Shown: positions 1 to 64,000 of the stretch, one piece after another
How positions within the stretch are numbered: position 1 is the stretch's first letter
Layout: each line of letters starts with the position of its first letter
DNA from: an uncultured Spirochaetota bacterium
Lineage (GTDB): Bacteria > Spirochaetota > UBA4802 > UBA5550
Reading direction: 5' to 3'
Assembly: GCA_937872225.1 (NCBI GenBank)
Contig: CALMRZ010000046.1
Location: 62,001-126,000, forward strand
DNA length: 64,000 bases
The notes under the pieces: model-generated
The model's database searches: none
The model's input: the letters and a program-made list of their open reading frames with translations, nothing else
What the model was told of the DNA's origin: nothing
Made by a program: the position numbers and the translations under genes

Positions 1-828
1 TTCCCGCGTCTTCTGCACCGGAGCGTCCTGACGGTAGCGTTTCTTCAGCAACGATAACCATTCGCTTTCCAGATCATCAATGGATTTCCCGGTCGCGGCC
101 CTGATTGCGTCGTCAGGAGATGACGTGTCCAGAAACTCCCGCACCAGTTCGCCGAGTGCCGTTTTCCCATGGGCGGTTTCTATAAAATAACAGAACGCCT
201 GGCCTTCAACAGATGCTTCATCGGCTTGGTCCGCTGTCAGGTCGTTCATCTCCCTGATCCCGGGAAAGCGGTTCTCTTCAATGATGTTCCTGAGCGCCCT
301 GTCGGCCGGTCCGTCAAACCCGTCGGCGAAGTACCGGGCCATGCCCTCCGAGAGCCAGTAGGGCAGCCTCTGTTTCCGCAGAGCAGCGTAATGAAACGGC
401 CTCTCCCCGGCCATCGAATACAGGAATGTTCGGGTCATGGCGGCAACAATCGAACGCTGCAGGTCTGCATAGGACCCGTTGAAGGAGACACGGATGCCTT
501 GCCCGATCATGTCAGGGAACGGGGATCGGATGCCTGCTGGGGCAGTGTCGAGATGAACGGGGCCGGCGGGATATACGGCCAGGGGGATTATCCCGGTAAT
601 TTCATGGCAGAGGCCGTCGGCAACGCGGATGTAACCGCTTTCGGCGATCTCGGCTGTCCTGATGGCCGCGGATTCCATGCCGGCAGGATAGTGAACGTCG
701 AAATGCCTGGTGGAAAGGGTGTTCCATGAGAGGAATGTCGCGTCAGGAACGCCGGTTTCCAAGGGAACGGCCGGACTTCGCAGGAACAGAATGGACAGAA
801 TTACAATGGTTGACGGCCTGAAGTTCAA
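1..828 (-). CDS. Peptidase-MA-like exported protein, partial, active site lost
   Basis: The open frame runs off the left edge, so only the first 276 residues are visible. The TTG start overlaps the upstream stop (TTGA) and has AAGGA 12 bases before it. A hydrophobic N-terminus looks like a signal peptide. The rest resembles gluzincin-type peptidase MA proteins: a segment about 120-130 residues in, then LPYWLSEGMARYF, the family's W-L-x-E-G signature. Where HExLTH should stand the protein reads AAMTR, so both zinc histidines and the catalytic glutamate are gone. I infer a non-catalytic envelope protein, last gene of the eno operon. Relatives often carry a C-terminal beta-propeller, which would lie outside the window. 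Confidence 0.6.
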   Translation of the reverse strand, partial: MNFRPSTIVILSILFLRSPAVPLETGVPDATFLSWNTLSTRHFDVHYPAGMESAAIRTAEIAESGYIRVADGLCHEITGIIPLAVYPAGPVHLDTAPAGIRSPFPDMIGQGIRVSFNGSYADLQRSIVAAMTRTFLYSMAGERPFHYAALRKQRLPYWLSEGMARYFADGFDGPADRALRNIIEENRFPGIREMNDLTADQADEASVEGQAFCYFIETAHGKTALGELVREFLDTSSPDDAIRAATGKSIDDLESEWLSLLKKRYRQDAPVQKTRE

Positions 829-1506
829 AGAACCGAATCATCCTTGCCCAGGAAATATAATGATTTGATTTCTTCGGTTGAGACCCTGCCCTCGTTGATT
901 ATGGTAAGGGTCCCCTTGCTGATGTCCACGACGGAGGGAAGCGTATGTTCCTTGCAGAATTCATCGATCAGGAGCAGACAGTCGATTTTACCATCCAGCG
1001 CGGCGATGATATCCTTTTTACGGAAAATGGGTTTTTTCTCCTTGTCGAGAAGCGCGGCATAGAGGCACGGTTTGCCGACATGCTCGATGATGTCCTGCTG
1101 GTATTTGCTCCGGGGCATGCGCACGGGGATGGATGTTCCCCTGGAGCCGATATCTTCCACGTAAACAATAAGCTCGCCGGGCCATATCCGGTGCATGAAA
1201 TCGAATTCCAGCTTGTCGATGTTTGCTATCTCGTTGAGCATTTTAAAAGAAGATATCATGCGGACCATGTGCTCGTCGGTGTCTCCGGTCAGCTTTTTAA
1301 TATGTTCGCGTTTTGCGGGCTCATTGATGCATACAAGACCGTAGATCGCGTCCACCGGCATCAGCACAGTATTGCCGTTTTTGATCATGGCGGACAGGGA
1401 CCGGGTTATGGACGGATCAATGGTGCCGTCTTTTTTCAGTTTCTTGATCGAAATGATATCAGTCTTCATTGTAGGCGTCACACCATCTTTGTCAGTAATA
1501 TAGCAA

Positions 1507-1514
<8 letters not shown>
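825..1514 (-). CDS. Sua5/YciO/YrdC-fold protein, divergent
   Basis: A 229-residue protein of the YrdC fold, the family that includes threonylcarbamoyl-AMP synthase TsaC. It keeps the PVDAIYGL stretch (family P-T-D-T-x-Y-G-L), WPGELIV (WPGPLT), IPVRMP (VRVP) and the terminal PSVVD...INEGRVS block. It lacks the KxR motif (TGD in its place) and the SxN motif (AAL in its place), which hold ATP and the carbamoyl intermediate. It is therefore probably not the main tRNA t6A enzyme. I chose the ATG at 1514, which overlaps the preceding stop by 8 bases exactly as the eno/ftsB junction does; an ATG at 1469 is possible. Confidence 0.7.
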
Positions 1515-4050
<2,536 letters not shown>

Positions 4051-4124
4051 GGATAGGGCACCTCTTGTTACGGGTATTAATGTATCATGGAGACGGCGCT
4101 CCGTCCATACAAAAATCATTCACG

Positions 4125-4595
4125 TTATTTATTTTTTACCGGGTGGCCGCCGCGGCCATCGAAACGGCTCTTTTTTTCGCACCGGGCAATGCAGTTGTCC
4201 CTGACCGGGCCGGTGAGGACATTGCACCTGGTTTCGCAGGGTGACGGACTCTCGTGAGGAACGGTTTCTTTTTTCTGGGGCGCTGCATATAGCTTATTGT
4301 CGAGACAGACGCGCCGGCACGTTATATTATCGATGCCTTTATACTGCTCGCAGGCCGATTCGCAATCGCGGATCTTCTTCTTAACCTGGTTTTCGCCTGA
4401 GGGGGCGTTCTTTTTCCTGGCGCTGACGCAGGTCCTGATGCACGTATAGCGGGCCTCGCCTTCCAGGACCGAGCACCGGGAATTGCAATCGCTCTCCCGG
4501 TCGGAGACGGAAGTGCCCCGCACGGCGGTAACCGTTGAAGGCGGCAGGAACAGCAGGGCTGCGGCAAGGAAAAGTAGTTGCGGCTTGTATATCAT
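4125..4595 (-). CDS. Secreted protein with three twin-CX3C repeats
   Basis: A 156-residue protein with a clear signal peptide (about 1-24, ending TVTA). The mature part has three copies of one pattern, CX3C-X10-CX3C: CNSRC/CIRTC, CESAC/CRRVC and CETRC/CIARC, separated by basic linkers. All twelve cysteines of the mature chain belong to the pattern, so each unit is probably a disulfide-clamped helical hairpin, as in proteins with twin CXnC motifs. GGAGG lies seven bases before the ATG. I recognise no named family. Co-directional with the DUF1554 lipoprotein downstream. Confidence 0.7.
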   Translation of the reverse strand: MIYKPQLLFLAAALLFLPPSTVTAVRGTSVSDRESDCNSRCSVLEGEARYTCIRTCVSARKKNAPSGENQVKKKIRDCESACEQYKGIDNITCRRVCLDNKLYAAPQKKETVPHESPSPCETRCNVLTGPVRDNCIARCEKKSRFDGRGGHPVKNK

Positions 4596-4631
4596 AACCC
4601 GACCTCCCCGGCGACCGGACCATGCGGAATT

Positions 4632-5648
4632 TCACTTTTCTCCGGCAATTCGCCTGAATAGTCTCAGAAGCATATCCGTGGTCAGCCTCAAACGTCCCGT
4701 GCGAAAAATTTTAAGCTTCCCCCGGTCATTGGTAATTGTATACGAGAACAGGTACTGCTTTTCGCCCCCGCTGCCTGCGGCAAGGCTTCCGTAGCGCAGG
4801 TCATTGAAAATAAGCTTCCCTTCTCTTTTATCTATTGTGTAGAAATCCTTGGCAAAGGAAATAAGCTTTCTGATCCCGGTGTATCCGCTGAGATCGCTGA
4901 TGTATTCATGGTTTTTCCTGTCTTTTTCAAATCGGATATCATCATTGCCGTCAAGGTTCGAATAGTAGCCGGTATAGAAGAATTCATCGCCTTCGGCGAT
5001 GCCGACCCACAGGAAATTCGTAAAGGGCATTGGTGTTGTCATGAGCCTGACGAATCTTATTTTTTGATCGGCAAGGCTGTCCCTGAAAACTGTTTCAACA
5101 TGGTCCTTGTTTAACACCGTCGCGGCAAGATAGACCAGGCCCAGGGCAAGACCGGCGGCGAAAAGCCTCTTCCGGATATTTTCATTCTGCCTGAAGAGGA
5201 ATAGAGACAGGGCTGAAAAGAGTACCGGTATGGAAAACAGGGGGTCAACAACGGCGATCGTCCCCCAGGCGACCCTGCAGTTGTTGAATGGAAGAAAAAT
5301 CCTGGTCCCATAGGACGTGAAGCAATCGAGAAAAATGTGCGACAGGATACCCAGGAGGACAATAAAAACCCAAGTCGGGAAGCTATGGGAAATCCCCTTT
5401 TTCGGATCGAGACGATAGATCACGAGGCCCAGCAAGGGGGCTGTAAGCGCGGCAAAGACAATTGAATGGGTGAAGCCGCGGTGGATATCCAGCTGCGACA
5501 TCGGGCCCAGGAACAATGTCGGAATAATGTCGATATCTGGCAGGGCCCCGGCGAGGGCGCCGCAGGCGGGAGCGCGCAGGTCGCTTTTTTTCCCGGCTGT
5601 TAATCCTGCGACCGCGGCTCCCAGGGCGCTGTGGGTAAGAGGATCCAT
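4632..5648 (-). CDS. DUF457/YdjM-family membrane metal-dependent hydrolase
   Basis: A 338-residue membrane protein. The first 200 residues hold about five hydrophobic helices and the family motifs: MDPLTHSALG at the N-terminus, PDIDII, HRGFTHS and LSHIFLDCFTSYG, a set of His and Asp residues thought to bind metal. The C-terminal 130 residues are soluble and probably face the periplasm. Members such as E. coli YdjM are membrane-bound predicted hydrolases with unknown substrate. Six bases separate it from the ABC permease upstream, so it likely shares that transcript. Confidence 0.85.
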   Translation of the reverse strand: MDPLTHSALGAAVAGLTAGKKSDLRAPACGALAGALPDIDIIPTLFLGPMSQLDIHRGFTHSIVFAALTAPLLGLVIYRLDPKKGISHSFPTWVFIVLLGILSHIFLDCFTSYGTRIFLPFNNCRVAWGTIAVVDPLFSIPVLFSALSLFLFRQNENIRKRLFAAGLALGLVYLAATVLNKDHVETVFRDSLADQKIRFVRLMTTPMPFTNFLWVGIAEGDEFFYTGYYSNLDGNDDIRFEKDRKNHEYISDLSGYTGIRKLISFAKDFYTIDKREGKLIFNDLRYGSLAAGSGGEKQYLFSYTITNDRGKLKIFRTGRLRLTTDMLLRLFRRIAGEK

Positions 5649-5654
5649 GGCTGT

Positions 5655-6689
5655 CTATTCCTTCTGCCACTTGAAAAGGAGCGATCCCGCGACAAGGAAA
5701 ACCAGGGACATGGCGGCTAGGATGAGTATATTCGATTGCACCTCCCTGATCCCGGCGCCGTCGTTCATTATCTTTCTGGCGGCGTCGATCATCTGCGTCA
5801 GGGGGAATATCCGGGAGGCTTTCTGCACCCAGGGCGCGGTGCCTTCGAGGGAAAACCAGACTTCGGACAGGAACATCATGGGCCAGGTGATCAGGTTCAG
5901 TATTCCCCCGGCGAACTCCTCGCTGCCGCTGCGGGACGCCACGACCAGCGCGAGGGATATCATGCTGAAACCGCCCAGGCAGACCACCAGGAGAAGGGTC
6001 AGGTAGGAGCCGCGCACATGGAACCCGTACAGGAGTTTGCAGCCGATGAATACGATGGCCGTTGTGAGAAGGAGAAGATACATGCGTGACATGATCTGGG
6101 ACGTCAGAAACTCCCAGGGCCTGAGGGGCGTAACGCTCATGCGCTTCAGGACGCCGTTCTTGCGGTAGGTGACGACCACGTATCCGACGCCGAAGAGGGC
6201 GCTGAACATCATGTTCATTCCCAGTATGCCCGGGAAAAGCCACTCGATGTAGGGGATCTCGACGCCGCGGACCTCCTCCTTCCTCAGGTCAGTTCCGGCG
6301 GTGTCGGCGCTGGACTTGAGAAGACGCTCGGCGACATAGCCTTTCGGCGAGGTCCTGCTGGTCCAGTATGTCCCCTTGTCCCGGTCAATAAGCAGGTCTA
6401 TCCTGTGGTGGAGGAGCTTGGGGACGGCCTGGTCTTCCGACTTGAAGGGGATGAAATCAATATATTTCATTTTTTTGAAGCTCTCCATCTGCGCGTCACC
6501 GGGGGCTTCGGCCGACGGCCTGGACCCGATTATTCCTACCTTGTAAAGGACCTGCCGATCGTCGTTGAAAATAAGGCTGAACCCCACAATGACGAAGACA
6601 GGGAAAAGAATGTTCCACGCAAAGGCGGAACGGTCCCGTAAAAATTCAAGGTTCCTGGCCTTGAACAGAGTCCATATCCTGTTAAACAT
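5655..6689 (-). CDS. ABC-2 type transporter permease
   Basis: A 344-residue inner-membrane permease. One helix near residues 24-43 is followed by an extracytoplasmic domain (about 45-165) and then five to six helices, including the conserved PWEFLTSQ stretch, the layout of ABC-2 exporters. GGAGG precedes the ATG by five bases. It forms an exporter with the ATPase encoded just upstream. The substrate cannot be read from sequence; relatives move drugs, lipids or polysaccharides. Confidence 0.9.
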   Translation of the reverse strand: MFNRIWTLFKARNLEFLRDRSAFAWNILFPVFVIVGFSLIFNDDRQVLYKVGIIGSRPSAEAPGDAQMESFKKMKYIDFIPFKSEDQAVPKLLHHRIDLLIDRDKGTYWTSRTSPKGYVAERLLKSSADTAGTDLRKEEVRGVEIPYIEWLFPGILGMNMMFSALFGVGYVVVTYRKNGVLKRMSVTPLRPWEFLTSQIMSRMYLLLLTTAIVFIGCKLLYGFHVRGSYLTLLLVVCLGGFSMISLALVVASRSGSEEFAGGILNLITWPMMFLSEVWFSLEGTAPWVQKASRIFPLTQMIDAARKIMNDGAGIREVQSNILILAAMSLVFLVAGSLLFKWQKE

Positions 6690-6734
6690 TGCAGGCCTCC
6701 AGTATGGGGAGCTTCCGTCTCATGGCGCCGATCC

Positions 6735-7619
6735 TCATGCCCTGAGCTCGTGGCCGGTCATTTTGAGGAACAGGTCTTCCAGGTTCTGGTTGCGCACGTT
6801 CATGGTCGAAAGATCGATGCCGAGTTCCACGAGCCGGTACAGGCATTCATTGGGCGACGGTGTCTGGATTTCAACGTTATTATCAGTGCGGAACCACCGG
6901 CAGGGAAGGTCCGCGAGGACGGCGTCATCGATCTGCGCGTGAAGGCTTATGGTTACGCCGGCGCAATGTTCGTCAAGGAGTCCCCGGGGCGTCCCCATGG
7001 CGATTATTTTACCATGATCTATGATGCCGATGCGATCACAGAGTATTTCGGCCTCTTCCATGTAATGCGTTGTCAGGACGATGGTCCTGTTCATCGACTT
7101 GATCCGGCGCACGATGTCCCAGAGGTGACGGCGCGCCTGGGGGTCGAGACCCGTGGTGGGTTCGTCAAGGAAAAGAAGTTCCGGGTCGTTGGCCAGCGCC
7201 ATGGCCAGAAGGAGGCGCTGTTTCTGCCCCCCGGAAATCTTTCGGTTGTCCCGCTTCAGGATTTCTTCCAGGCGGCAGGTATCGATAAGGTATGACAGGT
7301 CGGCCCTTCGGTCATACAGGTTGCGGAAGGTCAGGAGGGTCTCCTTCACCGTGAGGAACTGGGGAAGCTCGGTGTTCTGGAACTGGATGCCCACCTCGTT
7401 TTTAAAGGAATTGCCCCGCCGCTTGCCTTTGTAGAAGACTTCTCCCGCCGTGGGCTGGAGTATTCCTTCGATGACCTCGATGGCCGTTGTTTTGCCGGCA
7501 CCGTTCGGTCCCAGGAGGCCGAAGCAGGTGCCCGGCTCAATGGAAAAGCTTATGCCGTCCACCGCCCTGACTTCGGGGAAATGCTTTGCCAGTTCTTTAA
7601 CTTCGAGGATCGGTTCCAT
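6735..7619 (-). CDS. ABC-2 transporter ATP-binding protein
   Basis: The 294-residue ATPase partner of the downstream permease. Walker A GPNGAGKTT, signature ISGGQKQR (variant of LSGGQ), Walker B LLFLDEPTTGLD and the switch histidine in LTTHYMEEAE are all present, so it should hydrolyse ATP. A C-terminal extension of about 80 residues follows. I chose the ATG at 7619 (MEPILEVKEL), where similarity begins, over an in-frame TTG at 7676. Confidence 0.93.
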   Translation of the reverse strand: MEPILEVKELAKHFPEVRAVDGISFSIEPGTCFGLLGPNGAGKTTAIEVIEGILQPTAGEVFYKGKRRGNSFKNEVGIQFQNTELPQFLTVKETLLTFRNLYDRRADLSYLIDTCRLEEILKRDNRKISGGQKQRLLLAMALANDPELLFLDEPTTGLDPQARRHLWDIVRRIKSMNRTIVLTTHYMEEAEILCDRIGIIDHGKIIAMGTPRGLLDEHCAGVTISLHAQIDDAVLADLPCRWFRTDNNVEIQTPSPNECLYRLVELGIDLSTMNVRNQNLEDLFLKMTGHELRA

Positions 7620-7683
7620 GTCGTTTCTGCGCCGCGTTCCGGATATGTATGATTTGTGACGTGCGGGCACGTGCAATGTTACT

Positions 7684-8919
7684 TTAAAAAATTACGGCCA
7701 TCACAGAGTCGATTTCTGCAAGAATACGTTTAAGCTCGGCCGCATCGGATTTTGTCATCAGGTTTCTAGTTCGCATGAGTCTGCCGAGCGAATCGTATAT
7801 TCCGTCAAAGGCCTGGCCTATGCTCAGGTCATTGTCCATGCTGGTTTCGAATTTCCGCTGCATATCGCCGATGATGTCCCTGACGAGCCTGTCCGGCCTG
7901 CCGGGATTCGACCGCGGAGGCACGCAGAGCTTCCGCGCCAGAAGCCTGAAATCCTCCATCTTGTCGCAGGCCTTTTTGAATTTATCAGCGGTGAAGTTAA
8001 GCTTTTTCCGGTAATGCGTGTAAAAGAGAAAGAACCTGAGGTCGCGGTTCCCGCAGCCATGGCGGTAGATGTCCTCGGGATATATGATGTTTCCGCGGCT
8101 TTTTGACATCGGTTTGCCGTTGACGACAAGGTGGGCGCCATGCAGGTAGTAGTTCGCGAAGGTGGCCCCGGTGTAGGATTCAACGATGGCGATGTTGTAA
8201 TCATGATGGCGGTAGATGTTGTCTATGCCGCCGCAGTTGATGTCGATCATCCCGCCCAGGTGCTGGATTATCACCGAGGGGTCCTGGATGTTCCATGAGG
8301 GACGCCCCTTGCCTACCGCGGAGTCCCACCATTTGATGTCGCCGTCACGGTATCCGTGCCAGAGTATGAAATCCCCCAGGTTCCACCGGTTGCCGTTGTA
8401 GGTGTCGCGCCGGAATCGTATTGTTCTCTTCGGCCAGCGTTTCATATCAAGGCCATAGAGCTTGCCGAAGCCGCTGAATTTCATCGGGTCGAAGAAAATG
8501 TCGACGCCATGGCGATAGGCATGGCCGGAGCCGATGAGTTTTTTAATGAGCTTTCCGGCGCACTGGACGCAGAGGGACGACCGCTGGACCTTTTCGGGGA
8601 GAAGAATGTTTAGGGACTTCATTTCCGAAAGAAATATTTTCTCAATATCGCCGGTAAGCTCATCGATTTTCTTTTTTTTCTTTATGGCTTCGAGGATCGT
8701 CTTGTCCTCTATGTCGGTGAGGGGTATGGCCCGGTCAACCCGGTATCCTTTATAACGCAGGTAGCGGACAAGGATGTCCTCGTACATGAAGGTCCGGTAA
8801 TTACCTATGTGGGGGCGGCGGTAGATCGACGGGCCGCAGGTGAATATTTTTACCGTCCTGCCGTTCCGCGGCTTGAATTCCTCCAGCGACCGTGACATCG
8901 TGTTGTAGAGTTTCAGCAT
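7684..8919 (-). CDS. Cysteinyl-tRNA-synthetase-like protein with altered zinc site
   Basis: A 411-residue class I synthetase clearly related to CysRS: FTCGPSIYRRPHIGN (Cys28, HIGN) and GKPMSKSRGN for KMSKS. True CysRS holds the substrate thiol with zinc bound by Cys28, Cys209, His234 and Glu238 (E. coli numbering). Here Cys28 remains, but WHIEC has become WNIQD (Asp213) and HHENE has become HHDYN (Asn242), so two of four ligands are lost. The first Lys of KMSKS is Pro. The C-terminal anticodon-binding region is short. It probably ligates something other than cysteine to tRNA-Cys, or is a free-standing ligase. I did not see a normal cysS in the window. Confidence 0.85.
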   Translation of the reverse strand: MLKLYNTMSRSLEEFKPRNGRTVKIFTCGPSIYRRPHIGNYRTFMYEDILVRYLRYKGYRVDRAIPLTDIEDKTILEAIKKKKKIDELTGDIEKIFLSEMKSLNILLPEKVQRSSLCVQCAGKLIKKLIGSGHAYRHGVDIFFDPMKFSGFGKLYGLDMKRWPKRTIRFRRDTYNGNRWNLGDFILWHGYRDGDIKWWDSAVGKGRPSWNIQDPSVIIQHLGGMIDINCGGIDNIYRHHDYNIAIVESYTGATFANYYLHGAHLVVNGKPMSKSRGNIIYPEDIYRHGCGNRDLRFFLFYTHYRKKLNFTADKFKKACDKMEDFRLLARKLCVPPRSNPGRPDRLVRDIIGDMQRKFETSMDNDLSIGQAFDGIYDSLGRLMRTRNLMTKSDAAELKRILAEIDSVMAVIF

Positions 8920-8943
8920 AGAAAATCCTGTCAGTAATTACCG

Positions 8944-9007
8944 GCATCAGGGGCACGCTCTAGCGCCCCTGATGCAATAGTACAATTGACGGTTAAATTG
9001 TCAATTG
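8944..9007 (-). promoter_or_regulatory. Promoter of the CysRS-like gene with two inverted repeats
   Basis: Minus-strand TTGACA (9004-8999), a 16-base spacer and TACTAT (8982-8977) form a good promoter 58 bases before the gene. CAATTGAC (8983-8990) and GTCAATTG (9000-9007) form a perfect 8-base inverted repeat over the -35 box and spacer. A second perfect repeat, 11-base arms at 8944-8954 and 8965-8975, sits where transcription should start. The first repeat looks like an operator. The second could be another operator or a leader hairpin. Confidence 0.6.
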
Positions 9008-9152
9008 AAAGTGATGGGAGGCGCAGAATACCCAAATAGTTATTGACTTTTCCCGGATGATTGATGGTTACCTGTTGATTGATTAATAATCTATCAGGAC
9101 TATTTTCCCGGCTCACGGCAGCGGGACAGTGCCGAATGGTAGAGGTTGTGCT

Positions 9153-10223
9153 ATGTCAAAAACATTATCGTTCATGGCCGGGCCGCGGGCTCTCGGGATC
9201 ATCCGGGATGAAGGGCTCAATCCCGATCGAGTCAGCGTCATGGCCGGAGCCGCCGGAGGCCCCAAGTGGCTTATCCTGGGCGGTATGGACCGTTTCCTTG
9301 CCGGAGAATTTTTCAGAGACAGGAAAAAGCCGCTTTACCTGGTGGGATCCTCCATCGGGACCTGGCGATTTGCCGCCATGGCCCAGAAAAAACCTGTCGA
9401 AGCCATAGATGCTTTTGAAAAGGCGTACCTTAAGCAGTCATACTCCCGGGTGCCCACCACGGACGAGGTAACCGGCGAGAGCCTGTCGATACTCGATGAC
9501 TATCTCCCCGACAGCAGGATATCCCAGATACTCAACCATCCCTTTTATCGCCTCAATATACTGGCGGTTAAATCAAGGCATATCCTGGCCGTTGAGTCGC
9601 GTCCGGCCATAGCCGCGGGCATGGCCGCGGCGACACTCACCAATATAATATCGCGAAGATCCATGGGGCTCCACTTTGAGCGCACCCTTTTTTATGACCG
9701 CAGGGATATCGCGCCGTTTCATGACCTGAAGGGCTTTCCCATCCACAGGGTGGAGCTGACTCATGATAATCTTAAACCGGCCATCATGGCATCGGGTTCG
9801 ATCCCGATGGTGATGAAGGGGGTCACCGGGATCCCGGGCGCGCCGGAAGGGACATACCGCGACGGCGGCATGATAGATTATCACCCGGACATTCCCTTCG
9901 ATCCAGATCCGGAGCACATCGTGCTCTATCCTCACTACACGGGCTCCATTATCCCCGGATGGCTTGACAAGCACGTTCCCTGGCATCGCGCCCAACGAAA
10001 GCACCTGGACAACGTGCTGATCGTATGCCCGTCGAAAGACTTTATCGCCGGCCTGCCCTACGGCAAGGTCCCGGACCGGAACGATTTCATGAAGTTCAAG
10101 GGAAGGGATAACGAGCGGCTTGGTTACTGGCGCAAGGCCATTGAAGGCGGGAAAATACTCGGGGAAGAGCTTTGTGACGCCGTGGCTTCGGGGAAAATCC
10201 GGTCGATTGTGTCTGAATATTGA
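9153..10223 (+). CDS. Patatin-like phospholipase family protein
   Basis: A 356-residue patatin-fold acyl hydrolase. It has the oxyanion-loop glycines (GAAGGPKW), the nucleophile elbow GSSIG (GxSxG) and the catalytic aspartate in RDGGMIDYH. No signal peptide is visible, so it should act in the cytoplasm or at the inner face of the membrane, cleaving acyl esters of lipids. I chose the ATG at 9153 with AGAGG upstream. It is divergent from the CysRS-like gene and may share its control region. Confidence 0.88.
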   Translation: MSKTLSFMAGPRALGIIRDEGLNPDRVSVMAGAAGGPKWLILGGMDRFLAGEFFRDRKKPLYLVGSSIGTWRFAAMAQKKPVEAIDAFEKAYLKQSYSRVPTTDEVTGESLSILDDYLPDSRISQILNHPFYRLNILAVKSRHILAVESRPAIAAGMAAATLTNIISRRSMGLHFERTLFYDRRDIAPFHDLKGFPIHRVELTHDNLKPAIMASGSIPMVMKGVTGIPGAPEGTYRDGGMIDYHPDIPFDPDPEHIVLYPHYTGSIIPGWLDKHVPWHRAQRKHLDNVLIVCPSKDFIAGLPYGKVPDRNDFMKFKGRDNERLGYWRKAIEGGKILGEELCDAVASGKIRSIVSEY

Positions 10224-10243
10224 TATCGGGCAGAACCGGCAAT

Positions 10244-10278
10244 AAAAAGAGCCCCTGCCCGGTGATCGGACAGGGGCT
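10244..10278 (-). terminator. Rho-independent terminator of the START-domain gene
   Basis: Arms 10250-10260 and 10268-10278 form an 11-base stem with one mismatch (AGCCCCTG core). On the minus strand it is followed by CTTTTTATT. It ends the minus-strand gene upstream and lies after the patatin gene, where the plus-strand side lacks a good U-tract. Confidence 0.8.
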
Positions 10279-10302
10279 TCTGTACTATACCATAATGTTA
10301 TT

Positions 10303-11028
10303 TTACTTGCCGCCCTTCAATGCCGGATAGCCGGCCTTGATGGCGTCATTGATCATCTTGTTGTATTTCGACGTCTTGGCGCTTTCTATATATTTCGGGT
10401 GTTTGACCATCAGCTTCATTTTTTCCAGGGACTTTGCAGGAATGCCCTTGATTGTCGAATTGGCTATGCCGACCGGCACGCCTTTGCCGAGGTCAGGATC
10501 AATCGTGAAGGAAACCCTGGTATTTTCCCGGTCCACCCATTCCAGCAGGAACTCGCAGCTGAAGTGCGGCATCCTGACGTATCCTTTTTTTGAGTCATAG
10601 GCTATGTCATCTGTCGAAAAGGCTTTTATGAGACACCATCCCTTCGGATAATTGAGGGTGACATCTGATTTGAGAACCATGTCCCTGTCGGTGAGGATCG
10701 GAACGTGCTGCTGGAACCAGAAAACAAAGACGTCGGCCTGGTCGTTGACGACCTTCAGCATTTTCGTGTCTTTGCAGTCGGACATCCATGCCGGATAATT
10801 GATGATGTCCCGGATAACCATCCCCACGACTTCCATTTTCGCCGGGATAACGCAGACAGCCTTCGCGGCAATGTATTCTTTCCCGGGCGACGGGCTGGTG
10901 AACACCTGGCAGCCGTTATTTGAGCCGGCCAGCTTCCACTGATATTGCACGCCGCTCTGTGAGCCCGTTGTCAAAATTGTCACAAAGAACAACAGGGCCC
11001 CGATGATAACCGTATTTTTTTTTAACAT
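10303..11028 (-). CDS. Exported START-domain (SRPBCC) lipid-binding-like protein
   Basis: A 241-residue protein with a hydrophobic N-terminus (MLKKNTVIIGALLFFVTIL), probably a signal peptide or anchor, then a START-type domain: VWxxxx-like WKLAGSNNGCQVFTS start, DIINYPAWMSDCKDTKML, LTDRDMVL, RMPHFSCEFLLEW and a long C-terminal helix GIPAKSLEKMK. START domains form a cavity for lipids or other hydrophobic ligands; the ligand is unknown here. GGAGG lies five bases before the ATG at 11028, which decides the start. It has its own promoter and terminator, so it is monocistronic. Confidence 0.82.
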   Translation of the reverse strand: MLKKNTVIIGALLFFVTILTTGSQSGVQYQWKLAGSNNGCQVFTSPSPGKEYIAAKAVCVIPAKMEVVGMVIRDIINYPAWMSDCKDTKMLKVVNDQADVFVFWFQQHVPILTDRDMVLKSDVTLNYPKGWCLIKAFSTDDIAYDSKKGYVRMPHFSCEFLLEWVDRENTRVSFTIDPDLGKGVPVGIANSTIKGIPAKSLEKMKLMVKHPKYIESAKTSKYNKMINDAIKAGYPALKGGK

Positions 11029-11192
11029 AAAAACCTCCAAGGACTGTAATAATATTGATAATCAGCCGTCCGGGTTTTGAAAATGCGGTACAAACTGACA
11101 TATATGCCCGTTCCATAAAAAACCGTCCGGCCGGATTGAAACATGGAGCCGGTTTGTATCCCCTCCACTATCTACTTTACGCAGATTGTGGT

Positions 11193-11244
11193 TATCTACA
11201 ATACGAGCACGGATCTGTCAAGAAATAAACTGACATGTCAGTTT
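11193..11244 (-). promoter_or_regulatory. Promoter and 18-base palindrome before the START-domain gene
   Basis: Minus-strand TTGACA (11221-11216), a 17-base spacer and TAGATA (11198-11193) give a near-consensus promoter about 165 bases before the gene. Just upstream of the -35 box AAACTGACATGTCAGTTT (11227-11244) is a perfect 18-base palindrome. A partial copy (AAACTGACAT) lies at 11092-11101, inside the leader. The palindrome is a strong operator candidate. Confidence 0.65.
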
Positions 11245-11485
11245 TAATTAATTTTCCAAATATTATGGCGCATGACGGGCTGCGGACTATCCCCCCTGCC
11301 TTCAGTTAAGCGAGTTCGCTGATTGGCCTGTACGGCAGGTCGTGGGCTTCAGCAACGGACCGGTAGGTCACTACCCAGCCGGTCGTATTGACACCGTGGG
11401 ACATTGCAACTATTCCTGTCAGGAAGGTAAAAACTATGACGGCACATGGAGCGGAAAAAAACAACCGGAACGTCAAGGCTGCCGC

Positions 11486-11830
11486 ATGAGGAAAAAGGCC
11501 GGGATGGCTATGGTCTCAGTTGAGCAATGCAATTCTTATTATCCCGATAAAACACACTATGCCCTTCAGAAATCCCTCCAGTACATCAGGTTTAATCCTC
11601 CCCGGGGCAGAAAGGTGCTCCTGAAGCCGAATATTATTGGACAGAATACCCCGGAACAGGCAACAACGACCCATCCGGGGATCATTGATGCCGTGTGCCG
11701 CTATTTCTCGAAACATGGCTGCAGCATTAGCATCGGGGTTTCTTGGGCCTTTTGCCAGGGAGCCATAACCCTCAGGGAAAGCGCCGCAAACATGCTGATG
11801 CGAGGCATGCGGCATATCCTGAAGCTGTAG
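11486..11830 (+). pseudogene. Truncated DUF362-family gene
   Basis: The frame encodes about 114 residues matching only the N-terminal part of DUF362 proteins: KVLLKPNIIGQNTPEQATTTHPGIIDAV is the typical start of the domain, and SIGVSWAFCQGAITLRES matches the following SAFYQG-like block. The match then stops at a premature end; full family members exceed 300 residues and no continuation is visible in other frames before the next gene. The upstream 140 bases also look degraded. I read this as a remnant. Confidence 0.65.
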
Positions 11831-11851
11831 TGCCGGACAGACGATGCACAC

Positions 11852-12517
11852 CTATATCATGGAAAAATAGTAGTTCTCGATCATCTCGAAGTTCTTTTTC
11901 ACGGCCTTGGCGCCGGTAATGATGTTCATGTGCCCGGGGAGAAGATATTCTATGTCAAGTTTCGATATCCGCTTGATGCTTTCTATCAGCTTGTTGCCGT
12001 CGCCGCCGGGGAAATCGACCCTTCCGACGCTCTGCTCGAACACGACGTCCCCGCAGACAAGGGTCTTTTTCTCTTTCCAGTACATGCATAGGGAGCCCGG
12101 AGAATGCCCCGGCGTGTGGTATATCTCAAGGTCGGTGCCGGCCACGTTCCAGACCCCTTCCTTCATGACGAGGTTGAACTCGAGCTTCGGAAAGGTCATT
12201 CCGAACATCTGGAAGAACTGCGGTCCCAGCTGGTTGTAAAAGGCTATCTCCTCCTCGTGCATGCCGATGGGGATTTTTTTGGACGCTAAATCGAGGGAGC
12301 CCTCGAAATGATCGGGATGGCAGTGGGTGTTGATGCAATACTTTATGTCCTTCGGGTTGAGGCCGTCTTTTTTCATTTCCTCAAACCGCATGTCAAGGTA
12401 GTTCTTAAGTCCCGGGTCGAAAAGAATATTGAGGGGTTCGCCGAAATAGAACATATTGGCATTATTGACAAAATATCCTTTCCATACGTACGAGTATACG
12501 CCGTCACACACTTTCAT
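11852..12517 (-). CDS. MBL-fold metallo-hydrolase
   Basis: A 221-residue metallo-beta-lactamase-fold hydrolase of the glyoxalase-II-like type. Metal motifs are THCHPDHFEG, HTPGHSPGSL, CGDVVF and LLPGHMN, giving a complete binuclear zinc site. No signal peptide. AAGGAG is seven bases before the ATG, which overlaps the glycosylase stop by four bases (ATGA), so the two are co-translated. The substrate is unknown; thioester or similar hydrolysis is typical of the subgroup. Confidence 0.88.
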   Translation of the reverse strand: MKVCDGVYSYVWKGYFVNNANMFYFGEPLNILFDPGLKNYLDMRFEEMKKDGLNPKDIKYCINTHCHPDHFEGSLDLASKKIPIGMHEEEIAFYNQLGPQFFQMFGMTFPKLEFNLVMKEGVWNVAGTDLEIYHTPGHSPGSLCMYWKEKKTLVCGDVVFEQSVGRVDFPGGDGNKLIESIKRISKLDIEYLLPGHMNIITGAKAVKKNFEMIENYYFSMI

Positions 12518-13140
12518 TCTGGTTCTCCTTTGGTTTGTTTAGGTACCGGCCGTCCAAGCTTTGCCAGCACTTTTTTAATGTCGTTCCATACCTCGCGCCG
12601 CAGGGGGCTGGCCTCGCCTCCGTTCCTCAGGATGTAACTGGGATGGTAGGTCGGCATGACCGGGATGCCGCAAAATTCGCCCCACCTGCCCCGGATCGCC
12701 GTGATGCCCCTGGCGGTGCCCAGGAGGAATTTCGCCGAAGGGCTCCCCAGGGCCACGATGACACGGGGCCGTATGATCTCCACCTGCCGCCTGATATAGG
12801 GCGAGCAGGCCGTCAGTTCGTCCCTGTCCGGCGGGCGGTCCCGCTCCATTTTCATGTCCACCGTGGGCCTGCATTTAACCAGGTTCGCGATAAACACGCC
12901 TGACCGGGGCATACCCATGCCAAGCTCTATGATCCTGGTAAGGAGCTCTCCCGCACGGCCGACAAAGGGCCGACCGGAAAGGTCTTCCTGCCTCCCGGGA
13001 CCCTCGCCTATGAACATGACCTCCCCGTCGGGGTCACCTTCGCCGAAAACGGTATTTGTGCGGGTGACGGCGAGCCGGCACCCGGTGCAACGCTCAACCC
13101 GGTCTTTCAACTCCTGAAGCATACGCTCTTTGGATTCCAT
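12514..13140 (-). CDS. Uracil-DNA glycosylase, family 4 (iron-sulfur)
   Basis: A 208-residue base-excision repair enzyme that removes uracil from DNA. It shows the family-4 features: Cys18, Cys21, Cys90 and Cys112 for a [4Fe-4S] cluster, the active-site block GEGPGRQED, and the late motif TYHPSYILR. It is the first gene of a two-gene transcript with the MBL hydrolase. TTGACA stands about 32 bases before the ATG on the minus strand, but no clear -10 box follows. Confidence 0.93.
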
Positions 13141-13329
13141 GGGTCAATGATCATAATTATTTTGTATTTGTCAAATCATCCTGTTTTCTGTAAGATGAAA
13201 AAATACCTGTTCTATTTCAGGATTGTCGTCTCTAACGGGCGGGAACCGCGGGGTGCTGACGATAATATTCACCCGTTCCCCGCATCTTTTTGTTGAAACT
13301 GTTTTAAAAATACCTGGGGGAGAAAAACA

Positions 13330-13665
13330 ATGAATTATTTTGATTCTTTTTTGACCAAGGGCGGCGTTAATCCACTGAAGGGATTCATCATCAAAGAGGC
13401 TCATCTGGACAACGTGATGGTTACCTGGGTTGAAATGCAGCCCGGTTCTGTTCTGCCGGAACACAGCCATGACCATGAGCAGATCAGTCTGGTCGTTGAC
13501 GGAGCTCTTGAGCTGACCGTCGGAGGCGAGACAAAGCTGATGAAAAAGGGCGATGTGGCGGTTGTTCCCTCCAATGTTCTCCACGGCGGACGGGTCCTGG
13601 ACGAATTCACCGTCGCCATTGACGCCTGGAACCCAGTCAGGGAGGATTATCTGTATAAAAAATGA
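13330..13665 (+). CDS. Small cupin-domain protein
   Basis: A 111-residue single cupin. The metal motif is visible as PEHSHDHEQIS (His, His, Glu) with the second motif's histidine in PSNVLHGG. Such proteins bind a divalent metal and act as small sensors or dioxygenase-like enzymes; the substrate is unknown. GGGGGAG precedes the ATG. Its stop overlaps the rhomboid start by four bases. Confidence 0.85.
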   Translation: MNYFDSFLTKGGVNPLKGFIIKEAHLDNVMVTWVEMQPGSVLPEHSHDHEQISLVVDGALELTVGGETKLMKKGDVAVVPSNVLHGGRVLDEFTVAIDAWNPVREDYLYKK

Positions 13666-14318
13666 ACGAAGAAGACGAGGATTATTATCCGGACCCCGAG
13701 GATTTCAAGGAGGAGCCACGGCGGCCCCCGGGTCCCCTGGCGCATTTCCCGTCATTGCGCCACGGGGTCCCGGCGGTTATATCATTTTTCGTGTGCTATC
13801 TGGCCACGGTGGCGTATTCACGGTATCCTGTCGGAGAATATCTCTGGGTGAACGGCAGCTCTGTTTTTGGGGGCCATGAATACTGGAGGCTGCTCACCGC
13901 TATTGTTACCCATACCGATCTTTCGCACCTGCTCGCCAATGCCCTGATAGTACTCGTCTTCGGCTGGATGCTGAAGGCCTACTTCGGTTGGATCGTTTTT
14001 CCTTTTATTTCTATAGCTGTCGGCCTGATAACAAATACCATTACCATTGCCATGTATGCTCCGGGGATAAAGCTGCTGGGCGCTTCCGGCATGGCCTACG
14101 GCATGGTGTCCCTGTGGCTTGTTTTCTACCTGCGTCATGATGTGGACCACAGGGTCCCGGTCCGCCTGGTGAGGGCCGTCGGGTTTGCCCTGGTCATGAT
14201 GTTCCCGACAACTTTTGATCCCCGGGTCAGTTACCTGTCCCATGCCGTCGGCTTCGGCGTCGGGCTTGCCGCAGGGTTCATCCTTCTGCCGTTTATTACC
14301 GTCCGGGAGCCAGCCTGA
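13662..14318 (+). CDS. Rhomboid-family intramembrane serine protease
   Basis: A 218-residue membrane protein with an acidic cytoplasmic N-terminus (about 1-35) and six predicted helices. It holds the rhomboid hallmarks: EYWRLLTAIVTHTDLSHLLAN, the catalytic serine in LLGASGMAYG and the catalytic histidine in YLSHAVGFGVG. It should cleave membrane-protein substrates within the bilayer. Start codon overlaps the cupin stop (ATGA). A second rhomboid lies at 53778-54338. Confidence 0.9.
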   Translation: MNEEDEDYYPDPEDFKEEPRRPPGPLAHFPSLRHGVPAVISFFVCYLATVAYSRYPVGEYLWVNGSSVFGGHEYWRLLTAIVTHTDLSHLLANALIVLVFGWMLKAYFGWIVFPFISIAVGLITNTITIAMYAPGIKLLGASGMAYGMVSLWLVFYLRHDVDHRVPVRLVRAVGFALVMMFPTTFDPRVSYLSHAVGFGVGLAAGFILLPFITVREPA

Positions 14319-14434
14319 TTATGCCCCAGAAAAAGTTCTTGTAAAAAAACCTGGATATTCTCGATTTAAAGTCATGCGTGGTTTTACCATGCGCCCTCTG
14401 CTGGTAACGATTATCTTGGTTTGCGGAGCGACTC

Positions 14435-15454
14435 ATGTACGGTGAAATGCACCTGTCACGCCGGGAATTGCGGTCCTGCATGGACCTGGGAAAAGCGTTG
14501 ACCTCGGAACTGGACCAGAACAGGCTTTTCGGAACGATTCTCAAAAAACTCTCAGATCTGATCCCGGCAGACATCTGGTCCCTCCTCCTGGTGGAGCGCG
14601 AGAGGAACGAGCTTGTTTTCAAGGTGAGCGTTGATCTGGATATCAAGGAATTCAAGGACGTCCGCATCGGCATGGGCCAGGGCATAGCGGGACAGGTGGC
14701 CCTCACCCAGGTCCCCATGGTGGTTGATGACGTTAAAACCTGCAAGTACTTCAATGAACAGATAGACCTCATGTCCGGCAAGGTCACCAAATCGGTAATG
14801 TGCGTGCCCCTCATTTTCGGCAGCCAGACCGTGGGTGTCATCGAGGCCATAAATCCGTACAAGACCAACAAGAAGGCCCTGTCGCTGTTGATGTTCGTGG
14901 CGGATTATGCCGCAATCGCGGTTGAAAACACCCGGAGATACCATTACATACAATCCCTTGCCAACAAGGACAACCTGACGGGACTGTACAACACCCGCTA
15001 TTTATACAACAAGCTCAATGAATTGTTTGAAGTCAGCAGGGTTTCAGGGGAGCCCCTGGGGCTTATTTTCATGGACCTTGACAACTTCAAAAGGGTTGTC
15101 GATGCCCATGGACACCTGAACGGCAGCCAGGCCATACAGGAAGTGGCCCATACCATCAGGGATTGCCTCGGGGAACCGTCATTCGCCGTCAGCTATGGCG
15201 GTGATGAATTCGTCATTGTCCTTCCACGCCATGACAAGAAAGCGGCCATTCAGAAAGCCGAGGAGATACGGGCTCTGATGGATAAGACCGTGTATCTTTC
15301 AAACCGGGGGATAAATGCGCGGTTGAGCGCCAGTTTCGGAGTGGCATCGTATCCGGAAGACGCGACGAACATAACGCGGCTTCTGTCTGTTGCCGATAAG
15401 GCAATGTTCAGCATCAAGGACAGGGGCAAACACGCAGTGGGCACGCTGTTCTAA
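14435..15454 (+). CDS. GAF-GGDEF diguanylate cyclase
   Basis: A 339-residue cytoplasmic signalling protein. An N-terminal GAF sensor domain (about 10-165) is followed by a GGDEF domain starting at NKDNLTGLYN. The GGDEF motif (SYGGDEFVIV) and the metal aspartate in FMDLDNFK are intact, so cyclic-di-GMP synthesis is predicted. The inhibitory RxxD site is absent. The usual N-D-x-x-G-H-x-x-G-D stretch reads VDAHGHLNGS, a mild divergence. GGAG lies six bases before the ATG. The ligand of the GAF domain is unknown. Confidence 0.9.
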   Translation: MYGEMHLSRRELRSCMDLGKALTSELDQNRLFGTILKKLSDLIPADIWSLLLVERERNELVFKVSVDLDIKEFKDVRIGMGQGIAGQVALTQVPMVVDDVKTCKYFNEQIDLMSGKVTKSVMCVPLIFGSQTVGVIEAINPYKTNKKALSLLMFVADYAAIAVENTRRYHYIQSLANKDNLTGLYNTRYLYNKLNELFEVSRVSGEPLGLIFMDLDNFKRVVDAHGHLNGSQAIQEVAHTIRDCLGEPSFAVSYGGDEFVIVLPRHDKKAAIQKAEEIRALMDKTVYLSNRGINARLSASFGVASYPEDATNITRLLSVADKAMFSIKDRGKHAVGTLF

Positions 15455-15474
15455 AAGTTAAGTCCAGCCTGATA

Positions 15475-16050
15475 TTAACTATTTTTGTATTTCTCGATGT
15501 TTTTCTCGTCAACGAGAAGCACTGCTGCGGAAATGACAGTGGTCCAGAGGCCGTGTTTGTTCCCTTCCGCTGACTGGCTTATGTTGCGCGTTTTGAATAT
15601 GTGGCCGCTGGCACGGTAAACCTGCTTTCTTTCGTCCCAGGCCTGGTCGGAATCAAAGGGGATGCCCAGTGTTGAAGCGAGCATCGTCGCAGCAAGGTCC
15701 TCGGCGAAATCGCCGGACAATTTTGCGACTTCTCCGAAGGAATGGTGCTCTGAAAGGTACCCGTAGTTTTCCTGGTCCCGGGGCATCGCGATGCCTATTG
15801 CCGCTGAGACAAGCCTGTTCGGTTCATTGGTTTCGTTTCGCGCCATGACGCAGAAGGTGATCTGGCCCGGATGGAGCAGTTTGATGCCTTCTTTCTGCGG
15901 GATAATTTTACACTTCGGCGGCAAAATGCTTGAAACATACACGAGATTGCATTTTTCAATGCCGGCATTTCTCAATGCAAGCTCAAATGAAGAAAGCTTA
16001 TTCTTATGGACACCCACGCCTTTTGTCAGAAACAATTTATTTGGTACCAT
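15475..16050 (-). CDS. Pyruvoyl-dependent arginine decarboxylase
   Basis: A 191-residue PvlArgDC, which converts arginine to agmatine and CO2. The proenzyme cleaves itself at a serine to form a pyruvoyl cofactor; the site is visible as [12 protein letters not shown], at about residue 41. The preceding [24 protein letters not shown] and the later [25 protein letters not shown] are typical. It feeds polyamine synthesis or acid resistance. No other polyamine gene is adjacent. Confidence 0.92.
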
Positions 16051-16078
16051 ACCGCCTCGTACAATACTATAATGATAA

Positions 16079-16107
16079 AAATTATTTTATGTCGCTCTAA
16101 ATGACAA
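16079..16107 (-). promoter_or_regulatory. Promoter of the arginine decarboxylase gene
   Basis: Minus-strand TTGTCA (16107-16102), a 17-base spacer and TAATTT (16084-16079) lie about 30 bases before the start codon in an AT-rich stretch. Confidence 0.5.
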
Positions 16108-16292
16108 GAAGTTTTTTGCTTAGTTAAGGTTAACCGCCATATTTTTTGATTTTATCCGCGGCCGGCATGAAGCCTCAACGGAACAGGAACAGCGCCCTCC
16201 GGTGACGTGCTAGTAAAACCTTGAAACAGGGATCAATTTTTTTAAATCTTAAAATATGACAAGAAAAAAATGGTGCGGGGGTATTTTTTTAA

Positions 16293-16943
16293 TCATTTAA
16301 TGGGGATCTTGAGAACCGCGGTCGTTTTGTTGTTTTCCGATGTTATGATAAAATCTGAATCGCTTCCGCCCATGCTCCTGAGCATCATGGAAATAAGGAT
16401 GAGGCCGAGGCCGGCGCCTTCATCTATTTCTGTGCTGACTTCATCATCATTTTCCGCGAAATATTCTGTAATATCATTGTACCGGCTGGCGCATTTGAGT
16501 TTGTTATGGACCGTTGTTTTTTCCCGATCGGTCATTTCAACGGGATTGGTGACCGTTATATCCAGGCAGGTCGGCCCCGACTGTATGCTGACCTCCGCTT
16601 TCATGTCCGCAGCACGGGCCAACCGTTCCAGGCTCGCCGCGTTCTCCCGGCTCAATTCCAGCTTGAAGAGCTTGAGGGCCATTTCATATTCCAGGACGTT
16701 TTCAGAGGCATTTTTTGAAGAATACCCTTCGAAATAGATGTTCTTGAAATTTGCCTTGACGGCGTTTATTACGAGTTCCTTCAGGCACGTGTACACGGGT
16801 GGCATCATATCGAGCTTATTGTATTTCTTGAAAATAAGCGAGAGCACTTCTTTCATGCGGGTTTCCACATAATCGCTTACCGAATAGGCAAAAATCTTTA
16901 TTTTTTTATTTTGCAATACCGCTTGTTCAAGAGTCATTTCCAT
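16293..16943 (-). CDS. HATPase-domain protein (histidine-kinase-like ATP-binding)
   Basis: A 216-residue soluble protein with a GHKL ATP-binding domain. The N-box is CLKELVINAVKAN and the G-box is DEGAGLGLILISMMLRSMGG. There is no phospho-acceptor histidine domain or membrane segment, so it is not a full histidine kinase; anti-sigma-factor-like kinases and CheA-like regulators share this minimal form. AGGTG stands before the ATG at 16943. The partner is unknown. Confidence 0.8.
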   Translation of the reverse strand: MEMTLEQAVLQNKKIKIFAYSVSDYVETRMKEVLSLIFKKYNKLDMMPPVYTCLKELVINAVKANFKNIYFEGYSSKNASENVLEYEMALKLFKLELSRENAASLERLARAADMKAEVSIQSGPTCLDITVTNPVEMTDREKTTVHNKLKCASRYNDITEYFAENDDEVSTEIDEGAGLGLILISMMLRSMGGSDSDFIITSENNKTTAVLKIPIK

Positions 16944-17279
16944 AAACTGCACCTGATGCCACACTGCAATGAAATGACGGTATTATCAAGCGAATTTATA
17001 TGGACAGAATCCATATTTTTACGGTAAACCATGGATGCGCTGATAACATGACCATTAAAGTTGTCATAATAATATGGGTTGTGTTAACGGAAAAAACTAA
17101 TGGCGGGGATTACGTTTTTTGAGGTCATTAAGTCAATGGGGTTCTTTGGTGTATATTTCATCCAAATTGTTCATTTAATTGCAATAAACCAGCTTCTATG
17201 AGAAAAATAATTTGATGATTGATATGTTTCACAACTATATTGGGCATGTTGCGTTATATTTCAATAGTCAAGGTATTCT
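16944..17279. other. Intergenic region between divergent genes
   Basis: An AT-rich stretch of about 340 bases between the minus-strand HATPase gene and the plus-strand EcsC gene. It holds an inverted repeat with arms ATATGGA (16998-17004) and TCCATAT (17010-17016). I see no coding frame, RNA gene or clear promoter. Confidence 0.5.
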
Positions 17280-18188
17280 ATGAACCTCACTCATTATGAA
17301 CAAAGAGCACTGAAGGAAATCGAGGAATGGGAGACGGCAAAACCCGGCCTGGTTATTAAGACCATGGACGCCCTCGGCAGGCCAGTCACGGTCATTATGG
17401 AGAAAGTCCCCCGCCCCCTTCGAGGGACCGCTGAAAGGGCCGTCATGGGCTTCATGGAAATGCTCAAGGATATTTCGTACTGGACCTATTCCGAAAAAAG
17501 CATAATTAAAAAAGGCATGAATAACGGCCTGGATGTTTCAGCCGTTTCACATTTGGCGGGCCAGGACCTCGAAAAGCTGGACAGGCTGGCACGGAGGCAC
17601 TTTGCTTCCGCAAAGATAATCGCGGCCCTGGAGGGAGCCGGATGCGGTCTGGGCGGCCTCGCGCTGATCGCGGCCGATATCCCCGTGCTCATGGGAATCA
17701 TATTCCGGTCGATCCAGCAGATAGGGACCTGCTACGGCTTTCCCATGCAGGACCCATCGATGCTTCCGGTTGTCATGGGGATATACAATGCAGGTAGCGG
17801 CGAATCTGCGGCGGTGAAATCCGCCGCCCTGGCGGATATGCAGATCGCGGCCGCGACCATGGCGGGCAAAACGGCATATCTCAAGATGGCCGCGAAGACA
17901 AAGACAGCCATGGCGCTGCGGTTCATGGAGAACTCGGCGGGGTCTCTACCCTCCCGGATCGCCAAAAACATATCAAAAAGAAAACTGGGACAGGTGATCC
18001 CCGTGGTTGGCGCGGTCATCGGCGCAGGGTTCAATTACTGGCTCATGAGCCACACCCTGACGGCCGCCTACATGATTTTCAGGAAAATGCACCTTGAAAG
18101 AAAACAGGAGGCGGCCCCGAAACGGCCGGCCGGCAATCCGGCCATCGAGGCCGTGAAACGCCGTTTCAGGCTGCTCGGGGTCAGATAA
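17280..18188 (+). CDS. EcsC-family protein
   Basis: A 302-residue protein of the EcsC family. Family marks are the N-terminal YEQRALKEIEEW, the glycine-rich hydrophobic stretch GAGCGLGGLALIAADIPVLMGIIFRSIQQIGTCYGF (about 120-156) and a second one, GQVIPVVGAVIGAGFNYWL, near residue 240. These are probably membrane-associated helices. EcsC accompanies an ABC exporter in Bacillus, but no transporter is adjacent here. The biochemical role is unknown. AAGG lies seven bases before the ATG; the next gene starts seven bases after the stop. Confidence 0.85.
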   Translation: MNLTHYEQRALKEIEEWETAKPGLVIKTMDALGRPVTVIMEKVPRPLRGTAERAVMGFMEMLKDISYWTYSEKSIIKKGMNNGLDVSAVSHLAGQDLEKLDRLARRHFASAKIIAALEGAGCGLGGLALIAADIPVLMGIIFRSIQQIGTCYGFPMQDPSMLPVVMGIYNAGSGESAAVKSAALADMQIAAATMAGKTAYLKMAAKTKTAMALRFMENSAGSLPSRIAKNISKRKLGQVIPVVGAVIGAGFNYWLMSHTLTAAYMIFRKMHLERKQEAAPKRPAGNPAIEAVKRRFRLLGVR

Positions 18189-18194
18189 AGGGAG

Positions 18195-18773
18195 ATGGTT
18201 TACATCGTCGGCATAGATCATCTCGTCCAGTACAACGGCCCCGTGCCGGAAGAGATACGGTCGGAATTCAGGTCATATCTTGTGGCTACATGCCGTGAAC
18301 TGGAGATCAGGGTGCTGGCCGAGGAATTCAGCGAAGAAGCGTTGTATGACGTTTACCAGGCCAGCGCTGATACCGCGCAGGAGGCGGCCCGGGTCCTGGA
18401 CATAGAGCACCGGTATTGCGATCCCGGCAGTCAACAGCTTGCCGAACTGGGCATACCCTGCTTCGGGGATCTGCGGGAACAGGCTCGGATCGCGTTGAAC
18501 GCCCCTGCAGCGTATATACTCGATTATGGATTAAGGAAAAAAGTTATTGCCCGCGCCTCCGAAATGGCCAGGGCATACTGGCGCATCAGGGAACAATACT
18601 GGCTGGACAGGATCAGGGACATCCTGGACCTGAACGTACTTTTCATTTGCGGCCATGACCATGCAGTGCGGTTCAGGGATCTGCTTGTTGAACGGGGTCA
18701 CCGGTGCGCACTGGTAAACAGGTTCTGGAAAGAGGATGTTTTCTCCGAATATGGCAGACTTGGCCTGACATAA
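18195..18773 (+). CDS. Conserved hypothetical protein downstream of EcsC
   Basis: A 192-residue soluble protein I do not recognise by name. The N-terminus YIVGIDHLVQYNG and a middle alpha/beta pattern ending LNVLFICGHDHAVRFRDLL suggest a Rossmann-like fold with two strand-His segments (DH, HDH), hinting at metal or nucleotide handling, but no catalytic signature is complete. GGGAG is just upstream. It is co-transcribed with the EcsC gene. Confidence 0.65.
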   Translation: MVYIVGIDHLVQYNGPVPEEIRSEFRSYLVATCRELEIRVLAEEFSEEALYDVYQASADTAQEAARVLDIEHRYCDPGSQQLAELGIPCFGDLREQARIALNAPAAYILDYGLRKKVIARASEMARAYWRIREQYWLDRIRDILDLNVLFICGHDHAVRFRDLLVERGHRCALVNRFWKEDVFSEYGRLGLT

Positions 18774-18836
18774 GATGCGCCGGATAAACGCGACGATGCA
18801 ACAGAAATGAAGTCAATAAAATGACGAGGACAGGGT

Positions 18837-19001
18837 ATGGATTTTACGTCTGATCAAGTATCAAAGATCAATATCATTATCGAAAAGCTTTCCGCCGGGA
18901 ATCCTGATGTTAAGAATTCTCCCTCAACCAGGGTGATGGCCATTAACCTGCTTAACGCGTATGGATGGGACACTGACAAAACATTGAATTCCCTGAAGTG
19001 A
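18837..19001 (+). CDS. Small ORF, 54 residues
   Basis: ATG at 18837 (AGGACAGGGT before it) to TGA at 19001. The product is basic-neutral and mostly helical (residues such as SKINIIIEKLSAG and VMAINLLNAYGWD). The terminal YGWDTDKTLNSL resembles UBA-like or similar short helical turns, but I name no family. Length, Shine-Dalgarno-like bases and position after a co-directional gene support it. Confidence 0.5.
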   Translation: MDFTSDQVSKINIIIEKLSAGNPDVKNSPSTRVMAINLLNAYGWDTDKTLNSLK

Positions 19002-19129
19002 ACAGTAATTGGCCTATTATTCTACTTTTTTATTATAACAATAGCCGATCTTATTAACAGGAGGATGCTGTTTAACGGTTATACGGGTTTCATAATTATA
19101 ACCAAATTATAATATACAATAAATTATTA

Positions 19130-19160
19130 TTGACTCTATATTTAATTTGTTCTCTATAAT
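19130..19160 (+). promoter_or_regulatory. Possible promoter of the cyclase operon
   Basis: TATAAT at 19155-19160, with TTGACT at 19130-19135 at a long 19-base spacing, in a very AT-rich stretch 47 bases before the cyclase ATG. Confidence 0.45.
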
Positions 19161-19206
19161 AAAAAATAGGCTGTATTTGATTAAAAGAATAGTACATTGA
19201 AATGAT

Positions 19207-21795
19207 ATGAAACAGAACGGTACATCACCAGGTAAATTGTTTTTGGAAATCCTTCCTGACTTTATTTCGCAGGATGAAATTTCAGGAATTTTCTCCCGGC
19301 AAAAATTGAAACTGCTCGGCCAAAGCGGCGTCAGGTCGGCGTGCATTGTTTCCTCGGAACCCGTTGACGCAAACATATATCTTTCCATGGTAAGTATATT
19401 CACGAAAGCCGGGATACAGGTCATGAGTCTGTATTTCGACACGCCCGATGTTCAGCATGTCGGCGCGTTGCGCAGCGCCGTCAATGACCTTAGGAAGGCC
19501 CTCGCGAAGGGCGGATGCCTGATCATATCATACCGCACGACGTTCGCCCTGCCCCTTGTGGCAAGCCTGCACATTCAGAACGGCAGAAGCGTCAATGATG
19601 CCATAGCGGCGGTACAGCGGATAAAGAAGGATGCCCCGGAACTGGACAGGTACCGCCATGTCCTTGAGGCCTTCGGGGAGTCCCTTGGCAGTCCTCCCGT
19701 CGAGGCCCAGCAGATTCGCGACGCCATACGTATCGACAATGCCCCTCCCCTCCAGGTGCAACCGGTGACTTCCGTCCGGAGCAAGGCGGATCGCATGGCC
19801 GCTGTGCCGGCGCAGGCGCCCGCCACGGCGTCAGGCGCCGCTGCCGCTCAACCGTTCCCGAAGAAGGCTGACCGGAAAGACACTGCTGCAAAAAAACAGG
19901 CCCAGGGCCCACCGGCGCCCCTGGAACCGGTCACCGCCGGACCTTTTTACCGCTCGATACGGTTCAAGCTCATATCCATTATCTCATTCATAATCATAGC
20001 GTCGCTCACGGGGATGATATTCCTGGCCAGCTACTTTTTCAAGAATGACAACAAAATCCGGGTTCAGGAAAGCAACCTGCAGATATCGGAAGTGATTGCC
20101 CTCAAGATCAAATCGGAAATCGAAAAGTACCAGATCATGTCCTCGGTGATGCTGAAGGAGAAAATGGGGAATGTGACCGGCGAGGAAAGCCTCGTGGCAT
20201 CGGGACAGAAAGAGGTCCTCTTCGCCGGTATTTTAAAGAAATCGGCCAAGACCGGCAGGGAAGAGTTCGCGAAAACGTTTTTCAACCGTCCGCTGATGAA
20301 CAAATACCTCATAAACGAATCAGACATCAACACGCTCAACGATAAAAAGCTCCAGGACCTTTCCTTTTCGGGAGAGCACCTGATAATAAACGTCTCCCCC
20401 TATCTTGACAATCCGGTGTTTTCCCTCAGCTTCCCCTATGAAAGGGACGCCAATGGCACGGTCAATTCGGTGATGGTAAGCTACATCAGGCTGGAAAACC
20501 TCCTGAAGACCTTCAAGACCACGGGGATCACCACCGTTTTCATGGTCAATTACAAGGGTGAAGTCGTAGCCCACCCGGATAACAATGCCGTCCAGAGCGC
20601 GGCAAGCTACGCGGCCCTCCCCATTTGCAGCATGATGATGAAAAGCAAGATCGACAACGGCCAGACCCGCTACAAAGACGCGAAGGGCGTCTATTACCTC
20701 GGATCGTTCAAAAAAATCGACGTGGGGGGCTTCGGGATCATCGCCACCGTTGACGAGAAGAAGGCCTTCGAGGCGGTCTATGATATACAGAGGCGCAACA
20801 TGATCATCATGGGCATCGTTCTCACCGCGGCGATACTCATCATATTCCTGTTCGGGAAGACCATCACATCGCCGATCATACGCCTCGTCGGCGCCACGAA
20901 AAAGATAATCGAGGGCCAGTACAGCGTCGATATCGCACCGACGACCAAAGACGAAATCGGCCAGCTCACCAGCACGTTCATAGAGATGGGCAGGGGACTC
21001 GAGGAAAAGGAGCGGATCAAGAACGCCTTCGGCAAATTCGTCAACAAGGACATCGCCGAGGCCGCCCTCAGGGGCGATCTGCGCCTCGGCGGCGACCGCA
21101 AGACGGTCGCCATACTCTTCTCGGACATCCGTCAGTTCACCGCCATATCGGAGAAGCTTGAGCCGGAAGAAGTCGTGGAATTCCTGAACATCTACATGAC
21201 CAAGATGGTCTCCTGCATCGAACAGACGAATGGCATCGTTGACAAGTTCATCGGCGACGCCATCATGGCGGTATGGGGGACCCCCATTTCAAAGGGCAAC
21301 GACACCGAGAACGCAATCAACAGCGCCCTGCTTATGCGCGACGAGCTCGTCGCCTTCAACAAGGGCCGCGGCGGAGCGAAGAAGCCGATCATCAGCATCG
21401 GCTGCGGCATCAATACCGGCGTCGTGCTGGCCGGACAGATCGGGTCTGAAAACAGGATGGAATACACGGTCATCGGCGACCCGGTGAACCTCGCTTCCCG
21501 CATCGAGCAGCTTAACAAGCCCTTCGGGACCGACATCCTGATCAGCGAGGATTCATACAAGCTGGTAAAGGACATTTTTGCCGTCGAGAAGATGAAGCAG
21601 ATCAAGGTCAAGGGCAAGATGGAGCCACAGCAGATATACGCCGTCCTGGGACGCCTGGACGACCCCGGCAGGCCCACGTCCCTGAGGGAGATGCAGGCCC
21701 GCATCGGCATCGATGTCACCACGCTGCTGTCGGACGAGGAGGTGTCGAGGATGATCGATCACGGTGAAGAGAAATATGAAATTATCGAAAAGTGA
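19207..21795 (+). CDS. Membrane class III adenylate/guanylate cyclase with N-terminal DSP-like domain
   Basis: An 862-residue sensor cyclase. Order: a cytoplasmic N-terminal domain (about 1-160); a Pro/Ala/Lys-rich linker (about 165-250); TM1 (254-277); an extracytoplasmic sensor domain (about 280-528) of Cache type by layout; TM2 (about 530-549); HAMP; and a class III cyclase domain with both metal aspartates (FSDIRQFT near 638 and KFIGDAIMAVWG near 680), NTGVVLAGQIGS and YTVIGDPVNLASRIE. The catalytic domain looks active. The N-terminal domain ends GGCLIISYRTTFALPLV...NDAIAAVQRIKKDAPEL, the shape of a tyrosine/dual-specificity phosphatase whose CX5R loop has been lost. The next gene starts inside this one. 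Confidence 0.9.
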   Translation: MKQNGTSPGKLFLEILPDFISQDEISGIFSRQKLKLLGQSGVRSACIVSSEPVDANIYLSMVSIFTKAGIQVMSLYFDTPDVQHVGALRSAVNDLRKALAKGGCLIISYRTTFALPLVASLHIQNGRSVNDAIAAVQRIKKDAPELDRYRHVLEAFGESLGSPPVEAQQIRDAIRIDNAPPLQVQPVTSVRSKADRMAAVPAQAPATASGAAAAQPFPKKADRKDTAAKKQAQGPPAPLEPVTAGPFYRSIRFKLISIISFIIIASLTGMIFLASYFFKNDNKIRVQESNLQISEVIALKIKSEIEKYQIMSSVMLKEKMGNVTGEESLVASGQKEVLFAGILKKSAKTGREEFAKTFFNRPLMNKYLINESDINTLNDKKLQDLSFSGEHLIINVSPYLDNPVFSLSFPYERDANGTVNSVMVSYIRLENLLKTFKTTGITTVFMVNYKGEVVAHPDNNAVQSAASYAALPICSMMMKSKIDNGQTRYKDAKGVYYLGSFKKIDVGGFGIIATVDEKKAFEAVYDIQRRNMIIMGIVLTAAILIIFLFGKTITSPIIRLVGATKKIIEGQYSVDIAPTTKDEIGQLTSTFIEMGRGLEEKERIKNAFGKFVNKDIAEAALRGDLRLGGDRKTVAILFSDIRQFTAISEKLEPEEVVEFLNIYMTKMVSCIEQTNGIVDKFIGDAIMAVWGTPISKGNDTENAINSALLMRDELVAFNKGRGGAKKPIISIGCGINTGVVLAGQIGSENRMEYTVIGDPVNLASRIEQLNKPFGTDILISEDSYKLVKDIFAVEKMKQIKVKGKMEPQQIYAVLGRLDDPGRPTSLREMQARIGIDVTTLLSDEEVSRMIDHGEEKYEIIEK

Positions 21796-23926
21796 CACCG
21801 TTGCCGTCGTCCTGGGCGTCGTGATTCTCTCCGTCCTCGGCTATCTGCTCTACGCGGACATCATGGACAGGTCGGGTGCCGGCAAGACGAAGCTGATCGG
21901 CGAGATAACCGCCAAGCGCAACACGGCCGAACGGAAGTTCTCGTCACAGGTTATATGGGACGAGGTGTACAAGGGCTCGAGCCTCTACAATTACGACACC
22001 GTGCGCACCGCGGACAATTCCGAGGCCACCATACGGCTCAATGACGGCACGGTGATAACCCTCAACGAGAACAGCATGATACTGCTGTCTCTTTCTGAGA
22101 AGGAACTCGACATCAAGTTCATACAGGGGACCATGAGCGCCAGACATAGCGGCGCAAAGGGAACCGGCGTCAAGAACGTCACCATCGAGTCGGGCGAGAG
22201 CAGGATTTCCCTGCGCAACGGCGATGTGAGCCTCGCCCAGGACCGCGACAACCAGCTCCAGATGACCGTCAACCGCGGCAAGGCGATCCTGCAGAGCGGC
22301 GGAAAGGAAAAGGTCATCAATGAAAACCAAAACATTCTGGCGGGGAAAGACGCGATCCGCCTCTATGACCTCACGATCAAGCTGATCAGTCCCGATAATA
22401 ACAGGTTTATCCCCTCCGCTCCGGCAAAGACTACGGTGCCCTGCTCGTGGGAGCAGCCCCGCGGCGATTACGATACCTTTCTTGAAATTGCGGCCAATCC
22501 TGCGGTTTCGGACCCCTTTATCAGGGTCAGGTCCGCGCGGGGGAATGCCGCGGTCAAGCTGGACGACGGCGTTTATTACTGGCGCGTGACCGCCGTGAAC
22601 CGGGCGACCCAGAAGATAGAATCCAGCGAGATCAGGAAATTCACGATAGTAAACGACAAGCCGGTGTTCCTGATTGCTCCGGCGAACAGGTCGGTCATCA
22701 GGTACCGCGATGCGAATCCCATGATCAACTTCATCTGGTCTAAAAATGAATCCGTGCCGCGGTACCGGCTGACGGTTTCCGGCAGGCAGGACATGTCCGC
22801 TCCGGCGGTAAACACGGTGGTTGAAGGGAATAAAATAGCCATTAACAGCCTGGGGCAGAGCACCTATTACTGGAAAGTCGCCAATATTTCAGATACGGAC
22901 GCGGGAATGGTCAATTCCGAATCGCCGGTATTTACCTTCACGGTAACGAAAACAGACGCCATAGAGCCTCCCGAGCCGTTGTCGCCGGCCAATAACAAGA
23001 CCATACATCCTCGGTCTATCGCAACGAAGGGCCTCAATTTCACCTGGACCAAGGACCCGTCTATCGTCACCACTGACCTGTCGATTTCCGAGGACAGGAA
23101 CATGTCCAGGGTGATAGCCAGCAAGTCAAGCGGGGACAACTCCTTCCGTCTTACCGAAGAATTGAAGGAAGGCACCTACTACTGGGGCCTCCGGGGAGTC
23201 ATGAGCGACGGCAGCAGGACCGACAGCTCCAGGGTTTTGAGCTTCAAGGTCGGCGCGACGGGGACCCTCCAACTCATAGAACCGTCGGACCGGGCCATCA
23301 TCCTGACGCCGAAGGAGAAGAACGCCTCTGACGTGGGCTTCTCCTGGTCCAAAACGGATTTCGACGGGACCTTCCACGTGCAGGTTTCAAAAACAAGGAA
23401 CTTTGATGCCCTCGTCAAGGAGGTTTCGACAACGGACCTTTCGACCGTCATTCCGGGCCTGGCCCTGGGGCAGTATTTCAGCCGCGTGAAAATGGTCGAT
23501 GAAAAGAACGAGACCCTCATGACAAGCAACGTGAACTCGTTTGAGGTGCTGAGCATCCTCGACACGCCGGTGGCCATCGGGCCCCGGGCCGGAAGCGTGG
23601 TCGATATGCTGAAGAGGGACACCCTTGATTTTTACTGGAAACCGGTCCGGAACGCCAACCTGTACCGTATAGGGCTCTACCAGGTAAAGGCCGGGATACA
23701 GCATTCCGTCGCGACCTTCGAAACACGGGCCACGGCCTATAAATTCGCTGCCTTGAACAGGCTTGATGAGGGAGGGTTCCTATGGACCGTGCAGGCCCTT
23801 GAAACTGAAGCGGGGACCAACCGGGTTAAGCGAAAAAGCGAAGAAGCCAGGGCTCCATTTGAAATTAAGCTGGGTATAAAAAAAGACTTGAAGATTGATT
23901 CGAATAAGGTTATAGATACGGATTAA
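21776..23926 (+). CDS. FecR-domain protein with tandem Fn3-like repeats
   Basis: A 716-residue protein anchored by one N-terminal helix (about 8-27). A FecR domain follows (about 40-190; SLYNYDTVRTADNSEATIRLNDGTVITL is typical). The rest is five Fn3/Ig-like repeats of about 90 residues, each beginning with an F-x-W strand (CSWEQ, FIWSK, FTWTK, FSWSK, FYWKP) and most ending with YYW-type strands (YYWRV, YYWKV, YYWGL). It is periplasmic by topology and may bind a peptide, glycan or the barrel encoded next. The ATG at 21776 overlaps the cyclase stop by 20 bases. A GTG at 21764 is possible. Confidence 0.87.
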   Translation: MKLSKSDTVAVVLGVVILSVLGYLLYADIMDRSGAGKTKLIGEITAKRNTAERKFSSQVIWDEVYKGSSLYNYDTVRTADNSEATIRLNDGTVITLNENSMILLSLSEKELDIKFIQGTMSARHSGAKGTGVKNVTIESGESRISLRNGDVSLAQDRDNQLQMTVNRGKAILQSGGKEKVINENQNILAGKDAIRLYDLTIKLISPDNNRFIPSAPAKTTVPCSWEQPRGDYDTFLEIAANPAVSDPFIRVRSARGNAAVKLDDGVYYWRVTAVNRATQKIESSEIRKFTIVNDKPVFLIAPANRSVIRYRDANPMINFIWSKNESVPRYRLTVSGRQDMSAPAVNTVVEGNKIAINSLGQSTYYWKVANISDTDAGMVNSESPVFTFTVTKTDAIEPPEPLSPANNKTIHPRSIATKGLNFTWTKDPSIVTTDLSISEDRNMSRVIASKSSGDNSFRLTEELKEGTYYWGLRGVMSDGSRTDSSRVLSFKVGATGTLQLIEPSDRAIILTPKEKNASDVGFSWSKTDFDGTFHVQVSKTRNFDALVKEVSTTDLSTVIPGLALGQYFSRVKMVDEKNETLMTSNVNSFEVLSILDTPVAIGPRAGSVVDMLKRDTLDFYWKPVRNANLYRIGLYQVKAGIQHSVATFETRATAYKFAALNRLDEGGFLWTVQALETEAGTNRVKRKSEEARAPFEIKLGIKKDLKIDSNKVIDTD

Positions 23927-23938
23927 GAGTGACGGCCC

Positions 23939-24859
23939 ATGAACAGGAGAGCGGATATTTTTTTCCCTTACCGGATTATCATAACGGCCCTGCTGATAGT
24001 TGCCGCATCCTCGACGCTCCTTGCCCAGGAAAAGGAAAAGAAGGAAAAGGCTATCCGCATCAAGTGGGCAGCCGTGGAAGGGGTCATCAAGTATATGGTC
24101 CAGATGAAAAACGCTGAGGACACCATTGTCCTCGACAGGACCGTTACGACCAATTTCATCGATTTTGTCCTTCCTCCGGGAAACTATCGCATACGCATCG
24201 GCGCGATCAATAAATTTGAAAAAGTGAGCTTCTGGACAGAATGGGAAAACGTGGAAATACGGAAAGGCGTGAAGCAGAAATTCTTCACGAACAGGTATCC
24301 CGGAGGCGTCGGCCTAAAAATAAACGGCGGCGTTTCGTATAACATGCTGTTGCCTCAATGGAACAGCATGTACAAGGACAGCGCCTTCAACCTTACCTAC
24401 CTGGGCTACATGGGGTCCATCGGGTTCCATTTCGGTGAATCCAAATACATAAAAAGCAAGAATTTTGCCCGTTTCATGGGTCTGGAACTTGACGGTCGAT
24501 ACTGCATGTACGCCGGAAAGAACTCGCCCCAGTTCAAATCCAGGCTGGTCAACATCGCCGGCGGACTGAACCTTTTTATCAAGTCACGGCTTGATGTCCC
24601 CATCAACTTCTATTTCCGGCTGGGCGGCGGCGCGTCCTATTCGATGCAGACCTATACCAGAGGCAACGCACTGGGGATACCCCTTGTCAACGGCAGGGTC
24701 AAGTCCATTGACCCCTATGCCAAGGCGGGCGTTTCCATAGAGGTGAATTTCCTCTATGCCATGAGCCTGAATGTCGGCACCGATTATTATATACTATTCT
24801 ACAACAACAAGTTCTTCCAGTCCCTGCACTATTACGTAATGCTTGGATTCAGGATTTGA
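23939..24859 (+). CDS. Outer-membrane beta-barrel protein with N-terminal Fn3-like domain
   Basis: A 306-residue exported protein. A signal peptide ends at LLAQ (about residue 30). A short Fn3-like domain (IRIKWAAVEGVIKYMVQM...PGNYRIRIGAINKF) resembles the repeats of the preceding FecR protein. From about 130 the chain alternates polar and aromatic residues in amphipathic strands and ends with an aromatic/hydrophobic strand (SLHYYVMLGFRI), typical of an outer-membrane barrel of about eight to ten strands. Third gene of the cyclase operon, 12 bases after FecR. It may relay surface signals to the cyclase. Confidence 0.8.
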   Translation: MNRRADIFFPYRIIITALLIVAASSTLLAQEKEKKEKAIRIKWAAVEGVIKYMVQMKNAEDTIVLDRTVTTNFIDFVLPPGNYRIRIGAINKFEKVSFWTEWENVEIRKGVKQKFFTNRYPGGVGLKINGGVSYNMLLPQWNSMYKDSAFNLTYLGYMGSIGFHFGESKYIKSKNFARFMGLELDGRYCMYAGKNSPQFKSRLVNIAGGLNLFIKSRLDVPINFYFRLGGGASYSMQTYTRGNALGIPLVNGRVKSIDPYAKAGVSIEVNFLYAMSLNVGTDYYILFYNNKFFQSLHYYVMLGFRI

Positions 24860-24888
24860 GTTAAACAACGCCTCGTTTTCATGCAATA

Positions 24889-25782
24889 TTAAGGAAAAAG
24901 TTCACTGTTCCCTTCAAACGGGAGCGTGAGCACGTTCGCAGATCCTCCGGCACGTCTGCCGTATACTGACGTTGATATCAGGTCCAAAAGGTATATTTTC
25001 CTCCAGATATCCTCGATATCGGCTGCCGGGGGCTGCACTTTATTGGCCATGAGAAATTCCATGCTGTACCTGGCGATATACTCGCCGAATTGTGACGCCT
25101 TCTGCAGTATGTCCTCGCAACGGATTTTTTCAGCGGAAAGCATCGCGTAGCCTTCACACGCCGCCTGGCTTCCGTTGAATAGCTCTAAAAGGAGTGAAAG
25201 ACAATCGGCTATCAGTGACATGTCGTCTCCACCTGTCGGGCGCCCCAACCCTTTGAGGAGGGAAATGATGACGCGGTCATGTTCGGCCGCTGAACGGTAC
25301 CGGCTGTTGCGGACAAGGACCCGCAAAGCGATGACGGCTTCATCGGACAGATATTCGGGGAAATCATTCCGTGAATGAAAAGGCAGACTGATAGACAGGT
25401 TGAGCTTCCTGGTAAATTCGGTTACTAAAAGTTGGTTCATAGTTACAGCGCAGGTAATGCCGGTGCCCTCGAAAATGACATTGATCATTGCAAGATTATA
25501 GGCAACCATTGCGGCGACGGCATCCATGTCTGAAGGTGAAAGTCCCTGGAAAGGGATATGAGGCTCGATGGTCTTTCTGAGAGCATTTTCCGGGGAAAAG
25601 ACAAGGTCCACCAACCCTTCTCCGTATGAGTCCGGTTCGGACAATAGATTTGCCAGTTCGGCGGCATTGCCGATGCCAAGGGTTGATTCAGCGAATAAAA
25701 CAATGTCTTTGCCGGCGGTGACGCCCTTGGAAAAGAATTCTATTATTGCCTGAGCAATGGAAGAATTAACTGATGCAGCCAT
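24889..25782 (-). CDS. Hypothetical helical protein
   Basis: A 297-residue soluble protein, predicted almost entirely helical, with acidic composition and no signal peptide. I recognise no family or catalytic motif. Its ATG lies 151 bases after the radical SAM gene upstream on the same strand. It is convergent with the cyclase operon; the 29 bases between the two stops show no terminator. Confidence 0.6.
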   Translation of the reverse strand: MAASVNSSIAQAIIEFFSKGVTAGKDIVLFAESTLGIGNAAELANLLSEPDSYGEGLVDLVFSPENALRKTIEPHIPFQGLSPSDMDAVAAMVAYNLAMINVIFEGTGITCAVTMNQLLVTEFTRKLNLSISLPFHSRNDFPEYLSDEAVIALRVLVRNSRYRSAAEHDRVIISLLKGLGRPTGGDDMSLIADCLSLLLELFNGSQAACEGYAMLSAEKIRCEDILQKASQFGEYIARYSMEFLMANKVQPPAADIEDIWRKIYLLDLISTSVYGRRAGGSANVLTLPFEGNSELFP

Positions 25783-25933
25783 AGGTCAATCCGTCGAAAT
25801 TAGCTGCACATTAAAATTGACCGACGGTGCAGGGTTTATCATTTTCATTCTCCTGTCATCAGAGGAGGCATGCCTGGGAGACGGCGCATCTGCAATTGTA
25901 AATACAAACAACGGGTGATTTATAACCAGGCTT

Positions 25934-27493
25934 TCAGGACCAGGTTATCCGGGTTGTCTCACCTGAATCATTGCGAGTAAGACACCCCATCTTAAACAGG
26001 CGGTCAACCTCACGGGTAACAAGTTCCTTTTCAAGTCCTGACTGCTCGGTGACATAGTCGATGAAGCCGTTGATCCCGCCGTCTCTTTTCTGATCAGAGA
26101 ATTGTTCAACCATTTTGCCGTTTATCAGTTTGTAGTTAAAGTCAAGTGACGTGATGCCGTTAACCATGGCGAGATCTTCTTCGGAAAGGGCCTCGCCGCG
26201 GTCATGCTTGTTGAGCATGCCGACGATAAGGCGGTTTATGCCGCCGTTGAATTCGTTCACGATGCGGTCCACTTCCTCGTGGGGCAGATAAATCGATTCG
26301 CACACGGACTGGTTCGCGTCGTATTTGTCCCAGTCGCTGGTCAGGATCCGCATGCCGTACTCTTCGGCTTTGTCGCGCACCTCGGTGCCGGGGAACGGCG
26401 CCAGGATATGGAAGCCGTAGCTGTTGCAGGTGCTCTTGGCGAAGTCCATGGTCTGCTTGACCGTTTCGGGGGTCTCCCCGGGAAGACCCATGATGTACGA
26501 AGCCATGGGAAGAATGCCCACCTCGCGGCACAGGGCCAGGGCTTTCTCGATTTTTTCCAGCGTGGTTTTTTTCTTTACGCGGTCCAGTATCTCCTGCACG
26601 CCGCTCTCGATGCCGAAGCAGAGCATGGAACATCCGGCCTTCTTCATGATCTCCAGGAGTTCCCGGTTGACGGTGTCGACCCTTGCAAAGGCGGTCCACT
26701 CGTGACGTATCCCGCGCCGGAGAATCTCTTCGCAGATTTCAACGCAGCGCTTCTTGTGGGACGTGAACAGGTCGTCAACGATGTTGATCTGCTTGAATCC
26801 CATGGTCGATAGCATCTGGAACTCGTCCACGACACGTTTCGTGTCGAAGTACCTGACGCGGCGGCCCACCATCTTCGAGCCGACGCAGAAGATGCACTCG
26901 AAGGGACAGCCCCGGGACGTTATCATGTTGATCGGGAGGCCCAGGGCCTTGTACTTGCTCAGCTGAACCAGGTGGCGCGCCGGGTACGGGAGGATGTTGA
27001 TGTCTGATATGAACTCGCGGGTCTCGGTGTGGCGGATGGACCCGTCTTCCCGGTATGACAGGCCCCTGATGGATGCATACGCTTCCGGGCTGTTGAGGTT
27101 CCGCAACAGCTCGGTAGTGGTGAGCTCGCCCTCCCCCCGCACGATAAAATCAAGATGGGGATTGTCGGCCAGCAGGTTCTCCGCGTCAAAAGTGGCATGG
27201 GGCCCTCCCATGACGATTGCGGAACCGGGCGATTCCTCGCTGTAATCCCTGAGGATGCCGAGGGCCGTGTTGATGTTCATGGTGACGCCGGTCGCGCCGA
27301 TGACATCGGGCTTGAACCGTTGAACGGTTTCCCTCGCGTGCTCCCGTGAATAAGGATTAACTATATAATCAGCTATTATTACATCGATGTCCTGTTTAAG
27401 AAGGAATGCTCCGAGGGACATAAGTCCGAAGGGCGGAGACGGGGATTCCTCCAATGGATAGGGAGGATTCACCAGCAAAACCTTTTTTTTCAT
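25934..27493 (-). CDS. B12-binding-domain radical SAM protein
   Basis: A 519-residue protein of the BchE-like class. The first 150 residues form a cobalamin-binding-type Rossmann domain (KVLLVNPPYP, VIGATGVTMN, VMGGPHATF, VRGEGE), without the DxHxxG motif of base-off B12 proteins. The radical SAM core follows with the cluster motif CPFECIFC (CxxxCxxC), and VDDLF, FGIESG and MGLPGET. It should make an S-adenosyl radical for methylation, cyclisation or rearrangement of an unknown substrate. AGGAG is eight bases before the ATG. Confidence 0.9.
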   Translation of the reverse strand: MKKKVLLVNPPYPLEESPSPPFGLMSLGAFLLKQDIDVIIADYIVNPYSREHARETVQRFKPDVIGATGVTMNINTALGILRDYSEESPGSAIVMGGPHATFDAENLLADNPHLDFIVRGEGELTTTELLRNLNSPEAYASIRGLSYREDGSIRHTETREFISDINILPYPARHLVQLSKYKALGLPINMITSRGCPFECIFCVGSKMVGRRVRYFDTKRVVDEFQMLSTMGFKQINIVDDLFTSHKKRCVEICEEILRRGIRHEWTAFARVDTVNRELLEIMKKAGCSMLCFGIESGVQEILDRVKKKTTLEKIEKALALCREVGILPMASYIMGLPGETPETVKQTMDFAKSTCNSYGFHILAPFPGTEVRDKAEEYGMRILTSDWDKYDANQSVCESIYLPHEEVDRIVNEFNGGINRLIVGMLNKHDRGEALSEEDLAMVNGITSLDFNYKLINGKMVEQFSDQKRDGGINGFIDYVTEQSGLEKELVTREVDRLFKMGCLTRNDSGETTRITWS

Positions 27494-27659
27494 CTACCAG
27501 ACTCCTGAAAGCTAAAAATATCTAACAAACAAAATAATTGGCATAAGCCGAATTATGTCAAGAAAATAGTTTTCAACGGACCAGAAGAATCAGCCAGCCG
27601 ATTTTATTGTTGAAATTTTATTGCCGCATCATGTTAAATTTAAAACTGCTGGTAAACAT

Positions 27660-28448
27660 ATGGAAAGCAAATCATTGAGATGGAACGCCGACTTATATCA
27701 GGTAAGTTCATCGCTCCAGTTTGAGCTCGGGATGAAAGCCATTGGCATGTTGAGGCCCTTGGATCATGAAAAGATACTGGACCTTGGCTGCGGTAACGGA
27801 CTTCTGACCATTGAACTGGCGAAGAGGGCCCAGGGCGGCCTTGTAACCGGCATCGAGGCGTCACCTGAAATGACAGGGGCGGCGCAGCGCAATGCCCTCG
27901 GCATGAGCATAGACAATATCAGGCTTTTCAACATGGACGCCCTTGCCATCGATTTTGACAATGAATTCGACGCGGTATTTTCAAATTCTGCCATTCACTG
28001 GATCCATGACCTCGATACAATGTATCGGCTCCTCTACCGGTCATTGAAACCGGGCGGGCGTATCATGGTCCAGACCAGCCTCAAGGAAATGAATACGCTG
28101 TATGAAGCTATTATTGCACTGCTGAAAGCGGAAAAATACCAGCCCTATTATCGCTCGATACAATGGCCCTGGAAGTTCCTGACACGGGAGGAGAATATCA
28201 CGCTTATTTCCGGGGCCGGTTTCACCCACGTCTCCGTGGAACGATGCCTTTACACGTATACTTTCAAAAGCATCGAGGAACTTTCCGGCTATCTTGAATC
28301 AGCCCCCATGGTGCCCTTCATGACATACCTGCCCGAGGAAGAGAGACCTGGATTCAGGAAGCTTTTCGTTGATACATACCTTGAAAAAAATAATGGCGCA
28401 CTGGAGGCGACGTCGGCCCGGGCCTTCATCGCGGCCCGGAAGACGTAG
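27660..28448 (+). CDS. SAM-dependent methyltransferase
   Basis: A 262-residue class I methyltransferase resembling trans-aconitate 2-methyltransferase. Motif I is ILDLGCGNGLLTIELA, motif II GIEASPEM, then FSNSAIHWIHD and LKPGGRIMVQT. I chose the ATG at 27660 over a TTG at 27621 because similarity begins after it. The acceptor substrate is unknown. Divergent from the radical SAM gene. Confidence 0.88.
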   Translation: MESKSLRWNADLYQVSSSLQFELGMKAIGMLRPLDHEKILDLGCGNGLLTIELAKRAQGGLVTGIEASPEMTGAAQRNALGMSIDNIRLFNMDALAIDFDNEFDAVFSNSAIHWIHDLDTMYRLLYRSLKPGGRIMVQTSLKEMNTLYEAIIALLKAEKYQPYYRSIQWPWKFLTREENITLISGAGFTHVSVERCLYTYTFKSIEELSGYLESAPMVPFMTYLPEEERPGFRKLFVDTYLEKNNGALEATSARAFIAARKT

Positions 28449-28463
28449 TCCTGTTTACTGCCA

Positions 28464-28748
28464 TCACAGGAGCAATTCTGATGGAACGATGTCTTCGTGG
28501 TTATAGGGAACACGCCGCGTCATCAGACGGGCTTTGCCTTTGCATGTCCGAACGCACCGGCCGCATCCGCGGCAGCCGGGATAGTTGATGGCCGGTATGC
28601 CGCCGGTTGATGTATTGACACCGAAAAGACATGCCGTTATACAGCGGCCGCATGTATCTTCACCCAGGCATTGTGACGGATCCATCGCCACAATTTCAGG
28701 GCCGGGATAGATGAATTTTCCGGTCAGCAGGTATGTCCTCACCGGCAA
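28464..28748 (-). CDS. Small ferredoxin-like 4Fe-4S protein
   Basis: About 94 residues with two cysteine clusters: CX5CX2CX3C (CLGEDTCGRCITAC) and CX2CX2CX3C (CRGCGRCVRTC), enough for two [4Fe-4S] centres. The start is uncertain: the longest frame opens at a TTG (28748), and the first ATG (28685) sits just before the first cluster. The redox partner is unknown. It lies between the methyltransferase (convergent) and the GDPD-like gene (upstream, same strand, 29 bases). Confidence 0.72.
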   Translation of the reverse strand: MPVRTYLLTGKFIYPGPEIVAMDPSQCLGEDTCGRCITACLFGVNTSTGGIPAINYPGCRGCGRCVRTCKGKARLMTRRVPYNHEDIVPSELLL

Positions 28749-28777
28749 TGATGATTAAGGATATATGATCGACCTGC

Positions 28778-29569
28778 TTAACTATCATTTTTTTCACCGG
28801 ACGCTGGCAGGGATCGTTTGACCATGGACGCGTAATTGGTGACAAAGCCGTCGGCGCCGGCTTCGAAAAGCCGCTTCACCTGGTCTTCTGTCATGATATT
28901 TAAGACATACACGTGTATTCCCCTCGCCCGTGCTTCCCCTATCAAACCTGCATTGGCCAGGAAGGACGCGCCGATCATTTCATGGATTATCAACGCGTCA
29001 TCGGAGAACTTCTTCTTGAAGTGCAGAATGCCGGAGCGGTAGAGGGCATAGAAGGCGACAACGCCGCCGAAGGAAAATGCGGTGGCCGTGCCGTCGAAGT
29101 TATTCCGTACTTTTTTCAGATTATATGCATTGAGGGATGAGGTCAGGATCCTGTCCCCCGCGTCCAGGTTTCTGATGATGTCGCAATACTGCTGGATGAG
29201 TTTTGGGTCCTTTTCGGATAGATTGAGATTGAACCGGCAATTGTTCAGCGCTGACAATGTTTCTTCCATCTCAGGGAACAGCCCCTTGATGTCATCGAGC
29301 GCATCGCTGCCGGCTTCGGTGCGGAATAATTCCCTGAGACCATCGCGGGTATAAGAACCGATGCCCCGGGCGGCCAAGTCCCTGTTTTGAAAGACAGCGT
29401 TTGAAAAAAGCACGATTTTGTTGTCTTTTGTTATTGAGACATTTGTCCGAATTGCATCGGAACCAAGGGAGAGTGCGTTTTTCATGTTACGTATGGTGTC
29501 ATGAAAAAGGCCGGGACCGCCGCCGCCGGTAGTGATGATCACAGGTTTGGGCGAAAAAAATTTTTTCAT
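28778..29569 (-). CDS. Glycerophosphodiester phosphodiesterase-like protein, catalytic residues lost
   Basis: A 263-residue TIM-barrel protein of the GDPD family: ITKDNKIVLFSN at the second strand, a mid-region SLNAYNLKKVRN, and the C-terminal ARGIHVYVLNIMTEDQVKRLFEAGADGFVTN, all placed as in true GDPDs. The active-site HRG near residue 13 is TTG, PENT is FHDT, the metal pair ExD is RTN, and the catalytic HD is FS. All acid-base and calcium ligands are replaced, so it cannot act by the known mechanism. A binding or regulatory role is inference. Confidence 0.8.
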   Translation of the reverse strand: MKKFFSPKPVIITTGGGGPGLFHDTIRNMKNALSLGSDAIRTNVSITKDNKIVLFSNAVFQNRDLAARGIGSYTRDGLRELFRTEAGSDALDDIKGLFPEMEETLSALNNCRFNLNLSEKDPKLIQQYCDIIRNLDAGDRILTSSLNAYNLKKVRNNFDGTATAFSFGGVVAFYALYRSGILHFKKKFSDDALIIHEMIGASFLANAGLIGEARARGIHVYVLNIMTEDQVKRLFEAGADGFVTNYASMVKRSLPASGEKNDS

Positions 29570-29806
29570 TATCGATATTCCTTGCTGTCAAGGCATCAAG
29601 TGATTGCGTCCAGATAAATTAAAAGGCACACGTCCAATTTTCATTAATATAACCCGGTAATGATTGAACCTGTAAATGTAAACAAAAATTTTAATATTAC
29701 AGGAAAGACAAATGTCATAAATAATCCAGAAAAATACTGTTGACAAAAAACTATTTCAACTGTTTTTGAAATAAGAATTAAACAGGAAGGTTTTATATAA
29801 AACAGA

Positions 29807-30643
29807 ATGATATCCGACAGTTCTGGCGCAGACAATAACCCCGTAAAAAAGACCACATTCATCAATCGTCTTAAAAAATCATTCAAAAAAAGCAACAATG
29901 ATGTCCTGGAATCATGCGATTATGAAAGCCTTGACCTCCAGCGAAAAGAAATGATACGGGGAATCATCAAACTCCCCGTACTCAATGCCCGGGACATCAT
30001 GATACCCCGCGTAGACGTTTTCGCCGTTGATTCCGAAACCGACCTGAAGCCCCTGGTGAAGACCATGTGCAAAGCCGGCCATTCGCGTGTCCCGGTTTAC
30101 AAGGAAACGATCGATAACATTGTCGGCATACTCTACGTGAAGGACCTTCTCCGGCTCCTCATTGAGACATCGCGGAAAAAATTCCAGCTGAAGAGGGTAA
30201 TCCATGAGCCTTTTTTCGTTCCGGAAACCATGACCCTGGACGAACTGCTGGTGGAATTCAAAATGAGGAAGCTGCACATAGCCGTTGTCGTCGACGAGTA
30301 CGGCGGATTCAGCGGAATCGTGACGCTGGAAGACATCCTCGAAGAGATTGTCGGCGAAATCAATGACGAGTTCGACAGCGTCGAGCTTCCCGAAATCGAA
30401 AAAACCGGAAAGAACACCTACGAGATCGATTCCCGGATGCCGATTGCCGATTTCAACGAAAAACTGGGACTGGCGCTGACCCAGGACGGCTTCGACACCG
30501 TCGGCGGATATGTCTTCGACCTTTTCGGAAAGATCCCCGAGAAAGGCGAGTCCATACGGGACGGGAACATTATTTTTACAATAAAAGAAATAAACGGGAC
30601 CGTAATAAACCGCATCATCGTCACCATAAACAAGTCAAAATAG
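29807..30643 (+). CDS. HlyC/CorC-family CBS-domain protein
   Basis: A 278-residue cytoplasmic protein: two CBS domains (about 60-185; RDIMIPRVDVFAVD and VVVDEYGGFSGIVTLEDILEEIVGEI) and a C-terminal CorC_HlyC domain (about 200-278; DGFDTVGGYVFDLFGKIPEKGE). It lacks the DUF21 membrane domain, so it is the short, soluble form linked to magnesium/cobalt efflux and adenine-nucleotide sensing. Five bases separate it from recO. Confidence 0.92.
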   Translation: MISDSSGADNNPVKKTTFINRLKKSFKKSNNDVLESCDYESLDLQRKEMIRGIIKLPVLNARDIMIPRVDVFAVDSETDLKPLVKTMCKAGHSRVPVYKETIDNIVGILYVKDLLRLLIETSRKKFQLKRVIHEPFFVPETMTLDELLVEFKMRKLHIAVVVDEYGGFSGIVTLEDILEEIVGEINDEFDSVELPEIEKTGKNTYEIDSRMPIADFNEKLGLALTQDGFDTVGGYVFDLFGKIPEKGESIRDGNIIFTIKEINGTVINRIIVTINKSK

Positions 30644-30648
30644 GCAAG

Positions 30649-31416
30649 ATGGAAATCCTCAGGACAACCGGCATCGCCCTTTCGTCCCGGGTATCGGGCG
30701 AGGCCGATGTCGTGTGCACTATTTACACCAGGGATTTCGGGAAAAGAAAGTTCATATTCAAGGGGTTGAAGAAAAGCCGGAAGCGCTCAATGGCGGCCAC
30801 GGAACCCGGGGCCGTTTCCACCCTGCTCTACTATCACCGTGACGAACGGGAATCCTTTATCGTCAATGACGTGACCGTTGAAAAATACTACGCATCCATC
30901 AACGGCGATCTGAAGAAGATAACGAACCTGTATTTCATACTGGAATCGGTTGATAAAACGTGCGGCTACGATATTTCAGACAGTTCGATATTCAACCTGC
31001 TTATGGCCGGCATTGAAGTCCTTTCGAGGACCGATTGCCCGGCGCATCTCGCCACGTTCCTGGTCCTGCGCCTTCTTGGCAAGCACGGCGTCCTTTCTGA
31101 TGCCGAAATCTGCAAACTATGCGGCAGACGCCAGTTTTCAAATTTCACCATGGATGTGGCGGACCTTCGGCCGGTCTGCGGAGCATGCCTGGGGGACAAT
31201 CCGTCAGGTCCGTGGCAGAAAAGCTCACTCCTCCCCGGCGCAATGAGAGAATTCATCCAGAAGTGCATGAACGAAAAATTCGGAAACATCGATTGCGCGG
31301 CTTATGACGAGAAGGATGTGCTGGACCTGCTCTTTGCCATATCGCTCTTCATGGAAAACTACTATCACATGGAGCTCAAGTCTAAGTCCTTCGTGTTTTC
31401 GGAACGGTTCGCCTGA
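30649..31416 (+). CDS. recO: DNA repair protein RecO
   Basis: A 255-residue recombination mediator. The N-terminal OB fold starts with TTGIALSSRVSGEADVVCTIYT, and the C-terminal half carries the zinc site as CKLCG and CGAC. It loads RecA together with RecF and RecR during gap repair. It follows the corC gene directly and is convergent with the kinase gene, with the two stop codons four bases apart. Confidence 0.93.
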   Translation: MEILRTTGIALSSRVSGEADVVCTIYTRDFGKRKFIFKGLKKSRKRSMAATEPGAVSTLLYYHRDERESFIVNDVTVEKYYASINGDLKKITNLYFILESVDKTCGYDISDSSIFNLLMAGIEVLSRTDCPAHLATFLVLRLLGKHGVLSDAEICKLCGRRQFSNFTMDVADLRPVCGACLGDNPSGPWQKSSLLPGAMREFIQKCMNEKFGNIDCAAYDEKDVLDLLFAISLFMENYYHMELKSKSFVFSERFA

Positions 31417-31420
31417 CCGT

Positions 31421-33013
31421 TCATCCCTGCCTGTTGAGCCTGTCGAAAATACCTCTGTTCTTTTTGTAAATGTTCAGAAATTCGGCGAAAAGGGTCTCAT
31501 AGGCGCATGCGTTTTTCCCCGATGGCTCGAAGGCTGCATCGCATTCCACAAGTTCCGGTATATCGTCAAAACATATGTGGCCCAGGCCGACGGACGCTAT
31601 GAGGGCGGCGCCGCGAGCGTTCGCCTGGATCGGATCGCGCACCCTGCGGATGCAGCGGCCGAGTACATCGGCAAAAATGCGGCACCATTCGTCGGATTGC
31701 GCTCCGCCGCCGATGATATTGATCGTGCCGAAGTCCCGGCCGATGAAACGCTCCGTGTACTTCATGCTCCACCTGGTGTTGAACGCCACGCCTTCGAGGA
31801 CGGAACGGATAATGTCGTCCGTGTTGGTGGTCATGGAAAGGTTGAAGAGCACGCCCCGGAGTGATGTGCTGTCCACGGGCGTCCTTTCCCCGTTCAGCCA
31901 GGGCGCGAAGATAAGCCCATTGCTTCCGGCCGGTACCCCCTTCACCGTCTGGTCAAGTCGCTCGTAGGGGTTCCGCGGCCTTTTGGCCCGGTAAAAATGG
32001 CTTTTGTGGAAAATGATGTTGTTGAGGAGAAATGTCAGGGCTCCCCCCGCTATGTCCTGCTCGTTGATGCACTGGTAGCGGCCCGGGATCGCGGACGGCA
32101 GCGACGCGATGCTGTGGAACATGTCGGTTTTTTTGAAAGGAACGGCGCATTCGATCCACGAGGAGGTGCCGATGTACAGGTGGCCGGCGAAATCCCTGAC
32201 CGCACCTGATCCTACAAGGGCCGACTGGTGGTCGGGCGATCCTCCGATGACGCGCACGCCGCCTGGCAGTCCCAGTTCACGGGCTACATCCGGAACAACG
32301 GTGCCGATTACATCGATCGATTTGACCAGCGGGGGAAGCTTTTCTGGGTCGACACCGAAAGCCTTTATCAGCGGCTTTGAATACCTGATGTCATTGATAT
32401 CACGGGTATCGGTCACCCAGAAGAGCATTATGGAATCATGGGTGGCGGCATACTCGCCGGTAAGCTTCAGGTTGAAATAATCCTTGCTCCCCAGGAATTT
32501 GTACGTCTTCTCGTATATCCACGGATATTCATGCTTGGTGAGGAGAACATGGGCGATGTCATCTTTGCCAGACAGCGAAGGACCTCCGCCGGTGACGCTG
32601 GTCCAGCGCAGTGCCTTGTAGAGACCGTACCCCCCGATGGAGGGGAACCCGCAGGCCACTCGGCGGACATACGGGGCGCCGCGGGAATCCATCCAGGTTA
32701 TGGAATTCATAAGGTGGTTGCCGTTGCGGTCTACGGCAACGGTGCTCGAAAAAGTGCTCGAAACGCATATGGCGGCAATGCGTCCCGCCTTGTCCCTGTG
32801 GCGCCCTATCAGACGCCTGGCCGATGCCTTGAAGGCGGTCCACCACTCCCCGGGAGACTGCTCCGCGCCGCCTGTGGGGAGCAGGTACATCGGCGTCGAT
32901 TCGCTTTCAAAATCAAGGATGCGGCCGTGCATGGTTGACAGCGCCACCTTGCACCCTGACGTGCCGTGGTCAACGGCGAGAACATATCTTTCTTTTTTAC
33001 CCCCGGTTGCCAT
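31421..33013 (-). CDS. FGGY-family carbohydrate kinase
   Basis: A 530-residue sugar kinase resembling xylulokinases. It has the N-terminal phosphate motif VDHGTSGCKVAL, the substrate-domain ITWMDSRG, GGSPDHQSALVGSGAVRD, the FAPWLNGERTP block and the ATP-site NIIGGGAQSDEWCRIFADVLG. Which sugar or polyol it uses cannot be read from sequence. Its start is five bases after the stop of the saccharopine-dehydrogenase-like gene. Confidence 0.88.
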   Translation of the reverse strand: MATGGKKERYVLAVDHGTSGCKVALSTMHGRILDFESESTPMYLLPTGGAEQSPGEWWTAFKASARRLIGRHRDKAGRIAAICVSSTFSSTVAVDRNGNHLMNSITWMDSRGAPYVRRVACGFPSIGGYGLYKALRWTSVTGGGPSLSGKDDIAHVLLTKHEYPWIYEKTYKFLGSKDYFNLKLTGEYAATHDSIMLFWVTDTRDINDIRYSKPLIKAFGVDPEKLPPLVKSIDVIGTVVPDVARELGLPGGVRVIGGSPDHQSALVGSGAVRDFAGHLYIGTSSWIECAVPFKKTDMFHSIASLPSAIPGRYQCINEQDIAGGALTFLLNNIIFHKSHFYRAKRPRNPYERLDQTVKGVPAGSNGLIFAPWLNGERTPVDSTSLRGVLFNLSMTTNTDDIIRSVLEGVAFNTRWSMKYTERFIGRDFGTINIIGGGAQSDEWCRIFADVLGRCIRRVRDPIQANARGAALIASVGLGHICFDDIPELVECDAAFEPSGKNACAYETLFAEFLNIYKKNRGIFDRLNRQG

Positions 33014-33018
33014 GCCAT

Positions 33019-34242
33019 TTACATGTTCATTTTTGAGACGTTGCCGTTCCTGTCAAGGCTTTCAATTATAAATCCGCCGAAGGATTCTCCGCCCTCGGTC
33101 TTCCTGTCGAGGTCCATGACCTCGGGCATGAGGGCCAGGAGGTCGTGTGGATCCATGCAGGCCTCGGGCGGCATGACCCCCTTCCCTTCCACCTTGCCGC
33201 GGTGCATAAGAATGGCGCCCATGGCGGCCGGGATGCCGGTGCCTTCGCCGAGGGCCTGGCTCTTTGACGCCATGTGGAAACGGAGTTCCTTGTACTCCCC
33301 GCCTTTCTTTCCCTTGACGACCACCGTACAGCATCCGCGCTGGGCGCCGAAGTTCAATTTCTTGAGAATGCGCTCGCGCTCGCGGAGAATATAGGCCACG
33401 GCGAAGTCATAGGGAGTTACCTGCTGGCCGTTGACCTCCAGCGGTTCCCGGCTGCTGAAGCCGAGACCGCACAGGTCCCTGGTGAGTTCGTAATACTCAT
33501 TGGGAATGACGGAGCCCTTGTTGGTGACACGCCTGGTCTTGATGTAGTTGGGTATCGTCACCTGTTCCGGGTGGGGGTAGGGATACAGGGGAACCTTGCC
33601 GAGGACGGGAAATTCGAAGGTTTCCCTGAGGGCAATCCCGTCCCGTTCGAAGTATTTAACATGCTTCATCTCGCCGTCCAGAAACATGGGGATGTCTATG
33701 GACATGCAATGGAAGCGGTGGCCGATGACGCCTTCTCCCTCTACCTTTTCGCCGCCGTGGGCGTGGAAGATGTCGATTGAATCAGTTTCATCGAGAAGAT
33801 CGGTTGCCGCCAGCTTCGCGATGATGTTGGTCACGCCCGGTGAATTGCCCATGCCGATAAGGGCCGTGACACCGGCTTTCTTGGCTTTTCCATCCATTTG
33901 GAGAATTTCCAGGGTCACATCCACGTCATCACAGACGTCGACGTAGTGTATTCTGTCTTCAATGGCGGCGGCAAGGATAGGTTTCACCGTGCTGTAGAAT
34001 GGTCCGACGCAGTTTAAGACGACGTCGCATCCGGCTATCGCCCTGTGTATGCTTTCCGTGTCATGGGCGTCAAAATGGGTATAGGACACTTTTGAAGAGC
34101 CGATTTGCGACCGTAATTCTTCCGATTTTTTTTTGTTGAAATCACCGATAACAACTTCTGAAAATTCCTGATGAAGGGCCAGTGTCCTCACTGCGATAGA
34201 GCCGACGGCGCCGGCACCGCCTAATACTATAACTTTTGCCAT
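33019..34242 (-). CDS. Saccharopine dehydrogenase-like NAD(P)-binding protein
   Basis: A 407-residue oxidoreductase: the Rossmann motif GGAGAVGS at residues 7-14, and downstream DVVLNCVGPFYSTVKPIL and GMGNSPGVTNIIA, typical of the saccharopine dehydrogenase family including spermidine-linked members. The ATG at 34242 has GAGGTAA upstream. The substrate is unknown; co-transcription with an FGGY kinase suggests a small-molecule catabolic pathway (inference). The promoter contains a palindrome and a TetR gene lies directly upstream. Confidence 0.88.
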   Translation of the reverse strand: MAKVIVLGGAGAVGSIAVRTLALHQEFSEVVIGDFNKKKSEELRSQIGSSKVSYTHFDAHDTESIHRAIAGCDVVLNCVGPFYSTVKPILAAAIEDRIHYVDVCDDVDVTLEILQMDGKAKKAGVTALIGMGNSPGVTNIIAKLAATDLLDETDSIDIFHAHGGEKVEGEGVIGHRFHCMSIDIPMFLDGEMKHVKYFERDGIALRETFEFPVLGKVPLYPYPHPEQVTIPNYIKTRRVTNKGSVIPNEYYELTRDLCGLGFSSREPLEVNGQQVTPYDFAVAYILRERERILKKLNFGAQRGCCTVVVKGKKGGEYKELRFHMASKSQALGEGTGIPAAMGAILMHRGKVEGKGVMPPEACMDPHDLLALMPEVMDLDRKTEGGESFGGFIIESLDRNGNVSKMNM

Positions 34243-34274
34243 CTTATTACCTCGTAAAATAAGAACATATGTTA

Positions 34275-34302
34275 AAATTAACAATTGTTAAGCAAAAGTC
34301 AA
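34275..34302 (-). promoter_or_regulatory. Promoter with TTAACAATTGTTAA operator
   Basis: Minus-strand TTGACT (34302-34297), a 16-base spacer and TAATTT (34280-34275). The perfect 14-base palindrome TTAACAATTGTTAA (34278-34291) overlaps the spacer and the -10 box, the usual place for a repressor. It lies between the TetR gene and the dehydrogenase gene, so self-contained TetR control of the dehydrogenase/kinase pair is likely. Confidence 0.7.
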
Positions 34303-34328
34303 GCGTTTTTTACAAAATAATTTTGGTA

Positions 34329-34964
34329 TCAGGATTTGATATATCCCAGCAGATCATCGACAATCATTTCATACGTATCAACCGGTTTTACGATGACATA
34401 GTCTATCATCCTGCTGTTATATAGAGATATCATGCCATGAAGCATGCTCCAGATTTCAATCATACGACGTTCCGTTTCAGCCGCATTGACGCGTTTCTGT
34501 TTTTTCAGGACGTCGCCGACAGCGGAAACCGCAAGCTCGATTATTTTTTTTGAATAATCCATTTCGATTCCCGCCAGTTCCTCGAGGGGGGTGCCGACGT
34601 AATCATTGTATTTGGGCAGGACCGGCGAAAACATGATCTCATAATAATGGTAATTCTGGATGCCGAAGGTGAGATAGGCCATGATGAATTTCCTGCCCCG
34701 CGCAAGGGGCTCGTCTTTTTCATCGTACACCGATTTCAGCTGCTCATACAGCAGTTTGAAGCCGCGGATCAGGATGTTGATGTATATCTCGTCCTTGCTG
34801 GAAAAATAGTTATAGAGGTTTGTCGCCGACATACTGTTTTTGGAGGCGATCTTCCTCATGGTCATGCGATTGAACCCTTCGGCGTTGATGATTTCAACGG
34901 CTTTGGCTATGATCGATTCCTTGATTTTCTCAATCGTTTTGGCGTCCCGTGCTGTCTTGGTCAT
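34329..34964 (-). CDS. TetR-family transcriptional regulator
   Basis: A 211-residue regulator. The N-terminal helix-turn-helix is intact (IINAEGFNRMTMRKIASKNSMSATNLYNYFSSKDEIY), followed by an all-helical ligand domain. It overlaps the metallopeptidase-like gene upstream by four bases. The palindrome 37 bases downstream, at the dehydrogenase promoter, is its likely operator (inference). Ligand unknown. Confidence 0.92.
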   Translation of the reverse strand: MTKTARDAKTIEKIKESIIAKAVEIINAEGFNRMTMRKIASKNSMSATNLYNYFSSKDEIYINILIRGFKLLYEQLKSVYDEKDEPLARGRKFIMAYLTFGIQNYHYYEIMFSPVLPKYNDYVGTPLEELAGIEMDYSKKIIELAVSAVGDVLKKQKRVNAAETERRMIEIWSMLHGMISLYNSRMIDYVIVKPVDTYEMIVDDLLGYIKS

Positions 34965-35776
34965 TTTTTGCTCCGCGGCGGCGCTTCATATTTCATTTCA
35001 CTTATTCTTCTTTCGATTTTAGCGAGTTTTTTCGTCAGGGCGTCAATGGAACGCTCGATCCTGTCGCGCTCTTCCATCAACGATGAAAGGGCATTGTCGG
35101 ATTTGTTCCGGGGGGAAAATTCAGCCTTGACCATGTCGGGGGTTTTCCCTTCTTCAAAGGCGGCTTCCGCCCGCTCACGGGCCGCCTCGTCCCGGATAGT
35201 AGCGACGGTTTTCATGTTCTCGTAGCCTATCTTCGGGTTGATGTTCATGGCGCTGATCTTCATCAAAAGACGCGCCGTGGTCCGATGCAGGAGGAGCTCA
35301 CGGTCAACGTAATCGTCATAGCACAGGTTCAATTCGTCGCAGAGGGCGTGCGCCTGCTCGAGGAGGCCCCCCAGTTCCTTCATGAGGGTGCCGTTGGCGG
35401 CAAGGTACTTCGATTTGATCTTTCCGGTAAGCTCGATGAAACGGGTGTCCTGCTTGAACACATTGAGGTAGAGCCCCTTCTCCTCAGCCAGGAACAGCAG
35501 CCTGTGGAAAATGTCCCAGAACCGGTTCGTGTGGGCCCGGGACGATACGGGAACGGCCGACTTTGTGTGGTGGATATGATGGGCGAATTCGTGGATCGCG
35601 GTGTAGATAAGCTGGTTTTCATCGGTGAAGTTCTTGTTGTGTATGATTATCTCCCTGCTGTCCGGGTAATACAGCCCGTCGACCTTCTTGCTTGCCTTGC
35701 CGGAAAGTATGACAGAAAAATCCTCCACCTTGCTGTCCAACTGGAGAAGTTTCTCTTTGATCTGGTCCTGGTTCAT
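34961..35776 (-). CDS. HExxH metallopeptidase-like protein
   Basis: A 271-residue soluble protein with AIHEFAHHIHH, a zinc HExxH motif near residue 62, in an otherwise unrecognised sequence. A long charged helical stretch closes the chain (DRIERSIDALTKKLAKIERRI), probably coiled coil. AGGGAG precedes the ATG at 35776, which I chose over a longer frame. The four-base overlap with tetR points to coupled expression. The substrate is unknown. Confidence 0.7.
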   Translation of the reverse strand: MNQDQIKEKLLQLDSKVEDFSVILSGKASKKVDGLYYPDSREIIIHNKNFTDENQLIYTAIHEFAHHIHHTKSAVPVSSRAHTNRFWDIFHRLLFLAEEKGLYLNVFKQDTRFIELTGKIKSKYLAANGTLMKELGGLLEQAHALCDELNLCYDDYVDRELLLHRTTARLLMKISAMNINPKIGYENMKTVATIRDEAARERAEAAFEEGKTPDMVKAEFSPRNKSDNALSSLMEERDRIERSIDALTKKLAKIERRISEMKYEAPPRSKK

Positions 35777-35849
35777 CGTGTCTCCCTGTTCTGATCGTGC
35801 GTCGTGTCCCCTGATTATTGGAAATCGGCGCTGAAGTACCGGCGAATCA

Positions 35850-37568
35850 TCACGTTCTCGGCTGGCGCATATCGTTCTTGTCGCCATGATCGATGGCGCT
35901 CCCGTTTTCCGCGTAATGGCCGAGATAAAAAAGGGCGCGGAATATCCGGTATGTTACCCTGTCGAGCCACCGGATCGCTTCGATCTGCTTCATTGCCGTG
36001 TCCGCATCTAGTTCTCCGGAGGCGGTCCTGACCATTATTTCCTCGCGCTGTTTTTCGCGCAGTTCCTTCATATATTGGGATGTTTTTTCCATTTCGTCGA
36101 CTGACTCCTTTTTTTTGAGCCCTTCGAGCATAATGAGGACCGGCCCGACGTTTTCAGACAGGGTAACCGCGAGATGGTTGAGATGCATGTCGTTATGCAT
36201 GGTAGACAGCTTTTCAAATTCCCAGCAGGCAATGATAAGCTGGTCCACGTGGTCGAGTGCGTGCATGACGGCCATCAGCCTGTTGCTGTAAACCGTGGAA
36301 GCGCCCTTGATTGTTTTGATCTGGCCGAGGAAGCGCCGCGTTTCGTTCAGGGCCTTTCCGACGTCCCTGAGGCGGCTTTTTATGACCGGCGATATCGTCT
36401 CGCTTTCGATCATTACCCTGACCACGTCAATGGACGCAATGGTTATGTCTATGATGGTCCTTCTCACGGTTTCAATGGCTACGGTGGGCACGTTCCTGAT
36501 TGAATTGTCAAGGTATCGTGTAAGGTACGGACCGCGGTCCGGGATAATCCATGCCAGGAATCTGGAAAACACGTCCAGGAACGGCAGGATTATGCATATG
36601 CCCAGAAGGTTGAAGGCGCTGTGAAACCCGGCAAGAGTTATGGTGTTATCCATAACGCCGCAAGTATGGACGATATACTGGATGAAATTAATAAAAAATG
36701 GGAGAATTACAAAGGCAACGATGCCGGTTATTACATTGAACATGATATGCGCCACGGCAGTCCTTTTTGCTGAAGGCGTGGCTCCGAAGGCGGCGAAAGC
36801 GGCAGTTAAGGTCGTGCCTATGTTCTGGCCAATAACCAGTGCCGCACCCTGGGCCAGGTCAATGGTGCCGGTGCTGAGGGCGGCCATGGTTGTGGCGACC
36901 GCCGCGCTCGACGCCTGCATGATCACGGTCATGAGGATGCCCACGCCGACCAGGAGAAGCCTGTTCAGTATGCCCGTGCCGGCAAAATCGCTCAGGTCAA
37001 GGTGCACCGACATGGTTTTCATGCCGGTCTGGAGAACGTCGATGCCGAAAAATATCAGGCCGAAACCGGCAATCACCAGCCCGGAGCTTGCGATGCGGTC
37101 CTTCCCCAAGAGCCTGAGGATGGCGCCGACGCCGACAATGGGGAGCGCCACGGCGCCGAGTTTGAGCTTCATCCCGAGGAGGGAGACGATCCAGCCGGTG
37201 CTGGTCGTGCCGAGATGGGCGCCGAGAATGACGCCCAGCGACTGCCGGAAGGTGATGAGTCCCGCGCTCACAAAGCCGATGGTCGTTATAATCGTCGCAT
37301 GGGAAGACTGCAGCAGGGCGGTGATAAAAGCTCCGGATGTAATGGAAGAAAACGTTCCGCCGGTTAATTTACTGAGGGCGCGCCTGAGCGTATCGCCGGC
37401 CAGCGATTTCATACCTTCGGTCATGAGTATCATGCCGAGGATGAAGAGGCCGATACCGCCGATTAATGATGTTAGCACAATACTGTCCATTTCGATTGAA
37501 AATGAAGGAACCGCACCGCTGAAATCGATAAGATCACTGCTTGCATCAACGTCAATTGCAGCGGACAT
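35850..37568 (-). CDS. Na/Pi-cotransporter-family protein with PhoU-like C-terminus
   Basis: A 572-residue NptA-type symporter. Both inverted repeats carry the QSS-type signature: LLQSSHATIITT (about 88) and IMQASSAAVATTMA (about 217), inside eight to ten membrane helices. The last 200 residues form a cytoplasmic PhoU-like helical domain. It should bring phosphate in with sodium. The start could also be the ATG at 37490. Good Shine-Dalgarno bases are lacking at both. Confidence 0.9.
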   Translation of the reverse strand: MSAAIDVDASSDLIDFSGAVPSFSIEMDSIVLTSLIGGIGLFILGMILMTEGMKSLAGDTLRRALSKLTGGTFSSITSGAFITALLQSSHATIITTIGFVSAGLITFRQSLGVILGAHLGTTSTGWIVSLLGMKLKLGAVALPIVGVGAILRLLGKDRIASSGLVIAGFGLIFFGIDVLQTGMKTMSVHLDLSDFAGTGILNRLLLVGVGILMTVIMQASSAAVATTMAALSTGTIDLAQGAALVIGQNIGTTLTAAFAAFGATPSAKRTAVAHIMFNVITGIVAFVILPFFINFIQYIVHTCGVMDNTITLAGFHSAFNLLGICIILPFLDVFSRFLAWIIPDRGPYLTRYLDNSIRNVPTVAIETVRRTIIDITIASIDVVRVMIESETISPVIKSRLRDVGKALNETRRFLGQIKTIKGASTVYSNRLMAVMHALDHVDQLIIACWEFEKLSTMHNDMHLNHLAVTLSENVGPVLIMLEGLKKKESVDEMEKTSQYMKELREKQREEIMVRTASGELDADTAMKQIEAIRWLDRVTYRIFRALFYLGHYAENGSAIDHGDKNDMRQPRT

Positions 37569-37784
37569 AACAAAATAATTACACAGTCATATTAAATAAA
37601 TGAAAATGATGTTTATTTGCGCAATAACATTATTTGTTGATGACAATTATTTTTTAATTGTGATTGTTGAAGCAATACTTATCATGAAATATTAATTGCA
37701 GTGAAAGCTTCAATCGCTTGTTGAAAATGACGGTGCGGAAAATTTAACATTGACAGGAGATGATGTCTCATCGATCGATATATC

Positions 37785-38678
37785 ATGAATAAGTCCTTCT
37801 CAATATTCAATATCGAACTGACAAACTATTGCCCCATGAAGTGCATAATGTGCCCCCGGACCAATAATATGACGCGGGACCGGGGATATATGGAACTGGA
37901 TCTTTTCGAGAAAGCGATAGACGAGATATCCCTTTTGCCTCCCCCGCCGGAGGGTGAAATAGTATGGCTCCACCATTTTGGTGAAAGCCTGATGCACAGG
38001 GATTTCGGAAGATGCATCGCCTATGCCTCCGGCCATGGAATAAGGACCGGCCTATCGATAAACCCGATCATGCTCACGGATGAAATCATCGAAGACCTCG
38101 TTATGTCAGAGCTTTCGGTACTGTATATATCGCTGGACGGACATGATGATGAATCATTCCGGCGCATACGGGGGATCCCTGACGCGTACGAACTGTCCCG
38201 GGAGCGGTTGCAGAAGTTTCTTAAAATTAAAATCGGCAGGGGTTGTCCAATTACGGTTATCCTTTCAATGGTTGATTTCGAAATGAATCGCGCAAGCATC
38301 GATACGGCGAGGAACCGCTGGGAAGCGACGCCCGGCATAGACCGGTTCCTGGCGAAAAGCTTCACCACCTGGGACGGAAGCGCAGCCGATGTCAGTCAAT
38401 ACGCGTCAGTCGGTAGCACAGTCGACCGGTCCAGGGTGCGATGCTCCTGGCCATTTGAAAGGATGACCATCACCTGGGATGGCGACGTGGTTCCGTGCTG
38501 TTTCGACTATGATAAGAAGTACGTCCTCGGTTCGTTGCGAACAATGACGCTGGCTGAAATATGGACCGGGGAACCTTTGAGGCGGCTCAGGGACGAGTTC
38601 ATCACCAACAGGGTTGTGAACCGCCTCTGCGCAAACTGCGAAAGGCTGTACATGCCGGCGCACTTGGTTAAATTGTAA
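37785..38678 (+). CDS. Radical SAM protein with SPASM-like C-terminus
   Basis: A 297-residue radical SAM enzyme with CPMKCIMC near residue 16 and a C-terminal cysteine-rich region (RCSWPF near 222, VVPCCFDYDKKYVLGSL near 239, LCANCE near 285), the pattern of SPASM auxiliary clusters. Such enzymes modify peptides or small molecules. No precursor peptide gene is visible nearby. GGAG lies 30 bases upstream, so the start is not firmly set. Confidence 0.85.
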   Translation: MNKSFSIFNIELTNYCPMKCIMCPRTNNMTRDRGYMELDLFEKAIDEISLLPPPPEGEIVWLHHFGESLMHRDFGRCIAYASGHGIRTGLSINPIMLTDEIIEDLVMSELSVLYISLDGHDDESFRRIRGIPDAYELSRERLQKFLKIKIGRGCPITVILSMVDFEMNRASIDTARNRWEATPGIDRFLAKSFTTWDGSAADVSQYASVGSTVDRSRVRCSWPFERMTITWDGDVVPCCFDYDKKYVLGSLRTMTLAEIWTGEPLRRLRDEFITNRVVNRLCANCERLYMPAHLVKL

Positions 38679-38748
38679 TAATTAATTGACATATACGAAC
38701 GCTCCTGTATATCGAAGACCACTATGTCTGATTAATCTGTGAGGCGTT

Positions 38749-40044
38749 ATGATAGACCGTTACTCGAGAAAAGAGATTTCCCGGATTTGGGATCTCGAAA
38801 ACAAGTTCAGGATCTGGCTGGACATTGAATTGGCCGTCTGTGAGGTCCAGGCCCAGGACGGGATCGTGCCGCAAGCCGATCTTAACACGATCAAGGAAAA
38901 GGCTTCTTTCAATGTGGACCGCATCCTTGAAATAGAAAACCAGGTGCATCATGACGTCATAGCTTTTCTCACGGCGGTCGGTGAAAACGTCGGCCCTTCC
39001 AGCCGCTTCATACATTACGGCCTCACATCCAGCGATATAGTCGACACGGCCCTGTCGATACAGCTCAGGCAGTCCGGAGAGATTATCATCGCGGGTCTGG
39101 ACCGTCTCATAGATATATTGAAGGTTCTTGCCCTCAAGTACCGGGACACCCCCTGCATGGGCAGGTCCCACGGGGTGCATGCCGAACCAACGACCTTCGG
39201 CGTGAAAATGGCCCTCTATTACGAAGAATTCAGGCGCAACAGGGACCGTATCTTAAAGGCTGTTGACGCGGTGTCATACGGCAAGTTTTCCGGCGCGGTC
39301 GGCACCTTCAGCAATATCTCCCCCGATATCGAGAAGCGTGTCTGCGACCTCCTGGGCCTCAAGCCTGACCCGATATCAACGCAGGTCATCCAGCGCGACC
39401 GCCATGCCGAGTACATGGCCGCCCTGGCAATCTGTGCCGGGACCCTTGACAAGCTTGCCACTGAAATCCGGCACCTCCAGCGGACGGAAGTACGAGAAGT
39501 CGAGGAGCCGTTCCAGAAAGGCCAGAAGGGCTCTTCTGCCATGCCCCACAAGCGCAACCCGATACTCTGCGAGCGGGTAACCGGCATCTCGCGGGTCATC
39601 AAGGCGAACATGAACGTCGCCCTTGACGACATGACCCTGTGGCACGAGCGGGATATATCCCATTCATCCGCCGAGCGCATCATATTCCCCGATTCAACGA
39701 TTGCCCTCGATTACCTTGTCCACCGCATGAATTTCGTAATGGAAAATCTGCATGTCTACCCGGAAAACATGCTGGATAACATTAACAGGACCGGCGGCCT
39801 CTTCTACTCCCAGAGCCTGCTCCTTGCCCTGGTGGAAAAAGGCCTCTCGCGCGAAGAATCATATAAAATAGTTCAGGACATGGCCATGAGGGTCTGGGCA
39901 CGCGAAGGAAGCCTCCTTGAACTTTGCAGAAAAAACGCGGCGGTCTCCGGCAGAATTACTGAAGATGAACTCAAGTCGATTTTTGATCTTCAGCGTTACC
40001 TGAAAAACATCGATTTTATTTATAAAAAAATCGGGTTGTCATGA
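38749..40044 (+). CDS. purB: Adenylosuccinate lyase
   Basis: A 431-residue fumarase-superfamily enzyme that acts twice in purine synthesis, cleaving SAICAR and adenylosuccinate. Signatures: RYSRKEISRIWD at the start, HYGLTSSDIVDTA, MGRSHGVHAEPTTFG with the catalytic histidine, and the flexible loop GSSAMPHKRNP with the catalytic serine. GAGGCGTT precedes the ATG. Confidence 0.96.
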   Translation: MIDRYSRKEISRIWDLENKFRIWLDIELAVCEVQAQDGIVPQADLNTIKEKASFNVDRILEIENQVHHDVIAFLTAVGENVGPSSRFIHYGLTSSDIVDTALSIQLRQSGEIIIAGLDRLIDILKVLALKYRDTPCMGRSHGVHAEPTTFGVKMALYYEEFRRNRDRILKAVDAVSYGKFSGAVGTFSNISPDIEKRVCDLLGLKPDPISTQVIQRDRHAEYMAALAICAGTLDKLATEIRHLQRTEVREVEEPFQKGQKGSSAMPHKRNPILCERVTGISRVIKANMNVALDDMTLWHERDISHSSAERIIFPDSTIALDYLVHRMNFVMENLHVYPENMLDNINRTGGLFYSQSLLLALVEKGLSREESYKIVQDMAMRVWAREGSLLELCRKNAAVSGRITEDELKSIFDLQRYLKNIDFIYKKIGLS

Positions 40045-40257
40045 TCTCCGGCAACACGCGCACTATCCAGCCATGATATTTCGCGATACGGCATCTGGCC
40101 AGATCGACGACGTCGGCGAACCGGCGCATTAATCATGAACCGGGTGAAAATTCTTGATGGATCGGGCGGCAGGGATTACCGGCCCACCGGGATTCCGGTA
40201 ACAGCGATATATCCAAAATAATATTTGACAATGAACTGATATGATCTCAATTTGCTT

Positions 40258-40286
40258 TTGACAATATTGGAAACGATTGATAAATT
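40258..40286 (+). promoter_or_regulatory. Promoter of the AsnRS-like gene
   Basis: TTGACA (40258-40263), a 17-base spacer and TAAATT (40281-40286) end 21 bases before the ATG at 40307. This placement also rules out the in-frame TTG at 40277 as the start. A second TTGACA lies at 40225-40230. Confidence 0.6.
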
Positions 40287-40306
40287 ATTTTGAACAGGAT
40301 ACGCGC

Positions 40307-41542
40307 ATGGAAGACAATATCAAGAAGATAGGAGAAAGCCTGTACAGGTTCCAATCGGCGATCAATGAAAGCGGATCGACCATGGAAGACTACATCCGCG
40401 AACATTACCTTAACAAATGGATGTCCGACGAGCTTTACCATGCTTCAGCCATACGCACCAGTTTCATCAATGCCGCGACCCAGTTCATGATCAGCGAGGG
40501 GCTTTTCAACATTGAAAGGGTCATGCTGAGCATAATTACCGATCCCCTGGCACATGACATCGAGCACACGCCCTCCATACCCTACAAGGGGCACACCTAC
40601 CTGACGACGCACAGCATGATTTACAGCAAGTTCCTTGCCTGTTCAAATCCGAATATCAGGGGCATCTTCGTGGACTCGCCCAATATACGCCTGGAAATCG
40701 AGAGCCCGATGCGTCTGCAGAGAGGGAGGTATCTGGCGGATTTTTCACAGCTGGACGTTGAGCTCCGTCGCAACAGGGGCCTCACGCTTGACGATTACTA
40801 CTACAACTCGAAGAAAGTTACCGAAATACTGAATGAAGACATGAAGAAGATCATGAATTTCTTCGAAAAAATGATCATTGCCGGGTGCGAGGAGATAAAC
40901 AAAAAGAACGCCGACAGCCTCAAAAAGCTCGGTGTCGTTCTTGAAGTGCCGAAGTCGCCGTTCCCGGCATACCCCAAAGACGACTGTGTCAGGAAATATG
41001 GGCCCCGCGTTTTCGAGGAAAAGGTCGGCGAGGAAACCGCATCGCAATTTTTCTGGATTACCGGTCTCCTGCGCGAGAATTACGACCTCGTGTATCCATA
41101 CCTGCTGCCCCATGAAAAGAAAGTCGACATGGAGAAAATATCCTCATCGAACATATTCAATTATGATATTTGCGCGAAGAGCATAGACGCGAATACAGGC
41201 AAACATTCATCGGCGAAGGAGATACTTTCCGGCGCCATCCGCGAATGGCTGTTCGAGCCGATCATTGAGCGCATATGCGACAACAAGGTCCTCCCGGCCC
41301 GCCCCATTATTAAAGACGGGAACATTGAGAACATCAACGAACTGGGCGGCTACGGCCCATTCCTCTATTTCGCGTCCATGAAGGATGCCGACGGCAAACC
41401 CCTGTTCCCCGAAACGATGGGCGGCGGAATAGGCGTCGAGAGGACGCTCTACGCGATACTGCGCGGGGAAAAGATCAAGAAGATCGACGATATAACCTTT
41501 TTCGGGAAAAATCCGGACTCACATCCATTATATCTATTCTGA
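40307..41542 (+). CDS. AsnRS/AspRS-like class II ligase core without anticodon-binding domain
   Basis: A 411-residue protein. It has class II motif 2 (SPNIRLE...RYLADFSQLDVE, about 124-152, with the conserved R-x-E) and motif 3 (GGGIGVERTLYAILRG, about 372-387, with the ATP-binding arginine), arranged as in AsnRS/AspRS. The N-terminal OB anticodon-binding domain is missing. The substrate-pocket sequence SGQLE of AsnRS reads HSMIY. It is probably a free-standing ligase or amide-forming enzyme, in the way archaeal asparagine synthetases descend from AspRS. AGGA is eight bases before the ATG. asnS follows 107 bases later. Confidence 0.75.
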   Translation: MEDNIKKIGESLYRFQSAINESGSTMEDYIREHYLNKWMSDELYHASAIRTSFINAATQFMISEGLFNIERVMLSIITDPLAHDIEHTPSIPYKGHTYLTTHSMIYSKFLACSNPNIRGIFVDSPNIRLEIESPMRLQRGRYLADFSQLDVELRRNRGLTLDDYYYNSKKVTEILNEDMKKIMNFFEKMIIAGCEEINKKNADSLKKLGVVLEVPKSPFPAYPKDDCVRKYGPRVFEEKVGEETASQFFWITGLLRENYDLVYPYLLPHEKKVDMEKISSSNIFNYDICAKSIDANTGKHSSAKEILSGAIREWLFEPIIERICDNKVLPARPIIKDGNIENINELGGYGPFLYFASMKDADGKPLFPETMGGGIGVERTLYAILRGEKIKKIDDITFFGKNPDSHPLYLF

Positions 41543-41649
41543 TTCCATCCGGGCACGGCCTGGAGAGGGCGGAGCGGGACGGCGTCATCAGCAACAAGGA
41601 ACGTGAGCGGCGCCGTCACGAAAACCGTCAGACATAGTGAGGGATAACA

Positions 41650-43035
41650 ATGAAACCTGGTATCAAGCAGATACTGACAATGCCGGGAAACGGCGAACTC
41701 ATTACGGTGGAAGGATGGATCAGGACTAAACGTGATTCCAAGGGCGTCACCTTCCTTGAGATCAATGATGGATCGACCCTGAAGAACCTGCAGGTTGTCA
41801 TTGCAGATACCTTCCCCGATTACCAGTCAATAACACGGGAACTAACCACGGGATCAAGCGTAACCATAAAGGGGAAACTGATAGAATCGCCCGGTAAAGG
41901 GCAGGCCGTTGAGGTCGTCGCCGGTGAAATAACCATACTCGGGACAGCCTCGCCGGAAGAATACGCCCTCCAGAAAAAGCACCATACCTTCGAATTCCTT
42001 CGAGAGATAGCCCACCTGCGGCCGCGGTCAAATTCCTTCGGCGCCGTGGCCAGGGTCAGGAGCGCAATGAGTTTCGCGGTACACACCTTTTTCCAGGAGC
42101 GGGGCTTTGTATACGTCCACACACCGATAATCACCGGCAGCGACTGCGAGGGCGCCGGGGAAATGTTCCAGGTCACCACCCTGCCCCTTGATAATATCCC
42201 TCTTAAAGACGGGAATATTGATTTTTCCCAGGATTTTTTCGGTAAAAAAGCGGCCCTAACCGTCAGCGGCCAACTTGAAGGAGAGACGTATGCCTGCGCG
42301 TTGAAGAATATATACACCTTCGGCCCTACCTTCAGGGCTGAAAATTCAAACACCTCGCGTCACCTTGCCGAATTCTGGATGATTGAACCTGAAATGGCCT
42401 TTTGCGATATACACGGCAACATGGACATTGCCGAGGAGTTCCTGAAATACATCTTCCAGTATGTTCTTGACGCATGCCCTGATGACATGGATTTCTTCAA
42501 CACGAGGATAAGCAAGGGGCTGATAGACAACCTGCAGCACATCATCAAAAGCCGGTTCAAGCGGATAACCTATACCGAGGCTGTCGAAAGCCTGGTCGAT
42601 GCCAGGGCAGATTTTGAGTTCCCCGTTGAATGGGGCATCGATCTCCAGAGCGAGCATGAAAAGTTCCTCACCGAGCAGGTGTACAGGCTCCCGGTAATCA
42701 TAACGGACTACCCGAAGCAGATTAAAGCCTTTTACATGAAGATAAACGACGACAACAGGACCGTGCGGGCCATGGATATACTGGTGCCGCGTCTCGGCGA
42801 GATTGTCGGGGGCAGCGAGCGTGAAGCGGATTTGACCAAGCTCAAAAACCGGATCGTCGAATGCGGCCTGGACCCGGACGATTACTGGTGGTATCTTGAT
42901 TTGCGCCGTTTCGGCACGGTCCCCCACGCCGGCTTCGGCCTCGGATTTGAACGGGTGATCCAGTTCGTGACGGGCATGCAGAACATCAGGGATGTCATCC
43001 CTTTTCCGCGGGCAGTCAAGACCCTCGAGTTCTGA
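41650..43035 (+). CDS. asnS: Asparaginyl-tRNA synthetase
   Basis: A 461-residue synthetase: an N-terminal OB fold (about 15-115, [23 protein letters not shown]), then the class II core with TVSGQLEGE, motif 2 [26 protein letters not shown] and motif 3 [15 protein letters not shown]. It charges tRNA-Asn with asparagine. GAGGG precedes the ATG. A related core-only protein is encoded immediately upstream. Confidence 0.95.
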
Positions 43036-43063
43036 TCAGTGCTCGCGCAGTCTCTGGAAACCG

Positions 43064-44146
43064 CTACATCGCGAATGGCAGCATGAGCTGACGCTCCGCG
43101 TCTCCTGTTTCCGCCGCGTCAAGGTTTGACAGTGATATGCCCAGGAGCCTGACTTTTTTGATCCCCGCTTCGGTCCTGCCCAGGAGTGTCACGGCATGCA
43201 TGTGAATCATGTCGGTGTTGTTGATGGCATCATCCAGGGTAATGCTTCTGCTGACACTGGTAAAATCCGCGAATTTGACTTTAAGTGTTATCGTCCGTCC
43301 GCTGGTTTCATGATGCCCCAGGGCGAGGGCGACCCTGCCGGCAATCGTTTTCAGTATCCTCCCCATTTCACCGACATCATCAATATCCCTTTCGAAGGTT
43401 TCTTCCTTGCCGATTGATTTGCGCACATAATCTGTTTCGACCGGGCGTTCGTCTATGCCATGGGCGATATCGTAATAGTACTCGCCGGTTTTACCGAAAA
43501 GACTCACCAGGTCGTCAAGCGATAACTTTTTCAGGTCATGCCCGGTTTGTATGCCCAGTTGGACCATTCTTTTTTCGGTGACCCTGCCTATGCCGTAAAA
43601 TTTTCCGATCGGAAGCCGGTCAATGAAACCGTCGGCTTGTTCAGGAGTTATAACGGTCAGCCCGTCAGGCTTGTTGTAGTCAGAGGCCACCTTGGCGAGG
43701 AACTTGCAGTACGATACCCCGGCTGAAGCGGTCAACCGAGTCCTCTGGAATATCCTGTTTCTTATTTCCGTGGCGATGCGCGTTGCGTATGGCCCACCGA
43801 TCTTGTTCTCCGTGACATCCAAGTATGCCTCGTCCAGGGACATCGGCTCCACCAGGTCGGTGTAATCATGGAAAATTTCATGGATCTGCTCTGAAACGGC
43901 GTGGTACTCGTCAAAATTGCCATGGATAAAAATGGCATGGGGACAGAGACGATATGCAATGCTTGAAGCCATGGCGGAATGGATACCGTATTTGCGGGCT
44001 TCATAGGAACATGCCGCGACAACGCCCCTGCTCCCGGGATTGCCGCCGACAATGACCGGCTTGCCTTTGAGCGAGGGATTGTTTCTCTGTTCAACGGAAG
44101 CATAAAAAGCATCCATGTCGACATGTATTATTTTCCTATGCTCCAT
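43064..44146 (-). CDS. dinB: DNA polymerase IV
   Basis: A 360-residue Y-family translesion polymerase. It has the catalytic aspartate blocks IIHVDMDAFYASVEQ and MSLDEAYLDVT, the YSYEARKYGI-type steric region (CSYEARKYGI), and the finger HhH motifs (FYGIGRVTEKRMVQLGI). The C-terminal QLMLPF is a typical beta-clamp-binding peptide. I chose the ATG at 44146 (MEHRKIIHVD). The promoter ends only a few bases upstream, so the leader is very short. Confidence 0.94.
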   Translation of the reverse strand: MEHRKIIHVDMDAFYASVEQRNNPSLKGKPVIVGGNPGSRGVVAACSYEARKYGIHSAMASSIAYRLCPHAIFIHGNFDEYHAVSEQIHEIFHDYTDLVEPMSLDEAYLDVTENKIGGPYATRIATEIRNRIFQRTRLTASAGVSYCKFLAKVASDYNKPDGLTVITPEQADGFIDRLPIGKFYGIGRVTEKRMVQLGIQTGHDLKKLSLDDLVSLFGKTGEYYYDIAHGIDERPVETDYVRKSIGKEETFERDIDDVGEMGRILKTIAGRVALALGHHETSGRTITLKVKFADFTSVSRSITLDDAINNTDMIHMHAVTLLGRTEAGIKKVRLLGISLSNLDAAETGDAERQLMLPFAM

Positions 44147-44153
44147 GTGCAAC

Positions 44154-44181
44154 ACTATACTATACAAACATATATAGTCAA
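44154..44181 (-). promoter_or_regulatory. dinB promoter
   Basis: Minus-strand TTGACT (44181-44176), a 16-base spacer and TATAGT (44159-44154). Transcription would begin close to the ATG at 44146. I see no LexA-type TTTG-N5-CAAA box here. Confidence 0.6.
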
Positions 44182-44315
44182 CATAAATTTAGTATATCTG
44201 ATGGCTGGTCATATTGTATATTAAATAATTAGTATTTATATTTATAAAAATTGACAAGGCATATACTGCTGCATAAATGTAATAAACTGTTTTATTATAA
44301 ATTGGAGAAACTAAC

Positions 44316-44903
44316 ATGCTTGACAGAGTAGATGCCCACGGCCTTGCCTGCCCACAGCCGGTTATCAACGCTTCAAAAGCCCTTGAAACCAATGACAGTA
44401 TCATCGTCATCGTTGATAATCAAACGGCCCTTGAAAACATTAAGCGTCTCGCAAAAAGCAAGGAGCGCTCTGTGTCGTGCGAGATGAAATCAGACGGCAT
44501 CTATATAGTGCTGGAAAAGAAGATGGCTATAGAGACTGATTTAGAAAATAATCATGAGGGAATACGAAACCACGCGTCCCGTGATGAACGGGTACTCGTA
44601 ATTTCGCAGGAAGTCATGGGCCGGGGTGACAATGCCCTCGCCGTCATTCTAATGAAAAGCTTTTTCCATACAATTGCTGAAACAGTACCTGCGCCTGATG
44701 CCATTATTTTATTTAACAGCGGGGTAAAATTGCTTGTTGATGGTTCGGAAGTTCTTGAGGATATAAGGCTACTTGAAAAAAGGGGACTTAGAATACTGGC
44801 CTGCGGGACATGCCTTGATTATTTTAAATTAAAAGACAGGCTCCGGGCCGGTCATGTCTCGAACATGTACGAAATCAAGGAATTGATGTTAACAGCATCA
44901 TAA
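44316..44903 (+). CDS. yedF: YedF-like sulfurtransferase (TusA + DsrE domains)
   Basis: A 195-residue protein: an N-terminal TusA domain with the conserved cysteine in GLACPQPVI (about residue 12), then a C-terminal DsrE-like domain (about 90-195, VLVISQEVMGRGDNALAVILMKSF, ACGTCLDYF). This two-domain form is annotated as selenium-metabolism protein YedF and travels with DUF3343, which follows 11 bases later. GGAG is eight bases before the ATG. Confidence 0.9.
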   Translation: MLDRVDAHGLACPQPVINASKALETNDSIIVIVDNQTALENIKRLAKSKERSVSCEMKSDGIYIVLEKKMAIETDLENNHEGIRNHASRDERVLVISQEVMGRGDNALAVILMKSFFHTIAETVPAPDAIILFNSGVKLLVDGSEVLEDIRLLEKRGLRILACGTCLDYFKLKDRLRAGHVSNMYEIKELMLTAS

Positions 44904-44914
44904 GTAATTAATAT

Positions 44915-45142
44915 ATGATACTTCAGAATTCCTACCGCGTGGTTTTGTTTAAATCGGTAAACCAGACCATGTGGGCCGAAAAAATATTGAGGGAAAAAGG
45001 TATTCCGCATAAACTCATACCAGTGCCGCGGCAGATAAGCTCCGATTGCGGCGTCTGTTTGCGTGTTGAGTCCGGCCAGGAGGAGCATGTGCGGAACGTC
45101 CTCGTCAATGTGGAAGGCTTCATGGAAATAGTGCCCCTGTGA
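44915..45142 (+). CDS. DUF3343 protein
   Basis: A 75-residue protein (VVLFKSVNQTMWAEKILREKGIPHKLIPVPRQISSDCGVCLRV), characteristic of DUF3343, with a CGVC pair at residues 45-48. Members accompany YedF and selenium-dependent molybdenum hydroxylases. Here it forms a two-gene operon with yedF; no selD or selA is in the window. Confidence 0.88.
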   Translation: MILQNSYRVVLFKSVNQTMWAEKILREKGIPHKLIPVPRQISSDCGVCLRVESGQEEHVRNVLVNVEGFMEIVPL

Positions 45143-45147
45143 CACTA

Positions 45148-45930
45148 TTAATAGCCGATCAACCGGAAGGCCGATTCGGGAGGCGTCAGTCTTATCTCGC
45201 AGCCGATACTTTCCAGGATACGCTCTGCGACAAGGTATGTGGCCAGAACGTCGGCTTCACAGTAGCGTATAAGAAGTTCCCGCGAAGACAGATCTCCCTG
45301 CTGCCAGCGGTAATACAGGTCGACAGCTTCAAAGCCGTCTATGCCTTCGATCTGTGGAGGCCGGCGTATGTCCAACTGCTTTTCGATTGATTTCAAACCC
45401 CCACGGTATCCGCGATGCCAGGCGATCCAGCGCAGGTCGACATGGGGGCAGCCAAGCGACAGGATGTTGAACGTCCGCTCGATGAAAGGAATATCAAAGC
45501 AGTTGCCGTTGAAGGTGACCAGCAGCTCTGATTCGTCAGCCAGGGAAAGGAAATCGTCCAGGTTCTCCCCATGGACAAATGAATGAACGTTCCCGCGGTG
45601 AAAAGCGGATATAACCGATGCGTGACAATAGTTCCAGGACAGACCCGTCGTTTCCACGTCGATAAAAGTGGCGGAATGCAGATATTCGGCCAGGATGCGC
45701 CATTGTTCCGACGTGGGAAATGATGCGGTGAAAAATCCGATATCACCGGATTCAAGGAAACCGATGCTTTTCCTGATGTTATCGATCAGCTTCTTGCGGC
45801 GTATGCCATTAAAGGGGATCAAATCCTGCTTGGCGATGCAGTCATCCCAGTTAACAATGCCTGATTCATTCAATACAAGTTCGGTCCTGGGACCGATCCC
45901 CGGTACATGTCTGAAACAGCCCCGTATCAA
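45148..45930 (-). CDS. mrfB: MrfB-like (YprB) RNase-H-fold exonuclease
   Basis: A 260-residue nuclease. A short helix-hairpin-helix-like start (FRHVPGIGPRTELVLNESGI) precedes a DEDD exonuclease fold with FIDVETTG (Asp and Glu), FNGNCFDIPFIE and YCEADVLATYLV. In Bacillus subtilis MrfB works with helicase MrfA to remove mitomycin C adducts independently of UvrABC. The four-base overlap with the mrfA homologue supports the same pairing here. Confidence 0.88.
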   Translation of the reverse strand: MIRGCFRHVPGIGPRTELVLNESGIVNWDDCIAKQDLIPFNGIRRKKLIDNIRKSIGFLESGDIGFFTASFPTSEQWRILAEYLHSATFIDVETTGLSWNYCHASVISAFHRGNVHSFVHGENLDDFLSLADESELLVTFNGNCFDIPFIERTFNILSLGCPHVDLRWIAWHRGYRGGLKSIEKQLDIRRPPQIEGIDGFEAVDLYYRWQQGDLSSRELLIRYCEADVLATYLVAERILESIGCEIRLTPPESAFRLIGY

Positions 45931-48368
45931 TGGAGGCGCTCCCGCTTGTCGCGTAAAATCCTGGCGGCCCTGTTGAGCTTCTGGCTGACGCGCTTTTTCT
46001 CGATATCCTCGGGCGGCGCCTGGCGGACCGATAACGGCTTCCGGATGACGCTGATCTCAGGAATGCGGACAGATTTCTCGAGAAGGGCTTCGAGGAGGCT
46101 CCGGGTGCACTCCACGGCGGCATTCGATTCAACGAGAAATTCCTCGAGCTCACTGCTGTCCACGCCGGGTGGGAGAGGCGGTACACAGGAGGGACAGCCG
46201 ACAGAGCATTCGCAGCTATCAAGGATTTCCCTGCAGAAACGCAGAACATCCTCGATCCTTTCAAATATTTTTTCTGCATAACCGACGCCGCCCTCGATTG
46301 TGTCATAAAGGTACAGGGCGCTCCTCCATGACCCATGCTCCGCCTCATACAGCGATATATCTGTGTGAATGTCCTTGATGTCTGACATGCAGAAAATCGT
46401 GGAGGCGTGCCTGATGATATAGCTGAGGCCGTAATAGGCGGCGCTGGTGAAATGCTTGTTCTTGCTCTCGAGAGTTCCGATCCATTCCTGGGGCGCAACT
46501 ATGTTGAAACCGGTCGTTTCATATTCAAATGCCGGTAGCGTGATCGGACCATACCCTATGTTTTCGTAGGTCCGCTCGCGGATTTTCTTGTAGAGCTTGG
46601 GCTGTTTGTTAACCCGTATGATGCCGAATTCAATGCGGGAGCTGTTGAACAGGTGTATTTCTTCCGATTCTATGAGGTCAACCCTCCCTTCCCAGACGGC
46701 CTCGGTATAATAGTCAACATCTACCGGGTCCACCCTGCACAGTTTCTTGTCAAGGTCAAGTTCCATGGACATGTACTTGCGGCCCAGGTGCTGGTAGATC
46801 GCGTCCTTGTACAAGGTGCCCCGGGCGCCGATGGGATCGAGTTCACCGATTACTTCAGTGCCGCAATAGATTTCGACATTGTAGTCGGTCATGCCCCTGA
46901 TATTGACTCCGCGCGCCGGGTAATCCTGTAACGCGTACCGGAAAGAGTCATGGTACGGCACTATGGACCTGTCGGATTTCAGGATGTTGACGGCTTCGGC
47001 GTACAGGGAAAGGTCAAATCCTTTCTCGACTTCCCGAAGGGGATGCTCTTGGGCTGCGCAGGGAAGATGTTGAAGTATAATGTAGGGATTATCGGGATTC
47101 AGCAGCGCCTGCTCCACCGGCGCGCTGGTAACAAAATCATGATGATTGACCAGGAACTGGTCGATGGGACGGTCCTTGGCGATATATACGATCACCGGCG
47201 ATTTGCCCTTGCGCCCAACCCTGCCCGCCTGCTGCCAGAAGCTGGCGATGGTCCCCGGGTGCCCCGCGAGAATGCACAGGTCCAGATCGCCAATGTCAAT
47301 CCCAAGCTCAAGGGCATTGGTCGATATGATGCCGAGAAGATTGCCTCCCGCAAGGTCGCGTTCAATCTGCCTCCTCTCACCGGGAAGAAGCCCTCCTCGG
47401 TACGGTTTTACCAGGGACTGGAGTTCGGGGTAATCGTCGATGACGGCGCGGTAGAGACGCTCAACCTCCTGACGGGCCCTGCAGAAGCAAATAGTGCGGA
47501 TTTTATTCCGTACCGCTTCACGGATGAGGGGAATAGAAACAGAAGCCGGGCCTTTCCGATACGCGGCGTGCCCCAGCCCCGATTCCAGCGGCGGATTGAT
47601 GAAGTAGAAATGCTTATCCGGCTGCGGTGACGAATCATAATCGATAACCTCGAAGTCCCTGTGGAAAAGAAGACGCGCATGCTCCCGGGGGTTGCGTATG
47701 GTCGCTGATGAGCAGACAAAGACCGGGTTGCTGCCATGGATGGCGCATACGCGCTCCAGCCTGCGGAAAACATTTGACACGTGGGAACCGAAGGCGCCGC
47801 GGTAGATGTGTACCTCGTCCACCACGATATAGCGGAGGCGCGAAAGAAAACCGCGCCATTTACGGTTATGATTGGGGAGAATACCGTTGTGCAGCATATC
47901 CGGGTTGGTTACGATGAAGTCGGAGGATCGCTGAATCCTCTCCCTCTCGTCGCGGGGAGTGTCGCCGTCGAAGGTACCCAGCAGTCCGCTTTTACTGACC
48001 GATGACATCAGCTTCCCGAAGGTGCTTTCCTGGTCGCGGGAGAGGGCCTTGGTAGGATAAAGGAGCATGACGGAAAAGGGCTGATCGGCATGGAGGTACT
48101 CGTTCAGGATGGGCAGGAAAAAAGACATGGTCTTGCCGCTTGCCGTGCGCGAAACGATGAGCGTATCGTTTCCCTTTTCAATTTTTCTGAAGGCGTCCGC
48201 CTGGTGCGAGTAAAGCGCCCTGATGCCCTGAGCCTCCAGTATTGTTTTTAATCCATTGTCAAGGTTCCGGGGAAAATCCACGAAGGAACCTGCTGAACCG
48301 TTGATGGTAAAGCCTGCTCGGATATCTCGGTTGAACTGCGCTTCGATAAAATTTTTGATTTTGTCCAT
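45927..48368 (-). CDS. mrfA: MrfA-like DEAD/DEAH helicase with DUF1998 zinc domain
   Basis: An 813-residue superfamily 2 helicase of the YprA/MrfA type. Visible motifs: SHQADAFRKIEKG (Q-like), SRTASGKT (Walker A), VVDEVHIYRG (DEVH), FVCSSATI, and in the second RecA domain STNALELGIDIGDLDLCILAGHPGT and QQAGRVGRKGKS. The C-terminal DUF1998 region carries four cysteines in SCECSVGCPSC. It is the first gene of the mrfAB transcript, with a strong promoter and a possible LexA box upstream. Confidence 0.92.
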   Translation of the reverse strand: MDKIKNFIEAQFNRDIRAGFTINGSAGSFVDFPRNLDNGLKTILEAQGIRALYSHQADAFRKIEKGNDTLIVSRTASGKTMSFFLPILNEYLHADQPFSVMLLYPTKALSRDQESTFGKLMSSVSKSGLLGTFDGDTPRDERERIQRSSDFIVTNPDMLHNGILPNHNRKWRGFLSRLRYIVVDEVHIYRGAFGSHVSNVFRRLERVCAIHGSNPVFVCSSATIRNPREHARLLFHRDFEVIDYDSSPQPDKHFYFINPPLESGLGHAAYRKGPASVSIPLIREAVRNKIRTICFCRARQEVERLYRAVIDDYPELQSLVKPYRGGLLPGERRQIERDLAGGNLLGIISTNALELGIDIGDLDLCILAGHPGTIASFWQQAGRVGRKGKSPVIVYIAKDRPIDQFLVNHHDFVTSAPVEQALLNPDNPYIILQHLPCAAQEHPLREVEKGFDLSLYAEAVNILKSDRSIVPYHDSFRYALQDYPARGVNIRGMTDYNVEIYCGTEVIGELDPIGARGTLYKDAIYQHLGRKYMSMELDLDKKLCRVDPVDVDYYTEAVWEGRVDLIESEEIHLFNSSRIEFGIIRVNKQPKLYKKIRERTYENIGYGPITLPAFEYETTGFNIVAPQEWIGTLESKNKHFTSAAYYGLSYIIRHASTIFCMSDIKDIHTDISLYEAEHGSWRSALYLYDTIEGGVGYAEKIFERIEDVLRFCREILDSCECSVGCPSCVPPLPPGVDSSELEEFLVESNAAVECTRSLLEALLEKSVRIPEISVIRKPLSVRQAPPEDIEKKRVSQKLNRAARILRDKRERLH

Positions 48369-48400
48369 ATACCATAACCTGCCTGAATGAAATCGGTCAC

Positions 48401-48447
48401 AGTATACAGGATATTATTGACATGTCAACAAATGTTTGGCAAACAAA
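48401..48447 (-). promoter_or_regulatory. mrfA promoter with TTGACATGTCAA palindrome and LexA-like box
   Basis: Minus-strand TTGACA (48428-48423), a 16-base spacer and TATACT (48406-48401) form a near-consensus promoter. The -35 box lies in the perfect palindrome TTGACATGTCAA (48417-48428). Seven bases further up, TTTGGCAAACAAA (48435-48447, plus-strand reading) matches TTTG-N5-CAAA, the form reported for Leptospira LexA1 boxes. A shorter palindrome TGTTTGGCAAACA overlaps it. Confidence 0.65.
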
Positions 48448-48506
48448 TGAATATTATTTTTCCGACCGGGAAAGAACACCGAGTTTCTCAAATGACTATG
48501 CCGGAA

Positions 48507-48866
48507 TTATTCTGCGAGCAATGTTTTAAGGTTTATGTGCCACACCTTGCTCATGTACTGCAAAATTTCGTGTTCATGGGGGTTCACGTCCGCGTCTGCC
48601 CGTGAAAACTCGATGGCATATTCCAATATCTTTTTCCTGCTTTCGACGTTTTCAACCCTTTCGATGAGATCCTTGAGATCCTGCATTGAACGGACGGTTT
48701 TGTCGACCTCGTTGAAAAGATTCTGAAAATCCTCGAAACCTTTTTCATCGGCAAGATTATTGATGTCATCGACTTCCCGGTCCGTTACGACACCGTCAGT
48801 GCTGACGATATATTTCATGACAGCGATAAGAACCATTTTTTCTTCTTTTGTCAGTGATCTGGACAT
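48507..48866 (-). CDS. TerB-like domain protein
   Basis: A 119-residue helical protein with the layout of the TerB superfamily: two EF-hand-like acidic loops (VSTDGVVTDREVDDI and ADADVNPHEHEILQYM) in a helical bundle. TerB proteins are linked to tellurite and stress responses and to calcium-dependent membrane complexes. No other ter gene is near. GGAG precedes the ATG. Confidence 0.75.
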   Translation of the reverse strand: MSRSLTKEEKMVLIAVMKYIVSTDGVVTDREVDDINNLADEKGFEDFQNLFNEVDKTVRSMQDLKDLIERVENVESRKKILEYAIEFSRADADVNPHEHEILQYMSKVWHINLKTLLAE

Positions 48867-49038
48867 GATATTCTCCTACCGTGGTAATGCCTATCATGAT
48901 AGTATCTTATATTTCAATAGCAAGCATTTTTTTGAATGAACGACACGGGGATGTCGAAGCAGCAATACATGTTGAGTTTTTCATATATCAAGATTATGGT
49001 GAAACAATCAGCCGTTCCATGATAAATGCCCGGGACCA

Positions 49039-49374
49039 ATGATAGAACAGACGATAAAAATCATCTCTGCCATCATCGCAATGATTCTGGCCTATGAGAT
49101 CATTCGCTTCATTGTTAAAGATACGCTAATGAAGCGCCTGTATCGCTCCGTCCGGCAGTATATTGCTGAATACAACATCAAGCTCGACAAATACAAGTTC
49201 ATGAACAAGTTCATCGTAAAACAGGAGCTCATGAACGACGATGACATCCATAACGCCATCCTGGTGCATGCCCGGGAGAACGGCATGAATATCCGTCATG
49301 GAGGGGATGAAATACCATATAATCATACCGGGACAGCACGCGATTCTGTTGTTCCAGAAACGTGTGATAGATAA
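49039..49374 (+). CDS. Small membrane-anchored protein
   Basis: A 111-residue protein with one N-terminal membrane helix (about 7-25) and a basic, helical soluble part rich in Lys and Asn that includes EYNIKLDKYKFMNKFIV. I recognise no family. Shine-Dalgarno match is weak (GGGACCA). Confidence 0.5.
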   Translation: MIEQTIKIISAIIAMILAYEIIRFIVKDTLMKRLYRSVRQYIAEYNIKLDKYKFMNKFIVKQELMNDDDIHNAILVHARENGMNIRHGGDEIPYNHTGTARDSVVPETCDR

Positions 49375-49494
49375 TATCATCTCTTTCCTGGGTACCGGGA
49401 AGTTCATCTATTGATGCATGACCTGCGCTGAACGAGAGGGGACAGTTGAAAATTATTCCATCAGGGTTTTGCCTGTCGTAAATCTGTAAATATG

Positions 49495-49513
49495 TATCGG
49501 TATCATACCGATA
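49495..49513. promoter_or_regulatory. 19-base palindrome before a 58-residue ORF
   Basis: TATCGGTAT, one central C, ATACCGATA: arms of nine bases, perfect. It ends 33 bases before the ATG at 49547, an operator-like position. Confidence 0.5.
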
Positions 49514-49546
49514 TACAGAACAGATACTTCAAACGAGGAAACATTC

Positions 49547-49723
49547 ATGCATCCAAAACGTTTTTCAAGCATGAGCATCATGCGTTATTCCGAAATGGTC
49601 TGTAATGCGGTGCATCTCGGGGTCAATTTTGACGACATCATCAGCGAGACCAGGAAATACCACGGCTGTGAATTCACTAACAAGGTCGAAAAGGTAGTGA
49701 AGACGCTGATCTCGTGTAATTAA
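49547..49723 (+). CDS. Small ORF, 58 residues
   Basis: ATG with GAGGAAAC upstream to TAA at 49723. The product is basic and helical, with three cysteines, and reads like a small DNA- or RNA-binding or regulatory protein (HLGVNFDDIISETRKYHG). No family recognised. The palindrome upstream supports a real, regulated gene. Confidence 0.5.
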   Translation: MHPKRFSSMSIMRYSEMVCNAVHLGVNFDDIISETRKYHGCEFTNKVEKVVKTLISCN

Positions 49724-49749
49724 GAGTCGAGGCGCAGGCTGACGCGCGG

Positions 49750-50460
49750 TCAGTAGTGGGCCGTCACCGTTGTTTCATTCCATGTCATTTTTTTTATCTT
49801 CCCGCTGCTGGAGTAATAAACGCCCTTGCCGCACATCTGGTTTTCTTTCCATTCCCCTACATACGTGTCGCCGTTAGACCATCTATACGTTCCGAAGCCG
49901 GTACGCTTGCCGCGAATCCATTGCCCGGTATAGACCGCACCGTCCTCCCATGTAACGCTGCCGTTTCCATGCATTCTGCCCTCTTCCCACTGGCCTGAAA
50001 ACACAGAGCCGTTGAAATATCTCATGATGCCCCTGCCATGGGGCGTATATCCCTTCACCTTGTTACCTTTGTACCAACCAGAATATCGTCCGAGGGATAC
50101 AAAGTCGCCAAAAATACAACCGGGTTCACCGCCTTCCTGACTCAGGAATCGGGATTCAACAAGCTTTCCCGATTGAAAAACGACCTTTTTTCTCCTGCCG
50201 TCCGGATGATAATATATCCCGTTTCCATGGGGTTCCCCGTTCATGAACTCCCCCTGATATTCAGAGCCGTCGGCAGAAACTTGCCTTCCTCGGCCATGCC
50301 TCAATCCGTCTTTGACCTGGCCTACATAATATGAACCGTCCTCAGACTGAATCCTGACGACAGAAACAGCGTCCGTACCTTCATCTGGGTATGGCATGGC
50401 AATCCGGGGAATCAACAATCCTGCGACACACATAATGTATATAAGGATGTGCATAATCAT
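49750..50460 (-). CDS. Exported MORN-repeat protein
   Basis: A 236-residue protein with a signal peptide (about 1-22) and five to six MORN repeats, the 23-residue Y-x-G-x-W-x-x-G-x-x-x-G-x-G units: YVGQVKDGLRHGRG, YQGEFMNGEPHGNG, FSGQWEEGRMHGNG, YTGQWIRGKRTGFG and YVGEWKENQMCGKG. MORN sheets bind lipids or act as scaffolds. Envelope location is inferred from the signal peptide. Confidence 0.85.
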   Translation of the reverse strand: MIMHILIYIMCVAGLLIPRIAMPYPDEGTDAVSVVRIQSEDGSYYVGQVKDGLRHGRGRQVSADGSEYQGEFMNGEPHGNGIYYHPDGRRKKVVFQSGKLVESRFLSQEGGEPGCIFGDFVSLGRYSGWYKGNKVKGYTPHGRGIMRYFNGSVFSGQWEEGRMHGNGSVTWEDGAVYTGQWIRGKRTGFGTYRWSNGDTYVGEWKENQMCGKGVYYSSSGKIKKMTWNETTVTAHY

Positions 50461-50508
50461 ATCACCGTGATCATCTTATAATAATATCGGGATTGTACGC
50501 GGATTGTA

Positions 50509-50876
50509 TTATACCGAAAGACAGACTTTATGCTTTTCCATGGTACCCGGTATGAATAAACTCGTTCCATGGGCAATGATCATGCAGATAACAAGGGCCC
50601 AAAACGAATTATTATCATCCTGCAGTGTATAGCCCCATGAAATGTTGCCCTGCCGCTCAATAAGATATCCAAGGAACGGCTGGACCAGTGCGCCCCAAGG
50701 AAAGGGAAGAAATTCGCCGGTCCCATGGGGGCGCCGCCTGTCGTAAGGTCTTCTATCATGTCCACCGCGACCACAGCAGCGCAGAGCCGGTGGAACGAGA
50801 TAAAAATATAGGCACCCGCGAGAATTATGAAAAGCAGATATCTGTACGTAGTGCAGGTAACCGTATTCCTGTGCAT
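50509..50876 (-). pseudogene. Degraded MFS transporter gene
   Basis: The first about 50 residues (frame starting ATG at 50876, YLLFIILAGAYIFISFHRL) match the first helix and loop of a major-facilitator transporter. The last about 60 residues, in another frame, match its C-terminal end (GALVQPFLGYLIERQG...NSFWALVICMI). The roughly 300 residues in between are missing, and a frame change joins the ends. An internal deletion plus frameshift is the simplest reading. Confidence 0.65.
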
Positions 50877-50900
50877 GAACAGTTCTCCACACACACATCG

Positions 50901-50934
50901 GAGCCCCTTGTGCGTGTCATTGCACAAGGGGCTC
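50901..50934 (-). terminator. Perfect 13-base-pair hairpin
   Basis: Arms GAGCCCCTTGTGC (50901-50913) and GCACAAGGGGCTC (50922-50934), 8-base loop. It follows the lipoprotein gene on the minus strand, the position of a terminator, but neither side has a U-tract. It may be rho-assisted, or a processing or stability hairpin. Confidence 0.6.
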
Positions 50935-50970
50935 GGGTATAGATCAGTTGGCTGATAATCAGCGGTGAAA

Positions 50971-51432
50971 TTATTTCTTCCCGAGTTTGGGAATATATTT
51001 TTCCAGATCTTTTCCCTTGATCCTGGGCCCGGTAACTTTTTCCATCCCGGCAAGATCAAAGGACTGTATGAATTTTTTCAGCGCGTCGGTGTTCTGAAAT
51101 TCCTTCGTTTTGTCATCGGCAATGAGACGTATCTCGATGCGGTTGTTGACCATCAACCAGATCCACTTGTTCTCGAATATCTTGGCTGGATATTTATCAA
51201 TTTTTTCCTTGGCGTTTTTATAACCATCGATGGTGGCCCTGTCGTCGACCTGGTCGAATACCTGGAACCAGAGCACCTGTTCCCCGCTTTTATTCTTAAC
51301 ACTTGCCTGAAGCCAGTCAAATAGACTGACATCTGAGTAGTGAAGGTCATTCCAGCTGCCGGATTTGCATGAAAGCACGAATGCCGACAAGGCAATGAGC
51401 ACCGTTAGCGTCACACATGATATTTTTTTCAA
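50971..51432 (-). CDS. Predicted lipoprotein
   Basis: A 153-residue protein with a TTG start at 51432, decided by AAGGAGG five bases upstream and by the signal peptide that begins there (LKKISCVTLTVLIALSAFVLSC, a lipobox ending at Cys22). The body is acidic/basic mixed and ends in a Lys-rich helix. No family recognised; its wording VLWFQVFDQVDDRATIDGY resembles many small envelope lipoproteins without named function. Confidence 0.75.
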   Translation of the reverse strand: MKKISCVTLTVLIALSAFVLSCKSGSWNDLHYSDVSLFDWLQASVKNKSGEQVLWFQVFDQVDDRATIDGYKNAKEKIDKYPAKIFENKWIWLMVNNRIEIRLIADDKTKEFQNTDALKKFIQSFDLAGMEKVTGPRIKGKDLEKYIPKLGKK

Positions 51433-51554
51433 ATTGTCCTCCTTCGAGTCTGCATGATAGTATGAATATTGAAACGTGGAGGAGCAAAATAATTCAAGCA
51501 TATTTTCTCCCCTCTTTCAAAACTGAACATGCTGCTTATGAAAAAAAAATCTCT

Positions 51555-51588
51555 GAAACAAAGAGCCCGCTGCAGGGCTCTCTGTTTC
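51555..51588 (-). terminator. Long inverted repeat followed by a T-tract on the minus strand
   Basis: Arms GAAACA-A-AGAGCCC (51555-51568) and GGGCTCT-C-TGTTTC (51575-51588) pair with one internal mismatch. On the minus strand it is followed after six bases by a run of nine Ts. It should terminate transcripts coming from the cNMP gene. It also lies just before a plus-strand small ORF, where it could shape the leader. Confidence 0.7.
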
Positions 51589-51612
51589 ATAAGAATAAAT
51601 CTTGGAGGATTT

Positions 51613-51750
51613 ATGAAAAAACTTGTAATCAAGGAATATGTAATTGTTCGAGTGAATTTGTTACACTCCGGTATTGTAAATACTGAAAAAATTGTTTTTT
51701 TTGAAAATAGCACTAGTACGTATGACTGGAAAAGGCATGAAATTTCTTAA
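51613..51750 (+). CDS. Possible small ORF, 45 residues
   Basis: ATG with GGAGG four bases upstream (CTTGGAGGATTT), then MKKLVIKEYVIVRVNLLH and a short polar tail. The strong ribosome-binding site is the main support. It lies opposite the minus-strand read-through region, in AT-rich sequence. No family recognised. Confidence 0.4.
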   Translation: MKKLVIKEYVIVRVNLLHSGIVNTEKIVFFENSTSTYDWKRHEIS

Positions 51751-51797
51751 AAAATGAAAATCAACATGGAAAAATGTAACACATATGGCCGAAGCTG

Positions 51798-52193
51798 TCA
51801 GACATCACGGGTTATTTTAAGCCTGTTTAATTCACTGACCTTACCCACCAGGATTTCGTCCGTTTTCGCCAATCGCTGAGCAAGGGTTGTGACCATCTTG
51901 GCCGCAAAAACAGGATTTTTTATAAGGAAAAGCCGTAGTTGTTCCGCATTATCTATAAAGGCGAGCTTGACATTTCCTATGGCAGTGGCTGTGGCGCTCC
52001 TTGGCGTTTTATTGAATAGCGATATCTCCCCGAAGAAATCGCCCTTTTTAAGCAGAGCGACATTGATTTTATCTATCTTGTCAGAAAGGGAAATCTGCAC
52101 TTCCCCTTCAAGAATAATATACATCCGTGTTTCAACTTTACCCGCTTCTATGATCCGTTCGCCATTCTGGAAATAAATGATACTTTTGGCCAT
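51798..52193 (-). CDS. Single cyclic-nucleotide-binding-domain protein
   Basis: A 131-residue protein that is one cNMP-binding domain: the beta-roll ends in the phosphate-binding cassette DFFGEISLFNKTPRSATATA, with the Glu and Arg that contact cyclic nucleotide. There is no DNA-binding or enzyme domain, so it may act through a partner. It could respond to cAMP made by the cyclase at 19207-21795. It is co-transcribed with the Cys-rich gene upstream. Confidence 0.85.
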   Translation of the reverse strand: MAKSIIYFQNGERIIEAGKVETRMYIILEGEVQISLSDKIDKINVALLKKGDFFGEISLFNKTPRSATATAIGNVKLAFIDNAEQLRLFLIKNPVFAAKMVTTLAQRLAKTDEILVGKVSELNRLKITRDV

Positions 52194-52220
52194 AGGTGTG
52201 TTCCTTGTTGGGTGTAACGT

Positions 52221-52463
52221 TTATTCAGATTTGGAGGCGGCCCTCAGTTCAGAAGTATTGCCGACACGCTGTTCTGCAGTGGCATCACAGCTCCGAATTC
52301 GTGATCTTTCGCAGGAATTTCTCTTGAGGCATGCATCGCAGCGCTCGTCACTGCACATCTGGCATGAAAAACAGTCACTGCAATTATATTTTCTGCCCTC
52401 GTTATGATTTGGTTCCGGGGCGAAAACCTTTCCCTGAAACCCTGGTATTGTATAATATGCCAT
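52221..52463 (-). CDS. Small Cys-rich protein
   Basis: An 80-residue protein starting MAYYTIPGFQGKVFAPEP, with a cysteine block C-x2-C-x2-C-x2-C-x4-C-x2-C-x5-C (CSDCFSCQMCSDERCDACL), probably metal- or cluster-binding. The pattern is like uncharacterised short conserved proteins I have seen in bacteria, but I cannot name a family. Its stop is 27 bases from the cNMP gene. Confidence 0.65.
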   Translation of the reverse strand: MAYYTIPGFQGKVFAPEPNHNEGRKYNCSDCFSCQMCSDERCDACLKRNSCERSRIRSCDATAEQRVGNTSELRAASKSE

Positions 52464-52635
52464 GAAAATAGTGAAGTCCTTGATAATATTCTAATATACT
52501 AACATTTCTTCATATCAACCATAGGTGGTCAAAAAAAATAAGAAAATAGCGACAAATGGAGCCTTGTAAAACAATTGACATAATTCAGATCAATCACTAC
52601 ACACGATTCTGCAATCATATTGAGAAACCGAAAAC

Positions 52636-52866
52636 ATGAAAAGGTGTTTTATCCTTATATTGGATATCTTGGCCATGTCATCCTTTTTATTTATTTCTGA
52701 GATACCGGCGTCGGCCCGTTGTATAAGCGGGAATTGTCATCTTATTGTTGCGGCGGAGACAGGCACCTGTCATGACGATGCAAGAAACGGCTGCGGCGAA
52801 CTGTATTTCAAGGGCAGAATTGCCCAGCGTGGAATATGTAAAAATAGTAGACTGGCAACAGAGTAA
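52636..52866 (+). CDS. Possible small secreted Cys-containing protein
   Basis: A 76-residue frame with a signal-peptide-like N-terminus (MKRCFILILDILAMSSFLFISEIPASA) and six to seven cysteines. GCGELYFKGRIAQRG looks like a degraded MORN unit, so it may be a remnant of a larger MORN protein. It overlaps an alternative long frame of the next gene, whose real start is further on. No good ribosome-binding site. Confidence 0.4.
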   Translation: MKRCFILILDILAMSSFLFISEIPASARCISGNCHLIVAAETGTCHDDARNGCGELYFKGRIAQRGICKNSRLATE

Positions 52867-52903
52867 GGCTTACAATTCACATAAATTTTTCAGGATAACA
52901 GAG

Positions 52904-53764
52904 ATGGAATCACCTAACACGGTCCCCCTGCGCGGAAGGATACTCTTCTGGATCCTTGCCGGCGCGATGCTGTCAGCGGTGTCGGCTGCCCTGTGCTACC
53001 GTTATTACTTCACAACGACGGTTGGCGATGTCACTGCCTACCTTGAAAATATCCATGCAATTGAACGCGGCTACATCGAAAACATCCCCCTGTACGACGA
53101 TTATAATACGCCGATGCGGGAGATGAAACTGCGCACATATCTTTTCCCGGCCCATATTGACGTTGCCATTAAATCGGGAATGAAGCCTGTTTCACTCGAC
53201 GATTCGATACAGGAACTGGTCAGCGCCAAAAAACTCGTCCAGCTCAAGTCAGGGGAGGACAGATTATATTATTTTTACAATGTGAGGAACAGGTACCGAG
53301 TTCTCACACCCCGGGCGGCGTGCGGGCTTACCGTGCTGACGGAGCGTTTCCAGCAGAATATAGCCACCCGGATGAAGCTTCCTCCCGTTAAAATCGCCCT
53401 TTCATCCCTGTTGAGACCCGCGGCCTACCAGAGCGGTCTCCGGGCTGTAAACGCGAATGCCACCGAAGTAACCACTCATAGCTACGGGGTCAGTTTTGAT
53501 ATTTATTTTGACGATTATTTTGTATCGCTGCCCCGCCCGACGCCTTCCAGCGGCATTTCATCGTCGGTGATGGAAATGATCAGGACAAAATTCGGATTTC
53601 TCCTCGGGGACGCCCTGCGCGGGCAGTTCCGGTCAGTGCTTATGGAAACGCTGATACAGCTCCAGGATGAAGGGGTGTTGTTCGCGATACTCGAAAAGAA
53701 CCAGCACTGCTACCATGTTACCATCCTGCCCAATTCCCGGTGCGCGAAACATGAACGTATCTGA
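52904..53764 (+). CDS. DUF5715-like exported protein
   Basis: A 286-residue protein with one N-terminal membrane helix (about 10-30). The C-terminal half resembles DUF5715 and M15/VanY-type folds: SSLLRPAAYQSGLRAVNANATEVTTHSYGVSFDIYFDDY, where H-S-Y-G-x-x-F-D-I matches the metal-binding His and Asp of D,D-carboxypeptidases. A peptidoglycan-related role is likely but not shown. I chose the ATG at 52904 (AGGATAACAGAG upstream) over a longer frame. Confidence 0.7.
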   Translation: MESPNTVPLRGRILFWILAGAMLSAVSAALCYRYYFTTTVGDVTAYLENIHAIERGYIENIPLYDDYNTPMREMKLRTYLFPAHIDVAIKSGMKPVSLDDSIQELVSAKKLVQLKSGEDRLYYFYNVRNRYRVLTPRAACGLTVLTERFQQNIATRMKLPPVKIALSSLLRPAAYQSGLRAVNANATEVTTHSYGVSFDIYFDDYFVSLPRPTPSSGISSSVMEMIRTKFGFLLGDALRGQFRSVLMETLIQLQDEGVLFAILEKNQHCYHVTILPNSRCAKHERI

Positions 53765-53777
53765 TGGCTGTCCGGGA

Positions 53778-54338
53778 TCACGCCCTTTTGCGGGCGTACC
53801 GTTCAGCGGTGATTATCCCCGCGATGAATCCGCAGAGATGGCTTTCCCATGATACGAACCCCATGGTGGGGAAAATCCCCCACACGGCGCCCCCGTACAC
53901 CATGAATACGAGCACCGAGACCAGTATCGCCTTCAGGTTCCTGATGAAAAAGCCCATCGTGAGGAGGTAGCCGAGAATCCCGTAAATGACGCCGCTGGCC
54001 CCGACATGGGTGAATTCGGGACGTCCGATCAGCCATGTGCCGAACCCTCCGATAATTATTATCTGCAGTATCAGCTGCAATGAAAGCTTACGTTCCATGG
54101 TCAAAAAGATGGACCCGAGGATCAGCAGGCTGATCGAGTTCGTCACTAGGTGGTTTATTCCCGCATGTATAAAGGGGGCAAGAAGAATCCCCGGCAGACC
54201 CGCCAGTGTGCGCGGTTTAATGCCGAAATTCTCGACCGGGTATATGAAACCGATAAAAAGGATTGCCCACAGTATGAGGACAATGAATAAGACTGTCTTA
54301 AATGACTGCCATATGTTACGTATATTTAGTGATGGCAT
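53778..54338 (-). CDS. Rhomboid-family intramembrane serine protease
   Basis: A 186-residue rhomboid: APFIHAGINHLVTNSISLLILG, catalytic serine in HVGASGVIYG and histidine in SWESHLCGFIAG, spread over about six helices. It is unrelated in context to the cupin-linked rhomboid at 13662. The ATG at 54338 or one 33 bases earlier could be the start. It is convergent with the DUF5715 gene, with only 13 bases between the stops. Confidence 0.88.
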   Translation of the reverse strand: MPSLNIRNIWQSFKTVLFIVLILWAILFIGFIYPVENFGIKPRTLAGLPGILLAPFIHAGINHLVTNSISLLILGSIFLTMERKLSLQLILQIIIIGGFGTWLIGRPEFTHVGASGVIYGILGYLLTMGFFIRNLKAILVSVLVFMVYGGAVWGIFPTMGFVSWESHLCGFIAGIITAERYARKRA

Positions 54339-54610
54339 ATAACAAGCCGTATGTTGTTTTCTATAATTCATTCATCATGGATGATTCCGGTGATGGTGTT
54401 CCCCGGTATTTGTCCAGAACCGACGAACCGGTTTCATTCAGTAATGCGTCAAAACATCAGATTGTCAATACTATTACCTGGAGCGATCGATCAACCTTGC
54501 ATAAAAATTCAATTCACCTGCTAATAGTCTTGACTTTTTTATTTCAGTGTAATGGTCTGCATTAACACATTGCCATGAATGCACCATTACCGGATTGATC
54601 GGGGCGTCCT

Positions 54611-55459
54611 ATGAAGATTAAACCCATGGGGAAGCGCAAGCTGACCCTTGCCAACAGGGGAGGTCTTGACCTCTTCTTCCTTGGCGTCGGTAGCGCCTTT
54701 ACGAAACGCCATTATCAAACGAACCTTATCGTAATAAAAGGGAAGGACCATCTTCTCATTGACTGCGGGACACGCTGTCCAGAGGCCATGCACCGGGTCG
54801 GCATAGCAACGACCGACATCAGGAACGTCCTTATTACCCATTCCCACGCCGACCATATCGGCGGACTCGAAGAACTTGCCATAATGGGCAGATATTTCGC
54901 CAAGCGAAAGACCGCTATGGTAATAAACGAGACATATCAGCATGTTCTCTGGGAAACATCGCTTCGCGGCGGCCTTGGTCACAATGAGAGGACGGCGCAC
55001 AAGGTACTGACCTTTGAGGATTTTTTCGAAGTAATCAGGCCAAAAAAGCTTCCCGAATATCCCCGCGAAACATTCTCTGCCAAAGTTGGCAGCATTGACA
55101 TCAAAATGATGCGGACAAAGCATATTCCGGATACAGCCTCGGACTGGCAGAGCTCTTTCTGGAGCTGTGCGGTTATTATCGATGACCGCGTTTTTTTCAG
55201 CAGCGATACGCGTTATGACCCTGACCTGATTCGCTATTATGACGAACGATTCTCTTTTGAGGCCATTTTTCATGACTGCCAGTTCTTTAACGGCGGTGTC
55301 CATGCCGGCATAGACGAACTCAACCAGCTGCCGGCAGATATAAAAAAAAGGCTCATACTTTCCCATTACGGCGACAATTGGGAAAAATTTGAAAAAATCG
55401 CTGATACTTACGGTTTTGCAGGAATGGCAAAGCAGCATGTCTATTACAGTTTCGGATAA
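54611..55459 (+). CDS. MBL-fold hydrolase
   Basis: A 282-residue metallo-beta-lactamase-fold protein of the RNase Z-like branch: GVGSAFTKRHYQTNLIV, DCGTRCPEAM, ITHSHADHIGGLEEL and the late FSSDTRYDP and ILSHYGDNW. The full metal set (HxHxDH, Asp, His) is present. The substrate is unknown. First of two plus-strand genes. Confidence 0.85.
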   Translation: MKIKPMGKRKLTLANRGGLDLFFLGVGSAFTKRHYQTNLIVIKGKDHLLIDCGTRCPEAMHRVGIATTDIRNVLITHSHADHIGGLEELAIMGRYFAKRKTAMVINETYQHVLWETSLRGGLGHNERTAHKVLTFEDFFEVIRPKKLPEYPRETFSAKVGSIDIKMMRTKHIPDTASDWQSSFWSCAVIIDDRVFFSSDTRYDPDLIRYYDERFSFEAIFHDCQFFNGGVHAGIDELNQLPADIKKRLILSHYGDNWEKFEKIADTYGFAGMAKQHVYYSFG

Positions 55460-55479
55460 TAACGGATCCCGTCAGCGTC

Positions 55480-56523
55480 ATGCCGCTCCATATTAACATC
55501 CTTGAAAATATCGGCATACTTCGTTTGAACCAGGGCCCTGCCCCCATCATTGACATTCTTGCAATGATGTCATTCAAGGCGCTGGTTTCGGCATTGCGTC
55601 TCGGCATTTTCGAGATAATCGGTCATGGCGGAAAAACGGCCGGTGAAATAGCGGCCGCGGCGCATATTGACCCCCGCGGCCTTACACTGCTCCTCGATCT
55701 CCTGGAAAATATCGGTTATATAACCTGCAGGCGCGGAACATACCGGAACACCGGATCCACGAAAAAATGGCTTCTGGCAGATTCCTCATTCAATATAACC
55801 GATCTCTTTTATCATTTCAACGACATGGCTTCACGCTGGGAATATCTCGACGCATCAATCAGGAAGGGGGCCCCTCCCATGATGGGCTGGGAATGGCTTG
55901 ACCGTGACGCCGAGCGCTGGCATACCTATCACGCGGGGATGAAAAGCTCCGCGATCCTGATAAGCCGCGAAGTCATGAAAAAAGTCAAGCTTTCGCCGTA
56001 CGCGACCAGCCTCATTGACCTCGGGGGAAGCCATGGGCAGTACTGCATTGAATTCTGCCGCCGGTATCCCGGTCTTAAGGGGATCATATACGACTGGGCG
56101 CCGGCGGAGAAAACGGCTGTCGAAAATATTGATTCCTGCAACATGGGCCGGCGCGTAACCTTCCGGGCCGGGGATTTCATACGGGACCCGATCGGATCGG
56201 ATTATGACGTGGTGCTCATGTTCAATATAATCCGCATCTACAGGCCCGACGACCTGAAGTCGCTGTTCAAAAAAATATTTGATTCAACTGCGCCGAACGG
56301 CATGGTCATTATCATGGACCATCTGGGCCACAGGCCGTGGTCACGGTTCATGAGGGCCAATGCGCTGCTCCTGCTCCTTGAACTTTACAATTCCACCGAA
56401 GGGAAGACGCATGACAAGGATGATGTCGCGGGAATGCTCAAAGAATGCGGGTTCGCCCATGTCCGCGATTATAATCTTCGGCGCTCACCGGGGCTTGGCG
56501 TCGTAACAGCGATTAAAGGATAA
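55480..56523 (+). CDS. O-methyltransferase-like SAM-dependent methyltransferase
   Basis: A 347-residue enzyme of the acetylserotonin/caffeate O-methyltransferase type: an N-terminal winged-helix dimerisation domain (ALVSALRLGIFEIIGHGGKTAGEIAAAAHID), then the SAM core with LIDLGGSHGQYCIEFC and DVVLMFNIIRIYRPDDL. It lies 20 bases after the MBL gene. The N-helix suggests a dimer; the acceptor is unknown. Confidence 0.86.
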   Translation: MPLHINILENIGILRLNQGPAPIIDILAMMSFKALVSALRLGIFEIIGHGGKTAGEIAAAAHIDPRGLTLLLDLLENIGYITCRRGTYRNTGSTKKWLLADSSFNITDLFYHFNDMASRWEYLDASIRKGAPPMMGWEWLDRDAERWHTYHAGMKSSAILISREVMKKVKLSPYATSLIDLGGSHGQYCIEFCRRYPGLKGIIYDWAPAEKTAVENIDSCNMGRRVTFRAGDFIRDPIGSDYDVVLMFNIIRIYRPDDLKSLFKKIFDSTAPNGMVIIMDHLGHRPWSRFMRANALLLLLELYNSTEGKTHDKDDVAGMLKECGFAHVRDYNLRRSPGLGVVTAIKG

Positions 56524-56530
56524 TGGACCG

Positions 56531-56941
56531 TTATGTATCTATAGAATTGAACAGGTCTTCCATATTTGCTTTCTCAAATACCTTTCGTATTTCATCATTG
56601 AGCCTGTCCCACATGGGACGGGTGTAGCACCCCCCGGCATTATGGCAGGCATTTGAATCGATAAGACAGTCAAGTAGCGCCAGTTCGCCGTCAAGTATAT
56701 CGACAAGAGAGAGGATGGTTATTTCCTTCAATGGTTTTGACAGATAGAAGCCTCCGCCTTTCCCCTTGGTGCTCCCCAGTATGCCGGCGATTTTCAGCTC
56801 ATGAAAAATGTTCTCCAGGTATCGAGTGGAAATATTCTGTCGCCGGGCAATCTCCTTCACGCTTACCGGCTTTTCATCCATAGTGCGCGCCAGATCAATA
56901 AGAGCCCGGATCCCGTATCGTGTCCGCGTCGATAATTTCAT
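56531..56941 (-). CDS. Rrf2-family iron-sulfur regulator
   Basis: A 136-residue Rrf2/IscR-type regulator with a winged helix (MKLSTRTRYGIRALIDLART, VSVKEIARRQNISTRYLENIFHELKIAG, GKGGGFYLSKP) and three cysteines (92, 99, 105) placed as in [2Fe-2S]-binding members. It could sense iron, cluster status, NO or cysteine. It is divergent from the radical SAM gene and convergent with the methyltransferase gene, so it may control the radical SAM operon. Confidence 0.9.
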   Translation of the reverse strand: MKLSTRTRYGIRALIDLARTMDEKPVSVKEIARRQNISTRYLENIFHELKIAGILGSTKGKGGGFYLSKPLKEITILSLVDILDGELALLDCLIDSNACHNAGGCYTRPMWDRLNDEIRKVFEKANMEDLFNSIDT

Positions 56942-57127
56942 TATGTTATAATATCCAGCATGATTTATTTTTATATCAAATACTTTTTCAAAATATCTGA
57001 AAAATCACGAATTTCACGGCGCTGATTGCCTGAAACATGCGGCCCGCGCGTGAACGTGCCCCTTAAAATCGATGGCCTTGCCAAATTTGAATTGCTTTAT
57101 ATACATGCTGTCATAATTATTGCCGTC

Positions 57128-58498
57128 ATGAAAATTAAATTGATCCTTGCGGCATCATTACATGATCCTCTCCGGAAAAACGACCCCTTCATGCCGCTGT
57201 CATTGCCGATTCTCGCCGGTACAGCTCCCGGACATGATTATACCTTTGTGGACCTTCTCTGGGAGGACGATGTCCGTTATGATGAGCCGGTTGACCTCGT
57301 GGGTATCAGCGCGCGTTATACGGCTGAAAACAGGGCCTATGAGCTCGCCGACGAGTTCCGCCGCCGCGGCGTCATGGTTGTGCTGGGAGGGCCGCAGCCT
57401 TCCGTTGTTCCGTTCCGCGCCCTGGCCCACGCCGATGCCGTGGCGGTCGGCGAAGGCGAAGAGTTGTGGCCAGAAATTGTAAGGGACGCCGAGCGCCGTG
57501 ACCTCAAGAAATTTTACGTGTGTTCTCCCGGTCCCTTTGACCCCCGGGGCCATACCCTCTATAAGATTGACGCCTATCCCGACCTGAAAAGCAACAAGGC
57601 CCCTGTCCGCAGTTTATACAAAAAAAAATATGTCTTTGACACTGTATTTGCCGTGCGGGGTTGTCCCGTTAACTGCGATTTCTGCACCGTGACTGAAATC
57701 TTCGGTCCCCGGTTCAGGATGAAGCCGGTTCGGGATGTGGTAAGGGAAATTGACACATTCAAGAATTATTATTACATACTGGATGATTCCGTGTTCGGCA
57801 AGGCGTCAACCTATGACTATTATCTCGAGCTCTATGATGCCATATCAGGACTGAAAAAGAAGCGGTTCTGGACAGGGCAGGCAAACTTGGATGCGGCCGC
57901 CGATGAAAAGGGCCGCTCTGTCATCCGGAAGGCCGCCGAATCGGGGCTCATCTACGCCGCCATAGGCATGGAATCCATTAATCCCACGACACTCGCGCGG
58001 TCAGGCGCCATACGGAAAATGGGCGCTTCTTCCGCCCATGATGTACTGTCATCAATGAAGGAATCGATCCGCTTCATACAAGACCAGGGCATCATCGTGT
58101 CGGGATGGTTCGTGATCGGTTACGAGGATGACGATATAGAGACGTACTACCGGACGGTCGACTTCTGCCGGGAGATGAAGGTGGTCCCCGTCATTTTTCC
58201 GGTAAAAGCCTTGCCGGGGACGCGTCTTTACGAAAGGCTGAAGAACGAAGGAAAACTAGACGACAGCAAGCTGATTAACTTTCGGCATCCGACCATACGC
58301 GACGAGGATATATTCAGGGCGCTCAAGAACGTCGGAGATGCCGGATACTCATGGAAGGAGATAATCAGGCGCACCCGGTTTTATCTCTCAAAATTCAGGG
58401 AAGACAGGATACACAGGACGATTTTCGCCCTTGTGCTCCAGTCCAAGCTGCGGGGCGCCGTGGATGTCTCCGGGGACGAATTTTACGTGGGGCGGTAA
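57128..58498 (+). CDS. B12-binding-type radical SAM protein
   Basis: A 456-residue radical SAM enzyme: an N-terminal Rossmann domain (VDLVGISARYTAENRAYEL, GGPQPSVVPF, AVGEGEELWP), a cluster motif CPVNCDFC, then GLIYAAIGMESINP and FVIGYEDDD. It is the form found with methylation, lipid or natural-product tailoring. Iron-sulfur dependence fits control by the divergent Rrf2 regulator (inference). I chose the ATG at 57128; an upstream frame is open but lacks a ribosome-binding site too. Confidence 0.88.
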   Translation: MKIKLILAASLHDPLRKNDPFMPLSLPILAGTAPGHDYTFVDLLWEDDVRYDEPVDLVGISARYTAENRAYELADEFRRRGVMVVLGGPQPSVVPFRALAHADAVAVGEGEELWPEIVRDAERRDLKKFYVCSPGPFDPRGHTLYKIDAYPDLKSNKAPVRSLYKKKYVFDTVFAVRGCPVNCDFCTVTEIFGPRFRMKPVRDVVREIDTFKNYYYILDDSVFGKASTYDYYLELYDAISGLKKKRFWTGQANLDAAADEKGRSVIRKAAESGLIYAAIGMESINPTTLARSGAIRKMGASSAHDVLSSMKESIRFIQDQGIIVSGWFVIGYEDDDIETYYRTVDFCREMKVVPVIFPVKALPGTRLYERLKNEGKLDDSKLINFRHPTIRDEDIFRALKNVGDAGYSWKEIIRRTRFYLSKFREDRIHRTIFALVLQSKLRGAVDVSGDEFYVGR

Positions 58499-58508
58499 AC
58501 TCTTTTTC

Positions 58509-58778
58509 CTAATTGGTCCTGTTCTTCTCAATGAATTCCGCTATGGTAGAGATTGATTTCAAGATAAAGCGCGACTGGTTCTTGTCGTCGATCCGGACCC
58601 CGTACTTTTCCTGCAGGGCCATCACTATTTCCAACGCATCTATGGAGTCAAGGCCGAGGGTGTTCCCTTCGCCGAAAAGCGATTCGTCATCGCCGACTTC
58701 TTCGGGGCTCACATCGTCGATGTTAAGCGCTTCCATGATGAGAATCTTTATTTCTTTTTTCAGTCCTTCTGTGGCCAT
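58509..58778 (-). CDS. Acyl carrier protein
   Basis: An 89-residue ACP with the phosphopantetheine motif LGLDSIDALE (Ser45). The acidic helical frame is intact. It is not next to fatty-acid synthesis genes but lies 23 bases after a BtrH-like acyltransferase gene, so it is probably a dedicated carrier for that enzyme. Confidence 0.93.
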   Translation of the reverse strand: MATEGLKKEIKILIMEALNIDDVSPEEVGDDESLFGEGNTLGLDSIDALEIVMALQEKYGVRIDDKNQSRFILKSISTIAEFIEKNRTN

Positions 58779-58801
58779 GGTGACAATGACACCTCGCGAT
58801 A

Positions 58802-59806
58802 TTATTTTTTTGATTTGCTGAGCTTTAACAGATCGTTGAAAAACCGCTCCTCCGCATCTGCCCGTTCATAGATCATGGCGGACAGTTCCCCGAGACGGTC
58901 GGGGCCGAGGTCGCGCCGCTTCCCTATCCGCGCGGCGAAGAGGGATATCTCGCGCCACCGGTCGCCGATTTCCATGATGCGCTTTGACATTTCCAGCAGG
59001 TCAGGATCATTGAGCAGTTCCGACGCCTCCCTCAAGAACGTGGCATACATGAACCGGAATCCGGCGCCCCCGGTGCCCTGATCTTCCAGGAATATGTTTA
59101 TTTTCATTATTTCGTGCGAAAGATGGTCAATGTCCCTGGCGAGGCTGGGCCAGTCCACGACCTTTTTCGCGAAAAGGCGTATCCCCTTGACGCCGATGAA
59201 AGGGATCGGGAGCCTCACCATATTGAATGCCGCGCTTGCGATGCCCTTCCAGATCGCCGTGCGGTAATCTATCCTCCGGGGAATTGACACGGGATGGAAA
59301 ATAAAACCCCTGGGGGAAAAGCTGCCGCCGGCAAATCGCGCTTTCATGAGTGATTCCCTGTCAAGTTCGGCCAGGTTCGGCGAATAGCAGTCGCTCACGA
59401 CATAGACATCGCCCCGCTTTTCCACCACGGTGATGAAGTGGACATTTATATGGACCCGCACATGGTCGGGAAGGTACTTCATGTAAAAGAAATCAGTCTG
59501 GCATGCGACCGGTTTTCCGCCGGAGAGCAGATCATCAAGAACCCGTTCTCCCTTTTCGGGATTTCTGAAACGCCGCTCCTTGAACCTGACGCCGGTCCTC
59601 CGGGCAACACCGGTGCGGATCTGTCCCGGACGGTTCCTGACCACGAACGTGGGAAAGGGAAATTTTTTTGATTCGAAATAGCCGAAGAATATACCGGCTG
59701 ATATGCCGAACACGAGCGGTTCAGATATGCTCAGCCCCGCATGGTTGAGCAGGGCCGCCACGGTGCCGGACTCACAGTGGGCCGCCATCTTGTGCTGAAA
59801 TGTCAT
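58802..59806 (-). CDS. BtrH-like acyltransferase (BtrH_N domain)
   Basis: A 334-residue protein. The N-terminal half has the BtrH_N layout: HCESGTVAALLNHAGLSISEPLVFGISAG (Cys11), a middle LLSGGKPVACQTDFFYM, a His-containing strand and VYVVSDCYSPNLAELDRESLMKARFA. In butirosin synthesis BtrH moves an aminohydroxybutyryl group from the ACP BtrI to ribostamycin. Here an ACP gene follows directly. The C-terminal half is helical. The substrate is unknown; an acyl or aminoacyl transfer is the likely reaction. The start overlaps the HTH gene by four bases. Confidence 0.85.
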   Translation of the reverse strand: MTFQHKMAAHCESGTVAALLNHAGLSISEPLVFGISAGIFFGYFESKKFPFPTFVVRNRPGQIRTGVARRTGVRFKERRFRNPEKGERVLDDLLSGGKPVACQTDFFYMKYLPDHVRVHINVHFITVVEKRGDVYVVSDCYSPNLAELDRESLMKARFAGGSFSPRGFIFHPVSIPRRIDYRTAIWKGIASAAFNMVRLPIPFIGVKGIRLFAKKVVDWPSLARDIDHLSHEIMKINIFLEDQGTGGAGFRFMYATFLREASELLNDPDLLEMSKRIMEIGDRWREISLFAARIGKRRDLGPDRLGELSAMIYERADAEERFFNDLLKLSKSKK

Positions 59807-60270
59807 TTCTTACCTGTTGAGATTTTTAATATGGTGAAAAACGGATTGTCCGTTTTTTCTTCAATAATTTTCAAGTTTTTTTTATCAGTAACGATTACCT
59901 GCAGCATGTCGACCGGCGACACGTTGAAAACGTCACAATAGCGCTTCAGCTGATCCAGCGTGATTGTGCCGAAATACCGGGCGGTCAGGTGCTTTTTCAC
60001 CTTCCGGGCGCCCAGGCGCACCCGCGCCGCCAGTTCAGACGGGGTCAGTTCCCCGAGGACCATGTAATAGGCGATGGGGCTTATTTCGCCTTTGCGAACC
60101 TTCTCAAGGTATTCATGCTCGAGCTTTTTCCGTTTGTACCAGAAATCATCGATGAAATTTTTCGTTATATAGGAACCGGTTTTGACCGGACCGTATGTCC
60201 CGTCCTTTTTCTCGACGTAGAGGATGAGTTGATGCTCTTTGTAATCGACAGACGCGTCTTTTTCTTTCAC
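59803..60270 (-). CDS. XRE-like helix-turn-helix protein
   Basis: A 155-residue protein with a C-terminal helix-turn-helix (LTPSELAARVRLGARKVKKHLTARYFGTITLDQLKRYCDVFNVSPVDML). The N-terminal 80 residues are charged and unrecognised. It could regulate its own operon or bind DNA structurally. The GTG start at 60270 overlaps the DUF2279 stop by four bases. Confidence 0.75.
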   Translation of the reverse strand: MKEKDASVDYKEHQLILYVEKKDGTYGPVKTGSYITKNFIDDFWYKRKKLEHEYLEKVRKGEISPIAYYMVLGELTPSELAARVRLGARKVKKHLTARYFGTITLDQLKRYCDVFNVSPVDMLQVIVTDKKNLKIIEEKTDNPFFTILKISTGKK

Positions 60271-61388
60271 CTGTTCCCCCCTTGCAGCCTGAATCGGTGA
60301 TCCACGCCCAGCGGCACGTGATAATACTTGAATGGTTGCTGCAGCGCCCGGCAGGCAAGGCTGTTCGTGTCGGCAAAAAAGTCTTTGATGAACTCAACCA
60401 GGTTTATCGATATGCCGATATAGATGTTTCTTTCCTTGCCGTGGATCGCCAGGCCGCGCTGAATCTCGGCGTAGCGATAGTCATACTTCGTGAAGCCGGT
60501 CGTATAATACCCGATATCAAACTGGATGTACCTCATGAATTCGGGAACATAGATGCCGATGTAGCGGAATCCGGCGAGCTTGATGTTGGCCATGAAACGC
60601 CAGCCGCTGTAATCATCCATGAGCCATTTCAGCCTCTGCGGGTGCCTGCGGAAATATTTTGTCGGTAAATACTGGGCGCTCAGGCTGACGAACGCGTCAA
60701 CCTGGGGAAACAGCTCGAGGAGCGCGCCTAAGCCTATGCCGAGTAGACCCATCGTGAGGTCCGCCGGGCTGAACCCATGCTGGTTTTTGCAGAAGCCGTC
60801 ACCAATTTCAATTCCCAGAGCAAGGAAGGCGGTCAAACCGGCCGCATAGGCCCATTTCGACGGCCGTCCGCTTTCGGTGAAATCGAATATGTTATAAAAG
60901 ACCCTCATCAGCACGTAATGGGCGAAGAGATGGGCAGCCTTGTCGGCCCCGCCGCTGTAGGTGTTCTGACCGAACCAGCCTTCGCGGGAAAGGCGGAATT
61001 TTGTCGTGCGTCCCCAGTCCCAGGTGAGGTACGCTACGAGATAGGTGTTGATCGGCGTGGCGAGGAGGATGGAGTAGCGTATCGACGTTTTCATTATCTC
61101 TTCGCCTTTCTTCTTTTCGGCGATTTCCTCCGGCGTCAATTTATTTTCTTCTTCCTTTTTTCCGGCCGTCCCAAGCCGCTCGGAGGTATCGCCCGCATAT
61201 ACCGTATCGGCCCCGGCGGCCTGGGCATGCCCGGCGGCACTTCTTGGCCGGTCGGGAATGGCCGCAAGCGAGGCAGGCAGCGCCATGATAATGATGCATG
61301 ACGCCAGTATCGATGTCATACCATGAACCATGGTGGAAAAAGACCCAGGCAAACCGCATCTGTCAAGCATGAAAAAAGGCCGTCTCAT
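60267..61388 (-). CDS. DUF2279-family membrane-associated protein
   Basis: A 373-residue protein with an N-terminal signal-like segment (about 24-44). The core carries the DUF2279 signature: SGGADKAAHLFAHYVLMRV, GIEIGDGFCKNQHGFSPADLTMGLLGIGLGALLELF. E. coli YfiM belongs to this family; function is unknown. The C-terminal 130 residues contain amphipathic strands (FDIGYYTTGF, YIGISINLVEF), suggesting membrane or barrel-like association. Start overlaps the pseudo-protease stop by four bases (ATGA). Confidence 0.8.
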   Translation of the reverse strand: MRRPFFMLDRCGLPGSFSTMVHGMTSILASCIIIMALPASLAAIPDRPRSAAGHAQAAGADTVYAGDTSERLGTAGKKEEENKLTPEEIAEKKKGEEIMKTSIRYSILLATPINTYLVAYLTWDWGRTTKFRLSREGWFGQNTYSGGADKAAHLFAHYVLMRVFYNIFDFTESGRPSKWAYAAGLTAFLALGIEIGDGFCKNQHGFSPADLTMGLLGIGLGALLELFPQVDAFVSLSAQYLPTKYFRRHPQRLKWLMDDYSGWRFMANIKLAGFRYIGIYVPEFMRYIQFDIGYYTTGFTKYDYRYAEIQRGLAIHGKERNIYIGISINLVEFIKDFFADTNSLACRALQQPFKYYHVPLGVDHRFRLQGGNR

Positions 61389-62860
61389 TTCCCGGAAAGA
61401 TTATGGGGAACGCTGATGTTATATTTCATTAAAATCCTTTTCAACTGTTTGACGGCACGTTCCCGGTCCAGGACGACGGTGGATTCTCCGGCAAACTCGA
61501 AAACGACGAACCGGTCCGTTGATCCGTCTATGATCTTTTTCATTTCAGCAAGATTTTTTACCGGCGCCCCGTTGATGCCGGTAAGTACAAGGTCTTTTAA
61601 ATACTGATATCCCTTGTTGACAGGATCGGGAAGAGTCCGGCTCAACAATATGATCCTGAAGTCAGGGCCTTTGTCGGAAAGTTCCTTGATGCTGTCATAG
61701 TAATAAAGAAGGCGCTTGTCCGCCATCTGCTTCCAGTCCTTGCCCTGGGACTCAAGGTAGCCGGCGGTAAGTTCCTGGAAGATAAGCCCGCCGAAGATAT
61801 AATACCGCGGGACAGAGTCGGCGGATATGAGCGGCACGGTGCAGCAGCCGCCGGGGACAGACGTGAGCTTGAATTTCACGGCGGTCCTTTTCCGGTCACG
61901 CAGAACGATCATTGATACCTCATCGCCGACGAAGCGCTCAAGCTGTATGAGCCCGTAAAAATATAATTTCCCGTAGGGAGAATCATAGTTCCCCCTGTCA
62001 TCAACGGCATGTCCCTCGATTGAAAGGATGATATCGTCTTTTTTTAGGACATCGCTCCCGCTGCTGATGACGGGGACATGGGTCACCAGCACCCCTCCCT
62101 CGCCGGCCGCCACGCCGTAATACGCTCTGAGGTTCACGTCGCTCTGGAGATCAACGCCGTCGATCCAGAAGAACGGGATGCCGTCATAATGCCCGTCAGC
62201 CGCGTCCCGCACCATCCGGTGCACCATGTCCGATCCTATCACAAAAAGCGTCTTTGTTTCAGCGCTCAGGCCTGTCGCTATGCCGGCCAGCATGTTGTCG
62301 ATGAAGACAGGCTCGCCGGTGCCTCCTTCATTCATGCCGGTGGAGAACTGGTGCATGAGAACGCCGCAGTTGGGCTCGTAAAACCTTATGGAAGTCTTGG
62401 TCAGCTCCGCGAGGTATTCCTTGAGACTGCTCATCGAATCCCACTTGTATACCTTTGCGCTTCTGCCGGTCATGGAGCCCGCCGGCAGCAATTTGACCGG
62501 CTTCAGGCCATCGAAAAACGACTCATCTTCCACCCTGAGAAAGGCCAAACCGCAATGGTAATCCTTGATCTCCACGGTGGCGGAGTACTTGCGGCTCTCT
62601 CCTTTTTTCATGACCTCGATGAGCACGTGGTCGGCAATTGAGTATGATGAGGTAAGTATGCGGTTCCCGTCAATGACGCACCCGGAAATGCTCGACCTTG
62701 TTATTTCACCCTGCTGCCACGGCGAGCCATAATCATGCTTCTGGGACGTGACCAGTATGTTGACTACGCGGTCGTCGTAGGACTGAGCCGGGGCCGAAAA
62801 AACGGGCCATGGCAGGGACAGGGCTGTTATCAGACATATCATTTGAACGTTACGTTTCAT
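61385..62860 (-). CDS. HtrA/Deg-like pseudo-protease with PDZ domains
   Basis: A 491-residue paralogue of the upstream protease, with a signal peptide (1-22) and a trypsin-like domain followed by PDZ-like regions (about 235-340, and the C-terminal 100 residues). The catalytic histidine of TNAHVV is Tyr (SSYSIAD, Tyr73), the aspartate of DLAL is Gly104 (CGLAFL), and the serine of GNSGGP is Thr181 (GGTGEP). It cannot be a serine protease, but the fold and PDZ parts are well kept, so a binding or regulatory role is likely. Start overlaps the upstream stop by four bases. Confidence 0.85.
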   Translation of the reverse strand: MKRNVQMICLITALSLPWPVFSAPAQSYDDRVVNILVTSQKHDYGSPWQQGEITRSSISGCVIDGNRILTSSYSIADHVLIEVMKKGESRKYSATVEIKDYHCGLAFLRVEDESFFDGLKPVKLLPAGSMTGRSAKVYKWDSMSSLKEYLAELTKTSIRFYEPNCGVLMHQFSTGMNEGGTGEPVFIDNMLAGIATGLSAETKTLFVIGSDMVHRMVRDAADGHYDGIPFFWIDGVDLQSDVNLRAYYGVAAGEGGVLVTHVPVISSGSDVLKKDDIILSIEGHAVDDRGNYDSPYGKLYFYGLIQLERFVGDEVSMIVLRDRKRTAVKFKLTSVPGGCCTVPLISADSVPRYYIFGGLIFQELTAGYLESQGKDWKQMADKRLLYYYDSIKELSDKGPDFRIILLSRTLPDPVNKGYQYLKDLVLTGINGAPVKNLAEMKKIIDGSTDRFVVFEFAGESTVVLDRERAVKQLKRILMKYNISVPHNLSGK

Positions 62861-64000
62861 CTCAGCCTCATGAGGGACGGTATGTCATATTTTTCCTTAA
62901 TGCGGCGGTCGGCTTCCTCAATTTCGGAGACTTTGAGTATCAATGGGCAACTGGTCCCGTCAACTCGTATCACATGATAGCCGTTAACCGGTTTTCGCAC
63001 CGCTTCAGCCACATCGTTGAGGGTTGTTATCTTCACATTGTTGATGGAATCGACCACCCGGTCATGAACCTCCGAAAGGTAGGTGTTTGCCCGGTCGGGA
63101 AGGACGCGGTTAATGAGGATGAATTCCTTTCTTTCCGGGTACAGATTATCGCTGATGTGGCACGCGTAGTAATAAAGAAGCCGGCGGTCCGCCGTGTGCC
63201 ACCATTTGTTCCACGTCTTGAGGTATTCCTTCGACAGGGGCTGGAAGATGATGCCGCCAACGATGCAGTAGCGCGGCAATTTCTCATATTCATTGAACCA
63301 TGATATGCGGTACGGGTAAGACTTCAGCGGATAGGTTATTTTCAGCACCCGGCCCTTGCGGAGGACGGTCAGGGTAACCGGTTCATTGATCTGCTTCAGG
63401 TCTATCAGGTACGAGTAAAATATGCGCCCCTGCATGAACCGGATTGTGGAATCATTGGCAACCGGCACGGAATCTATGCTCATGATGACGTCGCCGGCCC
63501 GCAATGATTTTTCGGCGCCGCCGCCCGGTATAACCATGGTCACCAGAACGCCGCTCTGGTCGTCCTTCATGCCGAGGTAGCGGCGGTAGCTTATGTTCTC
63601 CAGAGGATCGGTAAATACCCCCAGCATCGGGAAGCCGTCATACCGGCCGTCCCTGATGTCTTGAAGGAAATGCCTGATGATGGGCGCCGGTATCATGTAG
63701 CCGATATTGTCAGAGTTGGCGCTGGCCTGGAACGCGACGCCGACGATCCTGTTGTTCTGCATGACAGGCCCCCCGCTGTTGCCGGGATTGATGGCGGCAT
63801 CGGTCTGGATCATGAGGAAGGAAACGCTTCCCATATGGGAATACTCCCCGATCTCGATGCGCGACGTGACCCCCTCGGTGATGGATATGCGGCTCCCCCC
63901 CACGGGATAGCCGTAAGTGGTTACCTTTGACCTGAGCTCAGGGACCCCTCCCAGTTCAAGCGTCTCCGTGTTTTCGTAAAAACGCCGGTCATTGACCCGG
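62857..64000 (-). CDS. HtrA/Deg-type serine protease with PDZ domain, partial
   Basis: The frame is open through the right edge (first whole codon ends at 63999), so the N-terminus is missing. The visible part starts in the protease domain: VTTYGYPVGGSRISITEGV is typical of Deg9-like proteases, and NPGNSGGPV holds the nucleophile serine. His and Asp lie outside. PDZ-type sequence follows (GVLVTMVIPGGGAEKSLRAGDVIMSIDSVPV) and a second PDZ-like tail. It should work in the periplasm on damaged or envelope proteins. Confidence 0.9.
   Translation of the reverse strand, partial: RVNDRRFYENTETLELGGVPELRSKVTTYGYPVGGSRISITEGVTSRIEIGEYSHMGSVSFLMIQTDAAINPGNSGGPVMQNNRIVGVAFQASANSDNIGYMIPAPIIRHFLQDIRDGRYDGFPMLGVFTDPLENISYRRYLGMKDDQSGVLVTMVIPGGGAEKSLRAGDVIMSIDSVPVANDSTIRFMQGRIFYSYLIDLKQINEPVTLTVLRKGRVLKITYPLKSYPYRISWFNEYEKLPRYCIVGGIIFQPLSKEYLKTWNKWWHTADRRLLYYYACHISDNLYPERKEFILINRVLPDRANTYLSEVHDRVVDSINNVKITTLNDVAEAVRKPVNGYHVIRVDGTSCPLILKVSEIEEADRRIKEKYDIPSLMRLR

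What the first reader, a model, noticed from the sequence alone, without database searches (positions are those of the whole stretch)
40307..41542. Stand-alone AsnRS-like core protein next to asnS
Class II motifs 2 and 3 are intact but the anticodon-binding OB domain is absent and the amino-acid pocket SGQLE reads HSMIY. AspRS/AsnRS-derived paralogues are known as asparagine synthetases in archaea; this one may be a new ligase.
Basis: partly seen in the sequence, partly recalled or inferred. Interest (0 to 1): 0.6.

Follow-up and report, generated by a model that had tools for sequence, protein, structure and literature searches.

The report
Unannotated bacterial ammonia-dependent asparagine synthetase
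A spirochaete gene next to the asparagine-tRNA ligase gene belongs to a widespread, unnamed bacterial family whose closest characterised relative is the archaeal enzyme that makes asparagine from aspartate and ammonia, and its usual neighbours are ammonia-assimilation genes, so it is most likely a bacterial version of that enzyme rather than a new kind of ligase.

Summary
Window 40307-41542 (+) encodes a 411-aa stand-alone class II synthetase core with no OB domain, 107 bp upstream of asnS (41650-43035). The "HSMIY" pocket is not new: it is the signature of archaeal asparagine synthetase (HSMILHK in Pyrococcus). The telling residue is the lysine two positions on (HSMIYSK): it aligns with the AspRS lysine and is absent from AsnRS.

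By profile, fold and tree, the closest characterised protein is archaeal asparagine synthetase A (AS-AR). A tree joins the family to AS-AR at 100/100, and AU tests reject AsnRS or AspRS as sister.

At least 80 homologous loci occur in Spirochaetota, Desulfobacterota, Fibrobacterota, Planctomycetota, rumen bacteria and others. They share about 25% identity with AS-AR, carry about 100 extra residues, and the window protein scores far below NCBI's cut-offs.

Context points to asparagine made from ammonia: neighbours are asnS, AsnB or a GatA-AspRS fusion in spirochaetes, and glutamine synthetase, glutamate synthase, Amt or PII elsewhere. In another spirochaete, classical asnA fills the slot upstream of asnS.

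Best reading: ATP + L-aspartate + NH3 -> L-asparagine, by a divergent bacterial clade of AS-AR. Catalysis is inferred, not shown. This is a new variant of a known kind.

The parts
40307..41542 (+). AsnA-like gene: 411-aa stand-alone class II (AspRS/AsnRS-type) catalytic core, predicted ammonia-dependent asparagine synthetase
40535..40549 (+). residues 77-81 ITDPL: T78-D79-P80-L81 block shared with archaeal AS (SPITDPL), in place of the EGG-type loop of AspRS/AsnRS
40607..40630 (+). amino-acid pocket T101-H-S-M-I-Y-S-K108; K108 aligns with the AspRS and archaeal AS lysine; the AsnRSs have Gly/Leu here
40676..40762 (+). class II motif 2, S124-PNIRLE...DFSQLDVE152 (R128, F146, D150, E152 invariant)
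41228..41248 (+). S308-GAIREW314; R312 aligns with the Arg of AspRS GGQR and archaeal AS GGEREW, candidate aspartate anchor
   Evidence: PMC3532385 for the two-arginine anchor
41420..41443 (+). class II motif 3, G372-GGIGVER379
41650..43035 (+). asnS, asparaginyl-tRNA synthetase (461 aa, with OB domain), the adjacent consumer of asparagine
38749..40044 (+). purB, adenylosuccinate lyase, upstream neighbour; conserved here only within the same genus

Best explanation
The gene encodes an ammonia-dependent asparagine synthetase of the AsnRS-related (archaeal, AS-AR) type, from a divergent bacterial branch. The enzyme binds ATP in a class II synthetase active site, binds L-aspartate with K108 and R312 holding a carboxylate and motif 2 R128 at the reaction centre, forms beta-aspartyl-AMP and releases L-asparagine when ammonia attacks. 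[quoted passage not shown] In this spirochaete clade it would supply asparagine next to AsnRS; in other phyla it sits in ammonia-assimilation operons. Shown: homology, fold, conserved residues and gene neighbourhoods. Inferred: the reaction, the substrate, the roles of single residues and the use of free ammonia.
For: Closest solved proteins by sequence are archaeal asparagine synthetase A 3p8t and its homologue 1nnh, ahead of AspRS. All 48 members scanned hit NCBIfam 'asparagine synthetase A' models. The AlphaFold model (pLDDT 87.5, pTM 0.89) matches archaeal AsnA with AMP, Asn+AMP and Asp+ATP bound (3rex, 3rl6, 3reu) at E about 1e-20, TMt 0.82, 25% identity, ahead of AspRS/AsnRS at 12-17%. 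The tree joins family + AS-AR at 100/100; AU rejects family+AsnRS (p 0.0023) and family+AspRS (p 7e-5). TDPL, SMI..K, PNIRLE and G-x-RE[WF] are shared with AS-AR and not with AsnRS/AspRS. Context: asnS directly downstream in 11 of 16 loci of the spirochaete clade; GatA-ndAspRS fusion/GatCB close by in G010, G024, G028; AsnB adjacent in G028, L070 and L071. Elsewhere glutamine synthetase is immediately upstream on the same strand in 25 of 64 loci, and at least one of GS, GltB, GltD, Amt, PII or GlnD lies within 7 kb in 41 of 64. Classical asnA occupies the slot upstream of asnS in spirochaete G046. In 6 of 14 relatives with the gene, no AsnB or classical AsnA passes the cut-off.
Against: Only about 25% identity to AS-AR, and the window protein scores far under the curated NCBIfam cut-offs (128 vs 309 bits). 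A long stem (4.6 changes per site) leaves room for changed specificity. There are about 100 extra residues and a family-specific C-terminus (FGKNPDSHP instead of FPR). No complementarity with AsnB: the two co-occur more than expected in relatives (8/14 vs 6/45, Fisher p 0.002), and the host genome itself has AsnB and a GatCAB/ndAspRS route. Some lineages carry two paralogues. No activity has been measured.
Confidence: 0.76

Rival explanations
1. A ligase that activates aspartate (or a close analogue) but passes it to an amine other than ammonia, i.e. the new ligase of the first reader.
For: Long stem branch and large family-specific insertions and C-terminus; co-occurrence with AsnB; second paralogues in rumen genomes next to RmlD and a BACON-domain protein rather than N-assimilation genes.
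Against: Pocket and motif residues match archaeal AS; no carrier protein, NRPS or natural-product genes were seen among the recurrent neighbours; the most frequent neighbours are GS, GOGAT, Amt, PII, AsnRS and AsnB.
Confidence: 0.12
2. A regulatory paralogue (as HisZ is for HisG) that senses aspartate/ATP/asparagine and tunes glutamine synthetase, GOGAT or AsnRS.
For: Tight pairing with glnA/gltB in one group and asnS in another; precedent of regulatory aaRS paralogues (PMC9437257).
Against: All class II catalytic residues are invariant, which a pure sensor would not need; partners differ completely between clades (asnS vs glnA), including GS type I and type III, which argues for a shared metabolite rather than a shared protein partner.
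Confidence: 0.07
3. A protein- or carrier-aminoacylating enzyme like EpmA/GenX.
For: EpmA is also a class IIb core without an OB domain (general knowledge).
Against: No hit of the window protein to EpmA/GenX models; nearest structures are AS, AspRS and AsnRS; no EF-P gene was identified among the annotated recurrent neighbours.
Confidence: 0.03
4. A decayed AsnRS/AspRS duplicate without function.
For: Partial domain content compared with asnS.
Against: Full-length conservation across many phyla, mean column identity 69% in 48 sequences, invariant active site.
Confidence: 0.02

Closest known systems
Archaeal asparagine synthetase A, AsnRS-related (AS-AR; Pyrococcus abyssi 3p8t/3reu/3rl6, P. furiosus homologue 1nnh; NCBIfam PRK06462 models)
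   Same: Stand-alone class IIb core without OB domain; TDPL, THSMI..K, SPNIRLE, F[ST]QLD, G-x-REW and GIGVER signatures; best fold match; clade support 100/100
   Different: About 25% identity, about 411 vs 294 aa, N-terminal helices, longer central region, C-terminus FGKNPDSHP; below NCBIfam cut-offs; found in bacteria; activity untested
Classical bacterial AsnA (aspartate--ammonia ligase, TIGR00669)
   Same: Proposed reaction; class II fold; can sit directly upstream of asnS (G046)
   Different: No hit of the window protein to TIGR00669; a separate origin of classical and archaeal types is reported (PMC3532385)
AsnRS (asnS, TIGR00457) and archaeal-type AspRS
   Same: Homologous catalytic core, motifs 2 and 3
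   Different: No OB domain; HSMIYSK instead of SGQLEGE or SPQLYKQ; AU test rejects either as sister
HisZ and EpmA (other stand-alone class II paralogues)
   Same: Paralogue of an aaRS without tRNA-binding domain
   Different: No model hit; active site of AS type; different genomic context

Membership tests
Archaeal-type asparagine synthetase (AS-AR) | Class IIb core with motifs 2 and 3, no OB domain | tested here: met
   PF00152 only, no PF01336; motifs invariant in 48 homologues
Archaeal-type asparagine synthetase (AS-AR) | AS-specific pocket signature (TDPL, SMI..K, PNIRLE, G-x-RE[WF]) | tested here: met
   alignment; invariance
Archaeal-type asparagine synthetase (AS-AR) | Groups with AS-AR and not with AsnRS/AspRS | tested here: met
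   100/100; AU p 0.0023 and 7e-5 against the alternatives; long branches are a caveat
Archaeal-type asparagine synthetase (AS-AR) | Fold closest to solved archaeal AS | tested here: met
   3rex/3rl6/3reu top hits, E about 1e-20
Archaeal-type asparagine synthetase (AS-AR) | Asp + ATP + NH3 -> Asn activity | not testable with these tools
   needs enzymology or complementation
NCBIfam 'asparagine synthetase A' equivalogs (NF005052, NF005054) | Score above the curated cut-off | tested here: not met
   window protein 128 of 309 bits and 56 of 368 bits; all 48 members match, but the best E is 3e-44 against 2.7e-92 for the Methylobacter protein that just passes NF005054
Classical AsnA (TIGR00669) | Score to the TIGR00669 model | tested here: not met
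   no match at E <= 0.001 for the protein or the genome
Asparaginyl-tRNA synthetase | OB anticodon-binding domain and SGQLE pocket | tested here: not met
EpmA/GenX | Match to the EpmA models | tested here: not met
   no match of the window protein

The most novel reading that the evidence does not exclude
A new aspartate-activating ligase family that joins aspartate to an amine other than ammonia, or that works with glutamine synthetase/GOGAT in a dedicated ammonia-channelling or regulatory complex, having diverged from archaeal asparagine synthetase.
Probability: 0.15. Interest if true: 0.65.

Novelty: new variant of a known kind. Interest (0 to 1): 0.37.

Why it matters
If right, archaeal-type asparagine synthesis from ammonia is widespread in bacteria under a name that current models miss, often inside glutamine synthetase/glutamate synthase operons. 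That would fill a gap in asparagine pathway annotation (six of 14 relatives with the gene show no other recognised asparagine synthetase), would place a tRNA-synthetase-derived enzyme in primary nitrogen assimilation, and gives a second large clade for studying how a synthetase core was turned from activating the alpha- to the beta-carboxylate.

Tried and rejected
Rfam scan of 37000-45000 for a riboswitch or T-box: nothing. Complementarity with AsnB as evidence: rejected, the two genes co-occur positively. Mutual exclusion with classical AsnA: 0 of 14 genomes have both, but not significant (p 0.32). Plasmid collection: only one distant hit, a Methylobacter protein annotated asparagine synthetase A, used as an extra AS-AR row. 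NF005054 over the phylum: dominated by AsnRS and AspRS hits, so not usable for counting this family. The 2003 and 2011 papers on the archaeal enzyme are not in the held library, so its chemistry is cited through PMC3532385 and PMC9437257. Literature searches found no description of this bacterial clade, within open-licence papers only. 'Cluster 5' among the neighbours was an artefact of antisense ORFs in my ORF selection.

Full report
What is there. Window 40307-41542 (+) is a 411-aa ORF. Pfam gives only the class II D/K/N core (PF00152), while the next gene, asnS at 41650-43035, has core plus OB domain and is a textbook AsnRS.

What it resembles. In solved structures the best sequence matches are the Pyrococcus asparagine synthetase A 3p8t and its homologue 1nnh (E about 1e-10 alone, 1e-17 to 1e-18 with a family profile), ahead of archaeal AspRS. 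The best NCBIfam model is asparagine synthetase A, below its cut-off, and all 48 family members hit the same models. The AlphaFold model (pLDDT 87.5) finds archaeal AsnA with AMP, Asn+AMP and Asp+ATP as its best matches. The low-confidence loops (82-86, 130-143) follow the TDPL block and lie in the motif 2 loop, so they are probably mobile active-site loops (inference).

The pocket. Aligned, the window reads ITDPL / THSMIYSK / SPNIRLE / DFSQLD / GAIREW / GGGIGVER; Pyrococcus AS reads ITDPL / THSMILHK / SPNIRLE / EFTQLD / GGEREW / GAGIGVER. AspRS has EGG / SPQ(L/F)YKQ / GGQRIH, and AsnRS has EGAG or EGGA / SGQLEGE or SAQLYLE / GGS(E/Q)RE. Two arginines are reported to anchor aspartate in the archaeal enzyme (PMC3532385); R128 and R312 are the invariant candidates here. 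That AS-A enzymes activate the beta-carboxylate and transfer to ammonia comes from PMC3532385 and PMC9437257.

Phylogeny. Twenty-four family sequences form a 100/100 clade, joined to AS-AR (two Pyrococcus proteins and one Methylobacter protein) at 100/100. Joining the family to AsnRS or AspRS instead is rejected (p 0.0023 and 7e-5). Whether the family is sister to, or nested in, AS-AR is open (p 0.15). The stem is long, so long-branch effects are not excluded; the shared motif blocks and the fold ranking support the placement on other grounds.

Distribution. 14 of 59 genomes (the window's own and relatives) have it, by whole-genome search. A scan of 84,980 species genomes kept 80 loci at 44-85% identity from Spirochaetota, Desulfobacterota, Fibrobacterota, Planctomycetota, Bacteroidota, Gemmatimonadota, Neomarinimicrobiota and rumen bacteria. 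Several genomes carry two copies. The scatter suggests horizontal transfer (inference).

Context. In the spirochaete clade (16 loci) asnS is directly downstream in 11. In G010, G024 and G028 the gene is also divergent from a GatA-ndAspRS fusion followed by GatCB, and in G028 AsnB is convergent on the other side with its end about 20 bp away or less. In the other 64 loci, glutamine synthetase is the immediate same-strand upstream gene in 25 (type I mostly, type III in L035 and L051), glutamate synthase large subunit is immediately downstream in nine, and any of GS, GltB, GltD, Amt, PII or GlnD lies within 7 kb in 41 (representatives confirmed). With only a few such genes among several thousand per genome, these counts are far beyond chance, although related genomes are not independent. 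In L070 and L071 AsnB follows. In G046, in which this gene was not found, classical asnA (TIGR00669, 359 bits) sits 14 bp upstream of asnS: the same slot filled by another type of asparagine synthetase.

Pathway. Of 14 genomes with the gene, six (G001, G005, G010, G015, G022, G031) have no AsnB or classical AsnA over cut-off. Conversely 33 of 45 without it lack all three, so absence patterns alone prove nothing, and AsnB co-occurs positively. The host genome has AsnB (next to gltD) and a GatCAB/ndAspRS route as well.

Conclusion. The best-supported mechanism is ammonia-dependent asparagine synthesis through beta-aspartyl-AMP (0.76). Homology, fold, conserved residues and context are shown; activity is inferred. 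The finding is a new, unannotated, divergent variant of a known enzyme kind, of moderate interest.

Noticed in passing
L099 184-3069 and 3083-4852 (G000 contig C33, same genome as the window): A single 961-aa ORF fuses GatA to an archaeal-type non-discriminating AspRS, followed by a 589-aa ORF with an apparent GatC-like N-terminus fused to GatB: a possible Asn transamidosome in two chains. The GatA-AspRS fusion was confirmed by BLAST in G010, G024 and G028, and ORFs of 966-1116 aa with AspRS matches occur in G001-G004 and other spirochaetes. Possibly more novel than the finding itself.
   Followed up: partly
L103 (G028 C58) 2293-10743: Asparagine island: GatCB, GatA-ndAspRS fusion, AsnA-like and AsnB within 8.5 kb, i.e. 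several routes to asparagine or Asn-tRNA side by side.
   Followed up: partly
L100 1617-4042 (G046 C2): Classical asnA 14 bp upstream of asnS in a spirochaete in which the AsnA-like gene was not found.
   Followed up: yes
L084, L086, L088, L090, L091: Second AsnA-like paralogue (about 400 aa) in rumen bacteria, about 30 bp upstream of an ~870-aa protein with a BACON-like domain and near RmlD; may have a different role from the gltB-linked copy in the same genomes.
   Followed up: no
L095-L098: Most divergent members (44-47%) in Treponema-like bacteria, with a radical SAM protein directly upstream in L096 and L097 instead of N-assimilation genes.
   Followed up: no
L028, L030: Contigs labelled Proteobacteria and Thermodesulfobacteriota carry AsnA-like plus asnS at 70-75% identity to the spirochaete pair: misbinning or recent transfer.
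   Followed up: no
window 41543-41649: GACGGCG...CGCCGTC inverted repeat in the gap between the AsnA-like gene and asnS, without a T run; possible mRNA structure, not tested.
   Followed up: no
window 44316-44903: YedF selenium-metabolism protein (TIGR03527, 194 bits); the genome may use selenium.
   Followed up: no
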